Of a stretch of 64,000 nt of DNA, positions 1-64,000 are shown piece by piece. The notes under the pieces were generated by a model. It was not told the DNA's origin. It was given only the letters and a program-made list of their open reading frames with translations, and did not search any database. Source of the stretch: Paracoccaceae bacterium (lineage in GTDB: Bacteria > Pseudomonadota > Alphaproteobacteria > Rhodobacterales > Rhodobacteraceae); contig JAIOYF010000010.1 of the NCBI GenBank assembly GCA_021741245.1, forward strand, positions 105,485 through 169,484, written 5' to 3'. Every line of letters starts with the position of its first letter. Positions within the stretch are counted from its first letter, which is position 1. The translations under genes and the position numbers were made by a program.

Positions 1-41
1 TGCGGGCGTTCTAAGGTCAGGCAGGAACAGAGGCAAGCCGC

Positions 42-1613
42 ATGGACATGTTTGACGACACGGGCCCCGAAGCGGGCCAACCCGGCAACCAGCCCGAATA
101 CACCGTGTCCGAGCTTTCGGGGGCGGTCAAACGGGTGATCGAGGGCGAATTTGGCCTTGTGCGGGTGCGTGGCGAAGTGGGCCGGGTCAGCCGCCCGGCC
201 TCGGGTCATTTGTATTTCGACCTGAAAGATGATCGCAGTGTGATTGCCGCGATCAGTTGGAAGGGGCAGGTCGCCAAGATGCAGGTCCGTCCCGAGGAGG
301 GGATGGAGGTTGTGGCCACGGGGCGGATGACCACCTTTCCCGGCCAGTCGAAATACCAGCTGATCGTTGAGGATGTGGCCCCGGCGGGGGCGGGTGCGCT
401 GATGGCGATGCTGGAAAAACGCCGGGCGGCGCTGCAGGCCGAGGGGTTGTTTGAGGCGGATCGCAAGCGGCCCATCCCCTATCTGCCGGGGGTGATCGGG
501 GTGGTCACCTCGCCCTCGGGTGCCGTGATCCGCGATATCTTGCACCGTTTGCGCGACCGCTTTCCGCGCCATGTGCTGATCTGGCCGGTGGCGGTGCAGG
601 GGCAGGCCTGCGCAGCCGAGGTGGCGGCGGCCATTCGTGGCTTTAACGCCATCGCGCCGGGGGGGCCGATTCCCCGGCCCGATCTTTTGATCGTGGCGCG
701 GGGCGGCGGCAGTCTGGAGGATTTGTGGGGCTTTAACGAGGAAATCGTGGTGCGGGCGGCGGCGGCCTCGGACATCCCGCTGATTTCCGCGGTGGGGCAT
801 GAGACGGATACGACATTGATCGACTATGCCGCCGATCGCCGTGCGCCGACGCCGACGGCCGCGGCGGAAATGGCAGTGCCGGTGCGGCTGGAGCTGTTGG
901 CGAGCAATGATGCCCTTGCCGCCCGGTTGAGCCGCGCGCTTGCCCAAGGGGTGGCCCTGCGCGGACAGCGTCTGCGCGATCTGGGGCGCGCACTGCCAAG
1001 GGCGGACACCCTGTTGACCGGCCCCGTTCAGCGGCTGGATACGGCGGCGGGGCGGTTGTCGGGCGCGCTGTCGATTGCGGTGGCGAAAAAACGCGGGGTT
1101 TATGAGCGCAGCGCGGGGCGGATGCGCCCGGAGGCGCTGCTGTCACTGATCACGCGGCGGGGGGATGGCGTAGCCTCGGCCGGGCAAAGATTGGGCAGCG
1201 CGCAGGGGCGGCGGCTGGAGCGGGCCCGTGACAGGGCCGAGGCGCTGTCGGCGCGGCTGGCCCCGGCGCTGGCGCGGATGATTGGCGATGCGCAGCGTGA
1301 GACGACAAAGGGCAAGGGGCGGCTGGCGGATCTGGGCTTGCGGCTTGACGCGGCCCCGGCACAACGGCTGAGTGCGCTGTCGCAACGGCTGGAGGCATTG
1401 GACCGCACGCGACAGACCCTTGGCTACGGCGAAACCCTGCGGCGCGGCTATGCCGTGGTGCGGGGGGATGGGGCCGTGGTCACCGGGCGTGCCGGGGCAG
1501 AAAAGGCGACCTTGCTTGAAATTGAGTTCCACGATGGCCGTTTGAGCCTTGGCGCAAAGCCTGCCACGAAAAAGGGCAGCGCCAAGCGCCCGGAACAAGG
1601 GTCGTTGTTCTAA
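42..1613 (+). CDS. xseA: Exodeoxyribonuclease VII large subunit
   Basis: Large catalytic subunit of exonuclease VII, which with XseB degrades single-stranded DNA to short oligonucleotides in the cytoplasm. At 523 aa it is slightly longer than most family members. Residues about 20-115 form the OB-fold (YTVSELSGAVKRVIEGEFG, then GHLYFDLKD). The catalytic core follows with GVVTSPSGAVIRDI, the glycine-rich DLLIVARGGGSLEDLWGF and SAVGHETDTTLIDYAADRRA. The C-terminal half is an Ala/Arg/Leu-rich helical region typical of the coiled-coil domain, ending in a short basic tail. An AGAGG precedes the ATG. The 41 upstream bases are too few to show the preceding gene; xseB is not visible here. Confidence 0.97.
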   Translation: MDMFDDTGPEAGQPGNQPEYTVSELSGAVKRVIEGEFGLVRVRGEVGRVSRPASGHLYFDLKDDRSVIAAISWKGQVAKMQVRPEEGMEVVATGRMTTFPGQSKYQLIVEDVAPAGAGALMAMLEKRRAALQAEGLFEADRKRPIPYLPGVIGVVTSPSGAVIRDILHRLRDRFPRHVLIWPVAVQGQACAAEVAAAIRGFNAIAPGGPIPRPDLLIVARGGGSLEDLWGFNEEIVVRAAAASDIPLISAVGHETDTTLIDYAADRRAPTPTAAAEMAVPVRLELLASNDALAARLSRALAQGVALRGQRLRDLGRALPRADTLLTGPVQRLDTAAGRLSGALSIAVAKKRGVYERSAGRMRPEALLSLITRRGDGVASAGQRLGSAQGRRLERARDRAEALSARLAPALARMIGDAQRETTKGKGRLADLGLRLDAAPAQRLSALSQRLEALDRTRQTLGYGETLRRGYAVVRGDGAVVTGRAGAEKATLLEIEFHDGRLSLGAKPATKKGSAKRPEQGSLF

Positions 1614-1652
1614 AGGTTTCGTACCTTGGTTCTAATTGTGCAGTTATGCAGC

Positions 1653-1674
1653 GTGATTTTCGCCGGAAAATCGC
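1653..1674. terminator. Hairpin between convergent xseA and the 1700-2095 gene
   Basis: A 9-bp stem, GTGATTTTC paired with GAAAATCGC around a GCCG loop (one G-T pair), lies between the two convergent genes. The A-rich and T-rich arms would let it act for either strand, although there is no long U tract. Confidence 0.5.
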
Positions 1675-1699
1675 ACAAAAGGTTCGAATATGAAAAGCC

Positions 1700-2095
1700 C
1701 TAGACACCCACATCCGGCCCGGCGCATTGCAGCGGGTCGGGGGATTGGGCCACCTCTGACAGTTCCGAGCCCGGACCGTCGCCTTCAAACCGTGCGTTCA
1801 GCCCGCTTTCACCCTTCCAGAACGTCCAGCATTGCGGGGTGGCGTCATGCTCATAGACAAAGCAGATCTGCCCGGCCTCTTCATACCAGCGCCCCTCGCG
1901 GCATTCGTCATTGGTAAAGGCCCAGAGCACCCGCTGACCGGGCAAATATTGTTCTGCACCATAGACTTCGCCGGTTTGGGAATAGGTCAGGGTCTTGCCC
2001 GTGGCATAGGCGTCAAAATCAGCCGCCGACATCGGGTTTTCAGCAGCCGACAAGACCGTGGGAAACAGCACGAGGGACCAAAGAACTGCACGCAT
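1700..2095 (-). CDS. Small secreted protein of unknown function
   Basis: This 131-aa protein is not assigned to a named family. The ORF track runs on to 2344, but the start chosen here begins MRAVLWSLVLFPTVLSA, a clear signal peptide with a cleavage site near residue 18; upstream codons have no coding character. The mature part has four cysteines (DECREG, ICFVYE, QCWTFW, LQCAG) that could form two disulfides, and aromatic-rich segments around them. It follows the AlkB-like gene on the same strand after 133 bp. Export to the periplasm is a prediction from the signal sequence; no catalytic motif is visible. Confidence 0.75.
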   Translation of the reverse strand: MRAVLWSLVLFPTVLSAAENPMSAADFDAYATGKTLTYSQTGEVYGAEQYLPGQRVLWAFTNDECREGRWYEEAGQICFVYEHDATPQCWTFWKGESGLNARFEGDGPGSELSEVAQSPDPLQCAGPDVGV

Positions 2096-2228
2096 GAAAT
2101 GCCTCCGATTATGGGGCAATGATGCCACGTCGGGGCCATGGATGCCAGTCACCCTTGCGTCAGCAGGGGGCGCGCGCGCGAATGTGGCCCATGATCGCCG
2201 CCATAACGGATCGCGGAGCGCGCAGGGC

Positions 2229-3269
2229 CTATTGTGGGTCGTCCCAGACCGCCACATGGGGCCGCATCCGTCGCCGCCACAGGCGCGGGAGCATGGCCAG
2301 CACACAGGCCAACGGCAGGGGCCATGGCAGGCGCGGCGCATCATTGGGCAAGCGCAAGGCCGGAAAGGGCCGGGCCGGATGGGCGTGATGGTCGGAATGG
2401 CGCGGCGCGTTCAGCATCAGGGCTGATGAGAACCAGTGCGGCGCGTTCCAGGCGTGATGCGCGCCCACCGGCTCATACCGGCCATCGGGGCGCTTTGCCC
2501 GTTTCAGCCCGTAATGCTGCACATAATCGGCCAGCAAGATTTGCAATTGGGCATGGGCGGCAAGCCCGATCCACACAACGGCCCCCCAAGGCCCGGCAAT
2601 CAGACCCCCCAGAACCACGGATAAAACCGCCCCCCCAAGATAGACCGAATAGGGGTGCACGCCCCCCCGCGTTGCGCGGGCGCGCAAGGCATCTTCGGCA
2701 GCCCAACCTGCCCGGAAACTGCCGATCCATGCCCTTGGGGCAAAGGTCCAGAACCCCATGCCCGCCGGGGCGGAACTGGGGTCTTCGTCCGTTCCCACCA
2801 GCCGGTGATGCACCAGACGATGCGACGAGGCATGGTGACCGATCAAAAGCGTGGTGTAGATCGCCACCCCCAACCGATAAAGCCCGCGATCCGCCCGGTG
2901 GATCAGCTCATGCGCTGCCGGATGCGCCACCTGTCCCATCCAATAGCCGCAGCCCAGAAACAGCATCACCCGCCCCCCAACCGACAGGTCCGAGGCACCC
3001 GCCACCGCCCAGACCGCCAAGGGCAACAGCGCCAGATGCGCCAGACCCAGCGCCAGCAAAATCGCATCGGTGCCCGGAAATTCTGCCCCCTCGGGCGCGT
3101 TGCCCGCCACATGGGGGATCAGCTGGTCCAACAGCATCACCAGCAGGGCCATGTATAAAAAACCGGCCCAAAGCCAGATGCCCCCCCACAGCACCCCAAG
3201 CGCCAGCAAAGGCACCGGGGCAAGGGTTGCCACCGCAAAGGCAAAAAGGGACAGGGGACGCGTGCTCAT
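2229..3269 (-). CDS. AlkB-like alkane 1-monooxygenase / membrane di-iron hydroxylase
   Basis: A 346-aa integral-membrane non-haem di-iron oxygenase of the AlkB/fatty-acid-desaturase superfamily, expected to hydroxylate a terminal methyl group of an alkane or similar hydrophobic substrate using rubredoxin-type electrons. Several hydrophobic helices surround the histidine boxes: HELIHR, then GHHASSH with LVHHRLV, and RHSDHHAHP. The AlkB family signature appears as DYVQHYGL, close to NYxEHYGL. The ORF track start at 4091 runs through ftsY in antisense; the chosen ATG begins MSTRPLSLFAF and has only a weak Shine-Dalgarno. No rubredoxin or rubredoxin reductase gene is adjacent. The family is confident, the substrate is not. 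Confidence 0.88.
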   Translation of the reverse strand: MSTRPLSLFAFAVATLAPVPLLALGVLWGGIWLWAGFLYMALLVMLLDQLIPHVAGNAPEGAEFPGTDAILLALGLAHLALLPLAVWAVAGASDLSVGGRVMLFLGCGYWMGQVAHPAAHELIHRADRGLYRLGVAIYTTLLIGHHASSHRLVHHRLVGTDEDPSSAPAGMGFWTFAPRAWIGSFRAGWAAEDALRARATRGGVHPYSVYLGGAVLSVVLGGLIAGPWGAVVWIGLAAHAQLQILLADYVQHYGLKRAKRPDGRYEPVGAHHAWNAPHWFSSALMLNAPRHSDHHAHPARPFPALRLPNDAPRLPWPLPLACVLAMLPRLWRRRMRPHVAVWDDPQ

Positions 3270-3494
3270 TTCTGTCGGTGTAGCATGGAATTTGGGCAGG
3301 TCGATGGCAGAGCCGGTGGAAAAATTTGCCCCAGTGCCGCCGATATCCCAAAGCGGTCCCCGTGCCGCCCGGAAAAGGGGGGGGCGTCCGATCCGGGTTT
3401 CTTGCCCCCAAAGGGCCATCGTGCGTCGCGGGCCTTTCCTCGCCCGGCCAAAACGCTTAGGTGAAGACAAAGCCGCATGTGACCCGAGGCCCCG

Positions 3495-4568
3495 ATGTCC
3501 TTTTTCAAGAAACTGCGCGAAAAGATGTTCCGCTCCTCCGACAAGATCGGTGAGGGGCTGGAGGCGCTTGTGAGTGACGGCGCGGCTGAAACGGTCCCAC
3601 AGCCAGAGGCGCCGCCTGCCCCTCAGGATCCGGTCCCCGCAGCCCCCGCACCAGAGGTGCCAAAAGCGGCCGAGCCTGCGAAACCTGGCCTGATGGGGCG
3701 GTTGTTTGGTGCCAAACCCGCAGAGGCAGAAGCCCGTCGCATCTTTGACGATGCGATGCTGGAAAGCCTTGAGGAATTGCTCATTCAGGCCGATATGGGG
3801 ATGGACACCGCGCTGCGCGTCACCGCCAATATCGCCGAGGGGCGGATGGGGCGCAAAATCTCTACCGCCGAGCTGCGCGCCGCCCTTGCCGGCGAAGTCG
3901 CCCGCATCATGACACCCGTCGCCAAACCCATGCCGCTTTATCCGACCAAACCGCAGGTGGTGCTTGTGGTGGGGGTCAATGGCTCGGGCAAGACCACGAC
4001 GATCGGCAAACTTGCCAGCCAATTCCGGGCGGCGGGGAAATCGGTGATCATCGCGGCGGGCGATACATTCCGGGCCGCTGCGGTCGAACAATTGCAGATC
4101 TGGGGGCAGCGCGCAGGCGTGCCGGTGCTGACCGCCCCCGAAGGGTCAGACCCCGCCAGCCTTGCCTTTGACGCCCTGACCCGCGCCCGTGCCGAAGGGG
4201 TGGATCTGTTGATGATCGACACCGCGGGCCGCCTGCAAAACCGCGCCGATCTGATGGAAGAACTGGCCAAGATCGTCCGTGTCTTGCGCAAGGTCGATCC
4301 TACAGCCCCGCACAACACGCTTTTAGTGCTTGACGCGACCACAGGCCAGAACGCCGTCACGCAGGTCGAGATCTTTCGCAAGATCGCCGATGTCTCGGGC
4401 CTTGTGATGACCAAACTTGACGGCACTGCCAAGGGCGGGGTGCTGGTGGCGCTGGCCGATAAATTCGGGCTGCCGATCCATGCCATCGGCGTGGGCGAGC
4501 AGATCGATGATCTGGCCCCCTTCGATCCCGATGATTTCGCCCGCGCCCTTGTGGGACAAGACAGCTAA
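3495..4568 (+). CDS. ftsY: Signal recognition particle receptor FtsY
   Basis: SRP-receptor GTPase that docks ribosome-nascent-chain-SRP complexes at the inner membrane. At 357 aa it has an acidic, Ala/Pro-rich N-terminal A domain (about 1-60), a helical N domain (about 70-140) and the G domain. GTPase motifs are clear: GVNGSGKTTTIGKLA (P-loop), DTFRAAAVEQL, DTAGRLQNRADLMEEL and TKLDGTAKGG. It diverges from the AlkB-like gene across a 225-bp spacer that must carry both promoters. A TTCATCTGTT element with a GC hairpin follows its stop. Confidence 0.97.
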   Translation: MSFFKKLREKMFRSSDKIGEGLEALVSDGAAETVPQPEAPPAPQDPVPAAPAPEVPKAAEPAKPGLMGRLFGAKPAEAEARRIFDDAMLESLEELLIQADMGMDTALRVTANIAEGRMGRKISTAELRAALAGEVARIMTPVAKPMPLYPTKPQVVLVVGVNGSGKTTTIGKLASQFRAAGKSVIIAAGDTFRAAAVEQLQIWGQRAGVPVLTAPEGSDPASLAFDALTRARAEGVDLLMIDTAGRLQNRADLMEELAKIVRVLRKVDPTAPHNTLLVLDATTGQNAVTQVEIFRKIADVSGLVMTKLDGTAKGGVLVALADKFGLPIHAIGVGEQIDDLAPFDPDDFARALVGQDS

Positions 4569-4573
4569 TCCCC

Positions 4574-4621
4574 TTCATCTGTTCAAAAATATCCCGGGGG
4601 TCCGGGGGCAGCGCCCCCGGG
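4574..4621 (+). repeat. 3'-end element TTCATCTGTT-AAATATCC plus GC hairpin
   Basis: Directly after the ftsY stop lies TTCATCTGTT, three bases, AAATATCC and a run of G, then a perfect 8-bp hairpin CCGGGGGC/GCCCCCGG with an AGC loop. The same TTCATCTGTT-N3-AAATATCC core occurs, in the same orientation relative to its gene, immediately after glyS (19721-19730 and 19710-19717, minus strand). A rho-independent or processing role at the 3' end is likely, although no U tract follows. Confidence 0.6.
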
Positions 4622-4644
4622 TCTCTCCCATCCAGAGACCCCTG

Positions 4645-5544
4645 ATGTCCGATTGGCTGATCTCCCTCGAAGGCACAAAAGCGGGCCACGATCTTGCCCT
4701 TGGCCTCGCCCTTATGGCAGCCTTTTTGCATGCGCTCTTTGGAGCCTTGCAAAAGGGCAGGCACGACCCTTGGCTGTCGCGGGCGGCCATTGACAGCAGC
4801 TATTGCCTGATGGCCGCGCCCTTTGCCCTGTTCGTCGTGCCATGGCCAGAGCCGCATATGTGGCCCATCTTTGCGGGCGCCTTTGTCATCCATGCCATCT
4901 ACAAGGTCTTGCAGGCCATGACCTATACGCGCGGGGCCTATACGGTGGTCTATCCGGTCGTGCGCGGCACCGGGCCGTTGGTAACCGTGCTTCTGGCGGG
5001 GTTGGTCTTTGGCGAGGTTTATGCGGCGGCGCAATGGTTGGGTGTGGCGGTGCTGGTCACGGGCATTCTTGGCCTTGCCGTCTATAATCTGCGCACGATC
5101 ACCCTGAACCGCGACCGGATGGTGCCCGCGCTGATCTTTGCCGTGCTGACCGGGGGGATGGTTGCGGCCTATACCACCTATGATGCCTGGGGCATCCGGG
5201 CGACAGCCGATCCCTTTACCTTTCTTGCATGGTTTTTCATGATTGACGGGGTCTTCATTCCGGTCGTCACTTGGCGCCGGTGGAGCAGCCTTGCCGGGGC
5301 CGAGGTTGTGCCCTTGATCAAAAGGGGTGTGTTGGGGGCCTTTGTGGCCTATTTCTCGTTCGGGGCGATCATGCTGGCCACGCGGCTGGACAAGGTCGGT
5401 GAGGCAGCGGTGCTGCGCGAAACCTCGACGGTGTTTGCAGCCCTGATCGGCTGGCTCGTCTTGGGCGAAAAGGTGGGGCCGGTGCGCACGGCCCTGATGG
5501 CGTTGATCGCGGGCGGTGCGGTCTTGATGGAATTTGCAGGATAG
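4645..5544 (+). CDS. EamA/DMT-family membrane transporter
   Basis: A 299-aa protein with about ten predicted transmembrane helices arranged as two EamA-like repeats, the drug/metabolite transporter fold. The second repeat holds the typical ETSTVFAALIGWLVLGE signature near the end of the domain. The ORF track begins upstream at 4417 inside ftsY; the start here (MSDWLISLEGTKAG) lies just past the hairpin that ends ftsY. It is followed after 6 bp by yciB, so the two are probably co-transcribed. The exported or imported solute cannot be told from sequence. Confidence 0.88.
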   Translation: MSDWLISLEGTKAGHDLALGLALMAAFLHALFGALQKGRHDPWLSRAAIDSSYCLMAAPFALFVVPWPEPHMWPIFAGAFVIHAIYKVLQAMTYTRGAYTVVYPVVRGTGPLVTVLLAGLVFGEVYAAAQWLGVAVLVTGILGLAVYNLRTITLNRDRMVPALIFAVLTGGMVAAYTTYDAWGIRATADPFTFLAWFFMIDGVFIPVVTWRRWSSLAGAEVVPLIKRGVLGAFVAYFSFGAIMLATRLDKVGEAAVLRETSTVFAALIGWLVLGEKVGPVRTALMALIAGGAVLMEFAG

Positions 5545-5550
5545 GGCGAC

Positions 5551-6177
5551 ATGGCCGAAAAACAGATCAATGGTGTGATGAAGCAGGTTCTGGAACTGGG
5601 GCCGACGGTCGCGTTTTTCCTGCTGTATCTGCGCATCCGCGACGACAAATACACGCTCGCGGGAACCGAGTATTCCGGCTTTATCATCGCGGCCCTCGTC
5701 TTCATTCCGATCCTGTTGCTGTCCATGGCGATCTTGTGGAAGCTGACGGGCAAGCTCAGCCGGATGCAGGTCTTCACGGCCTTTATGGTCATCTTCTTTG
5801 GTGGCCTGACCGCCTATTTCAACGATGAGCGGTTCTTCAAGATGAAGACCTCCATCGTCTATGGCTGCATGGCGGCCCTTTTGGGGATTGGCCTGCTGCG
5901 GGGCCAAAGCTGGTTGCAATATGTGATGGCCGAGGTGCTGCCGATGCAGCCTGAGGGCTGGATGATCCTGACCCGGCGGTTGGTGGTGATGTTCTTGGCG
6001 CTGGCGGCCGCCAATGAGTTTATCTGGCGCACGATGTCGACCGATACTTGGGTCAAGCTGGAAACATTCGCCATGCCTGCGGCGCTGGTGGCGTTCTTGT
6101 GGTGGCAGATCTTTGCGCTGCAAAAATTCCTGATCGAGCCGGAAGAGGCCGATAAAACCCCGGATCAAAAGGGCTGA
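5551..6177 (+). CDS. yciB: Inner-membrane septation protein YciB/IspZ
   Basis: A 208-aa polytopic membrane protein of the YciB (intracellular septation protein A) family, which affects cell-envelope integrity and division in enteric bacteria. Family features include LELGPTVAFFLLYLR near the N terminus, the GGLTAYFNDERFFKMKTSI segment, and ANEFIWRTMSTDTWVKLETF near the C terminus. Five or so hydrophobic helices are visible. It sits 6 bp after the EamA transporter and shortly before another membrane protein, consistent with one transcript. Confidence 0.92.
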   Translation: MAEKQINGVMKQVLELGPTVAFFLLYLRIRDDKYTLAGTEYSGFIIAALVFIPILLLSMAILWKLTGKLSRMQVFTAFMVIFFGGLTAYFNDERFFKMKTSIVYGCMAALLGIGLLRGQSWLQYVMAEVLPMQPEGWMILTRRLVVMFLALAAANEFIWRTMSTDTWVKLETFAMPAALVAFLWWQIFALQKFLIEPEEADKTPDQKG

Positions 6178-6252
6178 CAGCTTGCCATGTTCCGGTCGCT
6201 TTTGTGCCGGAATTGCGCGCTACACCGTAAAGATGCAACCCTGAGGTGCTTC

Positions 6253-6852
6253 TTGACACAGTCATCTTTTGAACCCGAGTCCCTGCCGCGCTTTGATTAT
6301 GGCTATCTTTTGCCGGGGGTCATGGCGCTGGGCGTCTATCCCTTGCTGATGGCGCTGACCGAAGACCCTTCTGCCGCCTTTATCAGTGCCTTTTTCATGG
6401 GGCTTTGGGTCATTCTGGCCAAGAATGCGGAATGGGCGGCGCAGTATTGGCGCCTGCGGTTTTCGGTGCGCACGGCCAGCCTGCTGGCGGTCTGTGCAGC
6501 CCTTGGTCCGGCCTCGCTGTTGATGGCACTGGATCAGCCGCAATGGTGCCTGCGGCTGTTTACCCTGATGGCGACCATTGCCTGCTTTGCGATCCTGAAC
6601 GATCAACGCGATGGGGATCACGCCTATCTGCGGTTCCGCCTGCCGCAGCGCAAGGTCGACGGATCGGAGGCGGAGCTTGCCCATGCGTTTTTGACATGGA
6701 ACCTTGCGCTGATCTTGCTGAACGAAGGCATTATCGCGGTTTTAGACATCTCGGGCTGGATGACATGGTATGCGGTCTTGCCGCTGCTGATCCACGGGGT
6801 TGAGGTGGCCATCGTCTTTGCCGTGGCCCATCGCCGCCGTCTTATGGCGTGA
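6253..6852 (+). CDS. Polytopic membrane protein of unknown function
   Basis: A hydrophobic protein with about six transmembrane segments (for example DYGYLLPGVMALGVYPLLM and VLPLLIHGVEVAIVFAVAH). I do not recognise a named family. The ORF track starts at ATG 6187, giving 221 aa with an odd Cys-rich leader and poor Shine-Dalgarno; the TTG at 6253 has GAGG six bases upstream and gives a 199-aa protein starting MTQSSFEPESLPRF, so it is preferred here but not certain. The gene follows yciB closely and ends at a strong double hairpin, so it is probably the last gene of the ftsY-side transcript. Confidence 0.65.
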   Translation: MTQSSFEPESLPRFDYGYLLPGVMALGVYPLLMALTEDPSAAFISAFFMGLWVILAKNAEWAAQYWRLRFSVRTASLLAVCAALGPASLLMALDQPQWCLRLFTLMATIACFAILNDQRDGDHAYLRFRLPQRKVDGSEAELAHAFLTWNLALILLNEGIIAVLDISGWMTWYAVLPLLIHGVEVAIVFAVAHRRRLMA

Positions 6853-6853
6853 C

Positions 6854-6900
6854 GCAAATTTTTTGAGGAAAAAATTTGCCCGGAATTTTGCAATTCCGGG
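6854..6900. terminator. Tandem AT-rich and GC-rich hairpins
   Basis: Two back-to-back hairpins start two bases after the stop codon. The first is GCAAATTTTTT/AAAAAATTTGC (11 bp, GAGG loop); the second is CCCGGAATT/AATTCCGGG with a TTGC loop. The T tract inside the first arm suits termination in either direction. A closely similar pair follows the ABC permease at 49976-50018. Confidence 0.75.
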
Positions 6901-6917
6901 ACCGCCCCTGACGGGCG

Positions 6918-6947
6918 TTGACAATCGACCTGACTAGGGCGTATCGG
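6918..6947 (+). promoter_or_regulatory. Probable sigma-70 promoter of metZ
   Basis: A consensus -35 hexamer TTGACA is followed after 18 bp by TATCGG, a weak -10. Transcription would begin near the first paired bases of the SAM-II aptamer. The ORF track treats the TTG of this -35 box as a start codon, which is not credible. Confidence 0.5.
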
Positions 6948-6950
6948 GTG

Positions 6951-7004
6951 CCTGTGGTGCTTTGTGCCGGATTGCGGGCCACGTTAAACATTCCGCTAAA
7001 AGGG
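6951..7004 (+). promoter_or_regulatory. SAM-II riboswitch aptamer
   Basis: The leader of metZ matches the SAM-II (SAM-alpha) aptamer: TGGTGCTTTG, then GCCGGATTGC, then the diagnostic block GCCACGTTAAACA followed by GCTAAAAGGG. GTGG at the 5' side can pair with CCAC to form P1, with the downstream strand making the H-type pseudoknot. SAM-II elements in alphaproteobacteria control methionine biosynthesis genes, which fits the next gene. A terminator-like hairpin 12 bp downstream supplies a possible expression platform. Confidence 0.9.
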
Positions 7005-7016
7005 TCTTGGGTCGAA

Positions 7017-7050
7017 CCCCGAAGCCTGTCCGGTTTCGGGGTTTTTTCTT
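7017..7050 (+). terminator. Rho-independent terminator downstream of the SAM-II aptamer
   Basis: CCCCGAA pairs perfectly with TTCGGGG across an 11-base loop, followed by TTTTTTCTTT. It lies between the aptamer and the metZ start, so transcription through it must be conditional. It is the likely OFF structure of the riboswitch. Confidence 0.8.
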
Positions 7051-7070
7051 TGGCCAAAGGGGGCCGCGCC

Positions 7071-8252
7071 ATGACCGATACTTGGAAGACACGCACGAAA
7101 CTTGTCCATGAGGGCAGCCGTCGCAGCCAATATGGCGAAATGGCCGAAGCCATTTTCCTGACGCAGGGGTTTGTCTACCCCACCGCCGAAGACGCCGAGG
7201 CGCGGTTTGTCAAGGCTGGCGAGGACGAGTTCATCTATGCCCGCTATGGCAACCCCACGACGCGGATGTTTGAAGAGCGGATCGCAGGGCTTGAGGGCAC
7301 CGAGGATGCCTTTGCTACGGCAAGCGGGATGGCGGCGGTCAGCGGGGCGCTGACCTCGGTGCTGCGGGCGGGGGATCATGTGGTCAGTGCGCGTGCGCTG
7401 TTCGGCTCGTGTCTTTACATCCTTGAAGAGGTGCTGACCCGCTATGGCGTGCAGGTCACCTTTGTGGATGGGGCCGATCTGGAGGCGTGGCGCGCAGCGA
7501 TCACCCCCAAGACCAAGGCCGTGTTCTTTGAGTCAATGTCCAACCCGACATTGGAATTGGTCGATATTCGCGGCGTGTCTGAAATTGCCCATGCCAATGG
7601 CGCGCTTGTGATCGTCGACAACGTCTTTGCCACGCCGATTTTTTCGCGGGCGGTGGATCAGGGTGCGGATGTCATTGTCTATTCCACGACCAAGCATATT
7701 GACGGGCAGGGCCGGGCGCTGGGCGGGGTCGTGTGCGGCACGCAGGCGTTCATCCGCAAAACGCTTGAGCCCTATATGAAACACACGGGCGGCTCGATGA
7801 GCCCGTTTACCGCCTGGATCATGCTTAATGGCATGGCCACGCTGGACCTGCGCTGCCGCGCGATGGCGCAAAGTGCCGCCGCGATTGCGACCGCGCTGGA
7901 AGGGCACCCGAAACTGGCGCGTGTGATCTATCCAAGCCTTGCATCCCACCCGCAGCACGCCCTTGCGATGGCGCAGATGGGGTCGGGGGGCACCTTGGTC
8001 ACCTTTGATATTGCGGCAGGAAAAGAGGCGGCGTTCCGCTTTTGCAATGCCTTGGACATCATCAAGATTTCCAACAATCTTGGCGATGCGAAATCCATCG
8101 CGACGCACCCGGCCACAACCACGCACCAGCGATTGCCGCAAGATCAAAAGGACCTGCTGGGCATAACGCCGGGCTTGATCCGGTTGTCGGTCGGTTTGGA
8201 AGACACCGATGATCTGATTACGGATCTGATGCATGCGCTGGATCATGCGTGA
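7071..8252 (+). CDS. metZ: O-succinylhomoserine sulfhydrylase
   Basis: PLP-dependent enzyme that makes homocysteine from O-succinylhomoserine and sulfide, a direct-sulfhydrylation step of methionine synthesis. At 393 aa it has normal length for the Cys/Met-metabolism PLP family. Markers include the RYGNPTTRMFEERIA segment, SGMAAVSGALTSVLRAGDHV, the conserved VIVDNVFATP aspartate and the PLP-lysine motif YSTTKHIDGQGRALGG. The ORF track start at 6918 would translate the riboswitch and terminator; the ATG at 7071 fits family N termini. Regulation by S-adenosylmethionine through the upstream SAM-II element follows from the sequence. Cystathionine gamma-synthase is a less likely alternative. Confidence 0.95.
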   Translation: MTDTWKTRTKLVHEGSRRSQYGEMAEAIFLTQGFVYPTAEDAEARFVKAGEDEFIYARYGNPTTRMFEERIAGLEGTEDAFATASGMAAVSGALTSVLRAGDHVVSARALFGSCLYILEEVLTRYGVQVTFVDGADLEAWRAAITPKTKAVFFESMSNPTLELVDIRGVSEIAHANGALVIVDNVFATPIFSRAVDQGADVIVYSTTKHIDGQGRALGGVVCGTQAFIRKTLEPYMKHTGGSMSPFTAWIMLNGMATLDLRCRAMAQSAAAIATALEGHPKLARVIYPSLASHPQHALAMAQMGSGGTLVTFDIAAGKEAAFRFCNALDIIKISNNLGDAKSIATHPATTTHQRLPQDQKDLLGITPGLIRLSVGLEDTDDLITDLMHALDHA

Positions 8253-8462
8253 CGGTCTGACAAGCGTGACAGTCCGGACGGTTCAGGCCCTGTTTTGAAA
8301 AGTGATAGCCATGCGCGAGAATTCAGGGCATCACTAAGTCATGAGTTTCGGAAAAAGGGCGGAAATCGTCCCTTCACCTGATCCGCGCGCGACCTATCTG
8401 CGTATACCTGTTGACATTGAAGGCCATGGTGGACCCCAAGGCCGGAACCGGAAGGACCTGCC

Positions 8463-9554
8463 ATGAATATTCATACTCCCGAATTCGACCGCAAGCCATC
8501 GCGGGACGAAGCCGAGGCGGCCTTGGCCGTGCTGCGCCAATGGGCAGGCAAATCGTCGGATGATGAGATTGCGACGCTGGATTCCGCCGTTGGCTATCTT
8601 GTGCCGGGGCAGGGCTATCCTGCCCTGTCACGCGAGTATCCGACCGATTTTCGTGTGGATGACGTTTATAAAGACAGCCTGCCCGATCTGCAAAACGGGC
8701 CGTCGAGCCTGATCGTCGGGGCAAAGCAGCTGATCCAGCATGTCGGGATTTCCAACTTTCGGTTGCCGATCAATTATCGCACCCGCGACAATGGTCCGCT
8801 GACGCTGGAAACCTCGGTCACGGGCACGGTGAGCCTTGAGGCCGAGAAAAAGGGCATCAACATGAGCCGCATCATGCGCTCATTCTATGCCCATTCCGAG
8901 GCGGAGTTCAGCTTTGAGGTGATCGAGGCCGCGCTGGATGATTACAAGCGCGATCTGGGCAGCTTTGATGCCCGCATTCAGATGCGCCTGTCCTTTCCGG
9001 TCCGGGTAAATTCGCTGCGCTCGGGTCTGTCGGGTTGGCAATACTATGACATTGCTTTGGAATTGGTAGAGCGGGCCGGGGTGCGCAAAAAGATCGTGCA
9101 TCTGGATTACGTCTATTCCTCCACCTGCCCATGCTCGTTGGAACTGAGCGAACATGCCCGCCGCACCCGTGGCCAGCTGGCAAGCCCGCATTCGCAGCGC
9201 TCGGTTGCGCGCTTGTCGGTTGAGGTGAAGTCGGGCCGTTGCCTGTGGTTTGAAGATCTGATCGAACTGGCCCGTGACGGGGTGCCGACGGAAACCCAAG
9301 TCATGGTCAAGCGCGAAGATGAGCAGGCCTTTGCCGAGTTGAACGCCGCGAACCCGATTTTCGTCGAAGATGCGGCACGCAGCTTTTGTGCCGTTCTGAA
9401 GGGCGATCCGCGGATTGGCGATTTTCGGATCGTGGCCAGCCACCAAGAAAGCCTGCACAGCCATGACGCGGTGTCGATTCTGACCGAAGGGCCGACCTTT
9501 GCCAGTGACAGCCTTGATCCACGTCTGTTCCAGACGCTGTTCCATATCGGCTGA
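8463..9554 (+). CDS. folE2: GTP cyclohydrolase FolE2 (type IB)
   Basis: Metal-dependent enzyme converting GTP to 7,8-dihydroneopterin triphosphate, the first step of folate synthesis (and of queuosine-type pathways where present). The 363-aa sequence belongs to the type IB family, unrelated in sequence to FolE. The conserved YVYSSTCPCS carries the metal-binding cysteine, and RTRGQLASPHSQRS plus a C-terminal SHQESLHSHDA complete the active-site signature. GGAAGGA lies about seven bases before the ATG. The other folate genes here (folP, folB) lie 4.4 kb away on the opposite strand. In some bacteria FolE2 replaces FolE under zinc limitation, but no Zur-type palindrome is evident upstream. Confidence 0.95.
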   Translation: MNIHTPEFDRKPSRDEAEAALAVLRQWAGKSSDDEIATLDSAVGYLVPGQGYPALSREYPTDFRVDDVYKDSLPDLQNGPSSLIVGAKQLIQHVGISNFRLPINYRTRDNGPLTLETSVTGTVSLEAEKKGINMSRIMRSFYAHSEAEFSFEVIEAALDDYKRDLGSFDARIQMRLSFPVRVNSLRSGLSGWQYYDIALELVERAGVRKKIVHLDYVYSSTCPCSLELSEHARRTRGQLASPHSQRSVARLSVEVKSGRCLWFEDLIELARDGVPTETQVMVKREDEQAFAELNAANPIFVEDAARSFCAVLKGDPRIGDFRIVASHQESLHSHDAVSILTEGPTFASDSLDPRLFQTLFHIG

Positions 9555-9705
9555 GTCGTGCGGGTCTGACCTGTCGTCGCCGGGGGCAGTGATGCCTCCG
9601 GCGCGCCTATTTTGCGGGCGGAGTTGGCACCTTGGATCTGTGGCATCGCCTGCGCTGCCAAGGCTGATTGACGGCTGCCGCCGACAGGCGTAGCCAAGCC
9701 GCATC

Positions 9706-11154
9706 ATGGTGGACATCCGACCCATTGCCTATCTGATTGGCCGAATGCTGGTCGTGCTGGCGATTTTGATGTTGGCCCCCGCGATCATTGATTTGCGGGC
9801 GGGCTTGCCCAACGGCCGGGATTTTCTGGAAAGCGCGCTGATCACCGGGGGCGTGGGGGGGCTGATTGCCTTGGCCACGGTCAACGCGCTGGGGCATGGG
9901 CTGGATATACGGCAGGCCTATTTGCTGACGGCCGTCATCTGGCTGGGGCTTCCGATGTTTTCCGCCTTGCCCTTTTTCCTTGGTGCGCCGGGGCTTTCGC
10001 TGACAGATGCCTATTTCGAAGCCGTGTCGGGCATGACCACAACCGGATCAACCGTGATTGTGGGGCTGGACGCCTTGCCTGTGGGCACCAACCTGTGGCG
10101 GGGCATGCTGAACTGGATTGGTGGGCTGGGCATTGCCTTTATCGCGATGATCTTTTTGCCGATCATGCGGGTGGGTGGCATGCAGTTTTTCCGGACCGAA
10201 GGCTTTGACACCTTTGGCAAGGCGCTGCCACGGGCGACCGATATCGCGCGGGCCTTGCTGTTGGTCTATACCGGGCTGACGGTGGCCTGTGTGCTGAGCT
10301 ATCTTTTGCTGGGCATGACGATCTTGGATGCTTTGGTCATGGGGGCGGCCACCATTGCGACGGGTGGCTTTGCGCCGACGGACGCCTCTTTTGGCAAGTA
10401 TCCCGGGGCGGCGGAATATGTGGGCGCGATCTTTATGGTGCTGTCGAGCCTGCCCTATATCCGCTATGTCCAGCTTGTCTCGGGCAGGCGGCGGGCGCTT
10501 TGGGATGATTTGCAGGTCCGCGCGATTGTGCTGTGGCTGTTGGTTGCCGTGGCGATTGTCAGCCTTTGGCGGATCGTGGTTGCGGATGCTGGCGCAGAAG
10601 AGGCGTTACGCGAAAGCCTGTTCAATCTGACGTCGATCCTGACGGGCACGGGGTTCTTTTCCGGCAGCTTTCCGATCTGGGGCAGCTTTGCGCTGGTTGT
10701 CGCCTTTGTCTTGGGGATGATCGGGGGCTGCTCTGGCTCCTCTTCGGGCGCGCTGAGCGTTTTCCGGGTGCAACTGTCAGCGCGCGCGATTGGGGCACAG
10801 ATCGCGGCGATCAATCACCCAGACCGCGTGGTGCCGCTGCGCTATGCCGGGCGGCCCGTGGAGATTGAGACGATGAATGCCCTGATGCTCTATGTCACGG
10901 GCTATATCCTGACCATCGGGGTTCTGTCGGTCGCGATGACCATGGTTGGGGTTGATATCACCTCGGCGCTATTTGGGATTTGGACATCGCTTGGCAACAT
11001 CGGCTATGGCTTTGGCCCGATGTTGGCCGAGACGGGCACCTTTCGCGATTTCCCCGATGCCGCCAAATGGATCATGACGCTGGCCATGTTGCTGGGTCGG
11101 CTTGGCTTGCTTGCGATCTTCGTGTTGGTCCTGCCGCAGTTCTGGCGCGCATAG
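9706..11154 (+). CDS. trkH: TrkH-family potassium uptake channel subunit (copy 1)
   Basis: A 482-aa membrane subunit of the Trk potassium uptake system. Four M1-P-M2 repeats can be traced by their filter segments: SGMTTTGSTV, IATGGFAP, ILTGTGFFSG and LGNIGYGFGP. K+ passes through the pore formed by these glycine-containing loops; gating normally needs the cytosolic TrkA subunit, which is not in the window. A second homologue follows after 48 bp on the same strand. A GC-rich dyad CGCCGG/CCGGCG lies in the spacer after folE2. Confidence 0.93.
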   Translation: MVDIRPIAYLIGRMLVVLAILMLAPAIIDLRAGLPNGRDFLESALITGGVGGLIALATVNALGHGLDIRQAYLLTAVIWLGLPMFSALPFFLGAPGLSLTDAYFEAVSGMTTTGSTVIVGLDALPVGTNLWRGMLNWIGGLGIAFIAMIFLPIMRVGGMQFFRTEGFDTFGKALPRATDIARALLLVYTGLTVACVLSYLLLGMTILDALVMGAATIATGGFAPTDASFGKYPGAAEYVGAIFMVLSSLPYIRYVQLVSGRRRALWDDLQVRAIVLWLLVAVAIVSLWRIVVADAGAEEALRESLFNLTSILTGTGFFSGSFPIWGSFALVVAFVLGMIGGCSGSSSGALSVFRVQLSARAIGAQIAAINHPDRVVPLRYAGRPVEIETMNALMLYVTGYILTIGVLSVAMTMVGVDITSALFGIWTSLGNIGYGFGPMLAETGTFRDFPDAAKWIMTLAMLLGRLGLLAIFVLVLPQFWRA

Positions 11155-11202
11155 AGTGTGAACTGTTGACTTGGGCAAAGCTTGCCGCCAAGGCTCTGGC
11201 GT

Positions 11203-12651
11203 ATGATTGATGTGCGTCCTGTCGCCTATGTGATCGGCCTTCTGGTGTCTGCCATGGGGGTCTTCATGATGTTCCCCTTGGCGCTGGATCTGGCGGCGGG
11301 GGATCCGCATTGGCGGGCGTTCTTCCGTTCGGCCGTGATTTGTCTTGTGGCGGGCGGCGCGACGGCGATGGCCTCGGCCAATGGCGCAAACGGGTCGATG
11401 ACCTTGCAACAGATCTTTTTGCTGACAACGGGGGTCTGGCTGGCGATGCCCGCCTTTGGCGCGCTGCCGCTGATCTTGGGGGAGCCGGGGCTAAGCCTGA
11501 CGGATGCGTTTTTCGAAAGCATTTCGGGCATGACCACGACCGGAACCACGGTGATTGAGGGGATCGATGCCCTGCCGCTGGGCACCAACCTGTGGCGTGC
11601 CATTCTGCAATGGCTGGGGGGCCTTGGGATTGTCATCGTCGCGATGTTGTTCTTGCCGGTGATGAAGGTGGGGGGGATGCAATTCTTCCGATCCGAAGGA
11701 TTTGACACGTTGGGCAAGGTTTTGCCGCGTGCGCTGGATATCTCATCGGCCTTGATCCAGATTTACGTCTTGCTGACGGTGGCCTGTGCGATCACCTATT
11801 TTGCCTTGGGGATGAGCGGGTTTGAGGCGGTTTGCCATGCCCTGACCACGGTTTCCACGGGCGGGTTTTCCACATCAGACCGCAGTTTCGGGCTGTTTCA
11901 GGGGCCTGCGGAATATGCGGCCTCGATCTTCATGCTGCTTGGCAGCTTGCCGTTCATCCGTTTTGTGCAACTGGCCCAAGGCTCTATCCGCCCGCTTTTG
12001 ACCGACAGTCAGGTGCGGGCCTATTTGCGCTGGAACGCCTATGCCGTTGTGGCGATTGTTGCCTATGAGTTGTGGCACGGTGGCCAAAGCCTGCCTGTGC
12101 TGCTGCGAGAAACCACATTCAACGTCGTCTCGACCTTTTCCGGCACCGGGTTTTCAAGTGTGGACCTGTCATCTTGGGGGCCGTTCCCCTTTGTGCTGTT
12201 GATCGTGGTGGGGCTGATCGGGGGGTGCACGTCGTCAACCGGGTGTTCGGTCAAGGTGTTTCGCTATCTGATCTTGTTCGAGGCGATCAAGGTGCAGATC
12301 AAGCGCCTGCATAACCCGTCTTCGGTCAATCCGATGCGCTATGACGGGCAAGCGGTCAGCTTTGACGTGGTGGATTCGGTGATCGTGTTCTTCACCATGT
12401 TCATCCTGACCTTTGGTCTTTTGGCTGTGGCGCTTGGGTTGTCGGGGCTGGAGTTCAAGACAGCCGTGACCGCCGCATGGACATCCGTGGCCAATATCGG
12501 CCCGGTTTTTGGCCCCGAGGTGGGGCCAACCGGGGCCGTACACGGATTTCCCGACTTTGCCAAATGGCTGATGATGGCGGGAATGTTGGTGGGGCGACTG
12601 GAGCTTTTGTCGGTCTATGTGCTGTTCATGCGGCGGTTTTGGCAGACCTGA
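11203..12651 (+). CDS. trkH: TrkH-family potassium uptake channel subunit (copy 2)
   Basis: This 482-aa protein is colinear with the preceding TrkH, so the pair arose by tandem duplication, but the two have diverged considerably. Filter segments are SGMTTTGTTV, VSTGGFSTSD, FSGTGFSSVD and VANIGPVFGP. The last loop has NIGPV where copy 1 has NIGYG. The ORF track begins seven codons earlier; the ATG at 11203 gives MIDVRPVAYVIG, aligning with MVDIRPIAYLIG of copy 1. It converges with glmM, leaving 11 bp between stops. Confidence 0.92.
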   Translation: MIDVRPVAYVIGLLVSAMGVFMMFPLALDLAAGDPHWRAFFRSAVICLVAGGATAMASANGANGSMTLQQIFLLTTGVWLAMPAFGALPLILGEPGLSLTDAFFESISGMTTTGTTVIEGIDALPLGTNLWRAILQWLGGLGIVIVAMLFLPVMKVGGMQFFRSEGFDTLGKVLPRALDISSALIQIYVLLTVACAITYFALGMSGFEAVCHALTTVSTGGFSTSDRSFGLFQGPAEYAASIFMLLGSLPFIRFVQLAQGSIRPLLTDSQVRAYLRWNAYAVVAIVAYELWHGGQSLPVLLRETTFNVVSTFSGTGFSSVDLSSWGPFPFVLLIVVGLIGGCTSSTGCSVKVFRYLILFEAIKVQIKRLHNPSSVNPMRYDGQAVSFDVVDSVIVFFTMFILTFGLLAVALGLSGLEFKTAVTAAWTSVANIGPVFGPEVGPTGAVHGFPDFAKWLMMAGMLVGRLELLSVYVLFMRRFWQT

Positions 12652-12662
12652 GCCTTTTCAGG

Positions 12663-14006
12663 TCAGACCGCTGCCTCGACCGCGCCGACAATCTCATTCA
12701 CCACAGAGAGCAACATCGCCTCATCCTCACATTCGGCCATCACGCGGATCAGCGGTTCGGTGCCGGATTTGCGGATGAGGATGCGGCCCTTGCCCTTTAT
12801 CCGCGCGGCATTCGCCTCGATCACCGATTTGACGGCGGCTTGCTCCAAGGGTTTTACGCCATCGGGAAAGCGGACGTTCTTCAACAGCTGGGGCACGGTT
12901 TCAAACTGCTGCACAAGGGTGCTGGCCTTATGCCCGGTGCGGGCCATCTCGGCCAGAAATTGCAGACCCGCGATCAGACCATCCCCGGTGGTGGCATAGT
13001 CGGTCATCACGATATGGCCCGATTGTTCGCCGCCAAGGTTAAAGCCCCCGGCGCGCATCCGTTCCACCACGTAGCGATCCCCGACCGCCGTGCGCTCCAA
13101 CCGCAGGCCACGCGCCGCCAGATGACGTTCCAGCCCAAGGTTTGACATAACGGTGGCGACAAGGGCCCCGCCGCGCAGTTTGCCCTCTTCGGCCCAGCGG
13201 GTGGCCAGCATGGCCATGATCTGGTCGCCATCCGCGACGCGGCCTGTTTCGTCCAAGATCATCACGCGGTCTGCATCGCCATCAAGGCAGATGCCCACAT
13301 CGGCACCATGCGCCACCACTGCCTCGGCCGCGGTCTGGGTATAGGTGGAGCCGCAGCGGTCATTGATGTTGGTGCCGTTGGGCGCAACACCAATGGGCAC
13401 CACGGTTGCGCCCAGTTCCCAAAGCACCTCGGGCGCGGCCTTGTAGGCCGCCCCATTGGCGCAATCGATCACCACCTTTAGCCCATCCAGACGAACGCCC
13501 GCCGGAAAAGTGGTCTTGACGAATTCCTGATAGCGGCCACGGCCATCCTCGATCCGCTTGGCACGGCCAATATTGTCAGCCTGCGCATATTGGATTTCGC
13601 CTTCGACAATCGCCTCGATCTCGGCCTCGGCCTCATCCGACAGCTTGAAGCCGTCGGGGCCGAAGAATTTGATCCCGTTGTCTTGATGCGGGTTGTGGCT
13701 GGCCGAGATCATCACGCCCACATCCGCCCGCATGCTGCGCGTCAAGAACCCCACGGCGGGGGTCGGAACGGGGCCAAGCAGCAAGACATTCATGCCCGTG
13801 CTGGTCAGCCCGGCGGTCAGGGCGTTTTCCAGCATATAGCCCGACAGGCGCGTGTCCTTGCCAATGACAACACGGTGGCCTGCCGCCCCGTCCCGGCGAA
13901 AGAACCGGCCCGCCGCAGCCCCAAGGCGCAGGGCCATGTCGGCGGTCATCGGAAAGGCATTGGCACGGCCGCGCACACCGTCGGTTCCAAACAGCTTGCG
14001 TGTCAT
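12663..14006 (-). CDS. glmM: Phosphoglucosamine mutase
   Basis: Interconverts glucosamine-6-phosphate and glucosamine-1-phosphate on the route to UDP-GlcNAc, for peptidoglycan and lipopolysaccharide. The 447-aa length is typical. Motifs are [10 protein letters not shown] at the N terminus, the catalytic phosphoserine loop [14 protein letters not shown], the metal loop LDGDADR, the sugar-binding GGEQSGH and the phosphate-binding [12 protein letters not shown]. Its ATG overlaps the folP stop by 4 bp, indicating translational coupling. Confidence 0.97.
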
Positions 14007-15013
14007 TCACTCGTTCCTTTTGTTGCTACTTGCCACAGCGAAAGCGCCGCCCGTGTTTCGGCCACATCATGCACGCGTATCATCTGCATCCCCTGCGCCA
14101 CACCTGCCAGCGCCACCGCCAGCGATCCGGGCATGCGGCGCGCGGCATCCTCTTCGCCCGACAGCGTGCCGATAAAGCGCTTGCGGCTGGCCCCCAGCAA
14201 GACCGGCACGCCAAGCCCGTGGAACAGCGACAGCCGGGCCAGAAGGGTCAGGTTGTGGGTCAGCGTCTTGCCAAACCCGATGCCGGGATCAATGGCGATA
14301 TTGTGCTTGGCGATGCCAGCGGCCTGCGCCTCGGCCATGCGGGAGGCCAGCGCGTCATAGACATCAAGAAGAACATCGTCATAGCGCGGATCGTTTTGCA
14401 TGGTCTGCGGATTGGCGATGGAATGCATCAATATCACGGGGGCCGCTGTCTGGGCCACAAGGCCCGCCATCCTTGGGTCAAAGGTCAGGGCGGTGACGTC
14501 ATTGACAATGCCTGCCCCCGCGCCAAGGGCCGCTTGCGCCACGTCGGCCTTGCGGGTGTCGATGGAAATCGGGCGGGCGATGCCTGCGGCCCGCATCGCC
14601 GCGATCACCGGGGCGGTGCGGCTGATCTCATCGGCAACGGCAACCTCTGCCGCGCCGGGGCGGGTGCTTTCGCCGCCGATATCCAGAATATCGGCCGTTG
14701 CCGCCATCTGCCGCGCGCCCATCAAGGCGGCCTCGGGGCGATAAAACAGCCCCCCATCCGAGAAACTGTCGGGCGTCACGTTGACGATTCCCATGATCCG
14801 GGGCTGGTTCATCGCAAGCCCGGCAAAGTCGGGGCGCGGGGTGGTGAGGGAGGCCAGATCAGCCGCCGAAAAATCGCTGGCCGGCATCACCTTTGGGGGC
14901 TGACCACGCTCCAGCACCTCGACATGGGAAAAGTGGCACCATCCACCGGCCAGCGGCAAGGCCGTCTTGGGTTTGGCAACATCGGTCACAGGAATTGGGC
15001 GAATGTAGATCAT
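14003..15013 (-). CDS. folP: Dihydropteroate synthase
   Basis: Joins 6-hydroxymethyl-7,8-dihydropterin pyrophosphate with p-aminobenzoate to give dihydropteroate; this is the sulfonamide target. The 336-aa protein has an N-terminal extension of about 65 residues before the TIM-barrel, longer than the enteric enzyme. Core motifs are [63 protein letters not shown] and GASRKRFIG. It lies between folB (39-bp gap) and glmM (4-bp overlap), a common alphaproteobacterial order. Confidence 0.96.
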
Positions 15014-15052
15014 AAGACTGCATTAGGCCCCAGACCTAGGTTTTGGCAAGGG

Positions 15053-15967
15053 TTACGACGGCGCGCGCTCTACCGGAACGCGGCTTCCTGCCGGGAGTGC
15101 AACATCCCCGTGAACGACCAAGCCGCTGGCGGCCATCGTCTCGGCCAGCCAAAGCGCAAGGCCGACAGGTTCGGCCAATTTTGGGCCATCAACCGCATCA
15201 AGCACCATCTTGGACGGGGCCCAGACCACCGATTGGCCGCGCTTTATCGCCCAGTCCATCTCGGTCCGGGTGGCCACGACCACACAGCGCGGATCGCGGG
15301 CGGCCAAGGTCCATGCGTTTTGTTCGATGGCCAACATGTCGATCCGGCGCTGTGTTGGCTTGTGCCCGGTTTGGGCGCGCGGGGTATCCGGCAATCCGAC
15401 GGTCAAGATCAGCGGCATGCCGCGCCGCAACAGCGCATCCAGCAGCCCCGACAGGCCGGCGGAGGCGATGGCCTCATTGTCCAGATGCACGACAAGGGGG
15501 TGAACGGCGGCCTCTTCCCCGTCGTTTCCAACGACGCGCACCGCCGCCTCTGCCCGGCTGCGCACGATCTCGACGCCCAGTTTATAGGGGCCGATATCCA
15601 GCTTTTCGATCCGGACAAAGACCCGCATGGCCTGCGGTTCCGCCAAGATGCGTTCCGCCAGACGTTCGGCCAATGTTTCCAGCAGGTTCAACCGCTCGGC
15701 CGCAAGCTCTGCGGCGATGGCTTCGGTGATCCGGTCATAGGACAGGATGCGGTCCACATCATCGTTCAGGGGCTGTGCGACGGGGCGGACCTCGACCACG
15801 ACGTTGAACATCACGCGTTGCTTTTGGCCGCGTTCCTTTTGAAAGGCCCCGATATCCACATCCACCACATGATCGCGCAGCGAAATGCGGTCGCGCGGAT
15901 CTGCACTGGCAGAGGCGTGGCTGCGTTCTTCGGGATGGGCAAAGGCAAGCTGGATGTCGGTGGTCAT
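15053..15967 (-). CDS. folB: Dihydroneopterin aldolase with a C-terminal extension
   Basis: The N-terminal about 125 residues form a FolB/FolX domain that converts dihydroneopterin to 6-hydroxymethyl-dihydropterin. Visible family segments are DRISLRDHVVDVDIGAFQKE, YDRITEAIAAE and LLETLAERLAERIL, followed by VRIEKLD. The protein is 304 aa, about 2.5 times normal FolB length. The extra about 170 residues (GDVALPAGSRVPVERAPS near the end) include GLSGLLDALLRRGMPLILTV and resemble no folate enzyme I recognise, so FolK should not be assumed. Its position upstream of folP supports the folate role of the first domain. Confidence 0.87.
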   Translation of the reverse strand: MTTDIQLAFAHPEERSHASASADPRDRISLRDHVVDVDIGAFQKERGQKQRVMFNVVVEVRPVAQPLNDDVDRILSYDRITEAIAAELAAERLNLLETLAERLAERILAEPQAMRVFVRIEKLDIGPYKLGVEIVRSRAEAAVRVVGNDGEEAAVHPLVVHLDNEAIASAGLSGLLDALLRRGMPLILTVGLPDTPRAQTGHKPTQRRIDMLAIEQNAWTLAARDPRCVVVATRTEMDWAIKRGQSVVWAPSKMVLDAVDGPKLAEPVGLALWLAETMAASGLVVHGDVALPAGSRVPVERAPS

Positions 15968-16085
15968 CTGGCTCCCCGGCGCAGGCTGTTGATGGCAGGG
16001 CGACTGTATCGCCCGCCGTGACCTGCACTTGCCCTAAGCCGACCGATGAGGCAACCCCAGCGACCGACTTATAGCGCAAGATTGC

Positions 16086-16763
16086 CTAGGGTTGGCGATA
16101 GAACATATGCGCCCCGATCGAGGCGGTGCGGGGGAAACGATGCGCCCAGCGGGGACGCACGGCATTGGTATGAAAATGCGTGGCGCCATCGGTCAGGGTG
16201 CGGGGGGCCCCGTCAAGCATCAGCCGCGCAATGCGTCCGGCGCGATCAGCCGCACCTTGTTCGCGCATCACATCCTTGATCCCGTCGCAGTTGAACGAGA
16301 ACTGGCAGCCCTTGCGGCCCCCTTGGTTGACGACCCCGCACACCGAATGCGGATAGCTTGGATTGTCGACCCGGTTCAAAATGACCTCGGCCACGGCAAA
16401 CTGGCCCTTGAGTGATTCACCACGGGCTTCGAAATACAGCGCCGTGCGCAGGCATTGCCATTCCACATCGCCCGATGGGGAAGGCTGAGAGGCCAGATAG
16501 GCGTCATCATAGCGCAGAGTGCCGGTCAGAGGGGCCGGGACCTTGGCTGCCTTGGACGACAGCTTGCCCTGCGCCACGGCAGACAAAGTGTTTTGCCCAA
16601 GCGCACGGATTGTGGCATGCTCTACCCCCATGAGGGAGGAGACTTGTTCGGCCAAACCCATGGCCGGGCTGTTAGAGTGGCTCACCGTCACCTCGGCGAA
16701 GGCCGCTCCACCTTGAACAAGGGCCACCGTGGTGGCCAGTGCCCAGAATTGTCGCAAGCGCAT
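16086..16763 (-). CDS. Cell wall hydrolase, SleB family
   Basis: A 225-aa exported protein with signal peptide MRLRQFWALATTVALVQGGAAFA. Residues about 100-225 form a Hydrolase_2 (SleB/CwlJ) domain: CLRTALYFEARGES contains the conserved catalytic glutamate, and AVAEVILNRVDNPSYPHSVCGVV and CQFSFNCDG are family hallmarks. It ends with GATHFHTNAVRPRW and IGAHMFYRQP. Members act on peptidoglycan, as lytic enzymes or amidases. In a non-sporulating alphaproteobacterium the job is probably wall remodelling. It is separated from ppdK by a 225-bp AT-richer gap. Confidence 0.92.
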   Translation of the reverse strand: MRLRQFWALATTVALVQGGAAFAEVTVSHSNSPAMGLAEQVSSLMGVEHATIRALGQNTLSAVAQGKLSSKAAKVPAPLTGTLRYDDAYLASQPSPSGDVEWQCLRTALYFEARGESLKGQFAVAEVILNRVDNPSYPHSVCGVVNQGGRKGCQFSFNCDGIKDVMREQGAADRAGRIARLMLDGAPRTLTDGATHFHTNAVRPRWAHRFPRTASIGAHMFYRQP

Positions 16764-16988
16764 TGTCTACTGTTCCGTATTGTTGCCTTTTCGCACAGAC
16801 CCCCTCACATCTGCGTGATCTGTGCGCCAGAGGAACGGGTTAGGGTAAGATGCCGCGTGAGTCTATGTATGTGGCAAAAACACAACAAGACAGGCCGAAT
16901 TATCGGCGGAAATCCGCGCAAAACTTAATTCTCCACATAAGGATCGCCCTGTAACTACCTTATATTGTGGTGTTTTTAGACTTATCCA

Positions 16989-19526
16989 CTAGTGTAATAT
17001 TGGGTCCTGCAGGGCAAGATGGGCGGCTGCCAACCGTGCCAAAGGCACCCGATAGGGCGAACAAGAGACATAATCAAAGCCTGCCTTGCGGCAAAAGGCG
17101 ATTGATTCGGGGTTGCCGCCATGTTCGCCGCAGATCGACAGGGTCAGATCCTGCCGGGTTTGGCGACCCCGCTCGGCCCCGATCAACAGCAATTCCCCCA
17201 CCCCATCCACATCCAGAATATGGAAGGGATCTTCGGGGAACACGCCTTGCTGGACATAAGTGTTCATAAAGCGCCCGGCATCATCGCGGCTGAGGCCATA
17301 GGTCATCTGCGTCAGGTCATTGGTGCCAAAGGACAAGAAGGCGGCATGTTGCGCAATCTCGCCCGCGCGCAGGGCGGCGCGCGGTGTTTCGACCATCACG
17401 CCCAGCTTGTAGTCGAAATCTGTCCCTTCCTTGATCCGCACCGATGCGGCGACGGCATCGATATGGGTCTTGACCAACTCCACCTCACGCCGGGCGCTGA
17501 CAAGGGGGATCATGATCTCGGGCACGACGGCGGCGCCACGGCGGGCAACCTCGACCGTTGCCTCAAAGATCGCCTGTGCCTGCATGGCGTATATCTCGGG
17601 CAAGACCACGCCCAAGCGGACCCCACGCATGCCCAGCATCGGGTTGAACTCGGCCAGGGCCTCGGCCCGGCGCGTCACGTCCGACAGAGGTTTGTCCAAG
17701 GCCTCGGCCAATTCGCGCAGACCTTCGCGGCTATGGGGCAGGAATTCGTGGAGCGGTGGGTCAAAGAGGCGGATGCAGACCGGAAGCCCTGCCATGATTT
17801 CAAACAGCTGCACGAAATCGGCGCGTTGCATCGGCAAAAGCCGGGTCAAAGCGGCGGCCCGTTCCTGTGAGGAATCTGCAAAGATCATCTCACGCATCAC
17901 GACCAGGCGGTCTTCTTCAAAGAACATATGTTCGGTCCGGCACAGGCCAATGCCTTGCGCCTTGAACGTGCGGGCCATGGCGGCATCGGTGGGAGTGTCG
18001 GCATTGGCCCGAACGCCAATGTCGCGGAATTGGTCGGCCCAGCCCAGCAGGGTCTGGAAATGCTCATCCAGCGCGGGGGGCAGCATGTCGGCAGCCCCGG
18101 CAAGGACCTGACCCGTGGTGCCATCCACCGTGATCAGATCGCCCACGCCAAAGCTTCGCCCCTGCGCATGGATGCGCTTTTCCTTTGGGTCCAGCCGGAT
18201 ATCGGCCCCGACCACGCAGGGCAGGCCAAGGCCACGGGCGATCACGGCGGCGTGGCTGGTCATGCCGCCCCGCTCAGTCAGGACGGCGGCGGCGGAGTGC
18301 ATGCCGCGAATATCTTCGGGGGCGGTTTCGCGGCGCACCAGAATGCAAGGCTCGCCCCGCGCAGCGCTGGCTTGGGCGGCGGCAGAGGAAAACACGATCC
18401 GCCCCACGGCGGCACCCGGGCTTGCGGCAATGCCACGGGCGACCACATCGCGGGGCGCGCGGGCGTCGACCTGCGGGTGCAACATTTCGGTCAAGGCGCG
18501 GGGTTCGACGCGCAGAACCGCCTCTTCTTGGGAAATCACGCCATCCATGGCCAGATCCACCGCGATGCGCAGCCCGGCACGGGCCGAGCGCTGCACCTTG
18601 ACCGCGTCAAGAACCGCCAATCTGCCATCTTCGATGGTGAATTCGATCTGCATCTCTTCGCGCAGGCGGGCGCGGCAGGCCACGCCATAGCGCAAGAGGT
18701 CGGCAAAGATCTCGGGCGCGATGTCTTGCAGCGAGGGGCCGCGCGGATCATGCGTAAGGTACAGCGCCTGCTCGGCCTTGAGCGCATCACGGCCCTGACC
18801 CTGCCCAAGGTAACGCCCGGTGATCTGGGACTGTCCGGTCACGGGATCGACGAACTGGATCACGCCAGAGCCGGAAATGCCCTGACCAATGCCCTGCGCC
18901 ATGGCCTGCACCACAAGACCCAAGGGGGCCTCGGCGGGTGCGCCCTTGGCCTGACGCAGCAGGCGGGCGCTTGTCCCCTCCCATGCGCGGGCCATGGAGC
19001 GCAGCACCTCGGCCAGTTGGCGGGCGGGGTCAAAGGGGAACTCCTCGTCCATCTCCACCTCATAGACGCGCAGGGCGTCCTTGATGGCGGAGGCTGAGGG
19101 TTGGGTGGTGGCAAACATATCGGGGTCAAGCCGCGCGACATGGGTGGAATAGCTTTGGATAAAGCGCAGATAGATGGCATCCGCCGCCGCCTGACCATGA
19201 CGCAGCACAAGGGCTGCATGCTGATCGGCGTTGAGCCCGATGTTGAGCACCGTGGCAGGCCCGCCCCAATCGGGGTTTTCCGGGCTGGGCCGGACCGAGA
19301 TCAGGGAGGTTTCCCCGAAATGGGCCAGGATTGCTTTGCTGTCAATGGGATGACCCGCCGCGATGGAGCGCACGGTCGGGGCGGACAGGGCCACGGTTTC
19401 GGGTACGGGCAGGTCCAGCCGGACCAGACGTTGCAGGCATTTCGCGCGCCAGCCATGCGACGGACGGTCGATCCGGGCGGTGGGCGTGATGCGGGCAAAG
19501 TCGCTGACGTGGTCGGTTTTCTGCAC
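16989..19526 (-). CDS. ppdK: Pyruvate phosphate dikinase-like enzyme with divergent N terminus
   Basis: Predicted to interconvert pyruvate, ATP and phosphate with PEP, AMP and pyrophosphate. The 845-aa protein is a little shorter than typical PPDK. The swivelling His domain is intact (TERGGMTSHAAVIARGLG, catalytic His), as is the PEP-binding barrel (LCRTEHMFFEEDRL, GTNDLTQMTYGLSRDD, CGEHGGNPESIAFC, YVSCSPYRVPLARLAAAH). The N-terminal ATP-grasp part differs: the usual SVRSGARVSMPGMMDT stretch reads SVRPSPENPDWGGPATVLN. The start codon is uncertain because this N terminus is unusual. Pyruvate, phosphate dikinase is the best call; a PEP synthase-like activity is a less likely alternative. Confidence 0.87.
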   Translation of the reverse strand: MQKTDHVSDFARITPTARIDRPSHGWRAKCLQRLVRLDLPVPETVALSAPTVRSIAAGHPIDSKAILAHFGETSLISVRPSPENPDWGGPATVLNIGLNADQHAALVLRHGQAAADAIYLRFIQSYSTHVARLDPDMFATTQPSASAIKDALRVYEVEMDEEFPFDPARQLAEVLRSMARAWEGTSARLLRQAKGAPAEAPLGLVVQAMAQGIGQGISGSGVIQFVDPVTGQSQITGRYLGQGQGRDALKAEQALYLTHDPRGPSLQDIAPEIFADLLRYGVACRARLREEMQIEFTIEDGRLAVLDAVKVQRSARAGLRIAVDLAMDGVISQEEAVLRVEPRALTEMLHPQVDARAPRDVVARGIAASPGAAVGRIVFSSAAAQASAARGEPCILVRRETAPEDIRGMHSAAAVLTERGGMTSHAAVIARGLGLPCVVGADIRLDPKEKRIHAQGRSFGVGDLITVDGTTGQVLAGAADMLPPALDEHFQTLLGWADQFRDIGVRANADTPTDAAMARTFKAQGIGLCRTEHMFFEEDRLVVMREMIFADSSQERAAALTRLLPMQRADFVQLFEIMAGLPVCIRLFDPPLHEFLPHSREGLRELAEALDKPLSDVTRRAEALAEFNPMLGMRGVRLGVVLPEIYAMQAQAIFEATVEVARRGAAVVPEIMIPLVSARREVELVKTHIDAVAASVRIKEGTDFDYKLGVMVETPRAALRAGEIAQHAAFLSFGTNDLTQMTYGLSRDDAGRFMNTYVQQGVFPEDPFHILDVDGVGELLLIGAERGRQTRQDLTLSICGEHGGNPESIAFCRKAGFDYVSCSPYRVPLARLAAAHLALQDPILH

Positions 19527-19653
19527 TGCGGCAATCCTTCTGATGCCCAGACACTACACCGATTTCACGGTGTGGCAAGCGCCCGGCAGGGGGCGGGCTT
19601 GCGACTTTTTGGGGTAGGGCAGTGTAGGATTCGCGGGGCGCGGAAACGAAGAA

Positions 19654-19730
19654 GGGGGGGGCTGTCTGCCCCCCCATCGCTTTTCTGGCGAAAAGCGATT
19701 CCCCCCCGAGGATATTTAGAAACAGATGAA
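19654..19730 (-). terminator. 3'-end element and stacked hairpins after glyS
   Basis: Read on the minus strand right after the glyS stop, this holds TTCATCTGTT, three bases, AAATATCC, a run of seven G, then the perfect 10-bp hairpin ATCGCTTTTC/GAAAAGCGAT and another G/C hairpin of eight pairs. The first two modules match the element after ftsY at 4574. The structure separates glyS from the downstream ppdK. Confidence 0.65.
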
Positions 19731-19731
19731 A

Positions 19732-21948
19732 TCAGCCGTCGAGTTTGGTCAGGTCCGCGACCGAGAGGCAGATGGTGCGGATGCGGTGCAGAAGGTTCAG
19801 GCGGTTGCGCCGGACGATCTGATTTTCGGTGTTGATCTGTGTCGCGGTGAAGAAGGCGTCGATGGGCGCGCGCAAGGTCGCCATCGACTGCATGGCGGTG
19901 GTGAAATCTTCCGTTGCCATGGCGGGTTTGATCGTGCCTTCGGCGGTATCGAGGGCGGTGAAGAGGGCGCGTTCCTCATCCGTTTCCGCGAATTTCGGAT
20001 CGGCGCCGTAGGAATATTCGACGCCATCCTTTTCTTCGGCTTGGGTGAGGATGTTGTTGGCGCGTTTGAAGCCCGCGACGAGGTTTGCCCCGTCTTCGGT
20101 GGCAAGGGTGGCTTGCAGCGCCTGCGCGCGTTTGACCAGCAGGGTGAGGTCGCAATTCCCCGGCATGGCAAGGCAGGCGTCGATGACATCGTGGCGGGTG
20201 TTCTGGTCTTTGAGGAAGACTTTGAGGCGCTCATGCAAGAAATCACGAAGGCTGTCGCTGAGGTCGGGGTTGTGGTCCCGGACGGGAACGAGCCAATCGG
20301 GGACGAGCTTCTCCGCCCCGTCGATCAGTCGGCGGGTTAGGTCACCAAACATGCCGTGCTGAGTTGCCGTCGAAAGGATCTGGGTGAGCAGGTCCAGTGC
20401 AGCCGGATTTGGCCCTGATTGATGACGCAGGATTTGAACATCGACAAGGCGGTCGATGGAGAGGCGGACATCATTCCCCAGCACCAGTCGAATAACCCCC
20501 AGTGCCGCGCGGCGCAGGGCGAAGGGGTCTTTGCTGCCGGTGGGTTTTTCGTCGATTGCCCAGAAGCCGGTCAGGGTGTCGAGTTTGTCGGCCAGCGCCA
20601 CGGCGACCGAAACGGGTTCGGTTGGCACGGTGTCGGTGGGGCCCAAGGGAGAGTAGTGGTCGCGGGCGGCGAGGGCCACGGCCTCTGGCAGGCCAGCGGC
20701 ACGGGCGTAATACATGCCCATCAGGCCCTGAAGTTCCGGGAATTCGCCGACCATGGCAGAGCGCAGGTCGGCCTTGGCCAGCTTCGCCGCCTGTTCGGCC
20801 ATGTCGGGGTCGGCCCCGACCATGGGGGCGATTTCGCGCGCCAGCGCCGCGATGCGGGTGATACGCTCGGCCTGTGAGCCCAGTTTGTTGTGGAAGGTCA
20901 CGGATTTGAGGCCATCAAGCCATTCGCCCATGCCCGCGCGGGCCACGCGCAGGTCGTTTTCCCAGAAGAATTTCGCATCCGACAGGCGGGCGCGCAGCAC
21001 CTTTTGGTTGCCGTGCAAGATGGTGGCGCCGTTGTCGGCGGTTTCGGTATTGGCGACGGTGATGAAGCCTTCGATCCGGCCGGATTTCGGGTTTTTCACC
21101 GAGAAGAACTTTTGATGCTCGCGCATGGAGGTTTGCAGAACCTCTGGCGGCAGGTCGAGGAAGGCCGCGTCAATGCGGCCCATCAGGACCACGGGCCATT
21201 CGACGAGGCCTGCGACCTCGGTCAGCAGGGAGGGGTCTGCGACCACCTCTAGCCCGGCGGCGAAGGCGGCGGTGGTGGCGTCGTGCCAGATCGCGGCCTC
21301 ACGCTCGGCGCTGTCCAAGATCACATGGGCGCGTTTGAGCTTGGCGGTGTAGTCGTCGAAACTGCTGACCGCAAAGGGGGCGGGGGAGAGGAAGCGGTGG
21401 CCGTGGGTGGTGTTGGAGGCGGTGATGCCGTCCACGGTCAGGGGGACAACCTCGGCCCCGGCCTCATCGGTCAGCAGGCAGAGGATGGAATGGAGCGGGC
21501 GGACCCATTTGAGCGAGCCTGCCCCCCAACGCATGGATTTGGGCCATGGGAAGGTGCGGATCGTGGCCTCCAGCACCTCGGCGATGATCTCGGGCGCGGC
21601 GCGGCCGGGGCGTTCGATGACCGCAAAATAGGCCTCGCCCTTTTTGTCGGCGCGCTTTTCCAGTTGGTCGATGGTGAGGCCGGTTGCGCGCAAAAAGCCG
21701 TCGATGGCCTGTTGCGGCGCGGTGGTGGCGGGGCCTTTGCGTTCCTCGCGCACCGCCGCCGAATGGGCGGTCAGCCCCTCAACGGCGAGGGTCAGGCGGC
21801 GCGGGGTGGAAAGGGCCGCGGCATGGGCATAGGTCAGCCCAGCGGTCACAAGACCATCGGTCACCATGCGGCGCAGGTCATCGCGGGCGCGGGCCTGCAT
21901 GCGAGCCGGGATTTCTTCGGAGAAGAGTTCGATCAAGAGGTCGGGCAT
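19732..21948 (-). CDS. glyS: Glycine--tRNA ligase beta subunit
   Basis: Beta subunit of the bacterial alpha2-beta2 glycyl-tRNA synthetase, which supports tRNA recognition and the full aminoacylation activity. The 738-aa length is a little above usual. Family markers are the N-terminal LIELFSEEIPARMQARA, FLRATGL, LEATIRTFPWPKSMRWG, VLQTSMREHQKFF, and GFWAIDEKPTGSKDPFALRRAALGV split across the core. It follows glyQ and a small gene; only 4 bp separate it from the latter. A strong hairpin cluster follows its stop. Confidence 0.97.
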   Translation of the reverse strand: MPDLLIELFSEEIPARMQARARDDLRRMVTDGLVTAGLTYAHAAALSTPRRLTLAVEGLTAHSAAVREERKGPATTAPQQAIDGFLRATGLTIDQLEKRADKKGEAYFAVIERPGRAAPEIIAEVLEATIRTFPWPKSMRWGAGSLKWVRPLHSILCLLTDEAGAEVVPLTVDGITASNTTHGHRFLSPAPFAVSSFDDYTAKLKRAHVILDSAEREAAIWHDATTAAFAAGLEVVADPSLLTEVAGLVEWPVVLMGRIDAAFLDLPPEVLQTSMREHQKFFSVKNPKSGRIEGFITVANTETADNGATILHGNQKVLRARLSDAKFFWENDLRVARAGMGEWLDGLKSVTFHNKLGSQAERITRIAALAREIAPMVGADPDMAEQAAKLAKADLRSAMVGEFPELQGLMGMYYARAAGLPEAVALAARDHYSPLGPTDTVPTEPVSVAVALADKLDTLTGFWAIDEKPTGSKDPFALRRAALGVIRLVLGNDVRLSIDRLVDVQILRHQSGPNPAALDLLTQILSTATQHGMFGDLTRRLIDGAEKLVPDWLVPVRDHNPDLSDSLRDFLHERLKVFLKDQNTRHDVIDACLAMPGNCDLTLLVKRAQALQATLATEDGANLVAGFKRANNILTQAEEKDGVEYSYGADPKFAETDEERALFTALDTAEGTIKPAMATEDFTTAMQSMATLRAPIDAFFTATQINTENQIVRRNRLNLLHRIRTICLSVADLTKLDG

Positions 21949-21952
21949 GGCA

Positions 21953-22426
21953 TTACTTCTCGGCCGAAGGGTTCAGTTGGTTCCAGGCAAAGGCGCGGCC
22001 ATCGGGAAAGATGGCGACAACGCGGTCCACATCGGTGTGGATATTGGCCTGCGACAGAAAGGCAAGCGCCTCGCCGCGCTCCAGCGCCTCGCCGATGGCG
22101 GTTGCGTCAAAGCAGTCAAACCAGCCGGGCGCGATCAGGGGGGTGGCCCCCTCATAGGCGACATAGGTTTCGGTCAGCATGGCCTGTGTCATCGGGGTGG
22201 TGAAGCAGGCGCGAAAGCGCAGCGGGCTGCTGTCGGCGTCGATCCCGGTGACGGCCTCGGCAAGGATCGGTTCGGGTTGGCCGCCCTCGATCGTGGTCAG
22301 GGTGATTTCGGCACCGGGCGTAAAGCTGACGGGCGAATAAAAGGCATAGACCTGCAGGTAATAGACTGCTGCCCCGACGATTGCTGCGCTGACCACGATG
22401 GACCCCACCAGATATTTCCCGTTCAT
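21953..22426 (-). CDS. Membrane-anchored DUF6446-type protein between glyQ and glyS
   Basis: A 157-aa protein starting [20 protein letters not shown], a single N-terminal membrane anchor, followed by a soluble domain with two cysteines ([19 protein letters not shown]) and the ending [12 protein letters not shown]. The ATG overlaps the glyQ stop by four bases, so the ORF track start at 22594 is inside glyQ and wrong. It resembles proteins of the DUF6446 group often found at this location in Rhodobacterales, sometimes mis-called histidine kinases; no kinase motif is present. Function is unknown. Confidence 0.8.
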
Positions 22427-23370
22427 GCTGCTGTTCCGACGGTGTCCAGATCGGCCCCCGCCTCGGTCAGCCGGAAGGCATCGGCGCAGAGTTTGGCCAA
22501 GGCCCGGACGCGACCGATATAGGCCTGCCGTTCGGTCACAGAGATCACGCCGCGCGCATCCAGCAGGTTGAACAGGTGGCTGGCCTTGATGCATTGGTCA
22601 TAGGCCGGGTGGGCCATGATGATGCGCTTGCCGGAATTCGGGTCCTGCGCCGGGAAGTCCAGCAGGCGCTGGCATTCAGCCTCGGCGTTCACAAAGTGTT
22701 GCAGCAGCATATCGGTATTGGCCCCATCGAAATTGTGGCGGGAGTATTCTTCCTCGGTCTGGCGGAAGATATCGCCATAGGTCAGCGGGATCGGCGACTG
22801 CGGATCGTTGAAGGGCATGTCCATGACGTGGTCAATCCCAAGCACGTACATCGCCAAACGCTCCAGCCCATAGGTCAGCTCACCCGAGACGGGGCGGCAA
22901 TCGTGGCCGCCGACCTGTTGGAAATAGGTGAACTGGCTGACCTCCATCCCGTCGCACCAGATTTCCCAGCCAAGCCCCCATGCGCCAAGGGTGGGGGATT
23001 CCCAGTCATCCTCGACAAAGCGGATGTCGTGCAGCGCGGGATCAAGGCCGATGGCGCGCAACGAGCCAAGGTAGAGCTCTTGCATATCGGGCGGGCTGGG
23101 TTTGATGATGACCTGATATTGGTAATAATGCTGCAAGCGGTTGGGGTTTTCGCCATAGCGCCCATCGGTCGGACGGCGCGATGGCTGGACGTAAGCTGCG
23201 GCCCACGGCTTGGTGCCTAGGCTGCGCAGGGTGGTTGCGGGGTGAAAGGTGCCGGCCCCCACCTCCATGTCATAGGGTTGCAGGATGGCACAGCCCTTGG
23301 TCGCCCAATAGCTTTGCAGCCGCAGGATGATTTCCTGAAACGAGCGTGGGCGTGTGGTCACATCTGACAT
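22423..23370 (-). CDS. glyQ: Glycine--tRNA ligase alpha subunit
   Basis: Catalytic class II aminoacyl-tRNA synthetase subunit that activates glycine. At 315 aa it is typical. Motifs include [72 protein letters not shown] and [24 protein letters not shown]17-TATGGA promoter lies about 45 bp upstream of the ATG. The operon order is glyQ, small membrane protein, glyS. Confidence 0.97.
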
Positions 23371-23414
23371 GGTCGTATCCCTTTGGGCGCTGCGGCCCCT
23401 TGAAATGCTCGCCC

Positions 23415-23443
23415 TCCATAGGCAAGAGGCGCGAAAGGGTCAA
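23415..23443 (-). promoter_or_regulatory. Probable sigma-70 promoter of the glyQ operon
   Basis: On the minus strand TTGACC is followed by exactly 17 bp and TATGGA. It sits 45 bp before the glyQ ATG, in the divergent spacer shared with the gene at 23546. Confidence 0.55.
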
Positions 23444-23545
23444 TGCGGGGCAAAGTCGCGTAAGGCCATGCGAAAAGCACTCGCATCGCGCCGCCCGCGC
23501 CTTTAGGGTGGTAATAATTTGGTTTTCAAGGGGTTGAAATTTGAG

Positions 23546-25303
23546 ATGAGACATCTGCGTGTTGTGGTCTGCGCCCTGTTGTCGCTGATTTGGGCCGGTG
23601 TGGCCACAGCCCAAGATCGGGCTTGGGTTCAAATTGAGGCGCACCCTACCTTGGCCGAGGCGGAACAGCAGGCCCGCGCTTATATGTCGGTTTTTCCCGA
23701 CGTGCAGGGCTTTCGACTTGGGTCGCGCTGGTATGGAATCGCCCTTGGCCCCTATTCCCGCGATGATGCGGCGGTGCGCCTGACCCAGTTGCGGCGCGAG
23801 AATCTGATCCCGGTCGATAGCTTTATCTCTGACGGCAGCAATTTCCGTGAGCAATACTGGCCGGTGGGCGGCACGCAATCTTCGCCCGTCCAGCCGTTGC
23901 CCGCAGCCCCTGCACCCGAAGCCGCTGCTACGGCGGTGCCGGCACCGACGGACCCTGTGATCGCAGAGCCGCGTGACGAAACCCCAGCCGAGGCGCGCCG
24001 ATCAGAGGCGCTGCTGACAGCCGATGAGCGCAAGGATTTGCAACGTGCCCTGCAATGGCAAGGGTTTTACAATGCCGCCATAGACGGGGCCTTTGGCGCA
24101 GGCACGCGGCGGTCGATGGCCGATTGGCAAACCGCCATGGGCGTGGAGCCGACGGGAATTCTGACCCAACGCCAACGCGGAACGCTGGTTGCCAATTGGC
24201 AGGCCGATCTTGCGGAATACGGCTTTGAGTCGGTCATTGAATCCGAGGCGGGGATTGAGGTCACGCTGCCCTTGGGCCTTGTGGTCTTTGACCATTATGA
24301 GCCGCCATTCGTGCATTTCGCCCCCAAGGTGGAGGGGGGGATGCGCGTGATCTTGATCTCGCAGCCCGGTGATCGCGCCGCGCTTTATGGGCTTTATGAT
24401 ATTTTGCAGACCCTTGCGCTGGTGCCGGTGGAGGGCGCGCGCAGCCGCAACGAACGCTCATTCGAGATCAACGGCGCAAATGCGACCGTGCAAAGCTATG
24501 CCTATGCCGAGTTGAGCCGGGGCCTAGTAAAGGGCTATCTGGTGGTTTGGTCGCCTGAACAGGCCGAAAAGGCGGGCCGGGTTCTGACAGAGGTGAAGGC
24601 CAGTTTCCGGGCCGTGGGCAACCGCGCCCTTGACCCCGGCATGGTTGCGATGTCGGACGCCGCGCGCCGCGGCTTGCTGGCGGGGTTGGAATTACGCCGC
24701 CCCAAATTCTCACGCTCGGGCTTTTATGTGGATGGCTCTGGTAAGGTTGTGACCAGTGCCGAGGCTGTGGCGCAATGTGGCCGCATCACGCTTGATGGGG
24801 TGACAGAGGCCAGTGTGACGCTGACGGATGCGGCGACGGGTCTGGCGGTGTTGACGCCCAAGACAGCCCTTTCCCCCCCGGTCGTGGCGGGGTTTCAACT
24901 GGCGGCGGACCGGATCGGGGCCGAGATTGCCGTGGCGGGCTATGCCTATGAAGACACGCTGCCCGCGCCGGTTGTGACCTATGGCACATTGGAAGATGTG
25001 CAGGGCCTGAACGGCGAGGCCGGGCTGAAACGGCTTGGGATTGCCACGCTGCCGGGTGATGCCGGGGGGCCGGTGATTGATGGCACAGGCGCGGTGCTTG
25101 GGATGCTGCTTCCGCGTGCAACGGGCAGCACACGTATCTTGCCCGAGGGGGTGGAGTTCGCTGCCGCGTCCAGCGCCCTTGTGGATGCCCTGCGCGCAGG
25201 GGGGGTGGCGACAACCGAGGCCCCGGCCGCAGGTGCGCTGGCGCCCGAGGATCTGACGCGCAAGGCGATGGCGATGACGGTTCTGGTCTCGTGCTGGGAA
25301 TAG
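23546..25303 (+). CDS. Periplasmic SPOR / peptidoglycan-binding / inactive trypsin-like protein
   Basis: A 585-aa exported protein with signal peptide MRHLRVVVCALLSLIWAGVATA. Residues about 27-100 look SPOR-like (WVQIEAHPTLAEAEQQARAY). A proline/alanine linker follows, then a PG_binding_1 domain at about 155-215 (LQRALQWQGFYNAAIDGAFG). The C-terminal about 180 residues have the layout of a trypsin-like protease, but the catalytic triad is lost: the usual NAHVV site reads TSAEAV, the DLAVL site reads TGLAVL, and GDSGG reads PGDAGGPVID. It is therefore predicted to be a non-proteolytic envelope protein. The ORF-track TTG at 23519 adds a short implausible leader; the ATG is preferred. Confidence 0.85.
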   Translation: MRHLRVVVCALLSLIWAGVATAQDRAWVQIEAHPTLAEAEQQARAYMSVFPDVQGFRLGSRWYGIALGPYSRDDAAVRLTQLRRENLIPVDSFISDGSNFREQYWPVGGTQSSPVQPLPAAPAPEAAATAVPAPTDPVIAEPRDETPAEARRSEALLTADERKDLQRALQWQGFYNAAIDGAFGAGTRRSMADWQTAMGVEPTGILTQRQRGTLVANWQADLAEYGFESVIESEAGIEVTLPLGLVVFDHYEPPFVHFAPKVEGGMRVILISQPGDRAALYGLYDILQTLALVPVEGARSRNERSFEINGANATVQSYAYAELSRGLVKGYLVVWSPEQAEKAGRVLTEVKASFRAVGNRALDPGMVAMSDAARRGLLAGLELRRPKFSRSGFYVDGSGKVVTSAEAVAQCGRITLDGVTEASVTLTDAATGLAVLTPKTALSPPVVAGFQLAADRIGAEIAVAGYAYEDTLPAPVVTYGTLEDVQGLNGEAGLKRLGIATLPGDAGGPVIDGTGAVLGMLLPRATGSTRILPEGVEFAAASSALVDALRAGGVATTEAPAAGALAPEDLTRKAMAMTVLVSCWE

Positions 25304-25349
25304 GCGGTGTAGGGGCGCAGGCCCGTTCAACGCCCGTCTACCGCATACA

Positions 25350-25379
25350 GAAAAAGGGCGCCCATGGGCGCCCTTTTGT
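25350..25379. terminator. Bidirectional terminator between convergent genes
   Basis: AAAAAGGGCGCC and GGGCGCCCTTTT form a hairpin of at least ten pairs around a CAT loop, with A and T tracts on the two sides. It lies between the convergent pseudo-protease gene and ilvC and can serve both strands. Confidence 0.85.
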
Positions 25380-25397
25380 TTGTGCTGTGATCTGTGA

Positions 25398-26546
<1,149 letters not shown>

Positions 26547-26548
26547 TC

Positions 26549-27007
26549 ATGCAGATTGACGAGGCTGACCGCCGCATCCTGCGCCATTATCTGGCAGAGC
26601 CGGGATTGGACCGCGCCGTGCTGGCGGAACGCGCCGGGGTCACCACGGCGACCCTGTGGCGACGGCTGGAGCGGCTGCGTGAGGGGGGTGTGATCCGCGC
26701 CGAAGGGGCGGTGATCAACTGGCGCCGCTTGGGCTATGAGGTGGAGGTGTCCTTGCGCTTTACGCTTGATAAGACCAACCCCCGCGCCTTTGACGAATTC
26801 ATCGAGGCCAGCCGCGAGGTGCCCGAGGTGGTGGCGATTGAAACCTTTTTGGGCCGCGTGGATGTGCGGCTGAACGTGATTGCCCGCGACATGGCGCATT
26901 ACCAAGAGGTCTACCGCACCCGCATCCTTGCGCTTCCGCATATTGCGGAACTGGACGCGCTGATGCTGATTGCGACGATCAAGGATGATGAAGGGCTGCC
27001 GCTATGA
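26549..27007 (+). CDS. Lrp/AsnC-family transcriptional regulator (first of a pair)
   Basis: A 152-aa regulator with an N-terminal winged-helix DNA-binding domain (MQIDEADRRILRHYLAEPGL, then RAGVTTATLWRRLERLREGGVI) and a C-terminal RAM ligand-binding domain (EVVAIETFLGRVDVRLNVIARD). These regulators usually sense amino acids and act as oligomers. It is transcribed divergently from ilvC over a 128-bp spacer with a TTGACA hexamer at 26488. Its stop overlaps the ATG of the next regulator by 4 bp. Confidence 0.9.
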   Translation: MQIDEADRRILRHYLAEPGLDRAVLAERAGVTTATLWRRLERLREGGVIRAEGAVINWRRLGYEVEVSLRFTLDKTNPRAFDEFIEASREVPEVVAIETFLGRVDVRLNVIARDMAHYQEVYRTRILALPHIAELDALMLIATIKDDEGLPL

Positions 27008-27468
27008 GCGGGGTTGATTTGGACGATCTGGATCGTGCGATCCTGCGCGCCCTGTCGCAAGACGGCAGTCTTGGGGCGGGCGAATTGGGGCGTAGGCTGG
27101 GGCTCAGCCAACCTGCCGCTTGGCGCCGGGTCCGGCGGCTGGAAGAGGCGGGGGTGATCGCGGGGCGGCGGGTGGATGTGGACCGGCCCGCGCTGGGCTT
27201 TGGCGTGACGGTGTTTCTGGGGGTCAAGTTGGCGACCAAAGGCCGCGTCAGCCTTGAGGATTTTGAGCGTGCAGTGACGGCCATCCCCGAGGTGCAGGTG
27301 GTGCAACACGTGCTTGGGGTGTTCGACTACCGCTTGCGGGTGGTGGCGCGCGATATTGCCGACTTTGAGCGGGTCTTGCGCCGCCGGATCATGACCTTGC
27401 CGGGCGTGGGGCAGGTGGAGGCCAATGTGTTGCTGACCGAAGAGCGCAGACCGGGGCCGATTGGGTAA
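27004..27468 (+). CDS. Lrp/AsnC-family transcriptional regulator (second of a pair)
   Basis: A 154-aa paralogue of the preceding regulator with the same two-domain layout: DLDRAILRALSQDGSL and GELGRRLGLSQPAAWRRVRR (helix-turn-helix), then VQVVQHVLGVFDYRLRVVARD in the RAM domain. The 4-bp ATGA overlap suggests translational coupling and perhaps hetero-oligomer formation. Target genes are not shown by sequence; ilvC upstream and the enolase-superfamily gene downstream are candidates. Confidence 0.9.
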   Translation: MSGVDLDDLDRAILRALSQDGSLGAGELGRRLGLSQPAAWRRVRRLEEAGVIAGRRVDVDRPALGFGVTVFLGVKLATKGRVSLEDFERAVTAIPEVQVVQHVLGVFDYRLRVVARDIADFERVLRRRIMTLPGVGQVEANVLLTEERRPGPIG

Positions 27469-27473
27469 GCAAT

Positions 27474-27522
27474 AGCTGACTTTTTCCTTCAGCGAGGCTT
27501 TGGTAAGCTGACGCCGTCAGCT
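27474..27522. promoter_or_regulatory. AGCTGAC repeat cluster, possible operator
   Basis: AGCTGAC occurs at 27474-27480 and 27506-27512, exactly 32 bp apart (about three helical turns). The second copy is the left arm of a perfect inverted repeat AGCTGAC-GCC-GTCAGCT ending 10 bp before the next ATG. The layout suits a dimeric regulator such as Lrp or GntR proteins; it could also act as a small hairpin in the mRNA. Confidence 0.45.
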
Positions 27523-27532
27523 GGAGCACTCA

Positions 27533-28639
27533 ATGAAGATCGTCAAACTGGAAACCTTCGGGAATGAATTCGTGACCTTCGTCCGGGCCACGTCGGACAC
27601 CGGGGCAACAGGCTGGGGCCAGCTTTCCACCTATAACGCCGACATTACGACGACGATCTTTCACCGCCAGATCGCGCCCCATGCGCTGGGCACCGATGCG
27701 TTGGATTTTGCCGATACCCTTTCGCTGATTGGCGAGCGGGAGCATAAGTATCCCGGCAGCTATCTGCGACGGGCCATGGCGGGCCTTGATACCGCCCTGT
27801 GGGATCTGCGGGGCAAGGTGGAGGGCAAGCCCGTGGTCAGCTTGCTTGGTGGCACGCCCGGCCCCTTGCGGGCCTATGCCAGCAGCATGAAGCGCGACAT
27901 CACCCCAAAGGATGAGGCGGCACGGTTTTTGCGCTTGCGCGATGAACAGGGCTTTACCGCGTTCAAATGGCGCGTGGGGCGCGAATGTGGCCGGGACGCG
28001 GATGAATGGCCCGGACGCACCAAAGAGGTGATCGAAGGCGTCGCGGCCGCCTTGGGCGACGGGATCGACAAGCTGGTGGATGCCAATTCCTGCTACTCGC
28101 CCGGTCAGGCGATCCGCGTCGGGCATATGCTGGAAGACAACGGTATCGGGCATTTCGAGGAACCCTGCCCCTATTGGGAATATGAGCAAACCGCCTTGGT
28201 GCGGTCCGAACTTGCGCTGGATGTCACCGGGGGGGAGCAGGATTGTGAATTCGCCACATGGTCGCGCATGTTCGATCTGGGTGCGGTCGATATCGCGCAG
28301 CCCGATGTGATGTATATGGGCGGGATCACCCGCACGCTTGAGGTGTGCCGCATGGCGCAGGCCGTGGGGCTGAAGGTCACGCCGCATGCCGCCAACCTGT
28401 CCTTGGTCACGATGTGCACGATGCATCTGCTCAAGGCCATTCCAAATGCCGGAAAGTATCTGGAACTGTCGATTGAAGGGGCCGATTATTACCCGTGGCA
28501 ACAAGGGCTTTTCCAAGGCGATCCGTACCGCGTGGACGGCGGGCAGGTCATCGTTCACGACGCGCCGGGCTGGGGGATCGAGATCAATCCCGAGTGGTTG
28601 GCAGATGCGACATATCAGGTGTCGGACATGGCTGGATGA
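27533..28639 (+). CDS. Enolase-superfamily (mandelate racemase/muconate lactonizing type) enzyme
   Basis: A 368-aa acid-sugar dehydratase or racemase candidate. Metal ligands can be traced as LVDANSCY (Asp), HFEEPCPYWE (Glu) and TGGEQDC (Glu). The acid-base residues are FKWRVG (a K-x-R variant of the usual K-x-K) and KVTPHAAN (His) on the opposite face with AQPDVMYMGG (Asp). This pattern fits the MR subgroup, with acid-sugar dehydration more likely than lactonization. GGAG lies just before the ATG within an inverted repeat. A class V aminotransferase gene follows after 46 bp. The substrate is not predictable here. Confidence 0.88.
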   Translation: MKIVKLETFGNEFVTFVRATSDTGATGWGQLSTYNADITTTIFHRQIAPHALGTDALDFADTLSLIGEREHKYPGSYLRRAMAGLDTALWDLRGKVEGKPVVSLLGGTPGPLRAYASSMKRDITPKDEAARFLRLRDEQGFTAFKWRVGRECGRDADEWPGRTKEVIEGVAAALGDGIDKLVDANSCYSPGQAIRVGHMLEDNGIGHFEEPCPYWEYEQTALVRSELALDVTGGEQDCEFATWSRMFDLGAVDIAQPDVMYMGGITRTLEVCRMAQAVGLKVTPHAANLSLVTMCTMHLLKAIPNAGKYLELSIEGADYYPWQQGLFQGDPYRVDGGQVIVHDAPGWGIEINPEWLADATYQVSDMAG

Positions 28640-28685
28640 TTCATCACTTTTGCACTAGCTTTGTGCCAAAGAAATGGAGAAGCCT

Positions 28686-29810
28686 ATGCCCGGATTGCAC
28701 GCAAATGTTGACCCTGATGGACTGGAAGAGTTCTCGGTGGTGTTTACCGACCGATCGCTGAACCACATGTCCGCCAAATTTCAGGCCGTGATGCGCGATG
28801 TCTCGGGTATGCTCAAAGAGGTCTACAAAGGCTCGGCCGTGGCCCTAGTGCCCGGTGGCGGCACCTATGCGATGGAGGCTGTGGCACGGCAGTTCGGTCA
28901 GGGTAATGCGCTGATCGTGCGCAATGGTTGGTTTTCCTATCGCTGGACCCAGATTTTTGAGGCCGGCGGATTTGCGCAATCCACCACCGTGGTGATGGCC
29001 CGCCAGACCGGCAATGACCCGCGCGCGCCCTATGCGCCGCCCCCGGTGGAGGAGGTCTGCGCCAAGATCCGTGAGACAAAGCCCGATGCGGTTTTTGCCC
29101 CGCATGTGGAAACCAGCGCCGGGATCATCCTGCCTGATGACTATATCACGAAAATCGCCGCCGCCGCACATGAGGTGGGCGCGCTGATGGTGCTTGATTG
29201 CATCGCAAGCGGCTGTATCTGGGTGGATATGGAAGCGACGGGCGTCGATGTTCTGATCTCAGCCCCGCAAAAGGGCTGGTCGGCCAGCCCCTCGGCCGGG
29301 GTCGTGGTGATGAGCCCGCGTGCAGAAGAGCGTCTGGCGGCGACCAGTTCCAACAGTTTCGCGGTGGATCTGAAGAAATGGCGCGCCATGATGGCCGCCT
29401 ATGAGGGGGGCGGCCACGCCTATCACGCCACCATGCCGACCGATGCGATCCTTGGGTTCCGCGATGCGATGCTGGAAACCAAGACGATGGGATTTGACAC
29501 GGCCAAGGCGGCGCAATGGGATCTTGGCAACGCGGTCAGGGCCTTGATGGCAAAAAAGGGCGTGAAGTCGGTGGCGGCAGAGGGGTTTCAGGCCCCCGGT
29601 GTGGTTGTCAGCTATACGGACGATCCGGGTGTGCAAAACGGCTCCAAGTTCCGCGAACAGGGCTTGCAGATCGCCGCTGGCGTGCCGTTGCAAGTGGGCG
29701 AGGGCGAGGCGTTCAAGACCTTTCGGCTTGGCCTTTTTGGTCTGGACAAGCTTAAAGACGTGCCAGCAACCGTGGCGCGGCTGGAACGGGCGGTCGAGGC
29801 GGTTCTGTAA
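28686..29810 (+). CDS. Class V aminotransferase (alanine/serine-glyoxylate type)
   Basis: A PLP-dependent transaminase of 374 aa in the alanine-glyoxylate / serine-glyoxylate aminotransferase branch. The cofactor lysine sits in ISAPQKGWSASPSAGVV and the PLP-contacting aspartate in LMVLDCIASG. FAPHVETSAGI matches the family substrate region. An ATG exists at 28674, but its own sequence contains GGAG correctly spaced from ATG 28686, which is therefore preferred. It sits just behind the enolase-superfamily gene, suggesting a shared catabolic route. Confidence 0.88.
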   Translation: MPGLHANVDPDGLEEFSVVFTDRSLNHMSAKFQAVMRDVSGMLKEVYKGSAVALVPGGGTYAMEAVARQFGQGNALIVRNGWFSYRWTQIFEAGGFAQSTTVVMARQTGNDPRAPYAPPPVEEVCAKIRETKPDAVFAPHVETSAGIILPDDYITKIAAAAHEVGALMVLDCIASGCIWVDMEATGVDVLISAPQKGWSASPSAGVVVMSPRAEERLAATSSNSFAVDLKKWRAMMAAYEGGGHAYHATMPTDAILGFRDAMLETKTMGFDTAKAAQWDLGNAVRALMAKKGVKSVAAEGFQAPGVVVSYTDDPGVQNGSKFREQGLQIAAGVPLQVGEGEAFKTFRLGLFGLDKLKDVPATVARLERAVEAVL

Positions 29811-29822
29811 GATCACGTGGAT

Positions 29823-29848
29823 CAGGCTGGAAAATCGTTTCCAGCCTG
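29823..29848. terminator. Bidirectional hairpin between convergent genes
   Basis: A perfect 11-bp stem, CAGGCTGGAAA/TTTCCAGCCTG with an ATCG loop, lies 13 bp after the aminotransferase stop and 15 bp before the end of the opposing hydroxylase gene. Confidence 0.75.
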
Positions 29849-29862
29849 TCCTTGCCGAGGCT

Positions 29863-31086
29863 TCAGGGGGTGGTCGTCTTTGTGTCCACCGACCGCACGC
29901 CAAGGCCAACGCGCATCAGGGTTTGGCGCACGGGCCGCGCGGAATAAAGCGCTTCCAGCGCCTTTGCCCGCAGATCGCGCAGGCCCTGCGCGCCCACCAT
30001 CGACGCCCGGTTCAGCAGATCAATCCCCGTCACCCGCGCCTGAACATCCAAGTGCCGCTTGCGGTGATAGGTTTCCAGCATCTTGTCCGAGCCGATCTCT
30101 GCCGGTGCCGCTTTTGCCAGATCCAGCAGTTCCCGCAGATCGGCCAAACTCATGTTCAGACCCTGCGCCCCGATGGGCGGCATCACATGCGCGGCCTCTG
30201 CCATCAGCGCGCAGCGCTCGCCCGACATGCGCGCCGCGATCTGGCTGATGATGGGCCAGACCGTCAGGTTGCTTGCCAAGGTCAGGGGCCCCAGCACATG
30301 GCAGGACCGCAGGTTCATTTCGGCCTCAAATTCCGGGACGGGCAGGGCGGCCAGCCGCTCCACATTTGGGCCCGTTTCCATCCACACCACGGCCGAGGCC
30401 GGCAATCCATCGCGATCCGGCAGGGGAACCAAGGTGAACGGCCCACCGCTGCGGTGAATTTCGGTTGAAACGTTCTGATGCGGCAAGGGATGCGTGACGG
30501 CAAAGGCAAGCGCCTTTTGGCCATAGCGCGTTGTCGTGACAGGAATGCCAAGCGATTGGCGCACCAGCGAGTCGCGGCCATCCGCCCCGATGACCATGCG
30601 CGCCCGCACATTCGTGCCATCCGAAAGGGTGACCAAAGCCTCGCTCGCCCGTGTCAGGAGCCGGGTCGTGGCGGTGCCGGGGCGAAAATCGACATTGGGC
30701 AGCTCGGCCAGACGCGCGACCATTTCGCGGCGCAAAAGCCAGTTGGGCAGGTTCCAGCCAAAGGGTTGGTCCGAAACGTCAGAGGCGTTGAAATCCTTGA
30801 TCAGCCTTGGTTCGGGCACAACGCCGCCCGCATCGATGATGCGCATGATCTGCAGCGCCGCCGCATGGGGAAACAGGCGATCCCAAAGCCCCGCCTCTTG
30901 CAGCACCGAGACCGAGGGCTGCAAGAACGCCGTGCTGCGCAAATCGGCACCGGCATCGCTGGCCGAGGTGACAGGGGGGCTTGGATCAACGCAGATGACC
31001 CGAAACCCGGCCGTGCCAAAGGCCGCCGCGGCTGTCAGGCCGGCCACACCGCCGCCGGAAATCAAGATATCTGTCTCAAGGCGCAT
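29863..31086 (-). CDS. UbiH/UbiF-type FAD-dependent monooxygenase
   Basis: A 407-aa flavin hydroxylase of the ubiquinone-biosynthesis type. The N-terminal FAD dinucleotide fold begins ILISGGGVAGLTAAAAFG, the DG motif is VIGADGRDSLVRQSLG, and the second FAD-binding segment is ALMAEAAHVMPPIGAQGLN. In the typical GD motif of this family GDAAH is expected; here it reads EAAHVMPP. KRHLDVQARVTGIDLLNR near the C terminus is characteristic of UbiH/F-like enzymes. The ATG at 31086 (MRLETDILISGGG) is chosen over an upstream extension. Ring position specificity is not decidable. Confidence 0.88.
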   Translation of the reverse strand: MRLETDILISGGGVAGLTAAAAFGTAGFRVICVDPSPPVTSASDAGADLRSTAFLQPSVSVLQEAGLWDRLFPHAAALQIMRIIDAGGVVPEPRLIKDFNASDVSDQPFGWNLPNWLLRREMVARLAELPNVDFRPGTATTRLLTRASEALVTLSDGTNVRARMVIGADGRDSLVRQSLGIPVTTTRYGQKALAFAVTHPLPHQNVSTEIHRSGGPFTLVPLPDRDGLPASAVVWMETGPNVERLAALPVPEFEAEMNLRSCHVLGPLTLASNLTVWPIISQIAARMSGERCALMAEAAHVMPPIGAQGLNMSLADLRELLDLAKAAPAEIGSDKMLETYHRKRHLDVQARVTGIDLLNRASMVGAQGLRDLRAKALEALYSARPVRQTLMRVGLGVRSVDTKTTTP

Positions 31087-31160
31087 GATCGTGGCCCTCC
31101 TGTCGCCCAAGATAGGGGCCAATGCCGCGAATGCGAGGCGACAAAGCGCCCCGGTCAGGA

Positions 31161-31811
31161 TCAACTTTGTGTCAGCCGCCGCAAGAAGGCCGTCAGATCA
31201 TCGGCGTGGTGGTGGATATGGGGGGCAGGGGCGGCCTCGGGGGCGATATGCACGGTGCGCAGGCCCATCTGATGCGGCACCGCCAGATTTCGGGGGTCGT
31301 CTTCGAACATCGCGGCCCGCTTTGGGTTCAACCCATCGGCGGCAAAAACCGTCTCAAAGGCGATTGCCTCGGGCTTTGGATGAAAACCTGCGTGTTCAAC
31401 GCCATAGACGGCATCGAACAGCCCGGTCAGGCCCCGCGCCTGCAAGACCTTTTGCGCATAGGCGGCATCGCCATTGGTGAAGACAATCCTGCGCCCCGGC
31501 AGGGCACGCAGGTGATCGGCCAGTTCCGCATCGGGTTCCAGAACCGAGAAATCGATATCATGCACATCGGCCAGATAGTCCATCGGCTCGATCCCATGTT
31601 CGCGCATCAGGCCCGCCAAAGTGGTGCCATAGGTCGCCCAGTAATGGTGGCGCAGGTGATCGGCGTGATCCCGCGCCACACCCAACTTTGCCATGACCCA
31701 ATTGGTCATGCGGACCTCGATCTGGTCGAACAGCCGCATCCGTGGCGGGTAGAGGGTATTGTCAAGGTCAAAGACCCAGACATCCACATCGAAGAAATGT
31801 TCTTGCATCAT
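31161..31811 (-). CDS. HAD-family pyrimidine 5'-nucleotidase
   Basis: A 216-aa haloacid dehalogenase-type phosphatase. Motif I is VWVFDLDNTLYPP with the nucleophilic Asp, motif II is RRIVFTNGDAAYAQKVL, and motif III/IV is AAMFEDDPRNL. The LYPP segment is typical of SDT1/YjjG-like pyrimidine 5'-nucleotidases, which remove phosphate from UMP or CMP. Two ATG codons open the frame (31811 and 31808); a GGGA just before them does not decide which is used. The gap to the upstream GntR gene is 119 bp and divergent. Confidence 0.88.
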   Translation of the reverse strand: MMQEHFFDVDVWVFDLDNTLYPPRMRLFDQIEVRMTNWVMAKLGVARDHADHLRHHYWATYGTTLAGLMREHGIEPMDYLADVHDIDFSVLEPDAELADHLRALPGRRIVFTNGDAAYAQKVLQARGLTGLFDAVYGVEHAGFHPKPEAIAFETVFAADGLNPKRAAMFEDDPRNLAVPHQMGLRTVHIAPEAAPAPHIHHHADDLTAFLRRLTQS

Positions 31812-31930
31812 TCCCGTGACCTAGCCCGTCTGACCCGATGCGGCAAGCTGATTGGGCGCGCCGCCTTGCCAAACCCTTATGGGGGGCTGTAGCGTGCCCA
31901 GTGTAAAGCAAAAGTGACGGGACACGGCTG

Positions 31931-32566
31931 GTGCAAAAGGATGCCTATACACTGATCCTCGAGGCGATCGAGGCGGGGGTTTACAAGCCCGGCGACAGGC
32001 TGGTCGAATCCGAACTGGCAGAGCGGCTGGGTGTCAGCCGGACCCCGGTGCGCGAGGCGCTACAGCGGTTGGAAACCCAAGCGATGCTGACGCGGGACGG
32101 GCGCAGCCTGATCGTGGCAAGTCTGGATCATAACCAACTGGCCGAACTTTATGCCGTGCGGACCGAGTTGGAGGGGCTTGCCGCCCGGCTGGCGGCCCGC
32201 CATGCGACTGATGAGGAAATCCGGGTGCTGCGCGCCATGGTGGAAGATGATCGCAAGCTGCTGGGAGATCCGCTTGGGCTGAGCCGGGCGAACAAACGCT
32301 TTCACCATCAGGTGCATCTGGCCAGCCATAACCGATTCCTCGTGCAGCAATTGGATTTGGTCCATCGCTCCATGGCGCTTATGGCGACCACTTCTCTTGC
32401 CGCCGAGGGGCGGAGTGAGATTGCGCTGGCCGAGCATGACCGGATTGTTGCGGCCATTGAAGCGCATGATGGCGAGGGGGCCTATCAGGCCTTGAAAACC
32501 CATATCAGCCGCGCCTTTGAGACGCGGCTTCGGGTCGATGCGGGCGAGATCCGGCTGCGCAGCTAG
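31931..32566 (+). CDS. GntR-family regulator, FadR-type (FCD domain)
   Basis: A 211-aa transcription factor with an N-terminal winged helix (AYTLILEAIEAGVYKPGDRL, then AERLGVSRTPVREALQRLE) and an all-helical C-terminal FCD domain that binds organic acids, often via metal. The FCD histidines appear in NKRFHHQVHLASHN, AEHDRIVAAIEAHD and LKTHISRAFETR. The frame opens with GTG. The natural ligand and targets are unknown; the divergent nucleotidase gene is one candidate target. Confidence 0.9.
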   Translation: MQKDAYTLILEAIEAGVYKPGDRLVESELAERLGVSRTPVREALQRLETQAMLTRDGRSLIVASLDHNQLAELYAVRTELEGLAARLAARHATDEEIRVLRAMVEDDRKLLGDPLGLSRANKRFHHQVHLASHNRFLVQQLDLVHRSMALMATTSLAAEGRSEIALAEHDRIVAAIEAHDGEGAYQALKTHISRAFETRLRVDAGEIRLRS

Positions 32567-32591
32567 GCCACCGAAGGGTTAAAGTGGCAGG

Positions 32592-34514
32592 TTACGGCGG
32601 ATCGAAATGGCCGTGATCGGTCTTGTCCCAGTAAAAGGGGCGATAAACCATTTCCCAAGCCGCCTTATACGAGGCCAGCGCACCAAGCGAGAAATAGAAA
32701 TGCATCAAGGGCACCCAAAGCCGCGAAAACCGATGTCCCGATAGCCGCAGGCCAATCAGGCCGAGGGTGATATTCACCCCCTCGGTCAGCACAAACAGCG
32801 CGATCAGGCCAAAGGCAGCCCAATGCGGCAAGGCGCTGGCGATGGGGTGATGGAACCCGAAAGCCGTGATCCAGAACGACCAAAGCACGGGCAGCAGCAG
32901 GAATTGAGACAAGGTGCACAAGAACAGCACCTGGAAACCCGCGAATTGCCACGCCCCCAATTGCCGCCACAAAACCACCGGGTCGCGCATATGCGTGGCC
33001 CATGTCATCATATAACCCTTTAGCCAGCGTGAGCGTTGCTTGACCCATGGCAGGGCCCGGCAATTTGCCTCTTCACCGGTGACGGTTTCAATCAACTCTG
33101 TCCGATAGCCGTGGCGATAGAGGCGCATGCCAAGATCGGCATCTTCGGTCACGTTATGGGCATCCCAGCCCCCTAATTCCTCCAGCACGGCGCGCCGGAA
33201 AAACAGCGTGGTGCCACCCAACGGAATGGGCAGGCCCAAACGCTGCAGGCCCGGAAGGATCAGGCGAAACCATGTGGCATATTCAATGCAAAAACAGCGT
33301 GATAGCCAATTTGTGGTGGGGTTGTAGAAATCCAGAACGCCCTGAAGGCAGGCCACATCCGGCCCGCGTTCGGCAAAGCGGTGCACGACGCGGGTGATCT
33401 GATCAGGCTCTGGCGCGTCCTCGGCGTCATAGACCCCGACGATGGAGCCGCGACAATGATCCAGCGCAAAATTGAGCGCGCGCGGCTTTGTCTTGACCTG
33501 ACCATCGGGCACGACAACGATCCGCATCCATGGCGGCAGGTCGGTTGCGGCAAGGGCGGCGCGGGTCATATGATCCTCGGCCTCCACCACCAGAACAATG
33601 TCCAGCAATTCACGCGGATACTCCAGCCGCCCCAGCCTGCGGATCAGTCGCGGCGCGATATCGCTTTCGCGGTAGAGGGCCACCATGATGGACACGACAG
33701 GCAATCGGGCCAAGACCGGGGCGGGGCCAGAGGGCGCGCGGCGCAAGGTCGAGGCAAAGCCTGCCGCGATCTTGAGTGCGGTTGACAGCGCCAAGGTGAC
33801 AACGGCCCAGCCCACCACACCCCAAACAAGGGTCATTGGGGACAAGACGGCTAGAACAGACAAGATCAGTCCAAGAAGGAAAAGCGGCACAAACAAGCGT
33901 CTGCCCGCCAGATTGCGGCAGCTTTCGGCGGCGCAAACACGGGTTTCGGCGGCCCGCGCGAGGCTTTTCCCGCGATAGGCAAGGATGGTCTGCTCAATCT
34001 CTTGTGCGGGGGCAATGGCCATGGCGACGGGGCCAAAAACCTCGGTCAGTTTGGCGCGGTGGCGTTCAAACTCCTCTGGCTGCGCGGTGGCGATCACCGT
34101 CACCGCCCCGGTCTGACGCCAAGGCAACAGGCTGTTGCGCAAACAGAAATTCCCGCCAATCCTGTCGATAAGACGGATGTCGGGCTTGGCGGCCATAGGA
34201 TGGATCACTTCGGTTTTCCAATGGCGGGCCAACGCCACACAAAGCTCATCCGGGCCGATGAGGTCGCGTGACACCAAGATATCTGTCAAGCGGCCGCTGC
34301 GTCGGGCGTGCAGGGCCAGTGCACGCACCATTTCATCCGGCGCAATCAGACCATCGCGCAGCAAGGCCACGCCCAGCGTATCCGCAGGGCTGGGCCTTTC
34401 GGCGGCAGGACGCAACTTGGCTGCGGGCAGTGCTTGCCGCAGGTCTTTTGCCAGATGATCTTGGGACAGGGCTTGCAGCTTGGGACTCCTCAGCGCTTTG
34501 GCCGAGGGTCCCAT
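32592..34514 (-). CDS. MshEN-domain GT2 glycosyltransferase (polysaccharide synthase-like)
   Basis: A 640-aa membrane-bound processive-type glycosyltransferase. Residues about 40-190 form an MshEN (GspE N-terminal-like) domain with two degenerate copies of the c-di-GMP motif, LGVALLRDGLIAPDEMVRAL and GRLTDILVSRDLIGPDEL. After two transmembrane helices, the GT-A domain has VSIMVALYRESDI, GVYDAEDAPEPDQI, TEDADLGMRLYRHGY and KQRSRWLKGY (QxxRW). Further helices end the protein. The arrangement recalls NfrB, where MshEN links c-di-GMP to a secreted glycan. It is alone, with no neighbouring export genes; a role in a c-di-GMP-tuned exopolysaccharide is inferred. Confidence 0.87.
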   Translation of the reverse strand: MGPSAKALRSPKLQALSQDHLAKDLRQALPAAKLRPAAERPSPADTLGVALLRDGLIAPDEMVRALALHARRSGRLTDILVSRDLIGPDELCVALARHWKTEVIHPMAAKPDIRLIDRIGGNFCLRNSLLPWRQTGAVTVIATAQPEEFERHRAKLTEVFGPVAMAIAPAQEIEQTILAYRGKSLARAAETRVCAAESCRNLAGRRLFVPLFLLGLILSVLAVLSPMTLVWGVVGWAVVTLALSTALKIAAGFASTLRRAPSGPAPVLARLPVVSIMVALYRESDIAPRLIRRLGRLEYPRELLDIVLVVEAEDHMTRAALAATDLPPWMRIVVVPDGQVKTKPRALNFALDHCRGSIVGVYDAEDAPEPDQITRVVHRFAERGPDVACLQGVLDFYNPTTNWLSRCFCIEYATWFRLILPGLQRLGLPIPLGGTTLFFRRAVLEELGGWDAHNVTEDADLGMRLYRHGYRTELIETVTGEEANCRALPWVKQRSRWLKGYMMTWATHMRDPVVLWRQLGAWQFAGFQVLFLCTLSQFLLLPVLWSFWITAFGFHHPIASALPHWAAFGLIALFVLTEGVNITLGLIGLRLSGHRFSRLWVPLMHFYFSLGALASYKAAWEMVYRPFYWDKTDHGHFDPP

Positions 34515-34589
34515 ATGCTGGTTAACGTATGCTTAACGGCCGCCACACGCGCCGGAAAGTCTTGTCGGGCAAAGTCTTGGTAGGCGGGG

Positions 34590-35750
34590 TCAGGCGGCGC
34601 GTCGTGCAACCATGGCTTGGGCAAAGCGCTCAAACAGGTAATAGCTGTCTTGCGGGCCGGGGCTGGCCTCGGGGTGGTATTGGACCGAGAAGATCGGCTT
34701 GCCATCCACGGCAATTCCGCAGTTCGACCCATCGAACAATGAGACATGGGTTTCACTGACGCCCGATGGCAGGGTCTGGCTATCAACGGTAAAGCCATGG
34801 TTCATACTGGTGATCTCAACCTTGCCGGTTGTCAGATCCTTGACCGGATGGTTCGCACCGTGGTGACCGTGGTTCATCTTGACCGTCCGCGCCCCAAGGG
34901 CGAGGGCCAGCATCTGGTGCCCAAGGCAGATGCCGAAAACGGGCAGATCGCGGGCCAGAACGCCTTGGATCATCGGCACGGCATAGGCCCCGGTCGCCGC
35001 CGGATCGCCCGGACCATTGGACAAGAAAACACCCTCGGGGTTCAGGGCAAGCACATCTTCTGCCGTCGCAGAGGCGGGCAGAACCGTGACTTCACAGCCC
35101 GCACTGGCAAGGCAGCGCAGGATGTTGCGCTTTGCGCCATAGTCGATAGCCACAACCCGAAGGCCTGCCCCCTCACGCCGGGTGTAACCTTCGGGCCAAG
35201 CCCAGCGTTTTTCGTCCCAACGATAGGATTGGGTGCACGACACGTCCTTGGCCAGATCAAGGCCGACCAGACCCTTCCAGGCCCGCGCCTTGGCCACGAG
35301 AGCCTCGATATCAAACACGCCATCGGGATTATGGGCCAAGGCCACATGCGGGGCCCCTTGCTGACGGATGGCGCGGGTCAGGCGACGGGTGTCAATGCCG
35401 CCCATGCCGATCCGGCCCTTTTGCACCAGCCAATCAGCCAGATTTCCGGTGGCGCGCCAATTCGACGGCTCCGTCGGATCCCATTTCACGATCATGCCAG
35501 CGGCGACGGGATCGCCCGTTTCGTCATCCTCGGAGGTGACGCCGGTGTTGCCGATATGGGGGAAGGTAAAGGTCACGACTTGCCCGGCATAAGAGGGGTC
35601 GGTCATGATTTCTTGATAGCCCGTCATCGCGGTGTTGAACACCAGTTCAGCCACCGTTTCCCCCGTGGCGCCAAAGCCGTGGCCGTAAAACAATGAGCCA
35701 TCCGCGAGGGCAAGGCATGCGGTCGGGCGGGGATTGGCGGAGGTGGGCAT
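34590..35750 (-). CDS. carA: Carbamoyl-phosphate synthase small (glutaminase) subunit
   Basis: Hydrolyses glutamine and delivers ammonia to CarB for carbamoyl phosphate, feeding arginine and pyrimidine synthesis. The 386-aa protein starts MPTSANPRPTACLALADGS; AAAGGAG lies about ten bases before the ATG. The amidotransferase triad is FGICLGHQMLALALG (Cys) and FSVQYHPEASPGP (His, Glu). The N-terminal domain has FNTAMTGYQEIMTDPSYAGQ. carB is not in the window. The ORF-track extension to 35810 has no support. Confidence 0.97.
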   Translation of the reverse strand: MPTSANPRPTACLALADGSLFYGHGFGATGETVAELVFNTAMTGYQEIMTDPSYAGQVVTFTFPHIGNTGVTSEDDETGDPVAAGMIVKWDPTEPSNWRATGNLADWLVQKGRIGMGGIDTRRLTRAIRQQGAPHVALAHNPDGVFDIEALVAKARAWKGLVGLDLAKDVSCTQSYRWDEKRWAWPEGYTRREGAGLRVVAIDYGAKRNILRCLASAGCEVTVLPASATAEDVLALNPEGVFLSNGPGDPAATGAYAVPMIQGVLARDLPVFGICLGHQMLALALGARTVKMNHGHHGANHPVKDLTTGKVEITSMNHGFTVDSQTLPSGVSETHVSLFDGSNCGIAVDGKPIFSVQYHPEASPGPQDSYYLFERFAQAMVARRAA

Positions 35751-35928
35751 CTGCGGCGACTCCTTTGGGCAAATTTCGCGGAAACTACGGGGGTATAGCG
35801 ACGGGGTCAAGGCTTTGGCGCAAATGGATTATGAAGGAAAAACAATGGCTTGATAAAATCGTGATAGGTTGTTCTTCTGGCTTATACCTTGTATTGTATC
35901 GCGGTGCATCATCTGGGGATATGCGGAC

Positions 35929-36387
35929 ATGTCACTGCGAGAAAGACTTCAGACGTCTTTGAAAGAAGCCATGAAGGCCAAAGAGGCAGAACGTCTGTCT
36001 ACCCTGCGCCTGATCAACGCCGCCATCAAGGACCGAGAGATCGCCGCGCGCGGCGAAAGTGGTGATATTGAGGTCGGCGAGGCCGATATTCTGGCCATTC
36101 TGGGCAAGATGGTCAAACAGCGCCACGAATCCGCGCGCGCCTATGAAGAGGGCGGCCGTCTGGAACTGGCCGAAAAGGAAATGGCCGAAATCGGGGTCAT
36201 TGAAGAGTTTCTGCCGCGGCAACTTTCGGCTGATGAGGTCGAAGCTGCCATGGTATCGGCGATTGCCGAGGCGAGTGCCTCCAGCATCCGGGATATGGGC
36301 AAGGTCATGGCCGTGCTCAAAGGCAAGTACACGGGCCAGATGGATTTTGGCACTGTCGGACCCATGGTAAAGGCCCGGTTGTCCTGA
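35929..36387 (+). CDS. GatB/YqeY domain protein
   Basis: A 152-aa cytosolic protein of the YqeY family, which shares the tail domain of GatB (Asp/Glu-tRNA amidotransferase). It is almost wholly helical: MSLRERLQTSLKEAMKAKEA, LSTLRLINAAIKDREI, IEEFLPRQLSADEVE and the ending GTVGPMVKARLS are characteristic. A role in tRNA-dependent amidation is often suspected, but direct evidence in the family is thin. A TTGTTC-N17-TATTGT promoter candidate lies about 32 bp upstream. The 20-codon ORF-track extension has no coding character. Confidence 0.9.
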   Translation: MSLRERLQTSLKEAMKAKEAERLSTLRLINAAIKDREIAARGESGDIEVGEADILAILGKMVKQRHESARAYEEGGRLELAEKEMAEIGVIEEFLPRQLSADEVEAAMVSAIAEASASSIRDMGKVMAVLKGKYTGQMDFGTVGPMVKARLS

Positions 36388-36437
36388 CAGACCTGTTCTT
36401 GGCGCGCCAGTCTTGCTGCCAAAGCGAGGTTGGTGCG

Positions 36438-36830
36438 TTATTCGGGGTACTTGCGCCTTGCCTTGGCAACGCCAAGCTTACCCCCTGATTTTCCCGTTTG
36501 CGCTGTCGCCGTCCATTCGTAGGTATGTTTACCTGACGGTGGGCAGGGGCTCTTGTACTTGAACGCGCCGGGTTGAACGGTGGATTTGCCATTCCAAGCG
36601 ACGACCCCGCCGCCATGATTGTAGGCAGGCACATCGCGATCAACCAAGCGGAAACGGATGTACTTTGTGCCTGCCGGAACATCCTTGAGCGAGAATTTTG
36701 GATTCGCGACCGTGTTCGGGTTACCCGAGGTGCAAAGTTTCAGACCAGCCCAATCAAACCCAATTTCGAACGCTGATGCCATCGACGATGTCATAGCAAA
36801 GAGTGCAAAAGCAATGATCGCTGGTTTCAT
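36438..36830 (-). CDS. Secreted PEBP-like (YbhB/YbcL-type) small protein
   Basis: A 130-aa exported protein with signal peptide MKPAIIAFALFAMTSSMASA. The core reads YIRFRLVDRDVPAYNHGGG and YKSPCPPSGKHTYEWTATA, matching the D-x-D-x-P-x-x-x-H and GPCPPxGxHxY motifs of phosphatidylethanolamine-binding proteins. It is shorter than full PEBP proteins (about 160 aa or more), lacking part of the sheet, so it is a minimal or diverged version. Ligand and function are unknown. AT content is higher than in neighbouring genes. Confidence 0.75.
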   Translation of the reverse strand: MKPAIIAFALFAMTSSMASAFEIGFDWAGLKLCTSGNPNTVANPKFSLKDVPAGTKYIRFRLVDRDVPAYNHGGGVVAWNGKSTVQPGAFKYKSPCPPSGKHTYEWTATAQTGKSGGKLGVAKARRKYPE

Positions 36831-36897
36831 CAGACTATCCCTTGTTACAATCGGTGTTGATCAAGGCTAGGTCTGATCACCCATGCTGTAAATGGGC

Positions 36898-37383
36898 TTA
36901 TCGCAAACTCAGCAGTGACGAGGACAGGTCTTGGGCCAATGACACGCGCTCTTCTTCCGACAGGAAGGCGCCTATTTCCACTTCGCGCGGGCCACCCTTG
37001 AGTGTCAGGTAATGCGGAACCGGGCCGCCCTTTGGGTGAACGGTGACCTGAACCCAATAAGGGTTTGCCTCCCATTCCTTGTGCAGATGCCGGGGACCGT
37101 GGCGGGTCAGCGTTATTCGTTGCGGAGACAGGATCACGTTTTCGATGATCTGCCCATCGCGATAGCTGCGCATAAGCGCCCACCAGATCCCGGCCATGGC
37201 AAGCACGATAAAGGGCAAAAGACCCCAGACCACCGGGGATCCCAGCAGCGCGATCAAGGGCAGGGAAATCAGGGCCGATGTGCCCCCTATGAACAAGACA
37301 AACCCTTGCCGGGGCAGGGAGCGGTGCGGCCAGAGATGCAGGTGGCGGGTGTCGCCCTCATCGGGCAGCCATTCATAGGGCAT
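36898..37383 (-). CDS. DUF2244 domain membrane protein
   Basis: A 161-aa protein with a predicted two-helix hairpin (FVLFIGGTSALISLPLIALLG, then VVWGLLPFIVLAMAGIWWAL) followed by a basic soluble domain containing YWVQVTVHPKGGPVPHYL. This layout matches the DUF2244 family of integral membrane proteins, some of which sit beside cytochrome oxidase genes in alphaproteobacteria. It lies close to ctaD on the same strand, which fits. No activity is assigned. Confidence 0.88.
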   Translation of the reverse strand: MPYEWLPDEGDTRHLHLWPHRSLPRQGFVLFIGGTSALISLPLIALLGSPVVWGLLPFIVLAMAGIWWALMRSYRDGQIIENVILSPQRITLTRHGPRHLHKEWEANPYWVQVTVHPKGGPVPHYLTLKGGPREVEIGAFLSEEERVSLAQDLSSSLLSLR

Positions 37384-37461
37384 GGTGGGATTCGCGGTCC
37401 TTTTGTTCAGGCCCTCAGGGTAAAGCGCTTGGCACGGAAGTCCAACGGGTGCGACGCTTTG

Positions 37462-37770
37462 TCAGCCGGTGCAGGCATAGGTGATCTCATAGTCCCGAAA
37501 TAGAAATTCCTCGCCGATGACCTCGGGTCCGTCCGGGCGCTGGGAATGGATGGCAAAGCCGGAACGGCCACAGTTCACCAGTGCATCCGCGCGGATCTGG
37601 GCGCGAAAGGCGTCTTCCCTTGGGTCTTCCAGCGTATAGGCCCGCTCGATCCGCAGGCTGTGAAGCGTAAGGGTGCCATCATCGGGCGGGGCAGGGGCCG
37701 CAGGGTTGGGTGCCGTTTGGCAGGCCCCAAGGGTGGCAAGCAGCAACAGGCCAATCAGTCTTTTGTGCAA
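37462..37770 (-). CDS. Small lipoprotein starting at TTG
   Basis: A 102-aa lipoprotein. The lipobox LATLGAC follows a short basic-hydrophobic leader (HKRLIGLLL). A canonical ATG is absent; TTG at 37770 has GGAG six bases upstream, so the ORF-track start inside the upstream region (38031) is wrong. The mature part starts QTAPNPAAPAPPDDG and holds three cysteines including one near the C terminus (EITYACTG). I recognise no named family. It sits between the DUF2244 gene and the ctaD terminator. Confidence 0.72.
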   Translation of the reverse strand: MHKRLIGLLLLATLGACQTAPNPAAPAPPDDGTLTLHSLRIERAYTLEDPREDAFRAQIRADALVNCGRSGFAIHSQRPDGPEVIGEEFLFRDYEITYACTG

Positions 37771-37877
37771 GGGAGGCTCCGTCAGGGGACAAGGGGCGGC
37801 GTTTGTTCGCCTTTGCCAAGGATCGCGGTATCGCCCGATTGTGCAAGGCAGGGATTCAAGCCGTTCCCCAAAATTGC

Positions 37878-37907
37878 AAACGGCCCCGGAAACATCCGGG
37901 GCCGTTT
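37878..37907 (-). terminator. Hairpin after ctaD
   Basis: AAACGGCCCCGGA and TCCGGGGCCGTTT form a perfect 13-bp stem around a four-base loop. On the minus strand it begins 23 bp after the ctaD stop and is followed by GCAATTTT. Confidence 0.85.
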
Positions 37908-37930
37908 GGGAAGGTTCGTCAGCCTTGGCC

Positions 37931-39601
37931 TTAGTGGGCGTGGCCCTTGTCCCAATCAGATTGCTTGGGCAGCGTTTCGAACGTGTGCTCTGGCGGTGGC
38001 GAGGACAGGGTCCATTCCAGCGTATCGGCATATTCGTTCCAGTAGTTGTTCTCGGTCACGCGGCGACCGAACTTCAACGAATAGATCATGATGCCGATAA
38101 AGAACGCGAACGAGGCAAAGGACAGGAACGCACCGATGGACGACCAGTAGTTCCAGTAAGCAAAGGCTTCCGGATAGTCGATGTAGCGGCGAGGCATGCC
38201 CTGACGGCCCAAGAAGTGCTGGGGGAAGAAGGTCAGGTTCGCGCCGATGAACATCGTCCAGAAGTGCAGCTTGCCTGCCCATTCCGGGTAGTGACGTCCC
38301 GACATCTTACCGAACCAGAAGTAGATCCCGGCAAAGATCCCGAACACGGCACCCAAGCTCATCACATAGTGGAAGTGTGCCACGACGTAATAGGTGTCAT
38401 GATAGGCGCGGTCGATTGCAGCCTGGCTCAACACGATGCCGGTCACGCCGCCAACGGTGAAGAGGAACAGGAAGCCAAAGGCCCAGAGCATCGGCGTCTT
38501 CATCTCGATCGAGCCGCCCCACATGGTGGCAATCCATGAGAAGATCTTGATGCCTGTCGGCACTGCGATCACCATGGTGGCCAGCATGAAGTAGGATTGC
38601 TGGGTGAGCGACATACCGACGGTGTACATGTGGTGCGCCCAGACGACAAAGCCCAGAACACCGATTGCTACCATCGCATAGACCATCGGCAGATAGCCAA
38701 AGATCGGCTTTTTCGAGAAGGTCGCGATCACCTGGCTGATGATGCCAAAGGCTGGCAGCACGATGATATACACTTCCGGGTGGCCAAAGAACCACAAGAT
38801 GTGCTGATACAGGATCGGGTCGCCGCCGCCTTCAGGTTGGAAGAACGTCGTGCCAAAGTTCCGGTCGGTCAGCAGCATGGTGATGGCGCCTGCCAGAACC
38901 GGAAGGGCAAGCAAGATCAACCATGCGGTCACAAAGATCGACCATGCAAACAGCGGCACCTTGTGCAGCGTCATGCCCGGCGTGCGCATGTTGAGGAAGG
39001 TGGTGATCATGTTGATCGCGCCAAGGATCGACGAGGCACCCGACAAGTGGACCGCAAAGATTGCGAGGTCCATCGAATAGCCGCCTTCATTGGTCGACAA
39101 TGGCGGGTAAAGCACCCAGCCCACGCCCGAACCCAGCTGGCCATTACCGCCCGGCGAGAACACCGAAGCCACCGCCAGCGAGGTGCCGGCGACATACATC
39201 CAGTAGGAAAGGTTGTTCAACCGGGGGAAGGCCATGTCCGGCGCACCGATTTGCAACGGCATGAAGTAGTTGCCAAAACCACCGAACAGGGCCGGGATGA
39301 CGACAAAGAACATCATCAAGATGCCGTGGCCCGTGATCAGAACGTTCCACAAATGGCCGTTTGGCGTACAGTCGCTGGTGGCAGCGGCCGTCAGGCGCGC
39401 ACCCTCCATACACATGTATTGCACGCCCGGATGCATCAGCTCCATGCGCATGTAGACAGTGAAGATCACCGACAGCAGACCAACAAAGCCGCCTGTGAAC
39501 AGATAGAGGATTCCGATATCTTTATGGTTGGTCGACATGAACCAGCGGGTGAAGAACCCCCGCTCGTCATGGTCGTGGCCATGGATGGCTGCGTCCGCCA
39601 T
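37931..39601 (-). CDS. ctaD: Cytochrome c oxidase subunit I (aa3-type)
   Basis: Catalytic subunit of the respiratory aa3 oxidase, containing haem a, haem a3 and CuB. The 556-aa length is typical. Ligand and channel motifs are [10 protein letters not shown] (haem a His), [14 protein letters not shown] (CuB His and cross-linked Tyr, E286-type Glu region), WAHHMYTVG (CuB His pair), and [11 protein letters not shown] (both haem iron ligands). It has about twelve helices. The ATG at 39601 begins [13 protein letters not shown]. The other subunits (ctaC, ctaE) are not in the window. An FnrL-type palindrome lies upstream. Confidence 0.97.
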
Positions 39602-40007
39602 TGGCGTCTCCCGTTTTTTGTTGCGCCCACGGGGGTATACCCGCGGGATGTTCCCTTCCACCCAACCTCCGGCGCACGGAGTCGGGGCGACAGTTTTGGT
39701 AATAGCTTGCGAGGAACACAGGGGCAACGGCGGAAATTGACCTAGATCAAGCCCTGATGTCGCAGGGCACTTGTAATTATTCGTTCTGAGGCGTCAGGGG
39801 GCCACGGGTGTTCCGCCCAAGAAGATCATCTGTAAAGACATATAAATCAATTATTTGCATGGATATCTGCGCCTGATGCAAAGCCGCTGAAACAGGTTAT
39901 CTGCCGAAATTGGCGTTGTGCTGCGCATCATTCCAAAAGTGCTGCATCCAGATGAGTCAAAAGAGAAAATTTTCATCGACTTGCCGGGCAGGCGGCCTTT
40001 GGGATGC
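39602..40007. other. Gene-free spacer upstream of ctaD
   Basis: This 406-bp spacer carries no convincing ORF. It is AT-richer in the middle (around 39830-39870) and contains the FnrL-like box at 39737-39750, plus TTGCAT and ATGCAA in inverted orientation near 39854-39881. It likely holds the ctaD promoter and the 3' end of the gene at 40008. Confidence 0.5.
39737..39750. promoter_or_regulatory. FnrL/Fnr-type box upstream of ctaD
   Basis: TTGACCTAGATCAA is an exact match to the FNR half-site pattern TTGA-N6-TCAA. It lies 136 bp upstream of the ctaD ATG, a plausible distance for oxygen-responsive control of aa3 oxidase in Rhodobacterales. Confidence 0.55.
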
Positions 40008-40640
40008 CTAGTCGCCGACCATCATCCCAACCACGATCAGCACCTGATAGTCTTCTTTGGAACAGCCATCGATGCTTGGCATGGCCTCGGACGGGGGCAT
40101 AGGGAACCGGCTGAGCGGAGTGTTGTCGGGCGTGCAAGACGCCCCGTCGCGGGGGGTGTAAAGTGCCGCACGGCACCGCAGGTGGGTGACGTCATAGACG
40201 GTGGCCGCGTCCGACAGGCTCCAGCCTTGCGCGCCATTTGCGTCGGGGGCGGTGACGGTCAGGACCGCCGTTGCCTCGCGCCCACCCGTCACCACATATT
40301 TGCCTGCGGGCAGCGGAAAGTTCGGGGCCTCCATGATCAGGCCGTTTTCCTCGATCCACCACGCGTTGGCGTCAAACTGCCAGCCTGCGGGGGCGATGCC
40401 CGCTGCGGCTTTCAGATCCTCATAATTGCGCACACGAACCCCGCGCGGGCCGGGATCAACCGGCCACAGGCCCCATGTTGCCGCATCCGTCCCCGAGGTG
40501 GCGGAGGAGGGGCCAAGGGCGGCGATGTATTGTGTGGGGATGCGTTGAAACGTCGCCTCGGCATGTGCAGGGGCGGTCAGGGTCAAAATCGCCAGACTGG
40601 TGCCCAGAACCAGATTGGTGCCCAGAAAACGTTTCCACAT
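40008..40640 (-). CDS. Secreted protein of unknown function
   Basis: A 210-aa exported protein with a signal peptide starting MWKRFLGTNLVLGTSLAILT and cleaving after APAHA. The mature part has several aromatic stretches (ATWGLWPVDPGPRGV, WQFDANAWWIEE), a beta-rich GKYVVTGGREATAVLTV segment, and three cysteines near the C terminus (LRCRAAL, ASCTPD, DGCSKED). No family is recognised. The ORF-track start at 40805 is too long; the ATG at 40640 follows a GGGAATTGGG purine-rich sequence. Confidence 0.75.
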   Translation of the reverse strand: MWKRFLGTNLVLGTSLAILTLTAPAHAEATFQRIPTQYIAALGPSSATSGTDAATWGLWPVDPGPRGVRVRNYEDLKAAAGIAPAGWQFDANAWWIEENGLIMEAPNFPLPAGKYVVTGGREATAVLTVTAPDANGAQGWSLSDAATVYDVTHLRCRAALYTPRDGASCTPDNTPLSRFPMPPSEAMPSIDGCSKEDYQVLIVVGMMVGD

Positions 40641-40903
40641 CCCAATTCCCCTTTTCCCACGCAATGCACTAGCGTTCAAAGTAGGGCAAAGCGACGTTCT
40701 GTCTAGGCTCGTGTCAGCCTGTCGCCTTTGCATGCATTTCGCCTGTGCCTGACGTTCGTGGACGCGGGGTGCCCTGCCTTCGGCCATGCACTTCGTGGAC
40801 CCCAAAGGCCTCTACTGTAAACTGGGTAAGGCACGTTGACTTATCCGATGCGCCGCGACAGGGTGCTGACGAACAGGCTGGGCTGGCCGTGCAGGGGGAA
40901 ATG

Positions 40904-42112
40904 ATGCGCTGGGAAGATGTATTGGCCACGCGGAACACGCGGATGAAGGCATCTGAAATCCGTGAACTGCTCAAGCTGCTGGATCAGCCCGACATCATCT
41001 CTTTCGCGGGGGGAATTCCCGACCCTGCGCTGTTTCCGGTGGCGGCGTTTCAGGCGGCAATGGCGGGCGCCCTTGGCCCCGGCCGTGCCGAAACCGCCCT
41101 GCAATATTCGGTAAGCGAGGGCTATTTGCCGCTGCGCCGTTGGCTGGCCGCGCATATGGCGGGCTTGGGCATTCCGTGTGGCGTGGACAATATCTTGATC
41201 ACCTCGGGGTCGCAGCAGGCCCTTGATTATCTTGGCAAGCTGATGATCTCGCCGGGCGATACGGTGCTGGTGAACTGGCCGACCTATATGGGGGCCTTGG
41301 GCGCGTTTAACGCCTACGAGCCGACCTATGACAGGCTTGATCCGCGCGAAAACCGCGGCGCGGCTGAGTATCGGGCCAAGGCGGCTGAGGCGGGGGGGGC
41401 GGTGAAATTCGCTTATCTCTCCACCGATTTTGCCAACCCCACGGGCGAAACCGTGGACCGGCCCGGGCGCGAGCGGGTGCTTGACCTGATGGACGCTATC
41501 GGTGGCGCGGTGGTCGAAGATGCCGCCTATCAGGCCCTGCGCTATGACAGCGAGGCGATCCCGCCGATCCTTGCACTTGAAGTTGCGCGCAAGGGGGGCA
41601 TCGAGGACTGCCGCACCATCTATTGCGGCTCTTTCTCCAAAACCCTTGCGCCGGGGTTGCGGGTGGGCTGGGTCTGTGCGGCCTCGCCCGTCATCGGGCG
41701 TCTGGTGCTGATGAAACAGGCCGCTGACCTGCATTCCAGCACACTCAACCAGATGGCGGTGGCCGAAGTGGCCGAAAACATCTTTGACACCCATGTGGCG
41801 GGCGTGCGCGCGGTCTATAAAGCGCGGCGCGACCATATGCTGGCGGCGCTTTCGCGGCATATGCCCAAGGGCGTGGAGTGGACGCGGCCCGAAGGCGGCA
41901 TGTTCGTCTGGATCACCCTGCCCGAAGGCATGGATGGCGCCGATCTGCTGGCCCGGTCGCTGGAGACGGAACGGGTGGCCTTTGTGCCGGGTCGGGCCTT
42001 TTTTGCGGATGGATCTGGGGCCAATACCATCCGCCTAAGCTTTAGCCGCGCCGATGAGGCCGCGATTGATGAGGGAATTGCAAGGCTGGGCCGATTGATT
42101 GCAGCCGGGTAA
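40904..42112 (+). CDS. PLP-dependent aminotransferase, ARO8/LysN-like (fold type I)
   Basis: A 402-aa class I aminotransferase resembling 2-aminoadipate or aromatic/branched-chain transaminases of the MocR-like branch, without a DNA-binding domain. Motifs include IISFAGGIPDPALFPV, LQYSVSEGYLPLRRWLA, ITSGSQQALDYLGKLM and the PLP lysine IYCGSFSKTLAPGLRVGW, plus the carboxylate-binding RLSFSR at the end. A run of G five bases before the second ATG favours 40904 over the ATG at 40901. Substrate is not determined. Confidence 0.87.
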   Translation: MRWEDVLATRNTRMKASEIRELLKLLDQPDIISFAGGIPDPALFPVAAFQAAMAGALGPGRAETALQYSVSEGYLPLRRWLAAHMAGLGIPCGVDNILITSGSQQALDYLGKLMISPGDTVLVNWPTYMGALGAFNAYEPTYDRLDPRENRGAAEYRAKAAEAGGAVKFAYLSTDFANPTGETVDRPGRERVLDLMDAIGGAVVEDAAYQALRYDSEAIPPILALEVARKGGIEDCRTIYCGSFSKTLAPGLRVGWVCAASPVIGRLVLMKQAADLHSSTLNQMAVAEVAENIFDTHVAGVRAVYKARRDHMLAALSRHMPKGVEWTRPEGGMFVWITLPEGMDGADLLARSLETERVAFVPGRAFFADGSGANTIRLSFSRADEAAIDEGIARLGRLIAAG

Positions 42113-42210
42113 GGGGCGGATTGGGAATTCCTGCCAGAGAGCCAAGGCTGCTTTGGGCCGATTGCGACGCTCCTTTCTTGCCCGGAATCAAGGCGCTTGC
42201 GCCGCCGGGC

Positions 42211-42239
42211 CGCGCCCGACCTCCCCCCGGGAGGGCGCG
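42211..42239. repeat. GC-rich palindromic hairpin
   Basis: CGCGCCC and GGGCGCG bracket CTCCC/GGGAG with a CCC loop, forming a stacked hairpin with a three-base bulge. A smaller palindrome GGCGC-TT-GCGCC lies at 42192-42203. The surrounding 297 bp between the aminotransferase and lipB hold no gene. It is probably a terminator or one of the intergenic palindromes common in this order. Confidence 0.5.
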
Positions 42240-42409
42240 TTTGCAGCCGTTGCCAGTAGAACTTCGGGGGAAGGACTTGAGCGATAAAGTGCCTCGAACA
42301 GGCTTCGGTGCGCCGTCCCGAGGTCGGACGCCGCCCTTTGTTGTGTACATTCTGAACAGCAACTTCGTCCGCAAAACGCACATATCAGCAACCTTCGGGC
42401 GGATACGCG

Positions 42410-43105
42410 TCATGTCTTGCACGCAGGCGGGTTCAGGCCATCGGGTTGCATCCCGCCCTCGGGGAAAAAGCGGGGGAAGGTAGCCATCAGGGCGGCGTCA
42501 AGGTCGGCCATGGTGACGGGCAGGCCGAGGTCCACAAGCGACGTCACCCCGTGGTCGCGGATGCCGCAGGGCACGATGCCTGAGAAATGGTGCAGGTCCG
42601 GCTCCACGTTGATCGAGATGCCGTGAAAGCTGACCCAACGGCGGAGTTTGACGCCGATGGCGGCGATCTTGTCCTCGGCAGGGGTGCCATCGGCATTGGC
42701 CGGGCGGTCGGGGCGGGTGACCCAGACGCCGACGCGGCCGGGGCGCACTTCGCCGCGCACATTGAATTCGGCCAAGGTGGCGATCACCCAGTTCTCTAGT
42801 GCGCGCACAAAGCAGCGCACGTCGCGCCCGCGTTCGCCGACATTGAGCATCACATAGATCACCCGCTGACCGGGGCCATGATAAGTGTATTGCCCGCCGC
42901 GCCCCACCTGATGCACGGGAAAGCGGTCGGGGTCGGTCAAGTCTTCCCGCCGCGCGCTGGTCCCTGCGGTGTAAAGCGGCGGATGTTCCAAAAGCCAGAT
43001 CGCCTCTTTTGCCTCGCCGCGCCCGATAGCCTCGGCCAACGCCTCCATCTCGGACAGCGTCTGGACATAGGGGGCAAGGCCGGGAACGTGGCGCCAGTGC
43101 GGCAT
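42410..43105 (-). CDS. lipB: Lipoyl(octanoyl) transferase
   Basis: Moves octanoyl groups from acyl carrier protein to lipoyl domains of 2-oxoacid dehydrogenases and GcvH. The 231-aa protein has the family motifs [18 protein letters not shown], the catalytic lysine in [20 protein letters not shown] (with conserved His), and the catalytic cysteine in [17 protein letters not shown]. LipA is elsewhere. The neighbouring palindromic spacer follows its stop. Confidence 0.96.
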
Positions 43106-43209
43106 GGGAGTCCTTTCTGGATGGGCGGTCGGGAATTTGATACTTGGTCTATTCGAAAGTCGTGGTAGGTTTAGGGGGTATTGAATCGGATATTGCGTGG
43201 AGAGGTGCT

Positions 43210-44757
43210 ATGAAACTTAAGGCAATTGCAACAGCGGGGGTCGTGGCAAGCCTGTCACTTGTTCCGGCACAAACGGCACATGCGGATGCAGGCGATGCAA
43301 TCGCCGGGGCGCTGATCGGCGGCATCATTGGCCACGCCATTGCGAAAGATCAGCAAAAACGATCCTCCACGCGAAGATATACCAGAACGACAAAACCATC
43401 CATCTCGTCCGCGCAGCGCCAGCAGAACCGTGAGGTGCAGACGGCGCTGAACCATTTTGGCTATCCGGTCGGCACACCCGATGGGGCCATTGGCCCAAAG
43501 AGCCGGGCCGCCATCTCCAATTATCAGGCAACCTTGGGCTATCCGCCGACAGGTCAGATGACCGATTATGAGCGGAACTTGTTGTTGACGGCTTATCAGC
43601 GCGCGATTTATGGCGGGCCTCAGGTGGCACAGGTGGCGGCCACCCATCCCATGGGTATGAAGGGCCTGCTTTTGATGCAGCGCGACGAGATGGCGGGCCT
43701 TCCGGTGACGATGCCTGCCGCCCCGCAACCCTATGTCGTGCAGCCCGTGGCCCCGCCGGTTTACGCAGCCCAACCCGAGGCACCGCAGGCCTCGCGCGGG
43801 GTGGCAGGGGCCGGTCTTGTCAGCGCCTTGCCATCCTTGATGCCAGAGGAGCCCGTTCCGGCCGCTGCCCCATCGCTGCCCTCGTTCATGGGGTCCGGCG
43901 TGGCGCAGGTGTCCTTGGCCAGCCAGTGCAACAAGATCAGCCTGATGACCAACACCAATGGTGGCTATGTCACGGCCGCCTCGATGACAGACGCAGGATT
44001 CGCCTTGGGTGAGCAGTTCTGTCTGGCGCGCACCTACGCGATGGCCACGGGTGAGGAACTTGCAGCCAAGGTCGCAGGCTTTACGCCGCAGCAAATCTCA
44101 GAGCAATGTGCGGGCTTTGGCCCGGTTCTGGCCGAGCATGTCAGTTCCCTGTCGCTCAAGACCCGCGATGAGGTTTTGGCGGGAGTGAAGGGGTTCATTC
44201 TTGGGTCGGGCATGTCGCCTGCACAACTGTCTGGCACCGCTAAGGTCTGCCTTGGCGTTGGCTATACAACCGATGCGATGGAGGTTGCCGTCGGCTCGGC
44301 GCTGCTGCTGACCGCCATGGGCGAGACAGGCTATGCCGAATTGTTGGGCCATCACCTGAGCCAAGGGTTTGGGGCAACCGTGCGCCCGGATCTGGCGCTG
44401 GACTGGTATCAGATGGGTCTGGATGCCATGGGGCAGGGGGCTGCCATCTTTGCGCCCGGTCTGGCAGAGCGTCCGGATCTGATTCGCAAGGCGGCCTTTA
44501 CGATCGCGGGCCGTGCGGGTGACTTGGCGCCAGTTGTTCCGGCGGCCTTGCCACAGTTTGCAGTGGCGCCAGAACCCGCAGCCCCGGCTCTGGTGTTGGC
44601 ACAGCCCACAGCACCTTTGGCCCCGGTCGTCGCAGAAGCGCCTGCCGCCCTGGCCCCCACAGCCCCAGCTACGGTGGTTGCCGTCGCGCCAGAGGCTGCT
44701 GGCGCGCGGGTCGTCATGTCGGCGGCGAAACTGCCATTTCTGCTCTTTGGCAACTAA
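43210..44757 (+). CDS. Exported peptidoglycan-binding domain protein
   Basis: A 515-aa protein with signal peptide MKLKAIATAGVVASLSLVPA and a Gly-rich helix DAIAGALIGGIIGHAIAKD that may interact with membranes (glycine-zipper like). Residues about 70-130 form a PG_binding_1 domain (VQTALNHFGYPVGTPDGAIG). The rest contains a helical domain with paired cysteines (LASQCNKISLM, GEQFCLARTY) and Ala/Pro-rich linkers, and ends GARVVMSAAKLPFLLFGN. GAGAGG precedes the ATG. It is probably an envelope protein; no enzyme motif is visible. Confidence 0.8.
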   Translation: MKLKAIATAGVVASLSLVPAQTAHADAGDAIAGALIGGIIGHAIAKDQQKRSSTRRYTRTTKPSISSAQRQQNREVQTALNHFGYPVGTPDGAIGPKSRAAISNYQATLGYPPTGQMTDYERNLLLTAYQRAIYGGPQVAQVAATHPMGMKGLLLMQRDEMAGLPVTMPAAPQPYVVQPVAPPVYAAQPEAPQASRGVAGAGLVSALPSLMPEEPVPAAAPSLPSFMGSGVAQVSLASQCNKISLMTNTNGGYVTAASMTDAGFALGEQFCLARTYAMATGEELAAKVAGFTPQQISEQCAGFGPVLAEHVSSLSLKTRDEVLAGVKGFILGSGMSPAQLSGTAKVCLGVGYTTDAMEVAVGSALLLTAMGETGYAELLGHHLSQGFGATVRPDLALDWYQMGLDAMGQGAAIFAPGLAERPDLIRKAAFTIAGRAGDLAPVVPAALPQFAVAPEPAAPALVLAQPTAPLAPVVAEAPAALAPTAPATVVAVAPEAAGARVVMSAAKLPFLLFGN

Positions 44758-44762
44758 CTGCG

Positions 44763-44790
44763 GAAGGGGGTGAAAATCCCCCTTTCCTTT
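44763..44790 (+). terminator. Terminator after the peptidoglycan-binding gene
   Basis: AAGGGGG pairs with CCCCCTT around a TGAAAAT loop, followed by TCCTTT. It begins six bases after the stop and separates the gene from tRNA-Leu. Confidence 0.7.
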
Positions 44791-44833
44791 GGCGCGCGGC
44801 TTGGCTAAAAGCCCGCCATCCAAGTCGTGATCT

Positions 44834-44920
44834 GCGGATGTGGCGGAATTGGTAGACGCGCAGCGTTGAGGTCGCTGTTCTTTAATCGGAGTGAAAGTTC
44901 GAGTCTTTTCATCCGCACCA
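44834..44920 (+). tRNA. tRNA-Leu (anticodon GAG)
   Basis: The acceptor arms are GCGGATG and CATCCGC, with ACCA encoded at the end. The anticodon stem CAGCG/CGCTG encloses loop TTGAGGT, anticodon GAG. A long variable arm and the T-loop GTTCGAGTC fit a class II leucine tRNA of 87 nt including CCA. Confidence 0.95.
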
Positions 44921-44937
44921 CGACTTGGAATTATCGA

Positions 44938-44970
44938 CAAAGGGCGCCACGCGAAAGCGGGCGCCCTTTG
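44938..44970 (+). terminator. Terminator after tRNA-Leu
   Basis: CAAAGGGCGCC and GGCGCCCTTTG make a perfect 11-bp stem with an 11-base loop, starting 18 bp after the tRNA. Confidence 0.8.
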
Positions 44971-45416
44971 TGCATCTTTGGCCCGCAGATCTGTCGTCCA
45001 TGGGTATTTGGTGGGGCCATCAAGACACCTGCCGCCCAAAACCGCTGTCGAATCATTCAAAACGAACGTGGGATGGGGGCAAAGGCAAGGATACTGCGGG
45101 TATCGGCCCCGATTGCCGGGGCTGCCGCTGATAAACCAACGGGCATGGCGGCAAACCGGCCGCTCCTCCCCACGGATTGGTCACGTGCCCTCACCGTTTC
45201 CGCGCCATCTTAGCCACGAAGAAGCCGAATCTCCTGTCATGGAAAACCCGACTGCCGTTTAAGGCGGCGAAAGTGGCGCAATATGACCGTTTTTCCCGCA
45301 TTTGCCGTGAGAAGCCTGAAAATGTGACAAGTCGGTTGCATTGCTTGGGTGCATTGGCTTTAGTCAGGGCTAACGAGTGCAGGACACCTGCCGGACCATA
45401 CGGGGAGACTAGCGCC
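44971..45416. other. Gene-free leader upstream of the ABC transporter
   Basis: About 445 bp without a convincing gene. The ORF-track lines here are weak and the 45177 ORF only reads into the ATPase gene. I see no clear riboswitch or operator; the promoter and a long 5' leader for the transporter operon presumably lie here. Confidence 0.5.
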
Positions 45417-46517
45417 GTGAGCGTAAGCCACAACGACGCATATGTTGCATTCGAACACGTGCAAAAAAGCTACGATGGCGTAAGCCTCGTGGTGAAAGAC
45501 CTGAATCTGAATATCGGCAAGGGTGAATTCCTGACCATGCTTGGCCCCTCGGGGTCGGGCAAGACGACTTGCCTTATGATGTTGGCAGGCTTTGAAACCG
45601 CCACCAATGGCGAGATCAAGCTTGATGGCCGCCCGATCAATCAGGTGCCGCCGCACAAGCGTGGCATCGGGATGGTGTTCCAGAACTACGCCCTGTTTCC
45701 GCATATGACGGTGGGGGAAAATCTGTCCTTCCCGTTGGAAGTGCGCGGGATGGGCAAGTCCGAGCGGGAGGCCAAGGTCAAGCGCGCGCTCGACATGGTG
45801 CAGATGTATGACTTCATCAACCGCCGCCCGGCACAGCTTTCAGGCGGACAGCAACAGCGGATCGCCCTTGCGCGCGCATTGGTGTTTGATCCCTCGCTGG
45901 TGTTGATGGATGAACCGCTTGGTGCGTTGGACAAGCAGTTGCGCGAACATATGCAGTTCGAGATCAAACATCTGCATGAAAGCCTTGGCATCACCGTGGT
46001 TTATGTGACCCATGATCAGGGCGAGGCGTTGACGATGTCTGACCGCATCGCGGTGTTCAACGATGGTCGCATCCAACAACTTGCGCCGCCCGCTGATCTG
46101 TATGAGCGTCCTGACAACAGTTTTGTGGCAGGCTTCATCGGTGAGAATAACAAACTGCCGGGAATCATCGAGGAATTGTCGGGTGACAAGGCCCTTGTGC
46201 GTCTGGCCACAGGCGAGGTGATCGACGCCACGGCGGTGAATGTCACCCAAAAGGGGCAAAAGACGCTTGTCTCGATTCGCCCCGAGCGGGTTGAATTCAA
46301 ACCCGAGATGATGCCAGAAGGCGCCCATATGATCGGGGCCGATGTGCTGGAGGTCATCTATATGGGGGATATTTTGCGCGCGGTTCTGCGGGTTGCGGGA
46401 TCGGATGACTTTGTCATGAAAATGCGCAACACTCAGGGCCAGACCCGGCTGACGCCGGGTCAAAAGATCCGCGTCGGCTGGCATCCACAAGATGCCCGCG
46501 CGCTGGAGCCTATGTAG
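45417..46517 (+). CDS. ABC transporter ATP-binding protein, PotA-like
   Basis: A 366-aa ATPase of a polyamine-type importer. Walker A is LGPSGSGKTTCLMMLAGFE, the Q-loop GIGMVFQNYALFPHMTVGEN, the signature QLSGGQQQRIALARAL, Walker B LVLMDEPLGALDKQL and the H-loop YVTHDQGEALTMSD. The C-terminal about 110 residues form a TOBE domain, as in PotA. The start is GTG 45417 (VSVSHNDAYVAFEHV) with GGAG nine bases upstream; the ORF-track start 240 bp earlier is not supported. It leads a four-gene operon: ATPase, binding protein, two permeases. Confidence 0.92.
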   Translation: MSVSHNDAYVAFEHVQKSYDGVSLVVKDLNLNIGKGEFLTMLGPSGSGKTTCLMMLAGFETATNGEIKLDGRPINQVPPHKRGIGMVFQNYALFPHMTVGENLSFPLEVRGMGKSEREAKVKRALDMVQMYDFINRRPAQLSGGQQQRIALARALVFDPSLVLMDEPLGALDKQLREHMQFEIKHLHESLGITVVYVTHDQGEALTMSDRIAVFNDGRIQQLAPPADLYERPDNSFVAGFIGENNKLPGIIEELSGDKALVRLATGEVIDATAVNVTQKGQKTLVSIRPERVEFKPEMMPEGAHMIGADVLEVIYMGDILRAVLRVAGSDDFVMKMRNTQGQTRLTPGQKIRVGWHPQDARALEPM

Positions 46518-46593
46518 AAATACCCGCAAACAGCGGGTAAACCGCCCGGCGCGGTTACCATAAAAAAGCCGAAACTCAATCAGGGAGCTACGA

Positions 46594-47667
46594 ATGAAAA
46601 AACTTCTTATTCTTTCTACTGCACTAACCGGCGCCTCCTTTGCGGCGAATGCACAGGAAGTCAACGTGATGTCATGGGGCGGTGCCTATGCTGTCAGCCA
46701 GGTAGAGGCCTATCACAAGCCGTTCACAGCAGCGACGGGCATCACCGTTGTGTCGATCGACGCCGACAATCCGGCAACGCCGATCAAGGCCCAGGTCGAA
46801 GCTGGCAACGTGACGATTGACGTGGCCGACGTGGAATATGCCGATGCGATCCGCCTGTGCGACGAAGGTCTGCTGGAAGAGATCGATATGGCCATGCTGC
46901 CGCCCGCGCCCGACGGAACCCCAGCGGCTGAGGATTTCTTGCCCGGCGCTGTGACCGATTGTGCCGTATCGACCATCGTGTTCTCGACCGTGTTCGCCTA
47001 TGACACGACAAAATTCCCCGAAGGCCCGACAACCATGGCCGATTTCTTCAACATGGAGAAATTCCCGGGCAAGCGCGGAATGCGCAAGGGCGCGAAAGCA
47101 AACCTCGAAATGGCGCTGATGGCCGATGGCGTGCCAGCGGCTGACGTTTACGCCACGCTGGAAACCCCCGAAGGCATCGACCGCGCCTTTGGTATTCTGG
47201 ACAAGATCAAGACCGATACGATCTGGTGGGAAGCGGGCGCTCAGCCGCCACAACTGCTCGCTGATGGCGAAGTTGCGATGACCACGGCCTATAACGGCCG
47301 TATCTTTGCGGCTGCCGTGGCCGAGGGCAAGCCCTTTGGAACCGTCTGGGATGGTCAGGTCTATGAATACGATCTGTTCGTGATCCCGAAGGGCGCGCCG
47401 AACCTTGAGGCTGCAAAGCAGTTCATCACCTTTGCGACCGACACTCAGCGTCTTGCTGATCAGGCCAAGTGGATCGCCTATGGTCCGGCCCGCAAATCGT
47501 CGGGTGCGCTTGTTGGCATGTATCAGGACGGCAAAACCGAGATGGCGCCCTATATGCCCACCTCGGCTGCGAACCTGACCAATGCCTTGGCTTCTTCCTA
47601 TGAGTTCTGGGTCGACCGTGACACCGAACTGAACGAGCGTTTCAACGCTTGGCTTGCTGCCAACTGA
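46594..47667 (+). CDS. ABC transporter substrate-binding protein, spermidine/putrescine type
   Basis: A 357-aa periplasmic binding protein with signal peptide MKKLLILSTALTGASFAANA. The mature start NVMSWGGAYAVSQVEAYHKP and the segments ATPIKAQVEAGNVTIDVADV, WWEAGAQPPQLLADGEVAM and FVIPKGAPNLEAAKQFI are typical of PotD-like proteins. Between it and the ATPase gene are two small hairpins (TACCCGC/GCGGGTA, AACCGC/GCGGTT), and a strong hairpin follows it; such signals commonly raise binding-protein yield. Polyamine specificity is inferred. Confidence 0.92.
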   Translation: MKKLLILSTALTGASFAANAQEVNVMSWGGAYAVSQVEAYHKPFTAATGITVVSIDADNPATPIKAQVEAGNVTIDVADVEYADAIRLCDEGLLEEIDMAMLPPAPDGTPAAEDFLPGAVTDCAVSTIVFSTVFAYDTTKFPEGPTTMADFFNMEKFPGKRGMRKGAKANLEMALMADGVPAADVYATLETPEGIDRAFGILDKIKTDTIWWEAGAQPPQLLADGEVAMTTAYNGRIFAAAVAEGKPFGTVWDGQVYEYDLFVIPKGAPNLEAAKQFITFATDTQRLADQAKWIAYGPARKSSGALVGMYQDGKTEMAPYMPTSAANLTNALASSYEFWVDRDTELNERFNAWLAAN

Positions 47668-47675
47668 TCACGAAG

Positions 47676-47706
47676 GGGGCGGCGGGCTATCTGCCGCCCC
47701 ACTTTT
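47676..47706 (+). terminator. Intra-operon hairpin after the binding-protein gene
   Basis: GGGGCGGC pairs with GCCGCCCC around a nine-base loop and is followed by ACTTTT. It probably gives partial termination or 3' protection, leaving more mRNA for the binding protein than for the permeases. Confidence 0.65.
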
Positions 47707-47735
47707 GACCCCATCCATTGACCCAAGGGGCAAAC

Positions 47736-49004
47736 ATGGCCGATATCACCGCATCCGAGATACCCGCTGGCGGCTTGGTCACCAGCGATGGTCGTCCTCT
47801 GAAGACAGCGCTTGCCGATGCACAAGCGCGGGCCAAACGGCGGGCGTTCTTGCTCGTGGCACCGTTGCTGGTGTTTGTCGTTGTGACCTTCATCGTGCCT
47901 ATTGGGCAGATGATGCACCAGTCGATCTACAATGACGGATTTTCCGCAAACATGCCGCGCATCACGGCGTGGTTTGCCGAGAACCCCATCGGGACGGAGC
48001 CTGACGAGACAGCGTTTGAGGCACTCGCGCTTGACGTCAGGGATTCCGCTGCTGCCAAGACGATTGGCGTTGTGGGCACAAGGGTGAATTATGAGATGTC
48101 CGGCACCCGGTCCCTCTTCACCTCGACCGGGCGCAAGGCCAAGGATTTTTCTGAGCCCTATCATGAGGCCTTGCGCGCGGCTGATGCCAAATGGGACAAC
48201 CCGGAGCTTTGGGCCACGATGCGTCAGGTTTCGCGCGCCTACAGCCCGAATTTCTTCTTGGCCGCACTTGACCTGACCCGTGACACGCAAGGAAACATCG
48301 TCCGTGTGCCAGAGGAGCGTCAGGTTTATGTGAACCTGTTCATAAAGACCTTTGGTCTGGGTCTGTTGATCACCTTTACCTGCTTTCTCCTTGGCTTTCC
48401 CATCGCGCATCTACTGGCAATTCTGCCGCTGCGCTGGTCAAACCTGTTGATGATCCTTGTGCTGCTGCCATTCTGGACCTCACTTTTGGTGCGCACGACA
48501 AGCTGGATGGTGCTGTTGCAACAACAAGGGGTGCTCAACAGCCTGCTGGTCTGGTCCGGGATCATTGGCGACGATGGCCGCATCCAGATGATCTATAATC
48601 AGACCGGCACCATCATTGCGATGACGCATATCTTGCTGCCCTTTATGATCTTGCCGCTTTATTCCGTTATGCGGCCAATTCCACCGTCGTATGTGCGGGC
48701 GGCGCGGTCTTTGGGGGCAACGAGTTGGACAGCGTTTCGCCGGGTCTACCTGCCACAAACCCTGCCGGGCATCGGTGCCGGATCGTTGCTCGTGTTCATT
48801 CTGGCGGTTGGCTATTACATCACACCTGCCCTTGTCGGTGGCGCGAGTGGTCAGTTGATCTCCAACCTGATCGCCTTTCACATGCAAGACAGCCTGAACT
48901 GGTCGTTGGCGGCGGCGCTTGCCGCGCTGTTACTGGCCGCGGTTCTGGTCCTGTATTGGCTCTACGACCGTCTGGTCGGCATTGACAACCTCAAGCTGGG
49001 ATAA
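47736..49004 (+). CDS. ABC transporter permease, PotB-like, with large periplasmic insert
   Basis: A 422-aa permease. After a first helix (RRAFLLVAPLLVFVVVTFIV) comes an insert of about 140 residues with no helix (DEPTAFEALALDVRDSAA-like acidic stretch, then RQVSRAYSPNFFL), followed by five helices. The EAA-loop coupling region is SYVRAARSLGATSWTAFRRV, for contact with the ATPase. The ATG 47736 is preceded by AAGGGG. The insert is longer than in classical PotB. It forms the pore with the next gene product. Confidence 0.9.
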   Translation: MADITASEIPAGGLVTSDGRPLKTALADAQARAKRRAFLLVAPLLVFVVVTFIVPIGQMMHQSIYNDGFSANMPRITAWFAENPIGTEPDETAFEALALDVRDSAAAKTIGVVGTRVNYEMSGTRSLFTSTGRKAKDFSEPYHEALRAADAKWDNPELWATMRQVSRAYSPNFFLAALDLTRDTQGNIVRVPEERQVYVNLFIKTFGLGLLITFTCFLLGFPIAHLLAILPLRWSNLLMILVLLPFWTSLLVRTTSWMVLLQQQGVLNSLLVWSGIIGDDGRIQMIYNQTGTIIAMTHILLPFMILPLYSVMRPIPPSYVRAARSLGATSWTAFRRVYLPQTLPGIGAGSLLVFILAVGYYITPALVGGASGQLISNLIAFHMQDSLNWSLAAALAALLLAAVLVLYWLYDRLVGIDNLKLG

Positions 49005-49011
49005 GCGGACC

Positions 49012-49965
49012 ATGGCCCTTCCAACATATGCAGACCCGCTTGAGAAGATCTGGTACTACACCTACCGCACGATTTGTGCGCTGATCTTCATCTTTCTGAT
49101 CGCGCCGATCCTCATCGTGATCCCGCTCAGCTTCAACGCCGAGCCCTATTTCACCTTCACCCAGAAGATGCTGTCCTTTGATCCCGAAGGCTATAGCCTG
49201 CGGTGGTATGATCTGTTGCTGACGCAGCCGGGTGTGCCTGCCGATGTGCCGCGCGATGCCGCGTGGTGGGCGCGCGTCTGGAACGAGGCCGCCTGGATCA
49301 ATGCGGCCAAGAATTCGGTGATCATCGGATTTTTCTCGACCATCGTTGCCGCCGCCTTGGGCACACTTGCGGCCCTTGGCCTCAGCCGCCCGGAAATGCC
49401 CTATCGCCGTGCGATCATGGCGGTGCTGATCTCGCCCATGATCGTGCCGATCATCATCACGGCAACGGGGCTGTTCTTCTTTTACTCAAACCCCTGCGCC
49501 CTGATTTCATGGACAGGACTTGATCAACAATGTGGTCGCCTGGCGGGAACCTATTTTGGCGTTGTGCTGGCCCATGCGACGCTGGGTATCCCCTTCGTCA
49601 TCATAACCGTGACGGCCACACTGGTCGGGTTTGACCAGTCGCTGAACCGGGCCGCGATGAGCCTTGGGGCCTCGCCCACGACGACATTTTTCAAGATCAC
49701 CATGCCGCTGATCTTGCCGGGCGTGATCTCGGGCGCGCTGTTTGCCTTTGTCACCTCGTTTGACGAGGTGGTGGTGGTGCTGTTCGTGGCGGCCCATGAT
49801 CAACAGACAATCCCGCGCCAGATGTGGAACGGTATTCGCGAGCAGATCAGTCCGGCGATCCTGTCGGTGGCCACCATTCTTGTGATCGTCTCGGTGGGTC
49901 TGCTTGCAATGGTGGAACTGCTGCGCCGCCGGTCTGAACGCCTGCGCGGGGTGACCCCGCACTGA
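49012..49965 (+). CDS. ABC transporter permease, PotC-like
   Basis: The second permease, 317 aa, with about six helices (ICALIFIFLIAPILIVIPLS, RAIMAVLISPMIVPIIITAT) and the coupling loop NRAAMSLGASPTTTFFKITM. A short insert (SNPCALISWTGLDQQCGRLA) carries two cysteines that could form a disulfide in a periplasmic loop. It follows the first permease with 7 bp between stop and ATG, and ends at a triple hairpin block. Confidence 0.91.
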   Translation: MALPTYADPLEKIWYYTYRTICALIFIFLIAPILIVIPLSFNAEPYFTFTQKMLSFDPEGYSLRWYDLLLTQPGVPADVPRDAAWWARVWNEAAWINAAKNSVIIGFFSTIVAAALGTLAALGLSRPEMPYRRAIMAVLISPMIVPIIITATGLFFFYSNPCALISWTGLDQQCGRLAGTYFGVVLAHATLGIPFVIITVTATLVGFDQSLNRAAMSLGASPTTTFFKITMPLILPGVISGALFAFVTSFDEVVVVLFVAAHDQQTIPRQMWNGIREQISPAILSVATILVIVSVGLLAMVELLRRRSERLRGVTPH

Positions 49966-50018
49966 AAAGTGCGGGGCAATTTTTTTGAAAAAAATTGCAA
50001 GGATTTTGCAAAATCCTT
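49955..50018. terminator. Three consecutive hairpins after the permease
   Basis: The stop codon lies inside CCCCGCACT/AGTGCGGGG with a GAAA loop. Next is GCAATTTTTTT/AAAAAAATTGC with a one-base centre, then AAGGATTTT/AAAATCCTT around GC. The second and third match the double hairpin at 6854-6900 in plan. They lie between the convergent permease and AEC transporter genes and likely terminate both. Confidence 0.75.
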
Positions 50019-50026
50019 GGGTGCGC

Positions 50027-50965
50027 CTAGGGCAGAACGTGCAGCCAAACCCAAGTGGTGCCGATCGACAGTGCCGTGGAAAACAGCACGGCTGATGCCG
50101 TGACCCGCTTGCCCACGCCATAAATGTTAGCGAAGAGATAGGCGTTGACGCCCGGGGCCATGGCGGCCGTGATCACGGCCGAGCGCAAGTCCGCCGTCTC
50201 AAGGTGAAATACAGCCGTCCCCAGCAGCCAGGTGATGGAGGGGTGCAAGATCAGCCCGATGGCGCAGATCATGGCAATCGTGGCACGGTCGCCTTCGGGC
50301 TTGTAGCGTAGCAAAACGCCGCCCAGACCAAACAGCGCGGCCGGAATTCCGGCACGCGCCATCAGGTCAATGCCAGACCAAAAGGCAGAGGGCAGCGCCA
50401 ATCCGCTAAAGTTGACCCCGTAGCCCAGCAAGATGCCGATCACCAAGGGCTGGGTCAGGATAGCGCGGCCAATCTGGAGGGCGAGGGACGCAAAGCTGAG
50501 CGCCTGTGTCCGCTCTCGCACGCATTCCATCACCACGAAGCCGACAGAGTAAAGCAGCGGCGCGTGGGTAGAGATGATCACGATATTGCCCTGAAGCGCA
50601 TCAGGCCCATAGGCGCGTTCGGTGATTGGCAGGCCCAGCAGGACTGTGTTGGAGAACATGCAGGCAAAGCCGATGGCCACGGCATCGGCCCAGGGCCTGC
50701 CAAAGATTACTCTGGCCCCGGCAATGCCCGCGGCAAAACCCGCAAGCGCCCCCGCATAAAACGAAAACAGGATGTTTGGATCAAAGGCTGCAGACAGATC
50801 AAGATGCGCAATGGATCGAAACAGCAGGCATGGGATGGCAAAATTTTGCGCAAAGCGCATCACGCCATCGACAGCATCACCCGAAAACAATCCGGCGCGC
50901 GCCACGGCATAGCCAAATCCGATCACCAGAAAGACGGGCAAGATCACATCGAGCAGCGCGCTCAT
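50027..50965 (-). CDS. AEC-family (auxin efflux carrier-like) transporter
   Basis: A 312-aa membrane protein with about ten helices split into two halves, matching the AEC fold (LLDVILPVFLVIGFGYAVAR at the N terminus, GIPAALFGLGGVLLRY and PSITWLLGTAVFHLE in the second half). The family includes malonate, malate and other carboxylate carriers; substrate is unknown. Its ATG overlaps the upstream metallo-hydrolase by 4 bp, so it is the last gene of the operon that starts upstream with the RlpA-like gene. Confidence 0.88.
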   Translation of the reverse strand: MSALLDVILPVFLVIGFGYAVARAGLFSGDAVDGVMRFAQNFAIPCLLFRSIAHLDLSAAFDPNILFSFYAGALAGFAAGIAGARVIFGRPWADAVAIGFACMFSNTVLLGLPITERAYGPDALQGNIVIISTHAPLLYSVGFVVMECVRERTQALSFASLALQIGRAILTQPLVIGILLGYGVNFSGLALPSAFWSGIDLMARAGIPAALFGLGGVLLRYKPEGDRATIAMICAIGLILHPSITWLLGTAVFHLETADLRSAVITAAMAPGVNAYLFANIYGVGKRVTASAVLFSTALSIGTTWVWLHVLP

Positions 50966-51777
50966 GCCGCAAGCTCAATCACCATCCCATCAAAGGCCGG
51001 GCGGATCGAGGGGGGCAATTCACCCTCCAGCGTCGCAAAGTCGAGGTCATTGTGCATATTGGTCAGAACGGCGCGCTCTGGTTTGGCGCGCGCGATCCAC
51101 TCCAGTGTCATCGCAAGATGGGCATGGGTGGGGTGCGGCTTGCGCCGCAGCGCATCGACAACCCAGACTGAAAGCCCGTCAAGCAGCGGCCAATGCGCCT
51201 CTGGTATCGCCACGGCATCCGGCAAGTAGGCAAGGCCCCCGATGCGAAAGCCAAGCGCGTCCATGCTGCCATGTTCGCACAAAAACGGGATTAGGGTCAC
51301 GTCGCCGCCCGCCCCGGTGACCGTCACGGCCCCGTCGATGCCATGCAGTTCCAGAATGGGCGGGTAGGGCGAGCCGTCGGGTTGCACAAAAGCATAGCCA
51401 AAGCGCGAGATCAGGGCGTTTTGTGTGGGGCCATCCGCCCAGACTGGCAGGCGGCGGCGGATGTTGAAGACGACCTGGCGCAGATCGTCGATCCCATGGG
51501 TGTGGTCGGCATGGGCATGGGTGTAGACAACACCATCCAGCACACCCACCCCCGCATCCAAAAGCTGTGCATGCATGTCGGGCGTGGTGTCGATCAGCAC
51601 GCGGGTCGTGCCCGCAGTGCCAATCCGCTCAATCAACATCGAGCAACGGCGGCGGCGGTTCTTGGGGTTGTTTGGGTCGCAATCCCCCCAATCGGCCCCC
51701 ATCCCCTCGGGGCCTAATCGTGGCACCCCGCCAGAAGAGCCGCAGCCAAGAATGGTAAAACGCAGCGTTGCCATCAT
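50962..51777 (-). CDS. MBL-fold metallo-hydrolase, PhnP-like
   Basis: A 271-aa metallo-beta-lactamase-fold hydrolase. The metal motif is YTHAHADHTHGIDDLR, preceded by LGCGSSGGVPR and LIDTTPDMHAQLL. This pattern fits PhnP-type cyclic phosphodiesterases and related enzymes usually found beside tatD. Additional His ligands appear in FLCEHGSMDA and HPTHAHLAM. The opening ATGATG offers two starts; the first overlaps the tatD stop by 4 bp. Confidence 0.9.
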   Translation of the reverse strand: MMATLRFTILGCGSSGGVPRLGPEGMGADWGDCDPNNPKNRRRRCSMLIERIGTAGTTRVLIDTTPDMHAQLLDAGVGVLDGVVYTHAHADHTHGIDDLRQVVFNIRRRLPVWADGPTQNALISRFGYAFVQPDGSPYPPILELHGIDGAVTVTGAGGDVTLIPFLCEHGSMDALGFRIGGLAYLPDAVAIPEAHWPLLDGLSVWVVDALRRKPHPTHAHLAMTLEWIARAKPERAVLTNMHNDLDFATLEGELPPSIRPAFDGMVIELAA

Positions 51778-52577
51778 GCGGCCTTTGTAAAGAGGCGGTT
51801 GAAATTGGCCGTGGTCTGGGCCGCAAACTCGGCTTCTGTCATGCCAAAGACCTGCGCACCCGTCTTTGCGGTAAAGGCGGTGTAGGCCGGTTCATTGCGA
51901 CGGCCCCGATGGGGTGGGGGGGCCAGATAGGGGCTGTCGGTTTCCAGCAAGATCCGATCCACCGGGGCTTTGGCAAAGATATCGCGCAGGTCCTGACTTC
52001 TGGGAAAGGTCGCAATCCCCGACATGGACAGATAAAACCCAAGCTCCAGTGCCGCTTTTGCCAATCCCTCGCTGCTGGAAAAGCAATGCATGACGCAGCC
52101 ATAGGGTCGGTCCTTGAAGCCTTCGGTCAGGATCTCTGCCATGTCCTCATCCGCGTCGCGGGCGTGGATGATCAGGGGCAGTCCGGTTTCTTGTGCCGCC
52201 TGAATGTGCAGGCGCAGGCTGACCTTTTGAACGGCCTTGCTTTCGGCCGTATAGTGATAGTCGAGGCCCGTTTCCCCAATGCCCACAAACTTTGGGTGGC
52301 GAGCAAGGGTGAGAAGGTCATCAAGGGTGACGGGCGCGTGGTCCGCCGCACTCATCGGATGCACCCCTGCCGCATAATAGACGCTGTCATAGGCCTCCGC
52401 GATGGCGCGGACCTGCGGTTCATTGTGCAGCTTTGTGCAGATCGTGACCATCCGGCGCACGCCAGCGGCATGCGCGCGGGCGATCACAGCGTCCAACTCG
52501 CCGTTGAAATCTGCAAAATCGAGATGACAGTGGCTGTCCACGATCTCGGGCGGGGTCATTTGTGGGGCATCAGACAT
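51774..52577 (-). CDS. tatD: TatD-family metal-dependent hydrolase (DNase)
   Basis: A 267-aa TIM-barrel enzyme of the TatD family, with 3'-5' DNase activity demonstrated for several members. Metal ligands are in VDSHCHLDF (His pair), VGIGETGLDYHYT (Glu), LPLIIHARDADEDM (His), VMHCFSSS (His) and LLETDSPYLAPPP (Asp). It stands between holB (6-bp gap) and the MBL hydrolase, the usual arrangement. Confidence 0.93.
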   Translation of the reverse strand: MSDAPQMTPPEIVDSHCHLDFADFNGELDAVIARAHAAGVRRMVTICTKLHNEPQVRAIAEAYDSVYYAAGVHPMSAADHAPVTLDDLLTLARHPKFVGIGETGLDYHYTAESKAVQKVSLRLHIQAAQETGLPLIIHARDADEDMAEILTEGFKDRPYGCVMHCFSSSEGLAKAALELGFYLSMSGIATFPRSQDLRDIFAKAPVDRILLETDSPYLAPPPHRGRRNEPAYTAFTAKTGAQVFGMTEAEFAAQTTANFNRLFTKAA

Positions 52578-52583
52578 GGGGGC

Positions 52584-53714
52584 TCACCTTTGGGCGAGCA
52601 GGGCTGCCGCCTCGTCGAGTTTCAGGAAGCTATCCATCAGAAGCGCGGCAGGGTCAAGGTTGACTGCCTTGCCACGCCGGGCACGCAAGGAAAGGTGTTG
52701 CGCCAGATCGGCCCAACTGCGCGCGGCAGCCTCATTCGGGGCAAGGCGCTGAAACAGATCACTTTCGCCCTTTGCGGCCTCGGGCGGAAGTTGCCGTGTC
52801 ACCCCCGCGCGGGCCAGTCGCGCCAAAAACAGGTCCAAAAGGGTGATGATCAGGTCAAACCGCTCCTCCGCGCCCTTGCCAGCGCCCAGTTCGGCAAGGG
52901 CAAGCGCGCGCGGACGGTCCATGCGGGGCAGGGTGGCCAACAGGGCGACAAGCGCTTGATACAGTTTCAGCCCCTCCAGATTGGAAAGCCGGAACGCCTC
53001 GCCCACCGATCCCCCGGCCAATTCGCCAAGGGCCTGTACCGCATCCGGGTCAACCGCGCCGCCCACTTGTTCCAGTGCCTTCGCCAAGGCCTCGGGCGCA
53101 AGTGGGGTCAGGCGCAGTTCGCGACAACGCGAGCGGATGGTGGGCAGCAGGCGGTGCGGCTGATGCGCGATGACAAGGAAGGTGACCTTGGCGGGCGGCT
53201 CTTCCAGCAGTTTGAGCAAGGCGTTGGCGGCGCCTGTGTTCATCTCATCCGCCGCATCGATGATCGCAACTCGTCGTCCGCCATCCGTGGCGGAGAGGGC
53301 AAAGAACGACTTCATCTTGCGCACCTCATCCACCCGAATATCGGCGGAAAGGGCTGTGGCCTTGTCATTGGGACCACGGCGCAGCAAGAACAGCCGGGGT
53401 TCCGCCAGTTGCGCCATCCGCCGGACAACGGGCGTGTGCAGATCAACATCAAGGCTTTCGGGGGGCGGCGGTGCGCCAAACAGGCCGCCATCCTCTTCGG
53501 GGGTGTTCAGCAAGAACCGCGCAATACGCCATGCCAGCGTGGCCTTGCCCACGCCCTTTTGCCCGGTAATCAGCCAGCCATGATGCATCCGGGCCGAGGT
53601 ATAGGCGCGCAAAAACTCGGCCTCGGCGGCCTCATGCCCAAAAAGGCGCTGTGTCTCGCGGGGGTGGGGGGCACCCTCGATCCGGTCGGGTTCGGGCAGA
53701 TCATCCGCGGCCAT
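52584..53714 (-). CDS. holB: DNA polymerase III delta' subunit
   Basis: Component of the clamp-loader complex that places the beta sliding clamp on DNA. The 376-aa protein has a P-loop-like ITGQKGVGKATLAWRIARF, the switch region VAIIDAADEMNTGAANALLK, and LLEEPPAKVTFLVIAHQ with sensor 1. The usual Zn-binding cysteines of some delta' proteins are absent, as often in alphaproteobacteria. It overlaps tmk by one base. Confidence 0.93.
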   Translation of the reverse strand: MAADDLPEPDRIEGAPHPRETQRLFGHEAAEAEFLRAYTSARMHHGWLITGQKGVGKATLAWRIARFLLNTPEEDGGLFGAPPPPESLDVDLHTPVVRRMAQLAEPRLFLLRRGPNDKATALSADIRVDEVRKMKSFFALSATDGGRRVAIIDAADEMNTGAANALLKLLEEPPAKVTFLVIAHQPHRLLPTIRSRCRELRLTPLAPEALAKALEQVGGAVDPDAVQALGELAGGSVGEAFRLSNLEGLKLYQALVALLATLPRMDRPRALALAELGAGKGAEERFDLIITLLDLFLARLARAGVTRQLPPEAAKGESDLFQRLAPNEAAARSWADLAQHLSLRARRGKAVNLDPAALLMDSFLKLDEAAALLAQR

Positions 53715-54337
53715 CAGCGCGCCATTGCCCCGGCCAGGGCCGCGCCCAGCACATCCTCCGCCACCAGATCCGGTATGCGTGCACCGTCGATCACCCGGAA
53801 CCGATCATGCCGCTTGGCCAGATCAAGAAAACCCGCCCGTGCAAGGGTTTGGAACGCAAGGCCCATATCTTCGAACCGCATTTCCTTGCCCGCGCGGGCG
53901 GTGGCGCGGGCAAGACCCTCGGCCGGGTCCAGATCAATCAGGATCGTCAAATCAGGTTCGACCCCGATCATCAAGGCATGCAGGCTGTCAACGGTTTGGG
54001 TCAGATCGCCCCGCGTGATGCCCTGAAAAATCCGGGTGCTGTCGGCAAAGCGGTCGGATATGACGATATCCCCGCGTGCAAGGGCAGGGCGGATCGTCTT
54101 TTCCAGATGGTCACGGCGGGCGGCGGTAAACAGCAAGATCTCGGTCTCGGCTGACCAGCGATCCGTCTCCCCCTCCAGCACAAGGCGGCGGATTTCTTCT
54201 GCCCCCGCGCTGCCACCGGGTTCACGGGTCAAGACAACGCTGTGGCCCAGATCGCTCAGGGCTTGCGCCAATCGGCGTGCCTGTGTCGACTTGCCAGAGC
54301 CGTCGATGCCTTCGAAACTGATGAAACGCCCTGCCAT
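53714..54337 (-). CDS. tmk: Thymidylate kinase
   Basis: Phosphorylates dTMP to dTDP for DNA synthesis. The 207-aa protein has P-loop FEGIDGSGKSTQARRLA, the DRF motif ISDRFADSTRIFQG, and lid-region arginines (EGLARATARAGKEMRFED). The LTREPGG motif is present as VLTREPGGSAGAEEIR. It lies 12 bp behind the D-Ala-D-Ala carboxypeptidase gene and overlaps holB by one base. Confidence 0.96.
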   Translation of the reverse strand: MAGRFISFEGIDGSGKSTQARRLAQALSDLGHSVVLTREPGGSAGAEEIRRLVLEGETDRWSAETEILLFTAARRDHLEKTIRPALARGDIVISDRFADSTRIFQGITRGDLTQTVDSLHALMIGVEPDLTILIDLDPAEGLARATARAGKEMRFEDMGLAFQTLARAGFLDLAKRHDRFRVIDGARIPDLVAEDVLGAALAGAMAR

Positions 54338-54349
54338 GGCCCTGCCTTA

Positions 54350-55504
54350 TCAGGAGGCAGAGGCCCCGTCGAGATAGCGCGCACGCAGGTCATTGGCCGC
54401 TGTCATCAGTCGCTTCAAGAATCCACCAACCGCCACATCCGTTTCCACCACCAGCGGCACCCGCGAATCGGGCAGGTCGGGCACGTGGATGATCATCTCG
54501 GCCACCTTGGTTCCTGCTTTCAACGGGGCTTGCAGGGGGCCGGTAAAGATCACTTCCGCCGTCGCACTTTCTTGCACAAGAGCGGGAACCAAAAGCCGAA
54601 CATCTGTCGGCGATACAAGGCCAACCCGATCCGCGCTGCCCATCCAGACCTCGGCCTCTGCCAGACGGGTGCCCGCCTTTACCAGAGTTTTCTCGGTGAA
54701 CTGCCGAAAGGCCCAGCCGACGATCCGCTCTGCCTCTTCTGCGCGTTCCTTGTCAGATGTCAGGCCGGTCACAACAAAGATCACCCGCCGATCACCCTGT
54801 TGGGCAGAGCCTACAAGGCCATAGCCTGCTTCGGTTGTGTGGCCGGTTTTCAGGCCGTCCGCCCCCACGCCAAGCGCAAGGAGCGGATTGCGATTGCTGG
54901 AATTTGCCGGTGCGCGGTCTTTGTAGTTAAAGGTGGTCTCGCCAAAGATCGGATAATACTCGGGAAATTCGGTCACAAGCCGCGTGGCCACGATGCCAAG
55001 ATCCCGCATCGACATGCGGTGCTGTGGGTCCGGCCAGCCAGAGGCGTTGGAAAAGTGTGAATTCTGCATCCCCAGTGCCTTGGCCCGCTGTGTCATTTGC
55101 TGGGCAAAGGCTTCTTCCGTGCCCGCCAACCCCTCGGCCACCACCACACAGGCATCATTGCCGGAATTGATGATCATCCCATGGATCAGGTCCGAGACCG
55201 ACGGGCGATCCGTTTCTTGCAAGAACATGGTCGAGCCGCCCATCGCTTTGGCCCGCGAGGAGACGGCGAATGTCGTCTCCATCGTGACCCTGCCATCGCG
55301 CAGCGCTTCAAACAGCATGTTGATGGTCATCAGCTTTGACATGGAGGCCGGCGGCAACGGCTGGTCTGCGTTCTTGTCCATCAGCACCGTGCCCGTGGTC
55401 ACATCAAAGACCCATGCGGCAGTCGCACGCGTCTCGAATGCCTGCGCCAAGGTGGCACAGGCGATCATGGCAAGGGTCAAGGCAAGGCGGAAAGGATGCA
55501 GCAT
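54350..55504 (-). CDS. D-alanyl-D-alanine carboxypeptidase (PBP5/6-type)
   Basis: A 384-aa low-molecular-weight penicillin-binding protein that trims the terminal D-Ala of peptidoglycan stem peptides. Signal peptide MLHPFRLALTLAMIACATLA. The serine beta-lactamase-fold motifs are SMSKLMTINMLFE (SxxK), IINSGNDACVVVAEG (SxN) and GLKTGHTTEAGYGLV (KTG). A C-terminal beta domain and a final amphipathic stretch are visible. The neighbouring RlpA-like gene lies 28 bp upstream, matching the common rlpA-dacA order. Confidence 0.94.
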   Translation of the reverse strand: MLHPFRLALTLAMIACATLAQAFETRATAAWVFDVTTGTVLMDKNADQPLPPASMSKLMTINMLFEALRDGRVTMETTFAVSSRAKAMGGSTMFLQETDRPSVSDLIHGMIINSGNDACVVVAEGLAGTEEAFAQQMTQRAKALGMQNSHFSNASGWPDPQHRMSMRDLGIVATRLVTEFPEYYPIFGETTFNYKDRAPANSSNRNPLLALGVGADGLKTGHTTEAGYGLVGSAQQGDRRVIFVVTGLTSDKERAEEAERIVGWAFRQFTEKTLVKAGTRLAEAEVWMGSADRVGLVSPTDVRLLVPALVQESATAEVIFTGPLQAPLKAGTKVAEMIIHVPDLPDSRVPLVVETDVAVGGFLKRLMTAANDLRARYLDGASAS

Positions 55505-55532
55505 GGGGCCTCCGGTTTGGGCTCAGATGGCG

Positions 55533-56405
55533 CTAGCGTTTCAAGAAATAGGCGTCAGGGAAACCAAGCCCCTTAACCTTGGTCAAGGCCGCCGCATCCC
55601 CGCTTGAGGTGACGGACCAAAGGACCTTGCCCGCAGTCTCTTCGCGACGAATGGTGCCTGTCAGCCCGGCCTTTTTCAAGGTGTCAGCCGCGCGTTTGGC
55701 ATTGGCCTCAACCGAGAAGATGCCGATCTGAATGGTGCGTCCCCCGGCATTTGCGGCGGGCTGTGGTGCGGGTGCAGGCTTTGGCGCAGGGGCGGGCTTT
55801 GCTGCGGCGGGGGCGGCAGTCACTGCGGGTGTGGCGATGGGTTTGCTTTCAACACGGTCCAGCGCGGCTGCTGCCGCAGGAACGGGATCAAGGGTCGCGG
55901 TTTCAACGCTTTCCGAACTATCCAGAATAGGCTTTGTCGCATCAGGCTCAACCCTGCCTTCTTCGCGGCGCAGGGCCGTGACGGAGATTTCGGTTGGCTG
56001 TCCCGCAAGAATGCCTAGGGCCGCTGCGGCATCGGATGAAATCTGCAGCTTTGGCCCCGGATTCTCGATTTCGCGCCGGAAAAGCGCGCCAATCACGAAT
56101 TTGCCGTTGCCCTTGTTGCGGATGATCACCCGTTCCGGGTCTTTCGTGTCGGGTGAGGCAACCCAAACCCCGCCAAGCGAAGGCCTGCCGTCCCACAGCG
56201 ATTGATCCGAGGTCTGAAACACCTCCGGTGCCTCGACATCGCGATCCACCAGACGGGTGGATTTGGCGGTTGGCGCTGCCGCGACGTCTGTTCCATCCCC
56301 GTCCACGGATTTGCGGGCAAACGGGCTTTCGCCGTTCACGCACCCCGAAAGCGCAACCGCCGCCGCGGTCATCAGGAACATGGTCCTGAGTGTTACCTGT
56401 GCCAT
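55533..56405 (-). CDS. SPOR-domain lipoprotein with degenerate RlpA-like domain
   Basis: A 290-aa lipoprotein: AAAVALSGC lipobox after MAQVTLRTMFLMT. Residues about 75-150 resemble the second half of the RlpA double-psi barrel (PERVIIRNKGNGKFVIGALF, QISSDAAAALGILAGQPTEI), but the segment where the catalytic Asp should sit (NDRGPF in active enzymes) reads GALFRREIENPGP. A Pro/Ala linker leads to a C-terminal SPOR domain (GRTIQIGIFSVEANAKRAAD, ending FPDAYFLKR) that binds denuded septal glycan. The ATG 56405 is used; the ORF-track start at 56495 is longer. Probably a non-catalytic septal protein. Confidence 0.87.
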   Translation of the reverse strand: MAQVTLRTMFLMTAAAVALSGCVNGESPFARKSVDGDGTDVAAAPTAKSTRLVDRDVEAPEVFQTSDQSLWDGRPSLGGVWVASPDTKDPERVIIRNKGNGKFVIGALFRREIENPGPKLQISSDAAAALGILAGQPTEISVTALRREEGRVEPDATKPILDSSESVETATLDPVPAAAAALDRVESKPIATPAVTAAPAAAKPAPAPKPAPAPQPAANAGGRTIQIGIFSVEANAKRAADTLKKAGLTGTIRREETAGKVLWSVTSSGDAAALTKVKGLGFPDAYFLKR

Positions 56406-56643
56406 CTCTAGCCCCCGATCCGCGCCGGTTTGTCCCGCGCTTGTCTGTTTCAACGTCTTTGGCACCCTTGGGGCACCCTGACCTGCTCGCCGCAATCAAG
56501 TGATTTGCCGCCGTACCATACCTTTGCTACGCCCCTGTGGAAAGGGGACAGGCAACGATCGGCACAGATAGGCGCGAAGAGTTGATCTATTTGCCGAACT
56601 GCCGCTTGTGTTTCCGCGGGCACAAGGCTAATTCGGGCGCGCT

Positions 56644-56733
56644 GGAAGTGTGGCCGAGTGGTTTAAGGCTCTAGTCTTGAAAACTAGCGTGCGGGGAACC
56701 GTACCGTGGGTTCGAATCCCACCGCTTCCGCCA
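56644..56733 (+). tRNA. tRNA-Ser (anticodon UGA)
   Basis: Acceptor arms GGAAGTG and CGCTTCC (one G-T pair) with GCCA at the end. The anticodon stem CTAGT/ACTAG encloses CTTGAAA, anticodon TGA. The long variable arm and GTTCGAATC T-loop fit a 90-nt class II serine tRNA. It marks the boundary to an accessory region containing IS elements. Confidence 0.95.
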
Positions 56734-57005
56734 ATTTTTACCTGATAATACTTTGTATAGTATGAAAAAATTGCCTCGGTGTTTGGGCCGCGGATACATT
56801 TTATACCGAGCCCAAGAGTATTCGAAGGCAGCAAATGTCATGGCGGCACTTCTTTGCCCTTTCGCTTTCTCATTCATGTAAATCTCGAATGCTCTTCTGA
56901 GACAAAACAGTCTACGATGTGGGGCGACTGATAATCCCACGGCGGCAAAACAGTCTGCACGAGATGAGATAATTTTTGTCGGTTTTTCATCCACTTTCGG
57001 CGTCT
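56734..57005. other. Gene-free AT-richer stretch next to tRNA-Ser
   Basis: No convincing gene is present. Base composition is clearly AT-richer than the core. It contains two direct copies of CAAAACAGTCT at 56903-56913 and 56947-56957, 44 bp apart. Its end is the TA target flanking the IS at 57008. Confidence 0.5.
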
Positions 57006-57028
57006 TAGGGTCAGGGCTCGTTCTCGTT

Positions 57029-57839
57029 TCATAGCCAGAACATGACGGTTGCGGCGAGTGCAACGGCTGAGAGAAAGACCTTCGGGCACCTATCATAGCG
57101 CGTCGCAACCCGTCGCCAGTCCTTGAGCCTGCCGAACATGATCTCGATCCTGTTGCGGCGTTTGTAGCGGCGCTTGTCGTATTTGATGGGTTTGACGCGC
57201 GACTTCCGGCCTGGGGTGCATGGCTTTATCCCTTTGTCTTTCAACGCTTCTCGGAACGAGTCGGCATCATATCCACGGTCGGCCAACAACCAATCTGCTG
57301 ATGGTAGGCTGCTTAGCAGCGCCGCCGCACCGGTGTAATCGCTGACTTGGCCTGCGGTCATAAAGAACCGGATCGGACGGCCATTGGCATCGGTGACGGC
57401 ATGCAGTTTTGTGTTCATACCGCCCTTGGTTCGGCCAATCACCGCCCACGTTGGTCGTCCGGCCCCCTTTTTCGACCGCAGGCTCGTCGCCGTGCGGTGC
57501 GCCTTCAAATAGGTCGCGTCGATCATTACCGTCTTCAGAACCGCCGCCTTCGAGGCCAACCCTTCCATCATTCGAGCGAAGACGCCTTTGTCGCCCCATC
57601 GCTTCCAACGGTTGTAGAGGGTCTTCGGAGGGCCATACTCCTTTGGTGCGTCGCACCACCGCAACCCGTTGCGATTTATGAATATTATTCCGCTCAAGGC
57701 CCGACGGTCATCGACCCTTGGCCTGCCCATCCTCAGGAAAACAGTCCCCCGGACTGTTTTCTGATCTTCGAAAACTCTTGGGAAAGAACGGCATCAACCA
57801 CCCCATTTGCTCGTCCGACAACCAGAATAAATTGCTCAT
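57029..57839 (-). pseudogene. IS5-family transposase, frame-disrupted
   Basis: DDE transposase: the long ORF has MIDATYLKAHR (first Asp), LLADRGYDADSFREAL (second Asp) and RNRIEIMFGRLKDWRRVATR (Glu). The natural N terminus (MSNLFWLSDEQMGWLMPFF, starting at 57839) is in a different frame. Between the two lies an insertion of about 42 bases containing a perfect palindrome, so the N-terminal and C-terminal parts are 1 nt out of register. Unless ribosomes shift frame there, no full protein is made. The 57730 ATG of the ORF track starts after the lesion. Confidence 0.82.
57737..57761. repeat. Palindrome inside the transposase gene
   Basis: GAAAACAGTCC and GGACTGTTTTC form a perfect 11-bp stem around CCC. 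It lies within the extra sequence separating the two transposase frames, after the SerHis-equivalent position (FFPKS) and before GRPRVDDRRA. It could be a small palindromic insert or a frameshift-stimulating structure. Confidence 0.7.
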
Positions 57840-57918
57840 CATCAATATCCCCATCAGTTTGGGAAATTGAATCATGTAGGCACGGCAGCCTCAAGGACAT
57901 CAATGGGTCCTGACCCTA

Positions 57919-58449
57919 GCGATGCTCGGCGGTCTGACGCGGGTTACCGAGGTAAACCCCTCGGAATTCGCATGGCGCGTGGCCGACCGGCTTTCTGCGG
58001 AATGATACATGCTAGCCGCGCCCGTCTATGCGCCCGACCCGGCCACGCGCGAGGCGCTTCTGGGCCATCCGGGCCTGTCCGAAGTCTTTGCCCGCGCCAA
58101 GACGCTGGATATGATGGTGGTGTCGGCCGGTGACCTGACGCCGCATTCGGTGTTTTCGGAATACGGGCTGCTGACGCGGGACGAGATCGCCTCGCTCGAG
58201 GCGGCGGGAGCGGTAGGCGACCTCTTGTGCCATTTTATCGATGCAGACGGCAATGTGATCGACCATCCGGTAAATGACCGCGTCCTCGCCGTGAACCCGA
58301 TGTCGTTGCGCGGCACGCGCCAGATCGTGCTCGCTTCGGGAGGATGGCCCAAGCTGACGGTGATCCGTGCTGCGTTGAAGCTGCTGCGCCCCACTGCGCT
58401 CATCGTGAACGAACTGGTGGCCGAAAGACTGGTGAAGGAAGACCGGTAG
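57919..58449 (+). pseudogene. Remnant of a SorC/DeoR-type sugar-binding transcriptional regulator
   Basis: The reading frame starting at the IS junction reads LGGLTRVTEVNPSEFAWRVA, then a TGA, then YMLAAPVYAPDPATREALL, AGAVGDLLCHFIDADGNVID and SGGWPKLTVIRAALKLLRP. This is the C-terminal sugar-binding domain of SorC-family regulators. The N-terminal DNA-binding half is absent at the IS junction, and the TGA at 58003-58005 sits in frame between two well-conserved parts. Both lesions make it a pseudogene. The ORF track shows only the piece from 58009. Confidence 0.82.
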
Positions 58450-58631
58450 CCTTTGCGCTGATCGCTGAACGGATCACCTCAGCCTTTCCGCTCGGCCGTC
58501 CGCTTTCCGCCCGTTGCGACGCCGCGGGCATCCAAGACGTGTTCGGCCCAAAGCGGCCGTGCGCTTAGGCCACTCTATTGGTAAGTCGCGACCTCAATCG
58601 GTGCGGGATTTTGCTGTCATTGGGTTGGAGG

Positions 58632-58657
58632 AATCGAAGGTCCGCTTCCCTTCGATT
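58632..58657 (-). terminator. Hairpin after the VOC gene
   Basis: AATCGAAGG and CCTTCGATT make a perfect 9-bp stem with an 8-base loop, 50 bp past the VOC stop on the minus strand. It is a terminator candidate for the LysR-WrbA cluster; no U tract follows. Confidence 0.45.
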
Positions 58658-58706
58658 TCTTGCCTTATCCTTCGTTACTCCCATAAAACGAAACAGTACG
58701 TCTCGT

Positions 58707-59147
58707 CTAACTCGGATCTTTGGCAACAAGTTCGACGGTGTTGCCGTCCGGGTCGGAGGCGAAAATGCCGCGCCAACCCACCCAATCGAATTCTTCGACA
58801 TGGTATTCCAGGCCGAGTTTCTCATACCACCCGATGACAGCCTCCTGCTCATCCCAAGGCAGGCTGAGCGCAATGTGATGAAGCGATGAGCCTGGACCCG
58901 TCGCAGGGGGCAAGTCACCCGCCCGCGTCTGGCCTGCGGCTTCGATGTCATGACGAAACAGAGCCAGCACCGTTGTATGGCCGCCAAATCCCTCGGCGAT
59001 GCGAAGGAATACGATACGGCCGTTGCTCGGATCGCTGAGCGGTTCAAGCCCGATGACATCGCGATAGAATGCGACCATTGAGTCAAGATCGATGCACCGG
59101 ATGGCGATTTCGCCTAGGGCGCGGACAGTGAAACCTCGTTGAGACAT
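58707..59147 (-). CDS. VOC-family (glyoxalase/bleomycin-resistance-like) protein
   Basis: A 146-aa metal-dependent VOC-fold protein. Two beta-alpha-beta-beta-beta modules are visible: AIRCIDLDSMVAFYRDVIGL at the N terminus, and SLHHIALSLPWDEQEAVIGW later, ending SDPDGNTVELVAKDP. The DPDGNxxE ending is typical of dioxygenase or glyoxalase-like members. Start ATG 59147 has GGAGAGG upstream. It is the last gene of the cluster; role in detoxifying an electrophile is inferred from neighbours. Confidence 0.87.
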   Translation of the reverse strand: MSQRGFTVRALGEIAIRCIDLDSMVAFYRDVIGLEPLSDPSNGRIVFLRIAEGFGGHTTVLALFRHDIEAAGQTRAGDLPPATGPGSSLHHIALSLPWDEQEAVIGWYEKLGLEYHVEEFDWVGWRGIFASDPDGNTVELVAKDPS

Positions 59148-59288
59148 GAATCCTCTCCATCTTGATCGCGAGAAGTCGAAACTGGCTGTTCCGAGGTCTC
59201 CGACATCGGCGTAAGGGCGCACATCTCTTGATCTGCGGCGCATTCGATCCGGACAGCTCTTGAGACGACCTTTTCAACCTGGTCCATG

Positions 59289-59966
59289 TTAGACCGGGTT
59301 CCTTTGAAAAAGTAGCCGGAGGCAGAACGCCGTCTCGGCGAGGATCGTCAGTAGATACGCGGGTACGAATGCCTGAGACCATTCAGGGGAGAAGAAGCGC
59401 AGGCCGCTGCCGATCAGATAGACGAGCCCAGCGATCGCCAGACCAGCCCCGAAGCCCTTTGCAAAAAGGCGTGAGCGCCAGACAAGCGGACCCATGATCA
59501 GGCTGTTGACGCCAAAGAAGACGAGGCCGAGATCATAGCCATGACCGTGTAGATCAAGGAACACCAGCGCAAGCGCGTTGGCATCGGCAAGCGCGTTGGG
59601 GCCAGAAATCAGAACCCACGCGGCTTGCAGGGCCATGAGGTTCGCGGCGATCAGCACGGTCTGGATCAGTCGGAACACCATCGCGGACAGGGCAAGCCCC
59701 GGCGACGCGGCCCGAAAGATCAGATAAAGCAGTATGGCGAGCCCGGCATCACAAAGCGCCATCACCAGGTCGGCGGCGATGGCCAGCCGGAACTGGCCCG
59801 GGGCGGCCAGGATCTCCGCCGCGGTGCCTGCCGCATCGTCAAGGTCGATCAACGGGCCACGAAGGGCCAACTCGGCCCCTAGGCCCGCGACGATGATGAG
59901 CAGGTACAGCATGCCTGCAAGGCGGGCTTGGCGGGCAAACTCGGGCGTTAGCGCGGGATCGGTCAT
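59289..59966 (-). CDS. DUF4386 family membrane protein
   Basis: A 225-aa protein with about six transmembrane helices, starting ARQARLAGMLYLLIIVAGLG and holding NLMALQAAWVLIS and GVNSLIMGPLVWRSRLFAKG. This fits the DUF4386 family of uncharacterised membrane proteins found in diverse bacteria. Its ATG overlaps the EamA stop by one base, so the two are translated from one mRNA. No motif suggests an activity. Confidence 0.82.
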   Translation of the reverse strand: MTDPALTPEFARQARLAGMLYLLIIVAGLGAELALRGPLIDLDDAAGTAAEILAAPGQFRLAIAADLVMALCDAGLAILLYLIFRAASPGLALSAMVFRLIQTVLIAANLMALQAAWVLISGPNALADANALALVFLDLHGHGYDLGLVFFGVNSLIMGPLVWRSRLFAKGFGAGLAIAGLVYLIGSGLRFFSPEWSQAFVPAYLLTILAETAFCLRLLFQRNPV

Positions 59967-60955
59967 CAGGGCCTCCTTTCGGTGCGATTGGTCATGACGT
60001 ACCGGAACGGATTCGCGCCAAACATTGCCAGAAACGCACCGGTGCGGTTCACGATCGTTCCGCCCGCCGGAACGGGACTCGCCTTCGGCATTGCCGAAAC
60101 TGGCGTTGTTGGGCGGTTCGCGCGCTGGCCAGCCCAGACCGAGCCAAGGACGATCAGCGCGCCGAGCCCTTGCATCAGGGACAGCGACTGACCCAGTACC
60201 ACCCAGCCCAAAGCCACGGCCGTAACTGGGCTCATCATGCCCAGCATCGAGACTGCGCCGGGCTCGATCCGGGCGACGCCCCGGAACCAGAGCGCATAGG
60301 TGGCCGCAGCGCCGATGAGGCCGAGCCAGACAAGCCCGGCCAGGTTCGTCGCCGTGAGCGGGGGCAGCGTGGGTTCAATGATCAGCGCCAGCGGTAGCAG
60401 GATCAAACCCCCGGCAGTCAACTGCCACGCGGCGAAGCTGAGAGCCGAAACGGGCGGCTGCCATTTCCGGCTTAGAACAGTGCCCGCCGCCATGGACGCG
60501 GCGCCACCGAGGCCGGCGGCAATACCAATGGGATCGAGGGCGGCATCGGGGCCGATCAACAGAAGCGCCACGCCTAGAACACCAGTGGCCGCCGCGGCGA
60601 CTGCACCCGCCCGGATCGGCGTGCCGAGCCACCCGCGCGCCATGAGGATCACCATCATGGCCTGCAGCGATCCCAGCGTGGCCGCAACCCCGCCGGGAAG
60701 CCTGTAGGCGGCGACGAACAACAGCGCCCAGAACAGCGCGAAGTTGAAACTGCCGAGTAGGAAGACGCGACCGAGCCAGGCACGGGGTGGCAGGCAACGC
60801 GTGACAGCAAGCAGCAGCAGCCCGGCTGGCAAGGCCCTAAGTGCTGCAAGGGTCACGGGATATCCCGCAGGCAGCGCCTCGGTCGTGACGAGATAGGTGC
60901 TTCCCCAGACCGCCGGGGCGAGCGCTGTCAGAAGGATGTCGGTGGTGCGGGACAT
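59966..60955 (-). CDS. EamA-family transporter (RhaT/YdcZ-like)
   Basis: A 329-aa drug/metabolite transporter with two EamA repeats (TALAPAVWGSTYLVTTEALP; LGLIGAAATYALWFRG, then MMSPVTAVALGWVVLGQSLS). The C terminus carries about 40 extra residues (RTGAFLAMFGANPFRYVMTN), beyond the usual end. The ATG 60955 is chosen; the ORF-track start at 61027 lies in the gap. Efflux of a small metabolite or drug is likely but unproven. Confidence 0.87.
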   Translation of the reverse strand: MSRTTDILLTALAPAVWGSTYLVTTEALPAGYPVTLAALRALPAGLLLLAVTRCLPPRAWLGRVFLLGSFNFALFWALLFVAAYRLPGGVAATLGSLQAMMVILMARGWLGTPIRAGAVAAAATGVLGVALLLIGPDAALDPIGIAAGLGGAASMAAGTVLSRKWQPPVSALSFAAWQLTAGGLILLPLALIIEPTLPPLTATNLAGLVWLGLIGAAATYALWFRGVARIEPGAVSMLGMMSPVTAVALGWVVLGQSLSLMQGLGALIVLGSVWAGQRANRPTTPVSAMPKASPVPAGGTIVNRTGAFLAMFGANPFRYVMTNRTERRP

Positions 60956-60977
60956 GGCTTGATCTCCTGGCGGGTGC

Positions 60978-61127
60978 TCACCAAAGCGGATGGAAGGGCA
61001 AGCGCGGGCGGTCCGGCCATGGATCAAGGCCGATGTCGCGCATCAGGTGGGGGGACAGGTCGCGCGGCACGCCGCGCGGGATGTGGCGACAGTGCCGGGC
61101 ACCAATGCGGAGGAATGAGACGGTCAT
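60978..61127 (-). CDS. DUF1127-like small protein
   Basis: A 49-aa protein, too short for the ORF track, starting MTVSFLRIGARHCRHIPRGV and containing LSPHLMRDIGLDPW. The LSxHLMRDIGL core is the signature of the small arginine-rich DUF1127 proteins, some of which act in stress responses in alphaproteobacteria. AAAGGA lies eight bases before the ATG. It sits between the EamA gene and the DsbA-like gene with short gaps on both sides, so it belongs to the same transcript. Confidence 0.68.
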   Translation of the reverse strand: MTVSFLRIGARHCRHIPRGVPRDLSPHLMRDIGLDPWPDRPRLPFHPLW

Positions 61128-61138
61128 GGCATTTCCTT

Positions 61139-61777
61139 TCAGGAGACAAGGCGGAAGGCGGCGCGCAATTGCGAGGCCAGATCATCGCGCGGTCCGTTGA
61201 CGAGGCGGAAACCGGTCTCGCGGACGGTGAGCGTTGGAATGGACCGGACCTGGAGGGCACGGGCGTGTTGCCAGTCGGCGTCGACAGCACGAAGGGTTTT
61301 CGGGTCCTCGAAAACATCGGCGAAGGCAGCGCTCTCGAAACCTAGGTCCCGGGCAGCATGCAGCACCGTTGCCGGGTCGGCGACGTTCCGCGCCTCGGTC
61401 AGATGCGCGCGCTGCAGACGGTCGAACATGTCCCAGTGGGCAGCCTGCCCACTGAGCTGTTCTGCCGCCTTGCAGGCAAGCGCCGCGGTCATCCCGTGGG
61501 GATAATCGAACGGGGCTGCCCGCATTGCGTCGATGTCGACGAGCTCCGGCTGGTCGCTGACCTGCCGACAGACCGACCAGTGCCCAAGAATGGTGTCGCG
61601 GGCCTGTTCGGGGCCGCCCCAGCGCGCTGCCATCTCGGTACGGCTCGCTTGCAGCACGAAGGTGCGGTGCCGGATATCGAGGTCGAACTCGGCTGCAAGG
61701 TCATGCATCCGAGACGAGATGTTGAAGCACCAGCAGCAGACGACATCGTGGAAAAAGTCGATGGTGAGGGAAGCCAT
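61139..61777 (-). CDS. DsbA-like (FrnE-type) thiol-disulfide oxidoreductase
   Basis: A 212-aa thioredoxin-fold protein of the cytosolic DsbA/FrnE branch, starting [20 protein letters not shown]. The redox motif is C-C-W-C (residues about 14-17). The helical insertion follows, and the conserved cis-Pro strand reads VRSIPTLTVRETGF. No signal peptide is present, so it acts in the cytoplasm. Its ATG overlaps the wrbA stop by two bases. Possible roles are disulfide handling or glutathione-dependent isomerisation. Confidence 0.86.
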   Translation of the reverse strand: MASLTIDFFHDVVCCWCFNISSRMHDLAAEFDLDIRHRTFVLQASRTEMAARWGGPEQARDTILGHWSVCRQVSDQPELVDIDAMRAAPFDYPHGMTAALACKAAEQLSGQAAHWDMFDRLQRAHLTEARNVADPATVLHAARDLGFESAAFADVFEDPKTLRAVDADWQHARALQVRSIPTLTVRETGFRLVNGPRDDLASQLRAAFRLVS

Positions 61778-62400
61778 TACGCGGCCTCCTCGTGCAGGTT
61801 GGCCCCGGCAAGCCGCGCAGCGATCCGCGCAACATGCGCGCCTTGGAACCGCGCACCGGCAATGTCGACCTCAGAAGGCGACCGCGAGCCATCGGCCCCG
61901 GCGATCGTGCCCGCGCCATAGGGCGCGCCGCCGACGATGCTCTCGGACGTCGTCTGACCTGCAAAGGTGTAAGGCATGCCCGCGATCAGCATGCCGAAAT
62001 GTTGCAGCGGGATCTGGGTCGACAGCAGCGTCGCCTCGTGCCCGCCATGCTGCGAGCCGGTGGAGGCGAAGACGGCAGCGACCTTGCCGACCAGAGCATT
62101 TCGCGCCCAAAGGCCACCGGCCTGGTCGAGGAAGGATTTCATCTGCCCGGCCATCATACCGAACAGCGTGGGCGTGCCGAAGATGATGGCGTCGTATGCC
62201 TCCAGATCGGCCGGTGCCGCGACCGGCGTGTCATCCGCTACGAAGCCGGCCTTCTGCCGGATCGCCTCAGGGACAGTCTCGGGCACGCGCCGCAAGTCGA
62301 CATGGGTGCCGGGAACGCTGCGGGCGCCTTCGGCTTCCGCCTGTGCGAGGGCACGGACATGGCCATAGCTGGAATAGTAGAGAACGAGAACACGGGTCAT
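61777..62400 (-). CDS. wrbA: NAD(P)H:quinone oxidoreductase, WrbA type
   Basis: A 207-aa flavodoxin-fold quinone reductase. FMN-binding segments are [40 protein letters not shown] and [17 protein letters not shown]. WrbA reduces quinones by two electrons, avoiding semiquinones and oxidative stress. [20 protein letters not shown] is the usual C-terminal signature. The ribosome binding site GAGAGGA lies in the stem of a long hairpin just upstream. The gene follows the LysR regulator on the same strand. Confidence 0.93.
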
Positions 62401-62403
62401 GGG

Positions 62404-62441
62404 ATCCTCTCAGTGCATTGGGTTTCGATGCCTGAGAGGAT
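62404..62441 (-). promoter_or_regulatory. Hairpin that buries the wrbA Shine-Dalgarno
   Basis: ATCCTCTCAG and CTGAGAGGAT pair perfectly over 10 bp, followed after a one-base bulge by GCAT/ATGC and a 9-base loop. The arm next to wrbA contains the AGAGGA ribosome binding site, and the ATG starts four bases beyond. The dyad may also serve as a protein operator. Confidence 0.65.
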
Positions 62442-62482
62442 GGGGGATCGGTCGAGCCGGAATAACCCGCTGACTTTCACTT

Positions 62483-62507
62483 CATTCTTTACGCAGGTTG
62501 AAGAATG
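62483..62507. promoter_or_regulatory. LysR-type T-N11-A dyad upstream of wrbA
   Basis: CATTCTT and AAGAATG are perfect inverted arms around exactly 11 bases, matching the T-N11-A layout of LysR regulator sites. It directly abuts the lysR stop codon and lies 83 bp before the wrbA ATG. Confidence 0.45.
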
Positions 62508-63395
62508 TCAGGACCGGAGCGCCGCGCGCAGGTGGTCGAGGAAGGCCGTGACCTTCCCGTCCATCCCCAGCCGCGAGGCCGTCACGGCGAAGATCTCTGG
62601 CGCGGGAAGCTCCCAGTCGGGTAGAACCCGCACCAGCGCGCCCCGCGCCTCGCCCTCGTTCGAGACGAAGTCCGGCAGGGTGCCGATGCCCTGGCCCGCG
62701 ATCAGGAGGTCGCGCAAGACGAGGCTGTTGCCGACACGAACCGGCGAATCGAGGTCGATCGTGACCGTGCCGGAAGGGCCAGTCAGCGCCCAAGTGCTCA
62801 GGTGGTTCGCAAGCAGGAAGCCGATCACCCGGTGCCGGGCGATATCCTGCGGGACAATCGGCACGCCCGCCCTTTCCAGATAGGCAGGTGCCGCGAAAAT
62901 CCGCTGTCGCATCGTCCCGATCCTGCGCGCCACCAGCGCCGAGTCCGGCATGGCAGGACGAATGCGGATCGAGACGTCGAACCCGCCCTCGACCATGTCC
63001 ACCACCCGGTCGTCCATGGACAGTGTCAGACGCAGATCGGGATAGGCGTCGAGAAACGTCGGCAGGATCGGCGCGATCACCGTCTGCCCGAACGAGCTGG
63101 AGGCGTTGACCTTAAGGTGACCGCGCACGGCCCCGGCGCCATCGCGGATGCGCGTCTCGACCTGGGTCATCGCATCCAAAATGCCTGTCGCCTCATCGTA
63201 GTAGAGCCGCCCGGCATCAGTGAGCGACATGGAGCGGGTCGTGCGGGTGAGCAGCGTCGTGCCAAGACTCTCTTCGAGCAGCTTGATCTCGCGGCTCAGA
63301 AGTGCCGGCGACACGCCAAGATCCTCCGCCGCACGCGCGAAGCTGCCGCGTTCGACTATGCGACGGAAGGCATGCATGACGGAAAGTTTGTCCAT
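62508..63395 (-). CDS. LysR-family transcriptional regulator
   Basis: A 295-aa regulator: winged helix in AFRRIVERGSFARAAEDLGV with SPALLSREIKLLEESLGTTL, followed by a periplasmic-binding-like effector domain. It starts at ATG 63395 (MDKLSVMHAF); the ORF track's GTG at 63407 adds four residues. Unlike most LysR genes it is co-directional with its likely targets (wrbA onward), and no divergent gene is visible. The inducer is unknown; quinones or electrophiles are suggested by the neighbours. Confidence 0.9.
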   Translation of the reverse strand: MDKLSVMHAFRRIVERGSFARAAEDLGVSPALLSREIKLLEESLGTTLLTRTTRSMSLTDAGRLYYDEATGILDAMTQVETRIRDGAGAVRGHLKVNASSSFGQTVIAPILPTFLDAYPDLRLTLSMDDRVVDMVEGGFDVSIRIRPAMPDSALVARRIGTMRQRIFAAPAYLERAGVPIVPQDIARHRVIGFLLANHLSTWALTGPSGTVTIDLDSPVRVGNSLVLRDLLIAGQGIGTLPDFVSNEGEARGALVRVLPDWELPAPEIFAVTASRLGMDGKVTAFLDHLRAALRS

Positions 63396-63604
63396 CTCGG
63401 GGTGCACTCGGTCGGATTGATTGGCGATCCGAACTGGAACGCGCTTTCCACTGAAATATCACAAACTAAAGAATCCGTGAACTGTTTGGCCGAAAGCCTG
63501 CCTCGCCTTCGGACGCCAGCAGAGAACCGAAAGGACCTTGCACAGATAGAAAGCGCGCGGCGGCCTGCGGAGTAACGGGTTTTGAAAGACTTCGTTCATC
63601 TGTT

Positions 63605-63862
63605 TCATGCCCGTGATTTTGAGTCACGTGCATGGTCATGCACCACAAGATTGAAACCTTCGACCGGCGACGGCGCCACGAAATGTCTGGTGAACTGATG
63701 GAACTGGGCTTCTGTCACCGCGAACGGGTGATCGCCCTGCGCGTTGCGCGCGCGCAGTCTCGCGAGGCAGACCTCGTCCGAAACGGTCAAGACATGAAGC
63801 TGATGGGACGCGTCGGTGCGTTCCACGATGCCACGCATCCAGTTGCGTTGTTCGACGGTGTT
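63605..63862 (-). pseudogene. 3' fragment of an AAA_33-type ATPase interrupted by an IS
   Basis: The frame reads NTVEQRNWMRGIVERTDASH, then LHVLTVSDEVCLARLRARNA and GDHPFAVTEAQFHQFTRHFV, ending with a stop at 63605. This matches the C-terminal part of AAA_33 ATP-binding proteins (kinase-like P-loop proteins). The N-terminal Walker A part is missing because an IS3-type end (TGAACCGCC) sits immediately at 63863. The gene is therefore broken. Confidence 0.75.
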
Positions 63863-64000
63863 TGAACCGCCCCGGGTTTGCCGGAGACCAATTAGTCCGT
63901 GTTACGCGACCATATCGAGTGTGTTCAAGTTTGCATAGAAGGCCTCCTCTGCTTCGGCGGGTGGGATGTTTCCAATGGGCTCAAGCAGGCGGCGGTTGTT
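63863..64000 (-). mobile_element. IS3-family element, partial at window edge
   Basis: The IS end TGAACCGCCCCGGGTTTG is visible at 63863, followed inward by the 3' end of a transposase gene. The rest lies beyond the window. It has inserted into the ATPase gene at 63605. Confidence 0.8.
63902..64000 (-). CDS. IS3-family transposase OrfB, C-terminal fragment
   Basis: The last 32 residues read NNRRLLEPIGNIPPAEAEEA, then FYANLNTLDMVA and a stop at 63902. NRRxLxxIGNIPPAE is typical of the C terminus of IS3-type OrfB integrases with the DDE core. It is truncated only by the window edge. Confidence 0.8.
   Translation of the reverse strand, partial: NNRRLLEPIGNIPPAEAEEAFYANLNTLDMVA

Follow-up and report, generated by a model that had tools for sequence, protein, structure and literature searches.

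A widespread Rhodobacteraceae protein with SPOR-like and PG_binding_1 domains that ends in a predicted pseudoprotease domain

MamO of magnetotactic bacteria is a trypsin-like pseudoprotease, in which the protease fold has been turned into a metal-binding activator (PMC4794232). PflC is an HtrA-like protein without a catalytic triad that acts as a scaffold in the Campylobacter flagellar motor (PMC12222027). The protein described here is encoded in a 64,000 nucleotide stretch of Paracoccaceae DNA (the window). Like MamO, it contains a bacterial trypsin-fold domain that appears to have lost catalysis and to come from active relatives; MamO went on to take over non-catalytic functions. MamO binds metal through a pair of histidines and carries a TauE transporter domain, whereas the protein in the window has SPOR, PG-binding and PsbP-like domains and no conserved His pair. 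With PflC it shares a predicted periplasmic protease fold without triad, but the structural use is that of PflC, which has two PDZ domains and is part of a lattice in the motor; here, neither a PDZ domain nor a link to a motor was found.

Denuded glycan, which is enriched at the septum, is what SPOR domains generally recognise (PMC6895207). The SPOR-domain division proteins FtsN, DamX, DedD and RlpA resemble our protein in the SPOR-like fold, which would be expected to bind denuded glycan. They differ from it in that the SPOR-like domain is here located N-terminally, directly after the signal peptide, and is fused to a putative pseudoprotease. The best sequence-profile match of the chymotrypsin-fold domain in the PDB is 3lt3, the S1 protease MarP (Rv3671c; E 1.4e-8); MarP is natively active, and 3lt3 is an engineered Ser343Ala mutant. 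MarP is not known to contain a SPOR or PG-binding domain. In the literature searched, which leaves out most subscription journals, we found no paper on an architecture combining SPOR with a pseudoprotease or trypsin-like domain. Its architecture is new within a known kind of protein, the bacterial trypsin-fold pseudoproteases.

The gene starts with an ATG at 23546, ends with the stop codon at 25303 (+ strand, as for all features within it) and encodes 585 amino acids; these bounds are exactly those given in the first-pass annotation. An alternative in-frame start is the TTG at 23519. From N- to C-terminus the protein consists of a Sec signal, a SPOR-like domain, a Pro/Ala linker, PG_binding_1, a PsbP/Mog1-fold domain and Trypsin_2. 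The full-length AlphaFold2 model, calculated with 77 aligned sequences, has a mean pLDDT of 91.2 and a pTM of 0.47, which makes the individual domains trustworthy but not their relative placement. The first-pass annotation had described a SPOR and peptidoglycan-binding protein with a dead trypsin-like domain. The analysis supports this description, with the first domain as SPOR-like, and adds the overlooked PsbP/Mog1-like middle domain. The regulatory role at the septum that the annotation also proposed would be a hypothesis.

The putative Sec signal peptide comprises residues 1–22 (MRHLRVVVCALLSLIWAGVATA, followed by Q; 23546–23611). The predicted cleavage site has no lipobox Cys, and A22 and Q23 are conserved in 95–96% of the orthologues. 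Dinoroseobacter vesicles are rich in the SPOR protein Dshi_0924; a link to it was rejected because it is listed as an outer-membrane lipoprotein and ours lacks a lipobox. We did not use RSP_1880, a PG-binding protein found to co-precipitate with DalA and to be down-regulated by CenKR, because its identity with the R. sphaeroides orthologue was not established.

The signal peptide is followed by the SPOR-like domain (residues 24–106; 23615–23863). In this copy the score for Pfam SPOR (PF05036) is 14.4 bits and thus below the cut-off of 21, while 52 of 77 orthologues match SPOR at E values up to 0.1 (best 3.1e-7). In the AlphaFold2 model residues 26–95 have the predicted topology b-a-b-b-a-b, which is SPOR-like. 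The linker (residues 113–145; 23882–23980) is rich in Pro and Ala and is modelled with low confidence (pLDDT below 50 at 113–132). It leads to the PG_binding_1 region (residues 150–222; 23993–24211), in which residues 159–210 match PF01471 with an E value of 1.2e-11 and 45.1 bits, above the curated cut-off of 23. This domain was found in 77/77 orthologues, and the region also matches the PG-binding domain of SleB (6tci). Judged from these domains, the protein probably binds the cell wall. A second PG_binding-like match, in a 537 aa ORF, is found in the window at approximately 43417–43632 (+ strand; L003, contig C26:148901–149116 of the same genome).

No Pfam family was matched by residues 224–360 (24215–24625). 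A separate AlphaFold2 model of this middle domain (pLDDT 95, pTM 0.90) yielded Foldseek matches to CyanoP (2xb3; E 2.4e-6, TM 0.65), Mog1p (1eq6; E 2.0e-4) and PsbP. We assign the domain to the PsbP/Mog1 fold on the basis of this predicted structure, with no sequence family matched.

The C-terminal domain (residues 384–585; 24695–25300) matches Trypsin_2 (PF13365) at residues 391–520 with an E value of 9.3e-11 and 43.1 bits. Since this exceeds the curated cut-off of 27.6, domain-based annotation would label the protein, which is present in about 85% of the sampled Rhodobacteraceae genera, as a peptidase. In Foldseek the model is matched best by DegS protease domains (E down to 2.6e-10) and also by other HtrA protease domains; the fold is chymotrypsin-like, and the different fold that the first-pass annotation had named as counter-evidence was not found. 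A PDZ domain was not matched in Pfam and the CW motif sits at the very C-terminus, which does not correspond to an HtrA/Deg protease.

All three positions of the triad are occupied by other residues: E406 (24761–24763) at the catalytic His position, G432 (24839–24841) at that of Asp and A506 (25061–25063, in the motif GDAGGP) at that of Ser. This confirms the threefold substitution noted in the first-pass annotation, in which the His position had been placed one residue off: the active-site sequence TNAHV corresponds to TSAEA, so that His is replaced by E406 and not by Ala. In an alignment of 170 proteins, 166 of them distinct because some genomes are present in two collections, the His position is occupied by E (102), D (32), A (19), Q (8) and others, that is, by an acidic residue in 134/170 and never by His. 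Position 432 is G in 162/170, and the Ala for Ser, the conservation of which had been a point to check, is present in 138/170. Two rows retain Asp and two retain Ser; the latter include the distant member L141 (A-S-S). An intact H-D-S was found in none of the 170, and the hallmark of an active S1 serine peptidase is missing throughout. The substitutions are therefore not specific to this copy, as the family alignment shows the same states, and the isolated decay next to intact relatives that the first-pass annotation had considered was not seen. Judging from these residues, the dead domain cannot use the S1 mechanism.

Two cysteines, C411 (24776–24778) and C583 (25292–25294), are present in all 170 aligned rows, C583 being part of the CW motif that is common to the active homologues. 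They may form a disulphide. An invariant His was not found within the protease domain of the aligned orthologues.

Among 150 Rhodobacteraceae genomes from nearly as many genera, about 127 carry an orthologue (E 1e-25 or better), and five further sampled genera gave no match to the gene. In an order-level sample, in which all genomes drawn belong to Rhodobacteraceae, 179/198 genomes have an orthologue. The divergent glyQ (22423–23370, − strand, in the window) adjoins the gene at 77 of the 80 orthologous loci retrieved, including all loci with at least 600 bases upstream. In most orthologous loci a convergent gene for a TrkH-type transporter, as read from its translation, is located downstream.

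The dN/dS values obtained by counting for the dead domain are 0.06–0.10 in the two closest pairs and 0.06–0.66 over the ten closest, similar to those of the other domains of the protein; the dead domain is under purifying selection. We reject isolated decay or a sequencing artefact, since no orthologue has an intact triad and the domain evolves under this constraint. Fold residues are conserved in both the dead and the active set (G392, T403, C411, A434, G480, G504, G507, G508, P509 and C583), and the residues altered in the dead set belong to the active site (H, D, S, A499, Q502 and N505). G432, P438, R496 and D505 are nearly fixed in the dead set; D505 is conserved in 98% of the orthologues and is N in active relatives. 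The conservation pattern is apparently that of a domain which is retained but repurposed.

Outside Rhodobacteraceae, a search of 385 genomes sampled from the class at E 1e-20 did not recover the full architecture and matched the C-terminal domain alone. Of the 25 class-wide homologues, 24 have complete triads and one is truncated with all covered catalytic residues kept, and the active ones share both the first and the C-terminal Cys with the dead family. The loss of the triad is far beyond chance, with the same positions dead family-wide and intact in the homologues outside. In a maximum likelihood tree built without the triad columns, 34 family proteins, all dead, form one clade with 100/100 support opposite the active ones. 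Because the tree lacks a biological root and has long branches for several distant rows, it shows one dead group and not its exact sister. Family-wide loss of the catalytic residues in one clade with a fold kept under selection would classify the C-terminal domain as a pseudoprotease.

Close active proteins are the alphaproteobacterial Trypsin_2 proteins ending in ECW and the paralogues L240, L239 and L235; they share the protease domain and its Cys pair with the dead family. L240 has a complete triad and resembles the dead family further in its N-terminus, SPOR-like by eye, its PG-binding-like region and its middle domain; its genome (G052) encodes the dead protein as well. L239, L235 and L238 combine PG-binding-like, middle and active protease domains. 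In contrast to the dead family, the active ECW proteins and paralogues have an intact H-D-S and a patchy distribution: of 150 family genomes, only 10 contain relatives of the active architecture, and some of these relatives are dead or truncated. The PG-binding and middle region (161–361) is collinear with that of the active paralogues (profile comparison, E 6.6e-7), but the middle domain alone gives no significant match to theirs (E 0.31), so its homology is based on domain order. A profile of the N-terminal part of the active paralogues had no match at E 1e-6 among 289 class genomes, which shows little because this sample has no positive control.

Three paralogues of 470–510 aa with PG-binding, middle and trypsin-like domains (L251, L252 and L253) have no triad, and L249 has no protease domain. 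The triad loss in L251, L252 and L253 is apparently independent of that in the main family. Since L253 sits inside the active part of the tree, inactivation occurred more than once in the wider group.

In genus g24 the protease domain itself is missing. Besides the PG-binding and middle domains, the glyQ-linked orthologue in genome G023 (L234:1243–2874, − strand) has two SPOR-like repeats, and it stops short of the protease domain. It is flanked by glyQ on one side and a TrkH-like gene on the other and thus occupies the orthologous locus. A relative of the short form was found in 10/10 g24 genomes searched; the locus itself was read in G023. The domain is therefore dispensable in at least one lineage. 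Across Rhodobacteraceae it is widely kept but not indispensable. Altogether, this is a clean natural example in which several stages of pseudoprotease evolution are visible: active paralogues with the same architecture, an ancient inactivation under selection, separate inactivations of paralogues and the absence of the domain in g24.

We consider it probable that the protein is a peptidoglycan-anchored pseudoprotease, the dead domain of which is a non-catalytic scaffold for binding partners. In our best reading the Sec signal would export the protein to the periplasm, where the SPOR-like and PG_binding_1 domains would fix it to the cell wall; SPOR would probably give it a preference for denuded glycan at the site of division. 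The PsbP/Mog1-like and chymotrypsin-fold domains would act as protein-binding modules. The latter would be derived from an active S1 protease with the conserved Cys pair and would have been stripped of every catalytic residue before Rhodobacteraceae radiated or early in that radiation. The scaffold would hold a partner at the wall rather than cut it; the partner might be a wall enzyme or some other protein of the envelope. Precedents for such a non-catalytic use of the fold are MamO and PflC. We infer this partner-binding role for the dead domain, which would most likely bind protein, perhaps in the old substrate cleft. Points against this reading are the missing protease domain in g24, the genera that lack the gene, the likeness of the middle domain to PsbP, which is one of fold and not of sequence family, and the sub-threshold SPOR score of this copy. 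The SPOR-like domain is the one feature that suggests a septal location of the pseudoprotease. More tentatively, and with some doubt on our side, the protein might be a near-universal, family-specific part of division or wall remodelling, with the dead domain docking proteins on septal peptidoglycan. A septal location would make it a new division factor specific to Rhodobacteraceae, a group that departs from E. coli in its envelope and division proteins (compare DalA, PMC10470522).

The dead domain could also regulate an active protease, either a paralogue of the same architecture or one of the DegP/HtrA type, as MamO promotes MamE-dependent proteolysis (PMC4794232). Active paralogues with the same domain order do exist, one of them, L240, together with the dead copy in G052 (the others are L239, L235 and L238), but the 10/150 genomes with relatives of the active architecture compare with about 127/150 for the dead protein. 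In the genome analysed here no active paralogue of the same architecture was found, and its only other trypsin-domain match is a MORN-repeat protein (L002, contig C11). Pairing with such a paralogue was thus rejected as a general rule; being absent from most genomes, it is unlikely to be what the dead domain generally regulates, and we regard regulation of a protease as a whole as unlikely. The trypsin domain of L002 has an intact triad and the same Cys pair.

The domain might instead be a passive remnant without a binding role, with only the SPOR, PG-binding and PsbP-like part at work. That g24 keeps the glyQ-linked gene without it and that triad or domain were also lost in L249, L251, L252 and L253 would fit, but a mere remnant would not need nearly fixed residues such as G432, R496 and D505, and its dN/dS would not be expected to be as low as that of the neighbouring domains; we think this quite improbable. 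Least of all do we expect a different catalytic chemistry, in which the acid at 406 and D505 form a new active or metal site. The acidic residue in 134/170 and the 98% conservation of D505 are compatible with such a site, but A, Q, S, T, G, M, K and R also occur at position 406, position 506 can be A, V, T, I, E, F and others, and an invariant His is missing from the domain, which makes it very hard to believe.

In the window the downstream neighbour is ilvC (25398–26531, − strand), which is convergent and located where most orthologous loci have the TrkH-like gene, pointing to a local rearrangement. A terminator-like hairpin lies between the two genes (25352–25377, + strand); it is weakly supported, because one was found and 2.3 are expected in shuffled sequences. 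In genome G023, the active paralogue L235 (L235:1502–3082, − strand) directly adjoins ftsK, which might be a hint of a link to division.
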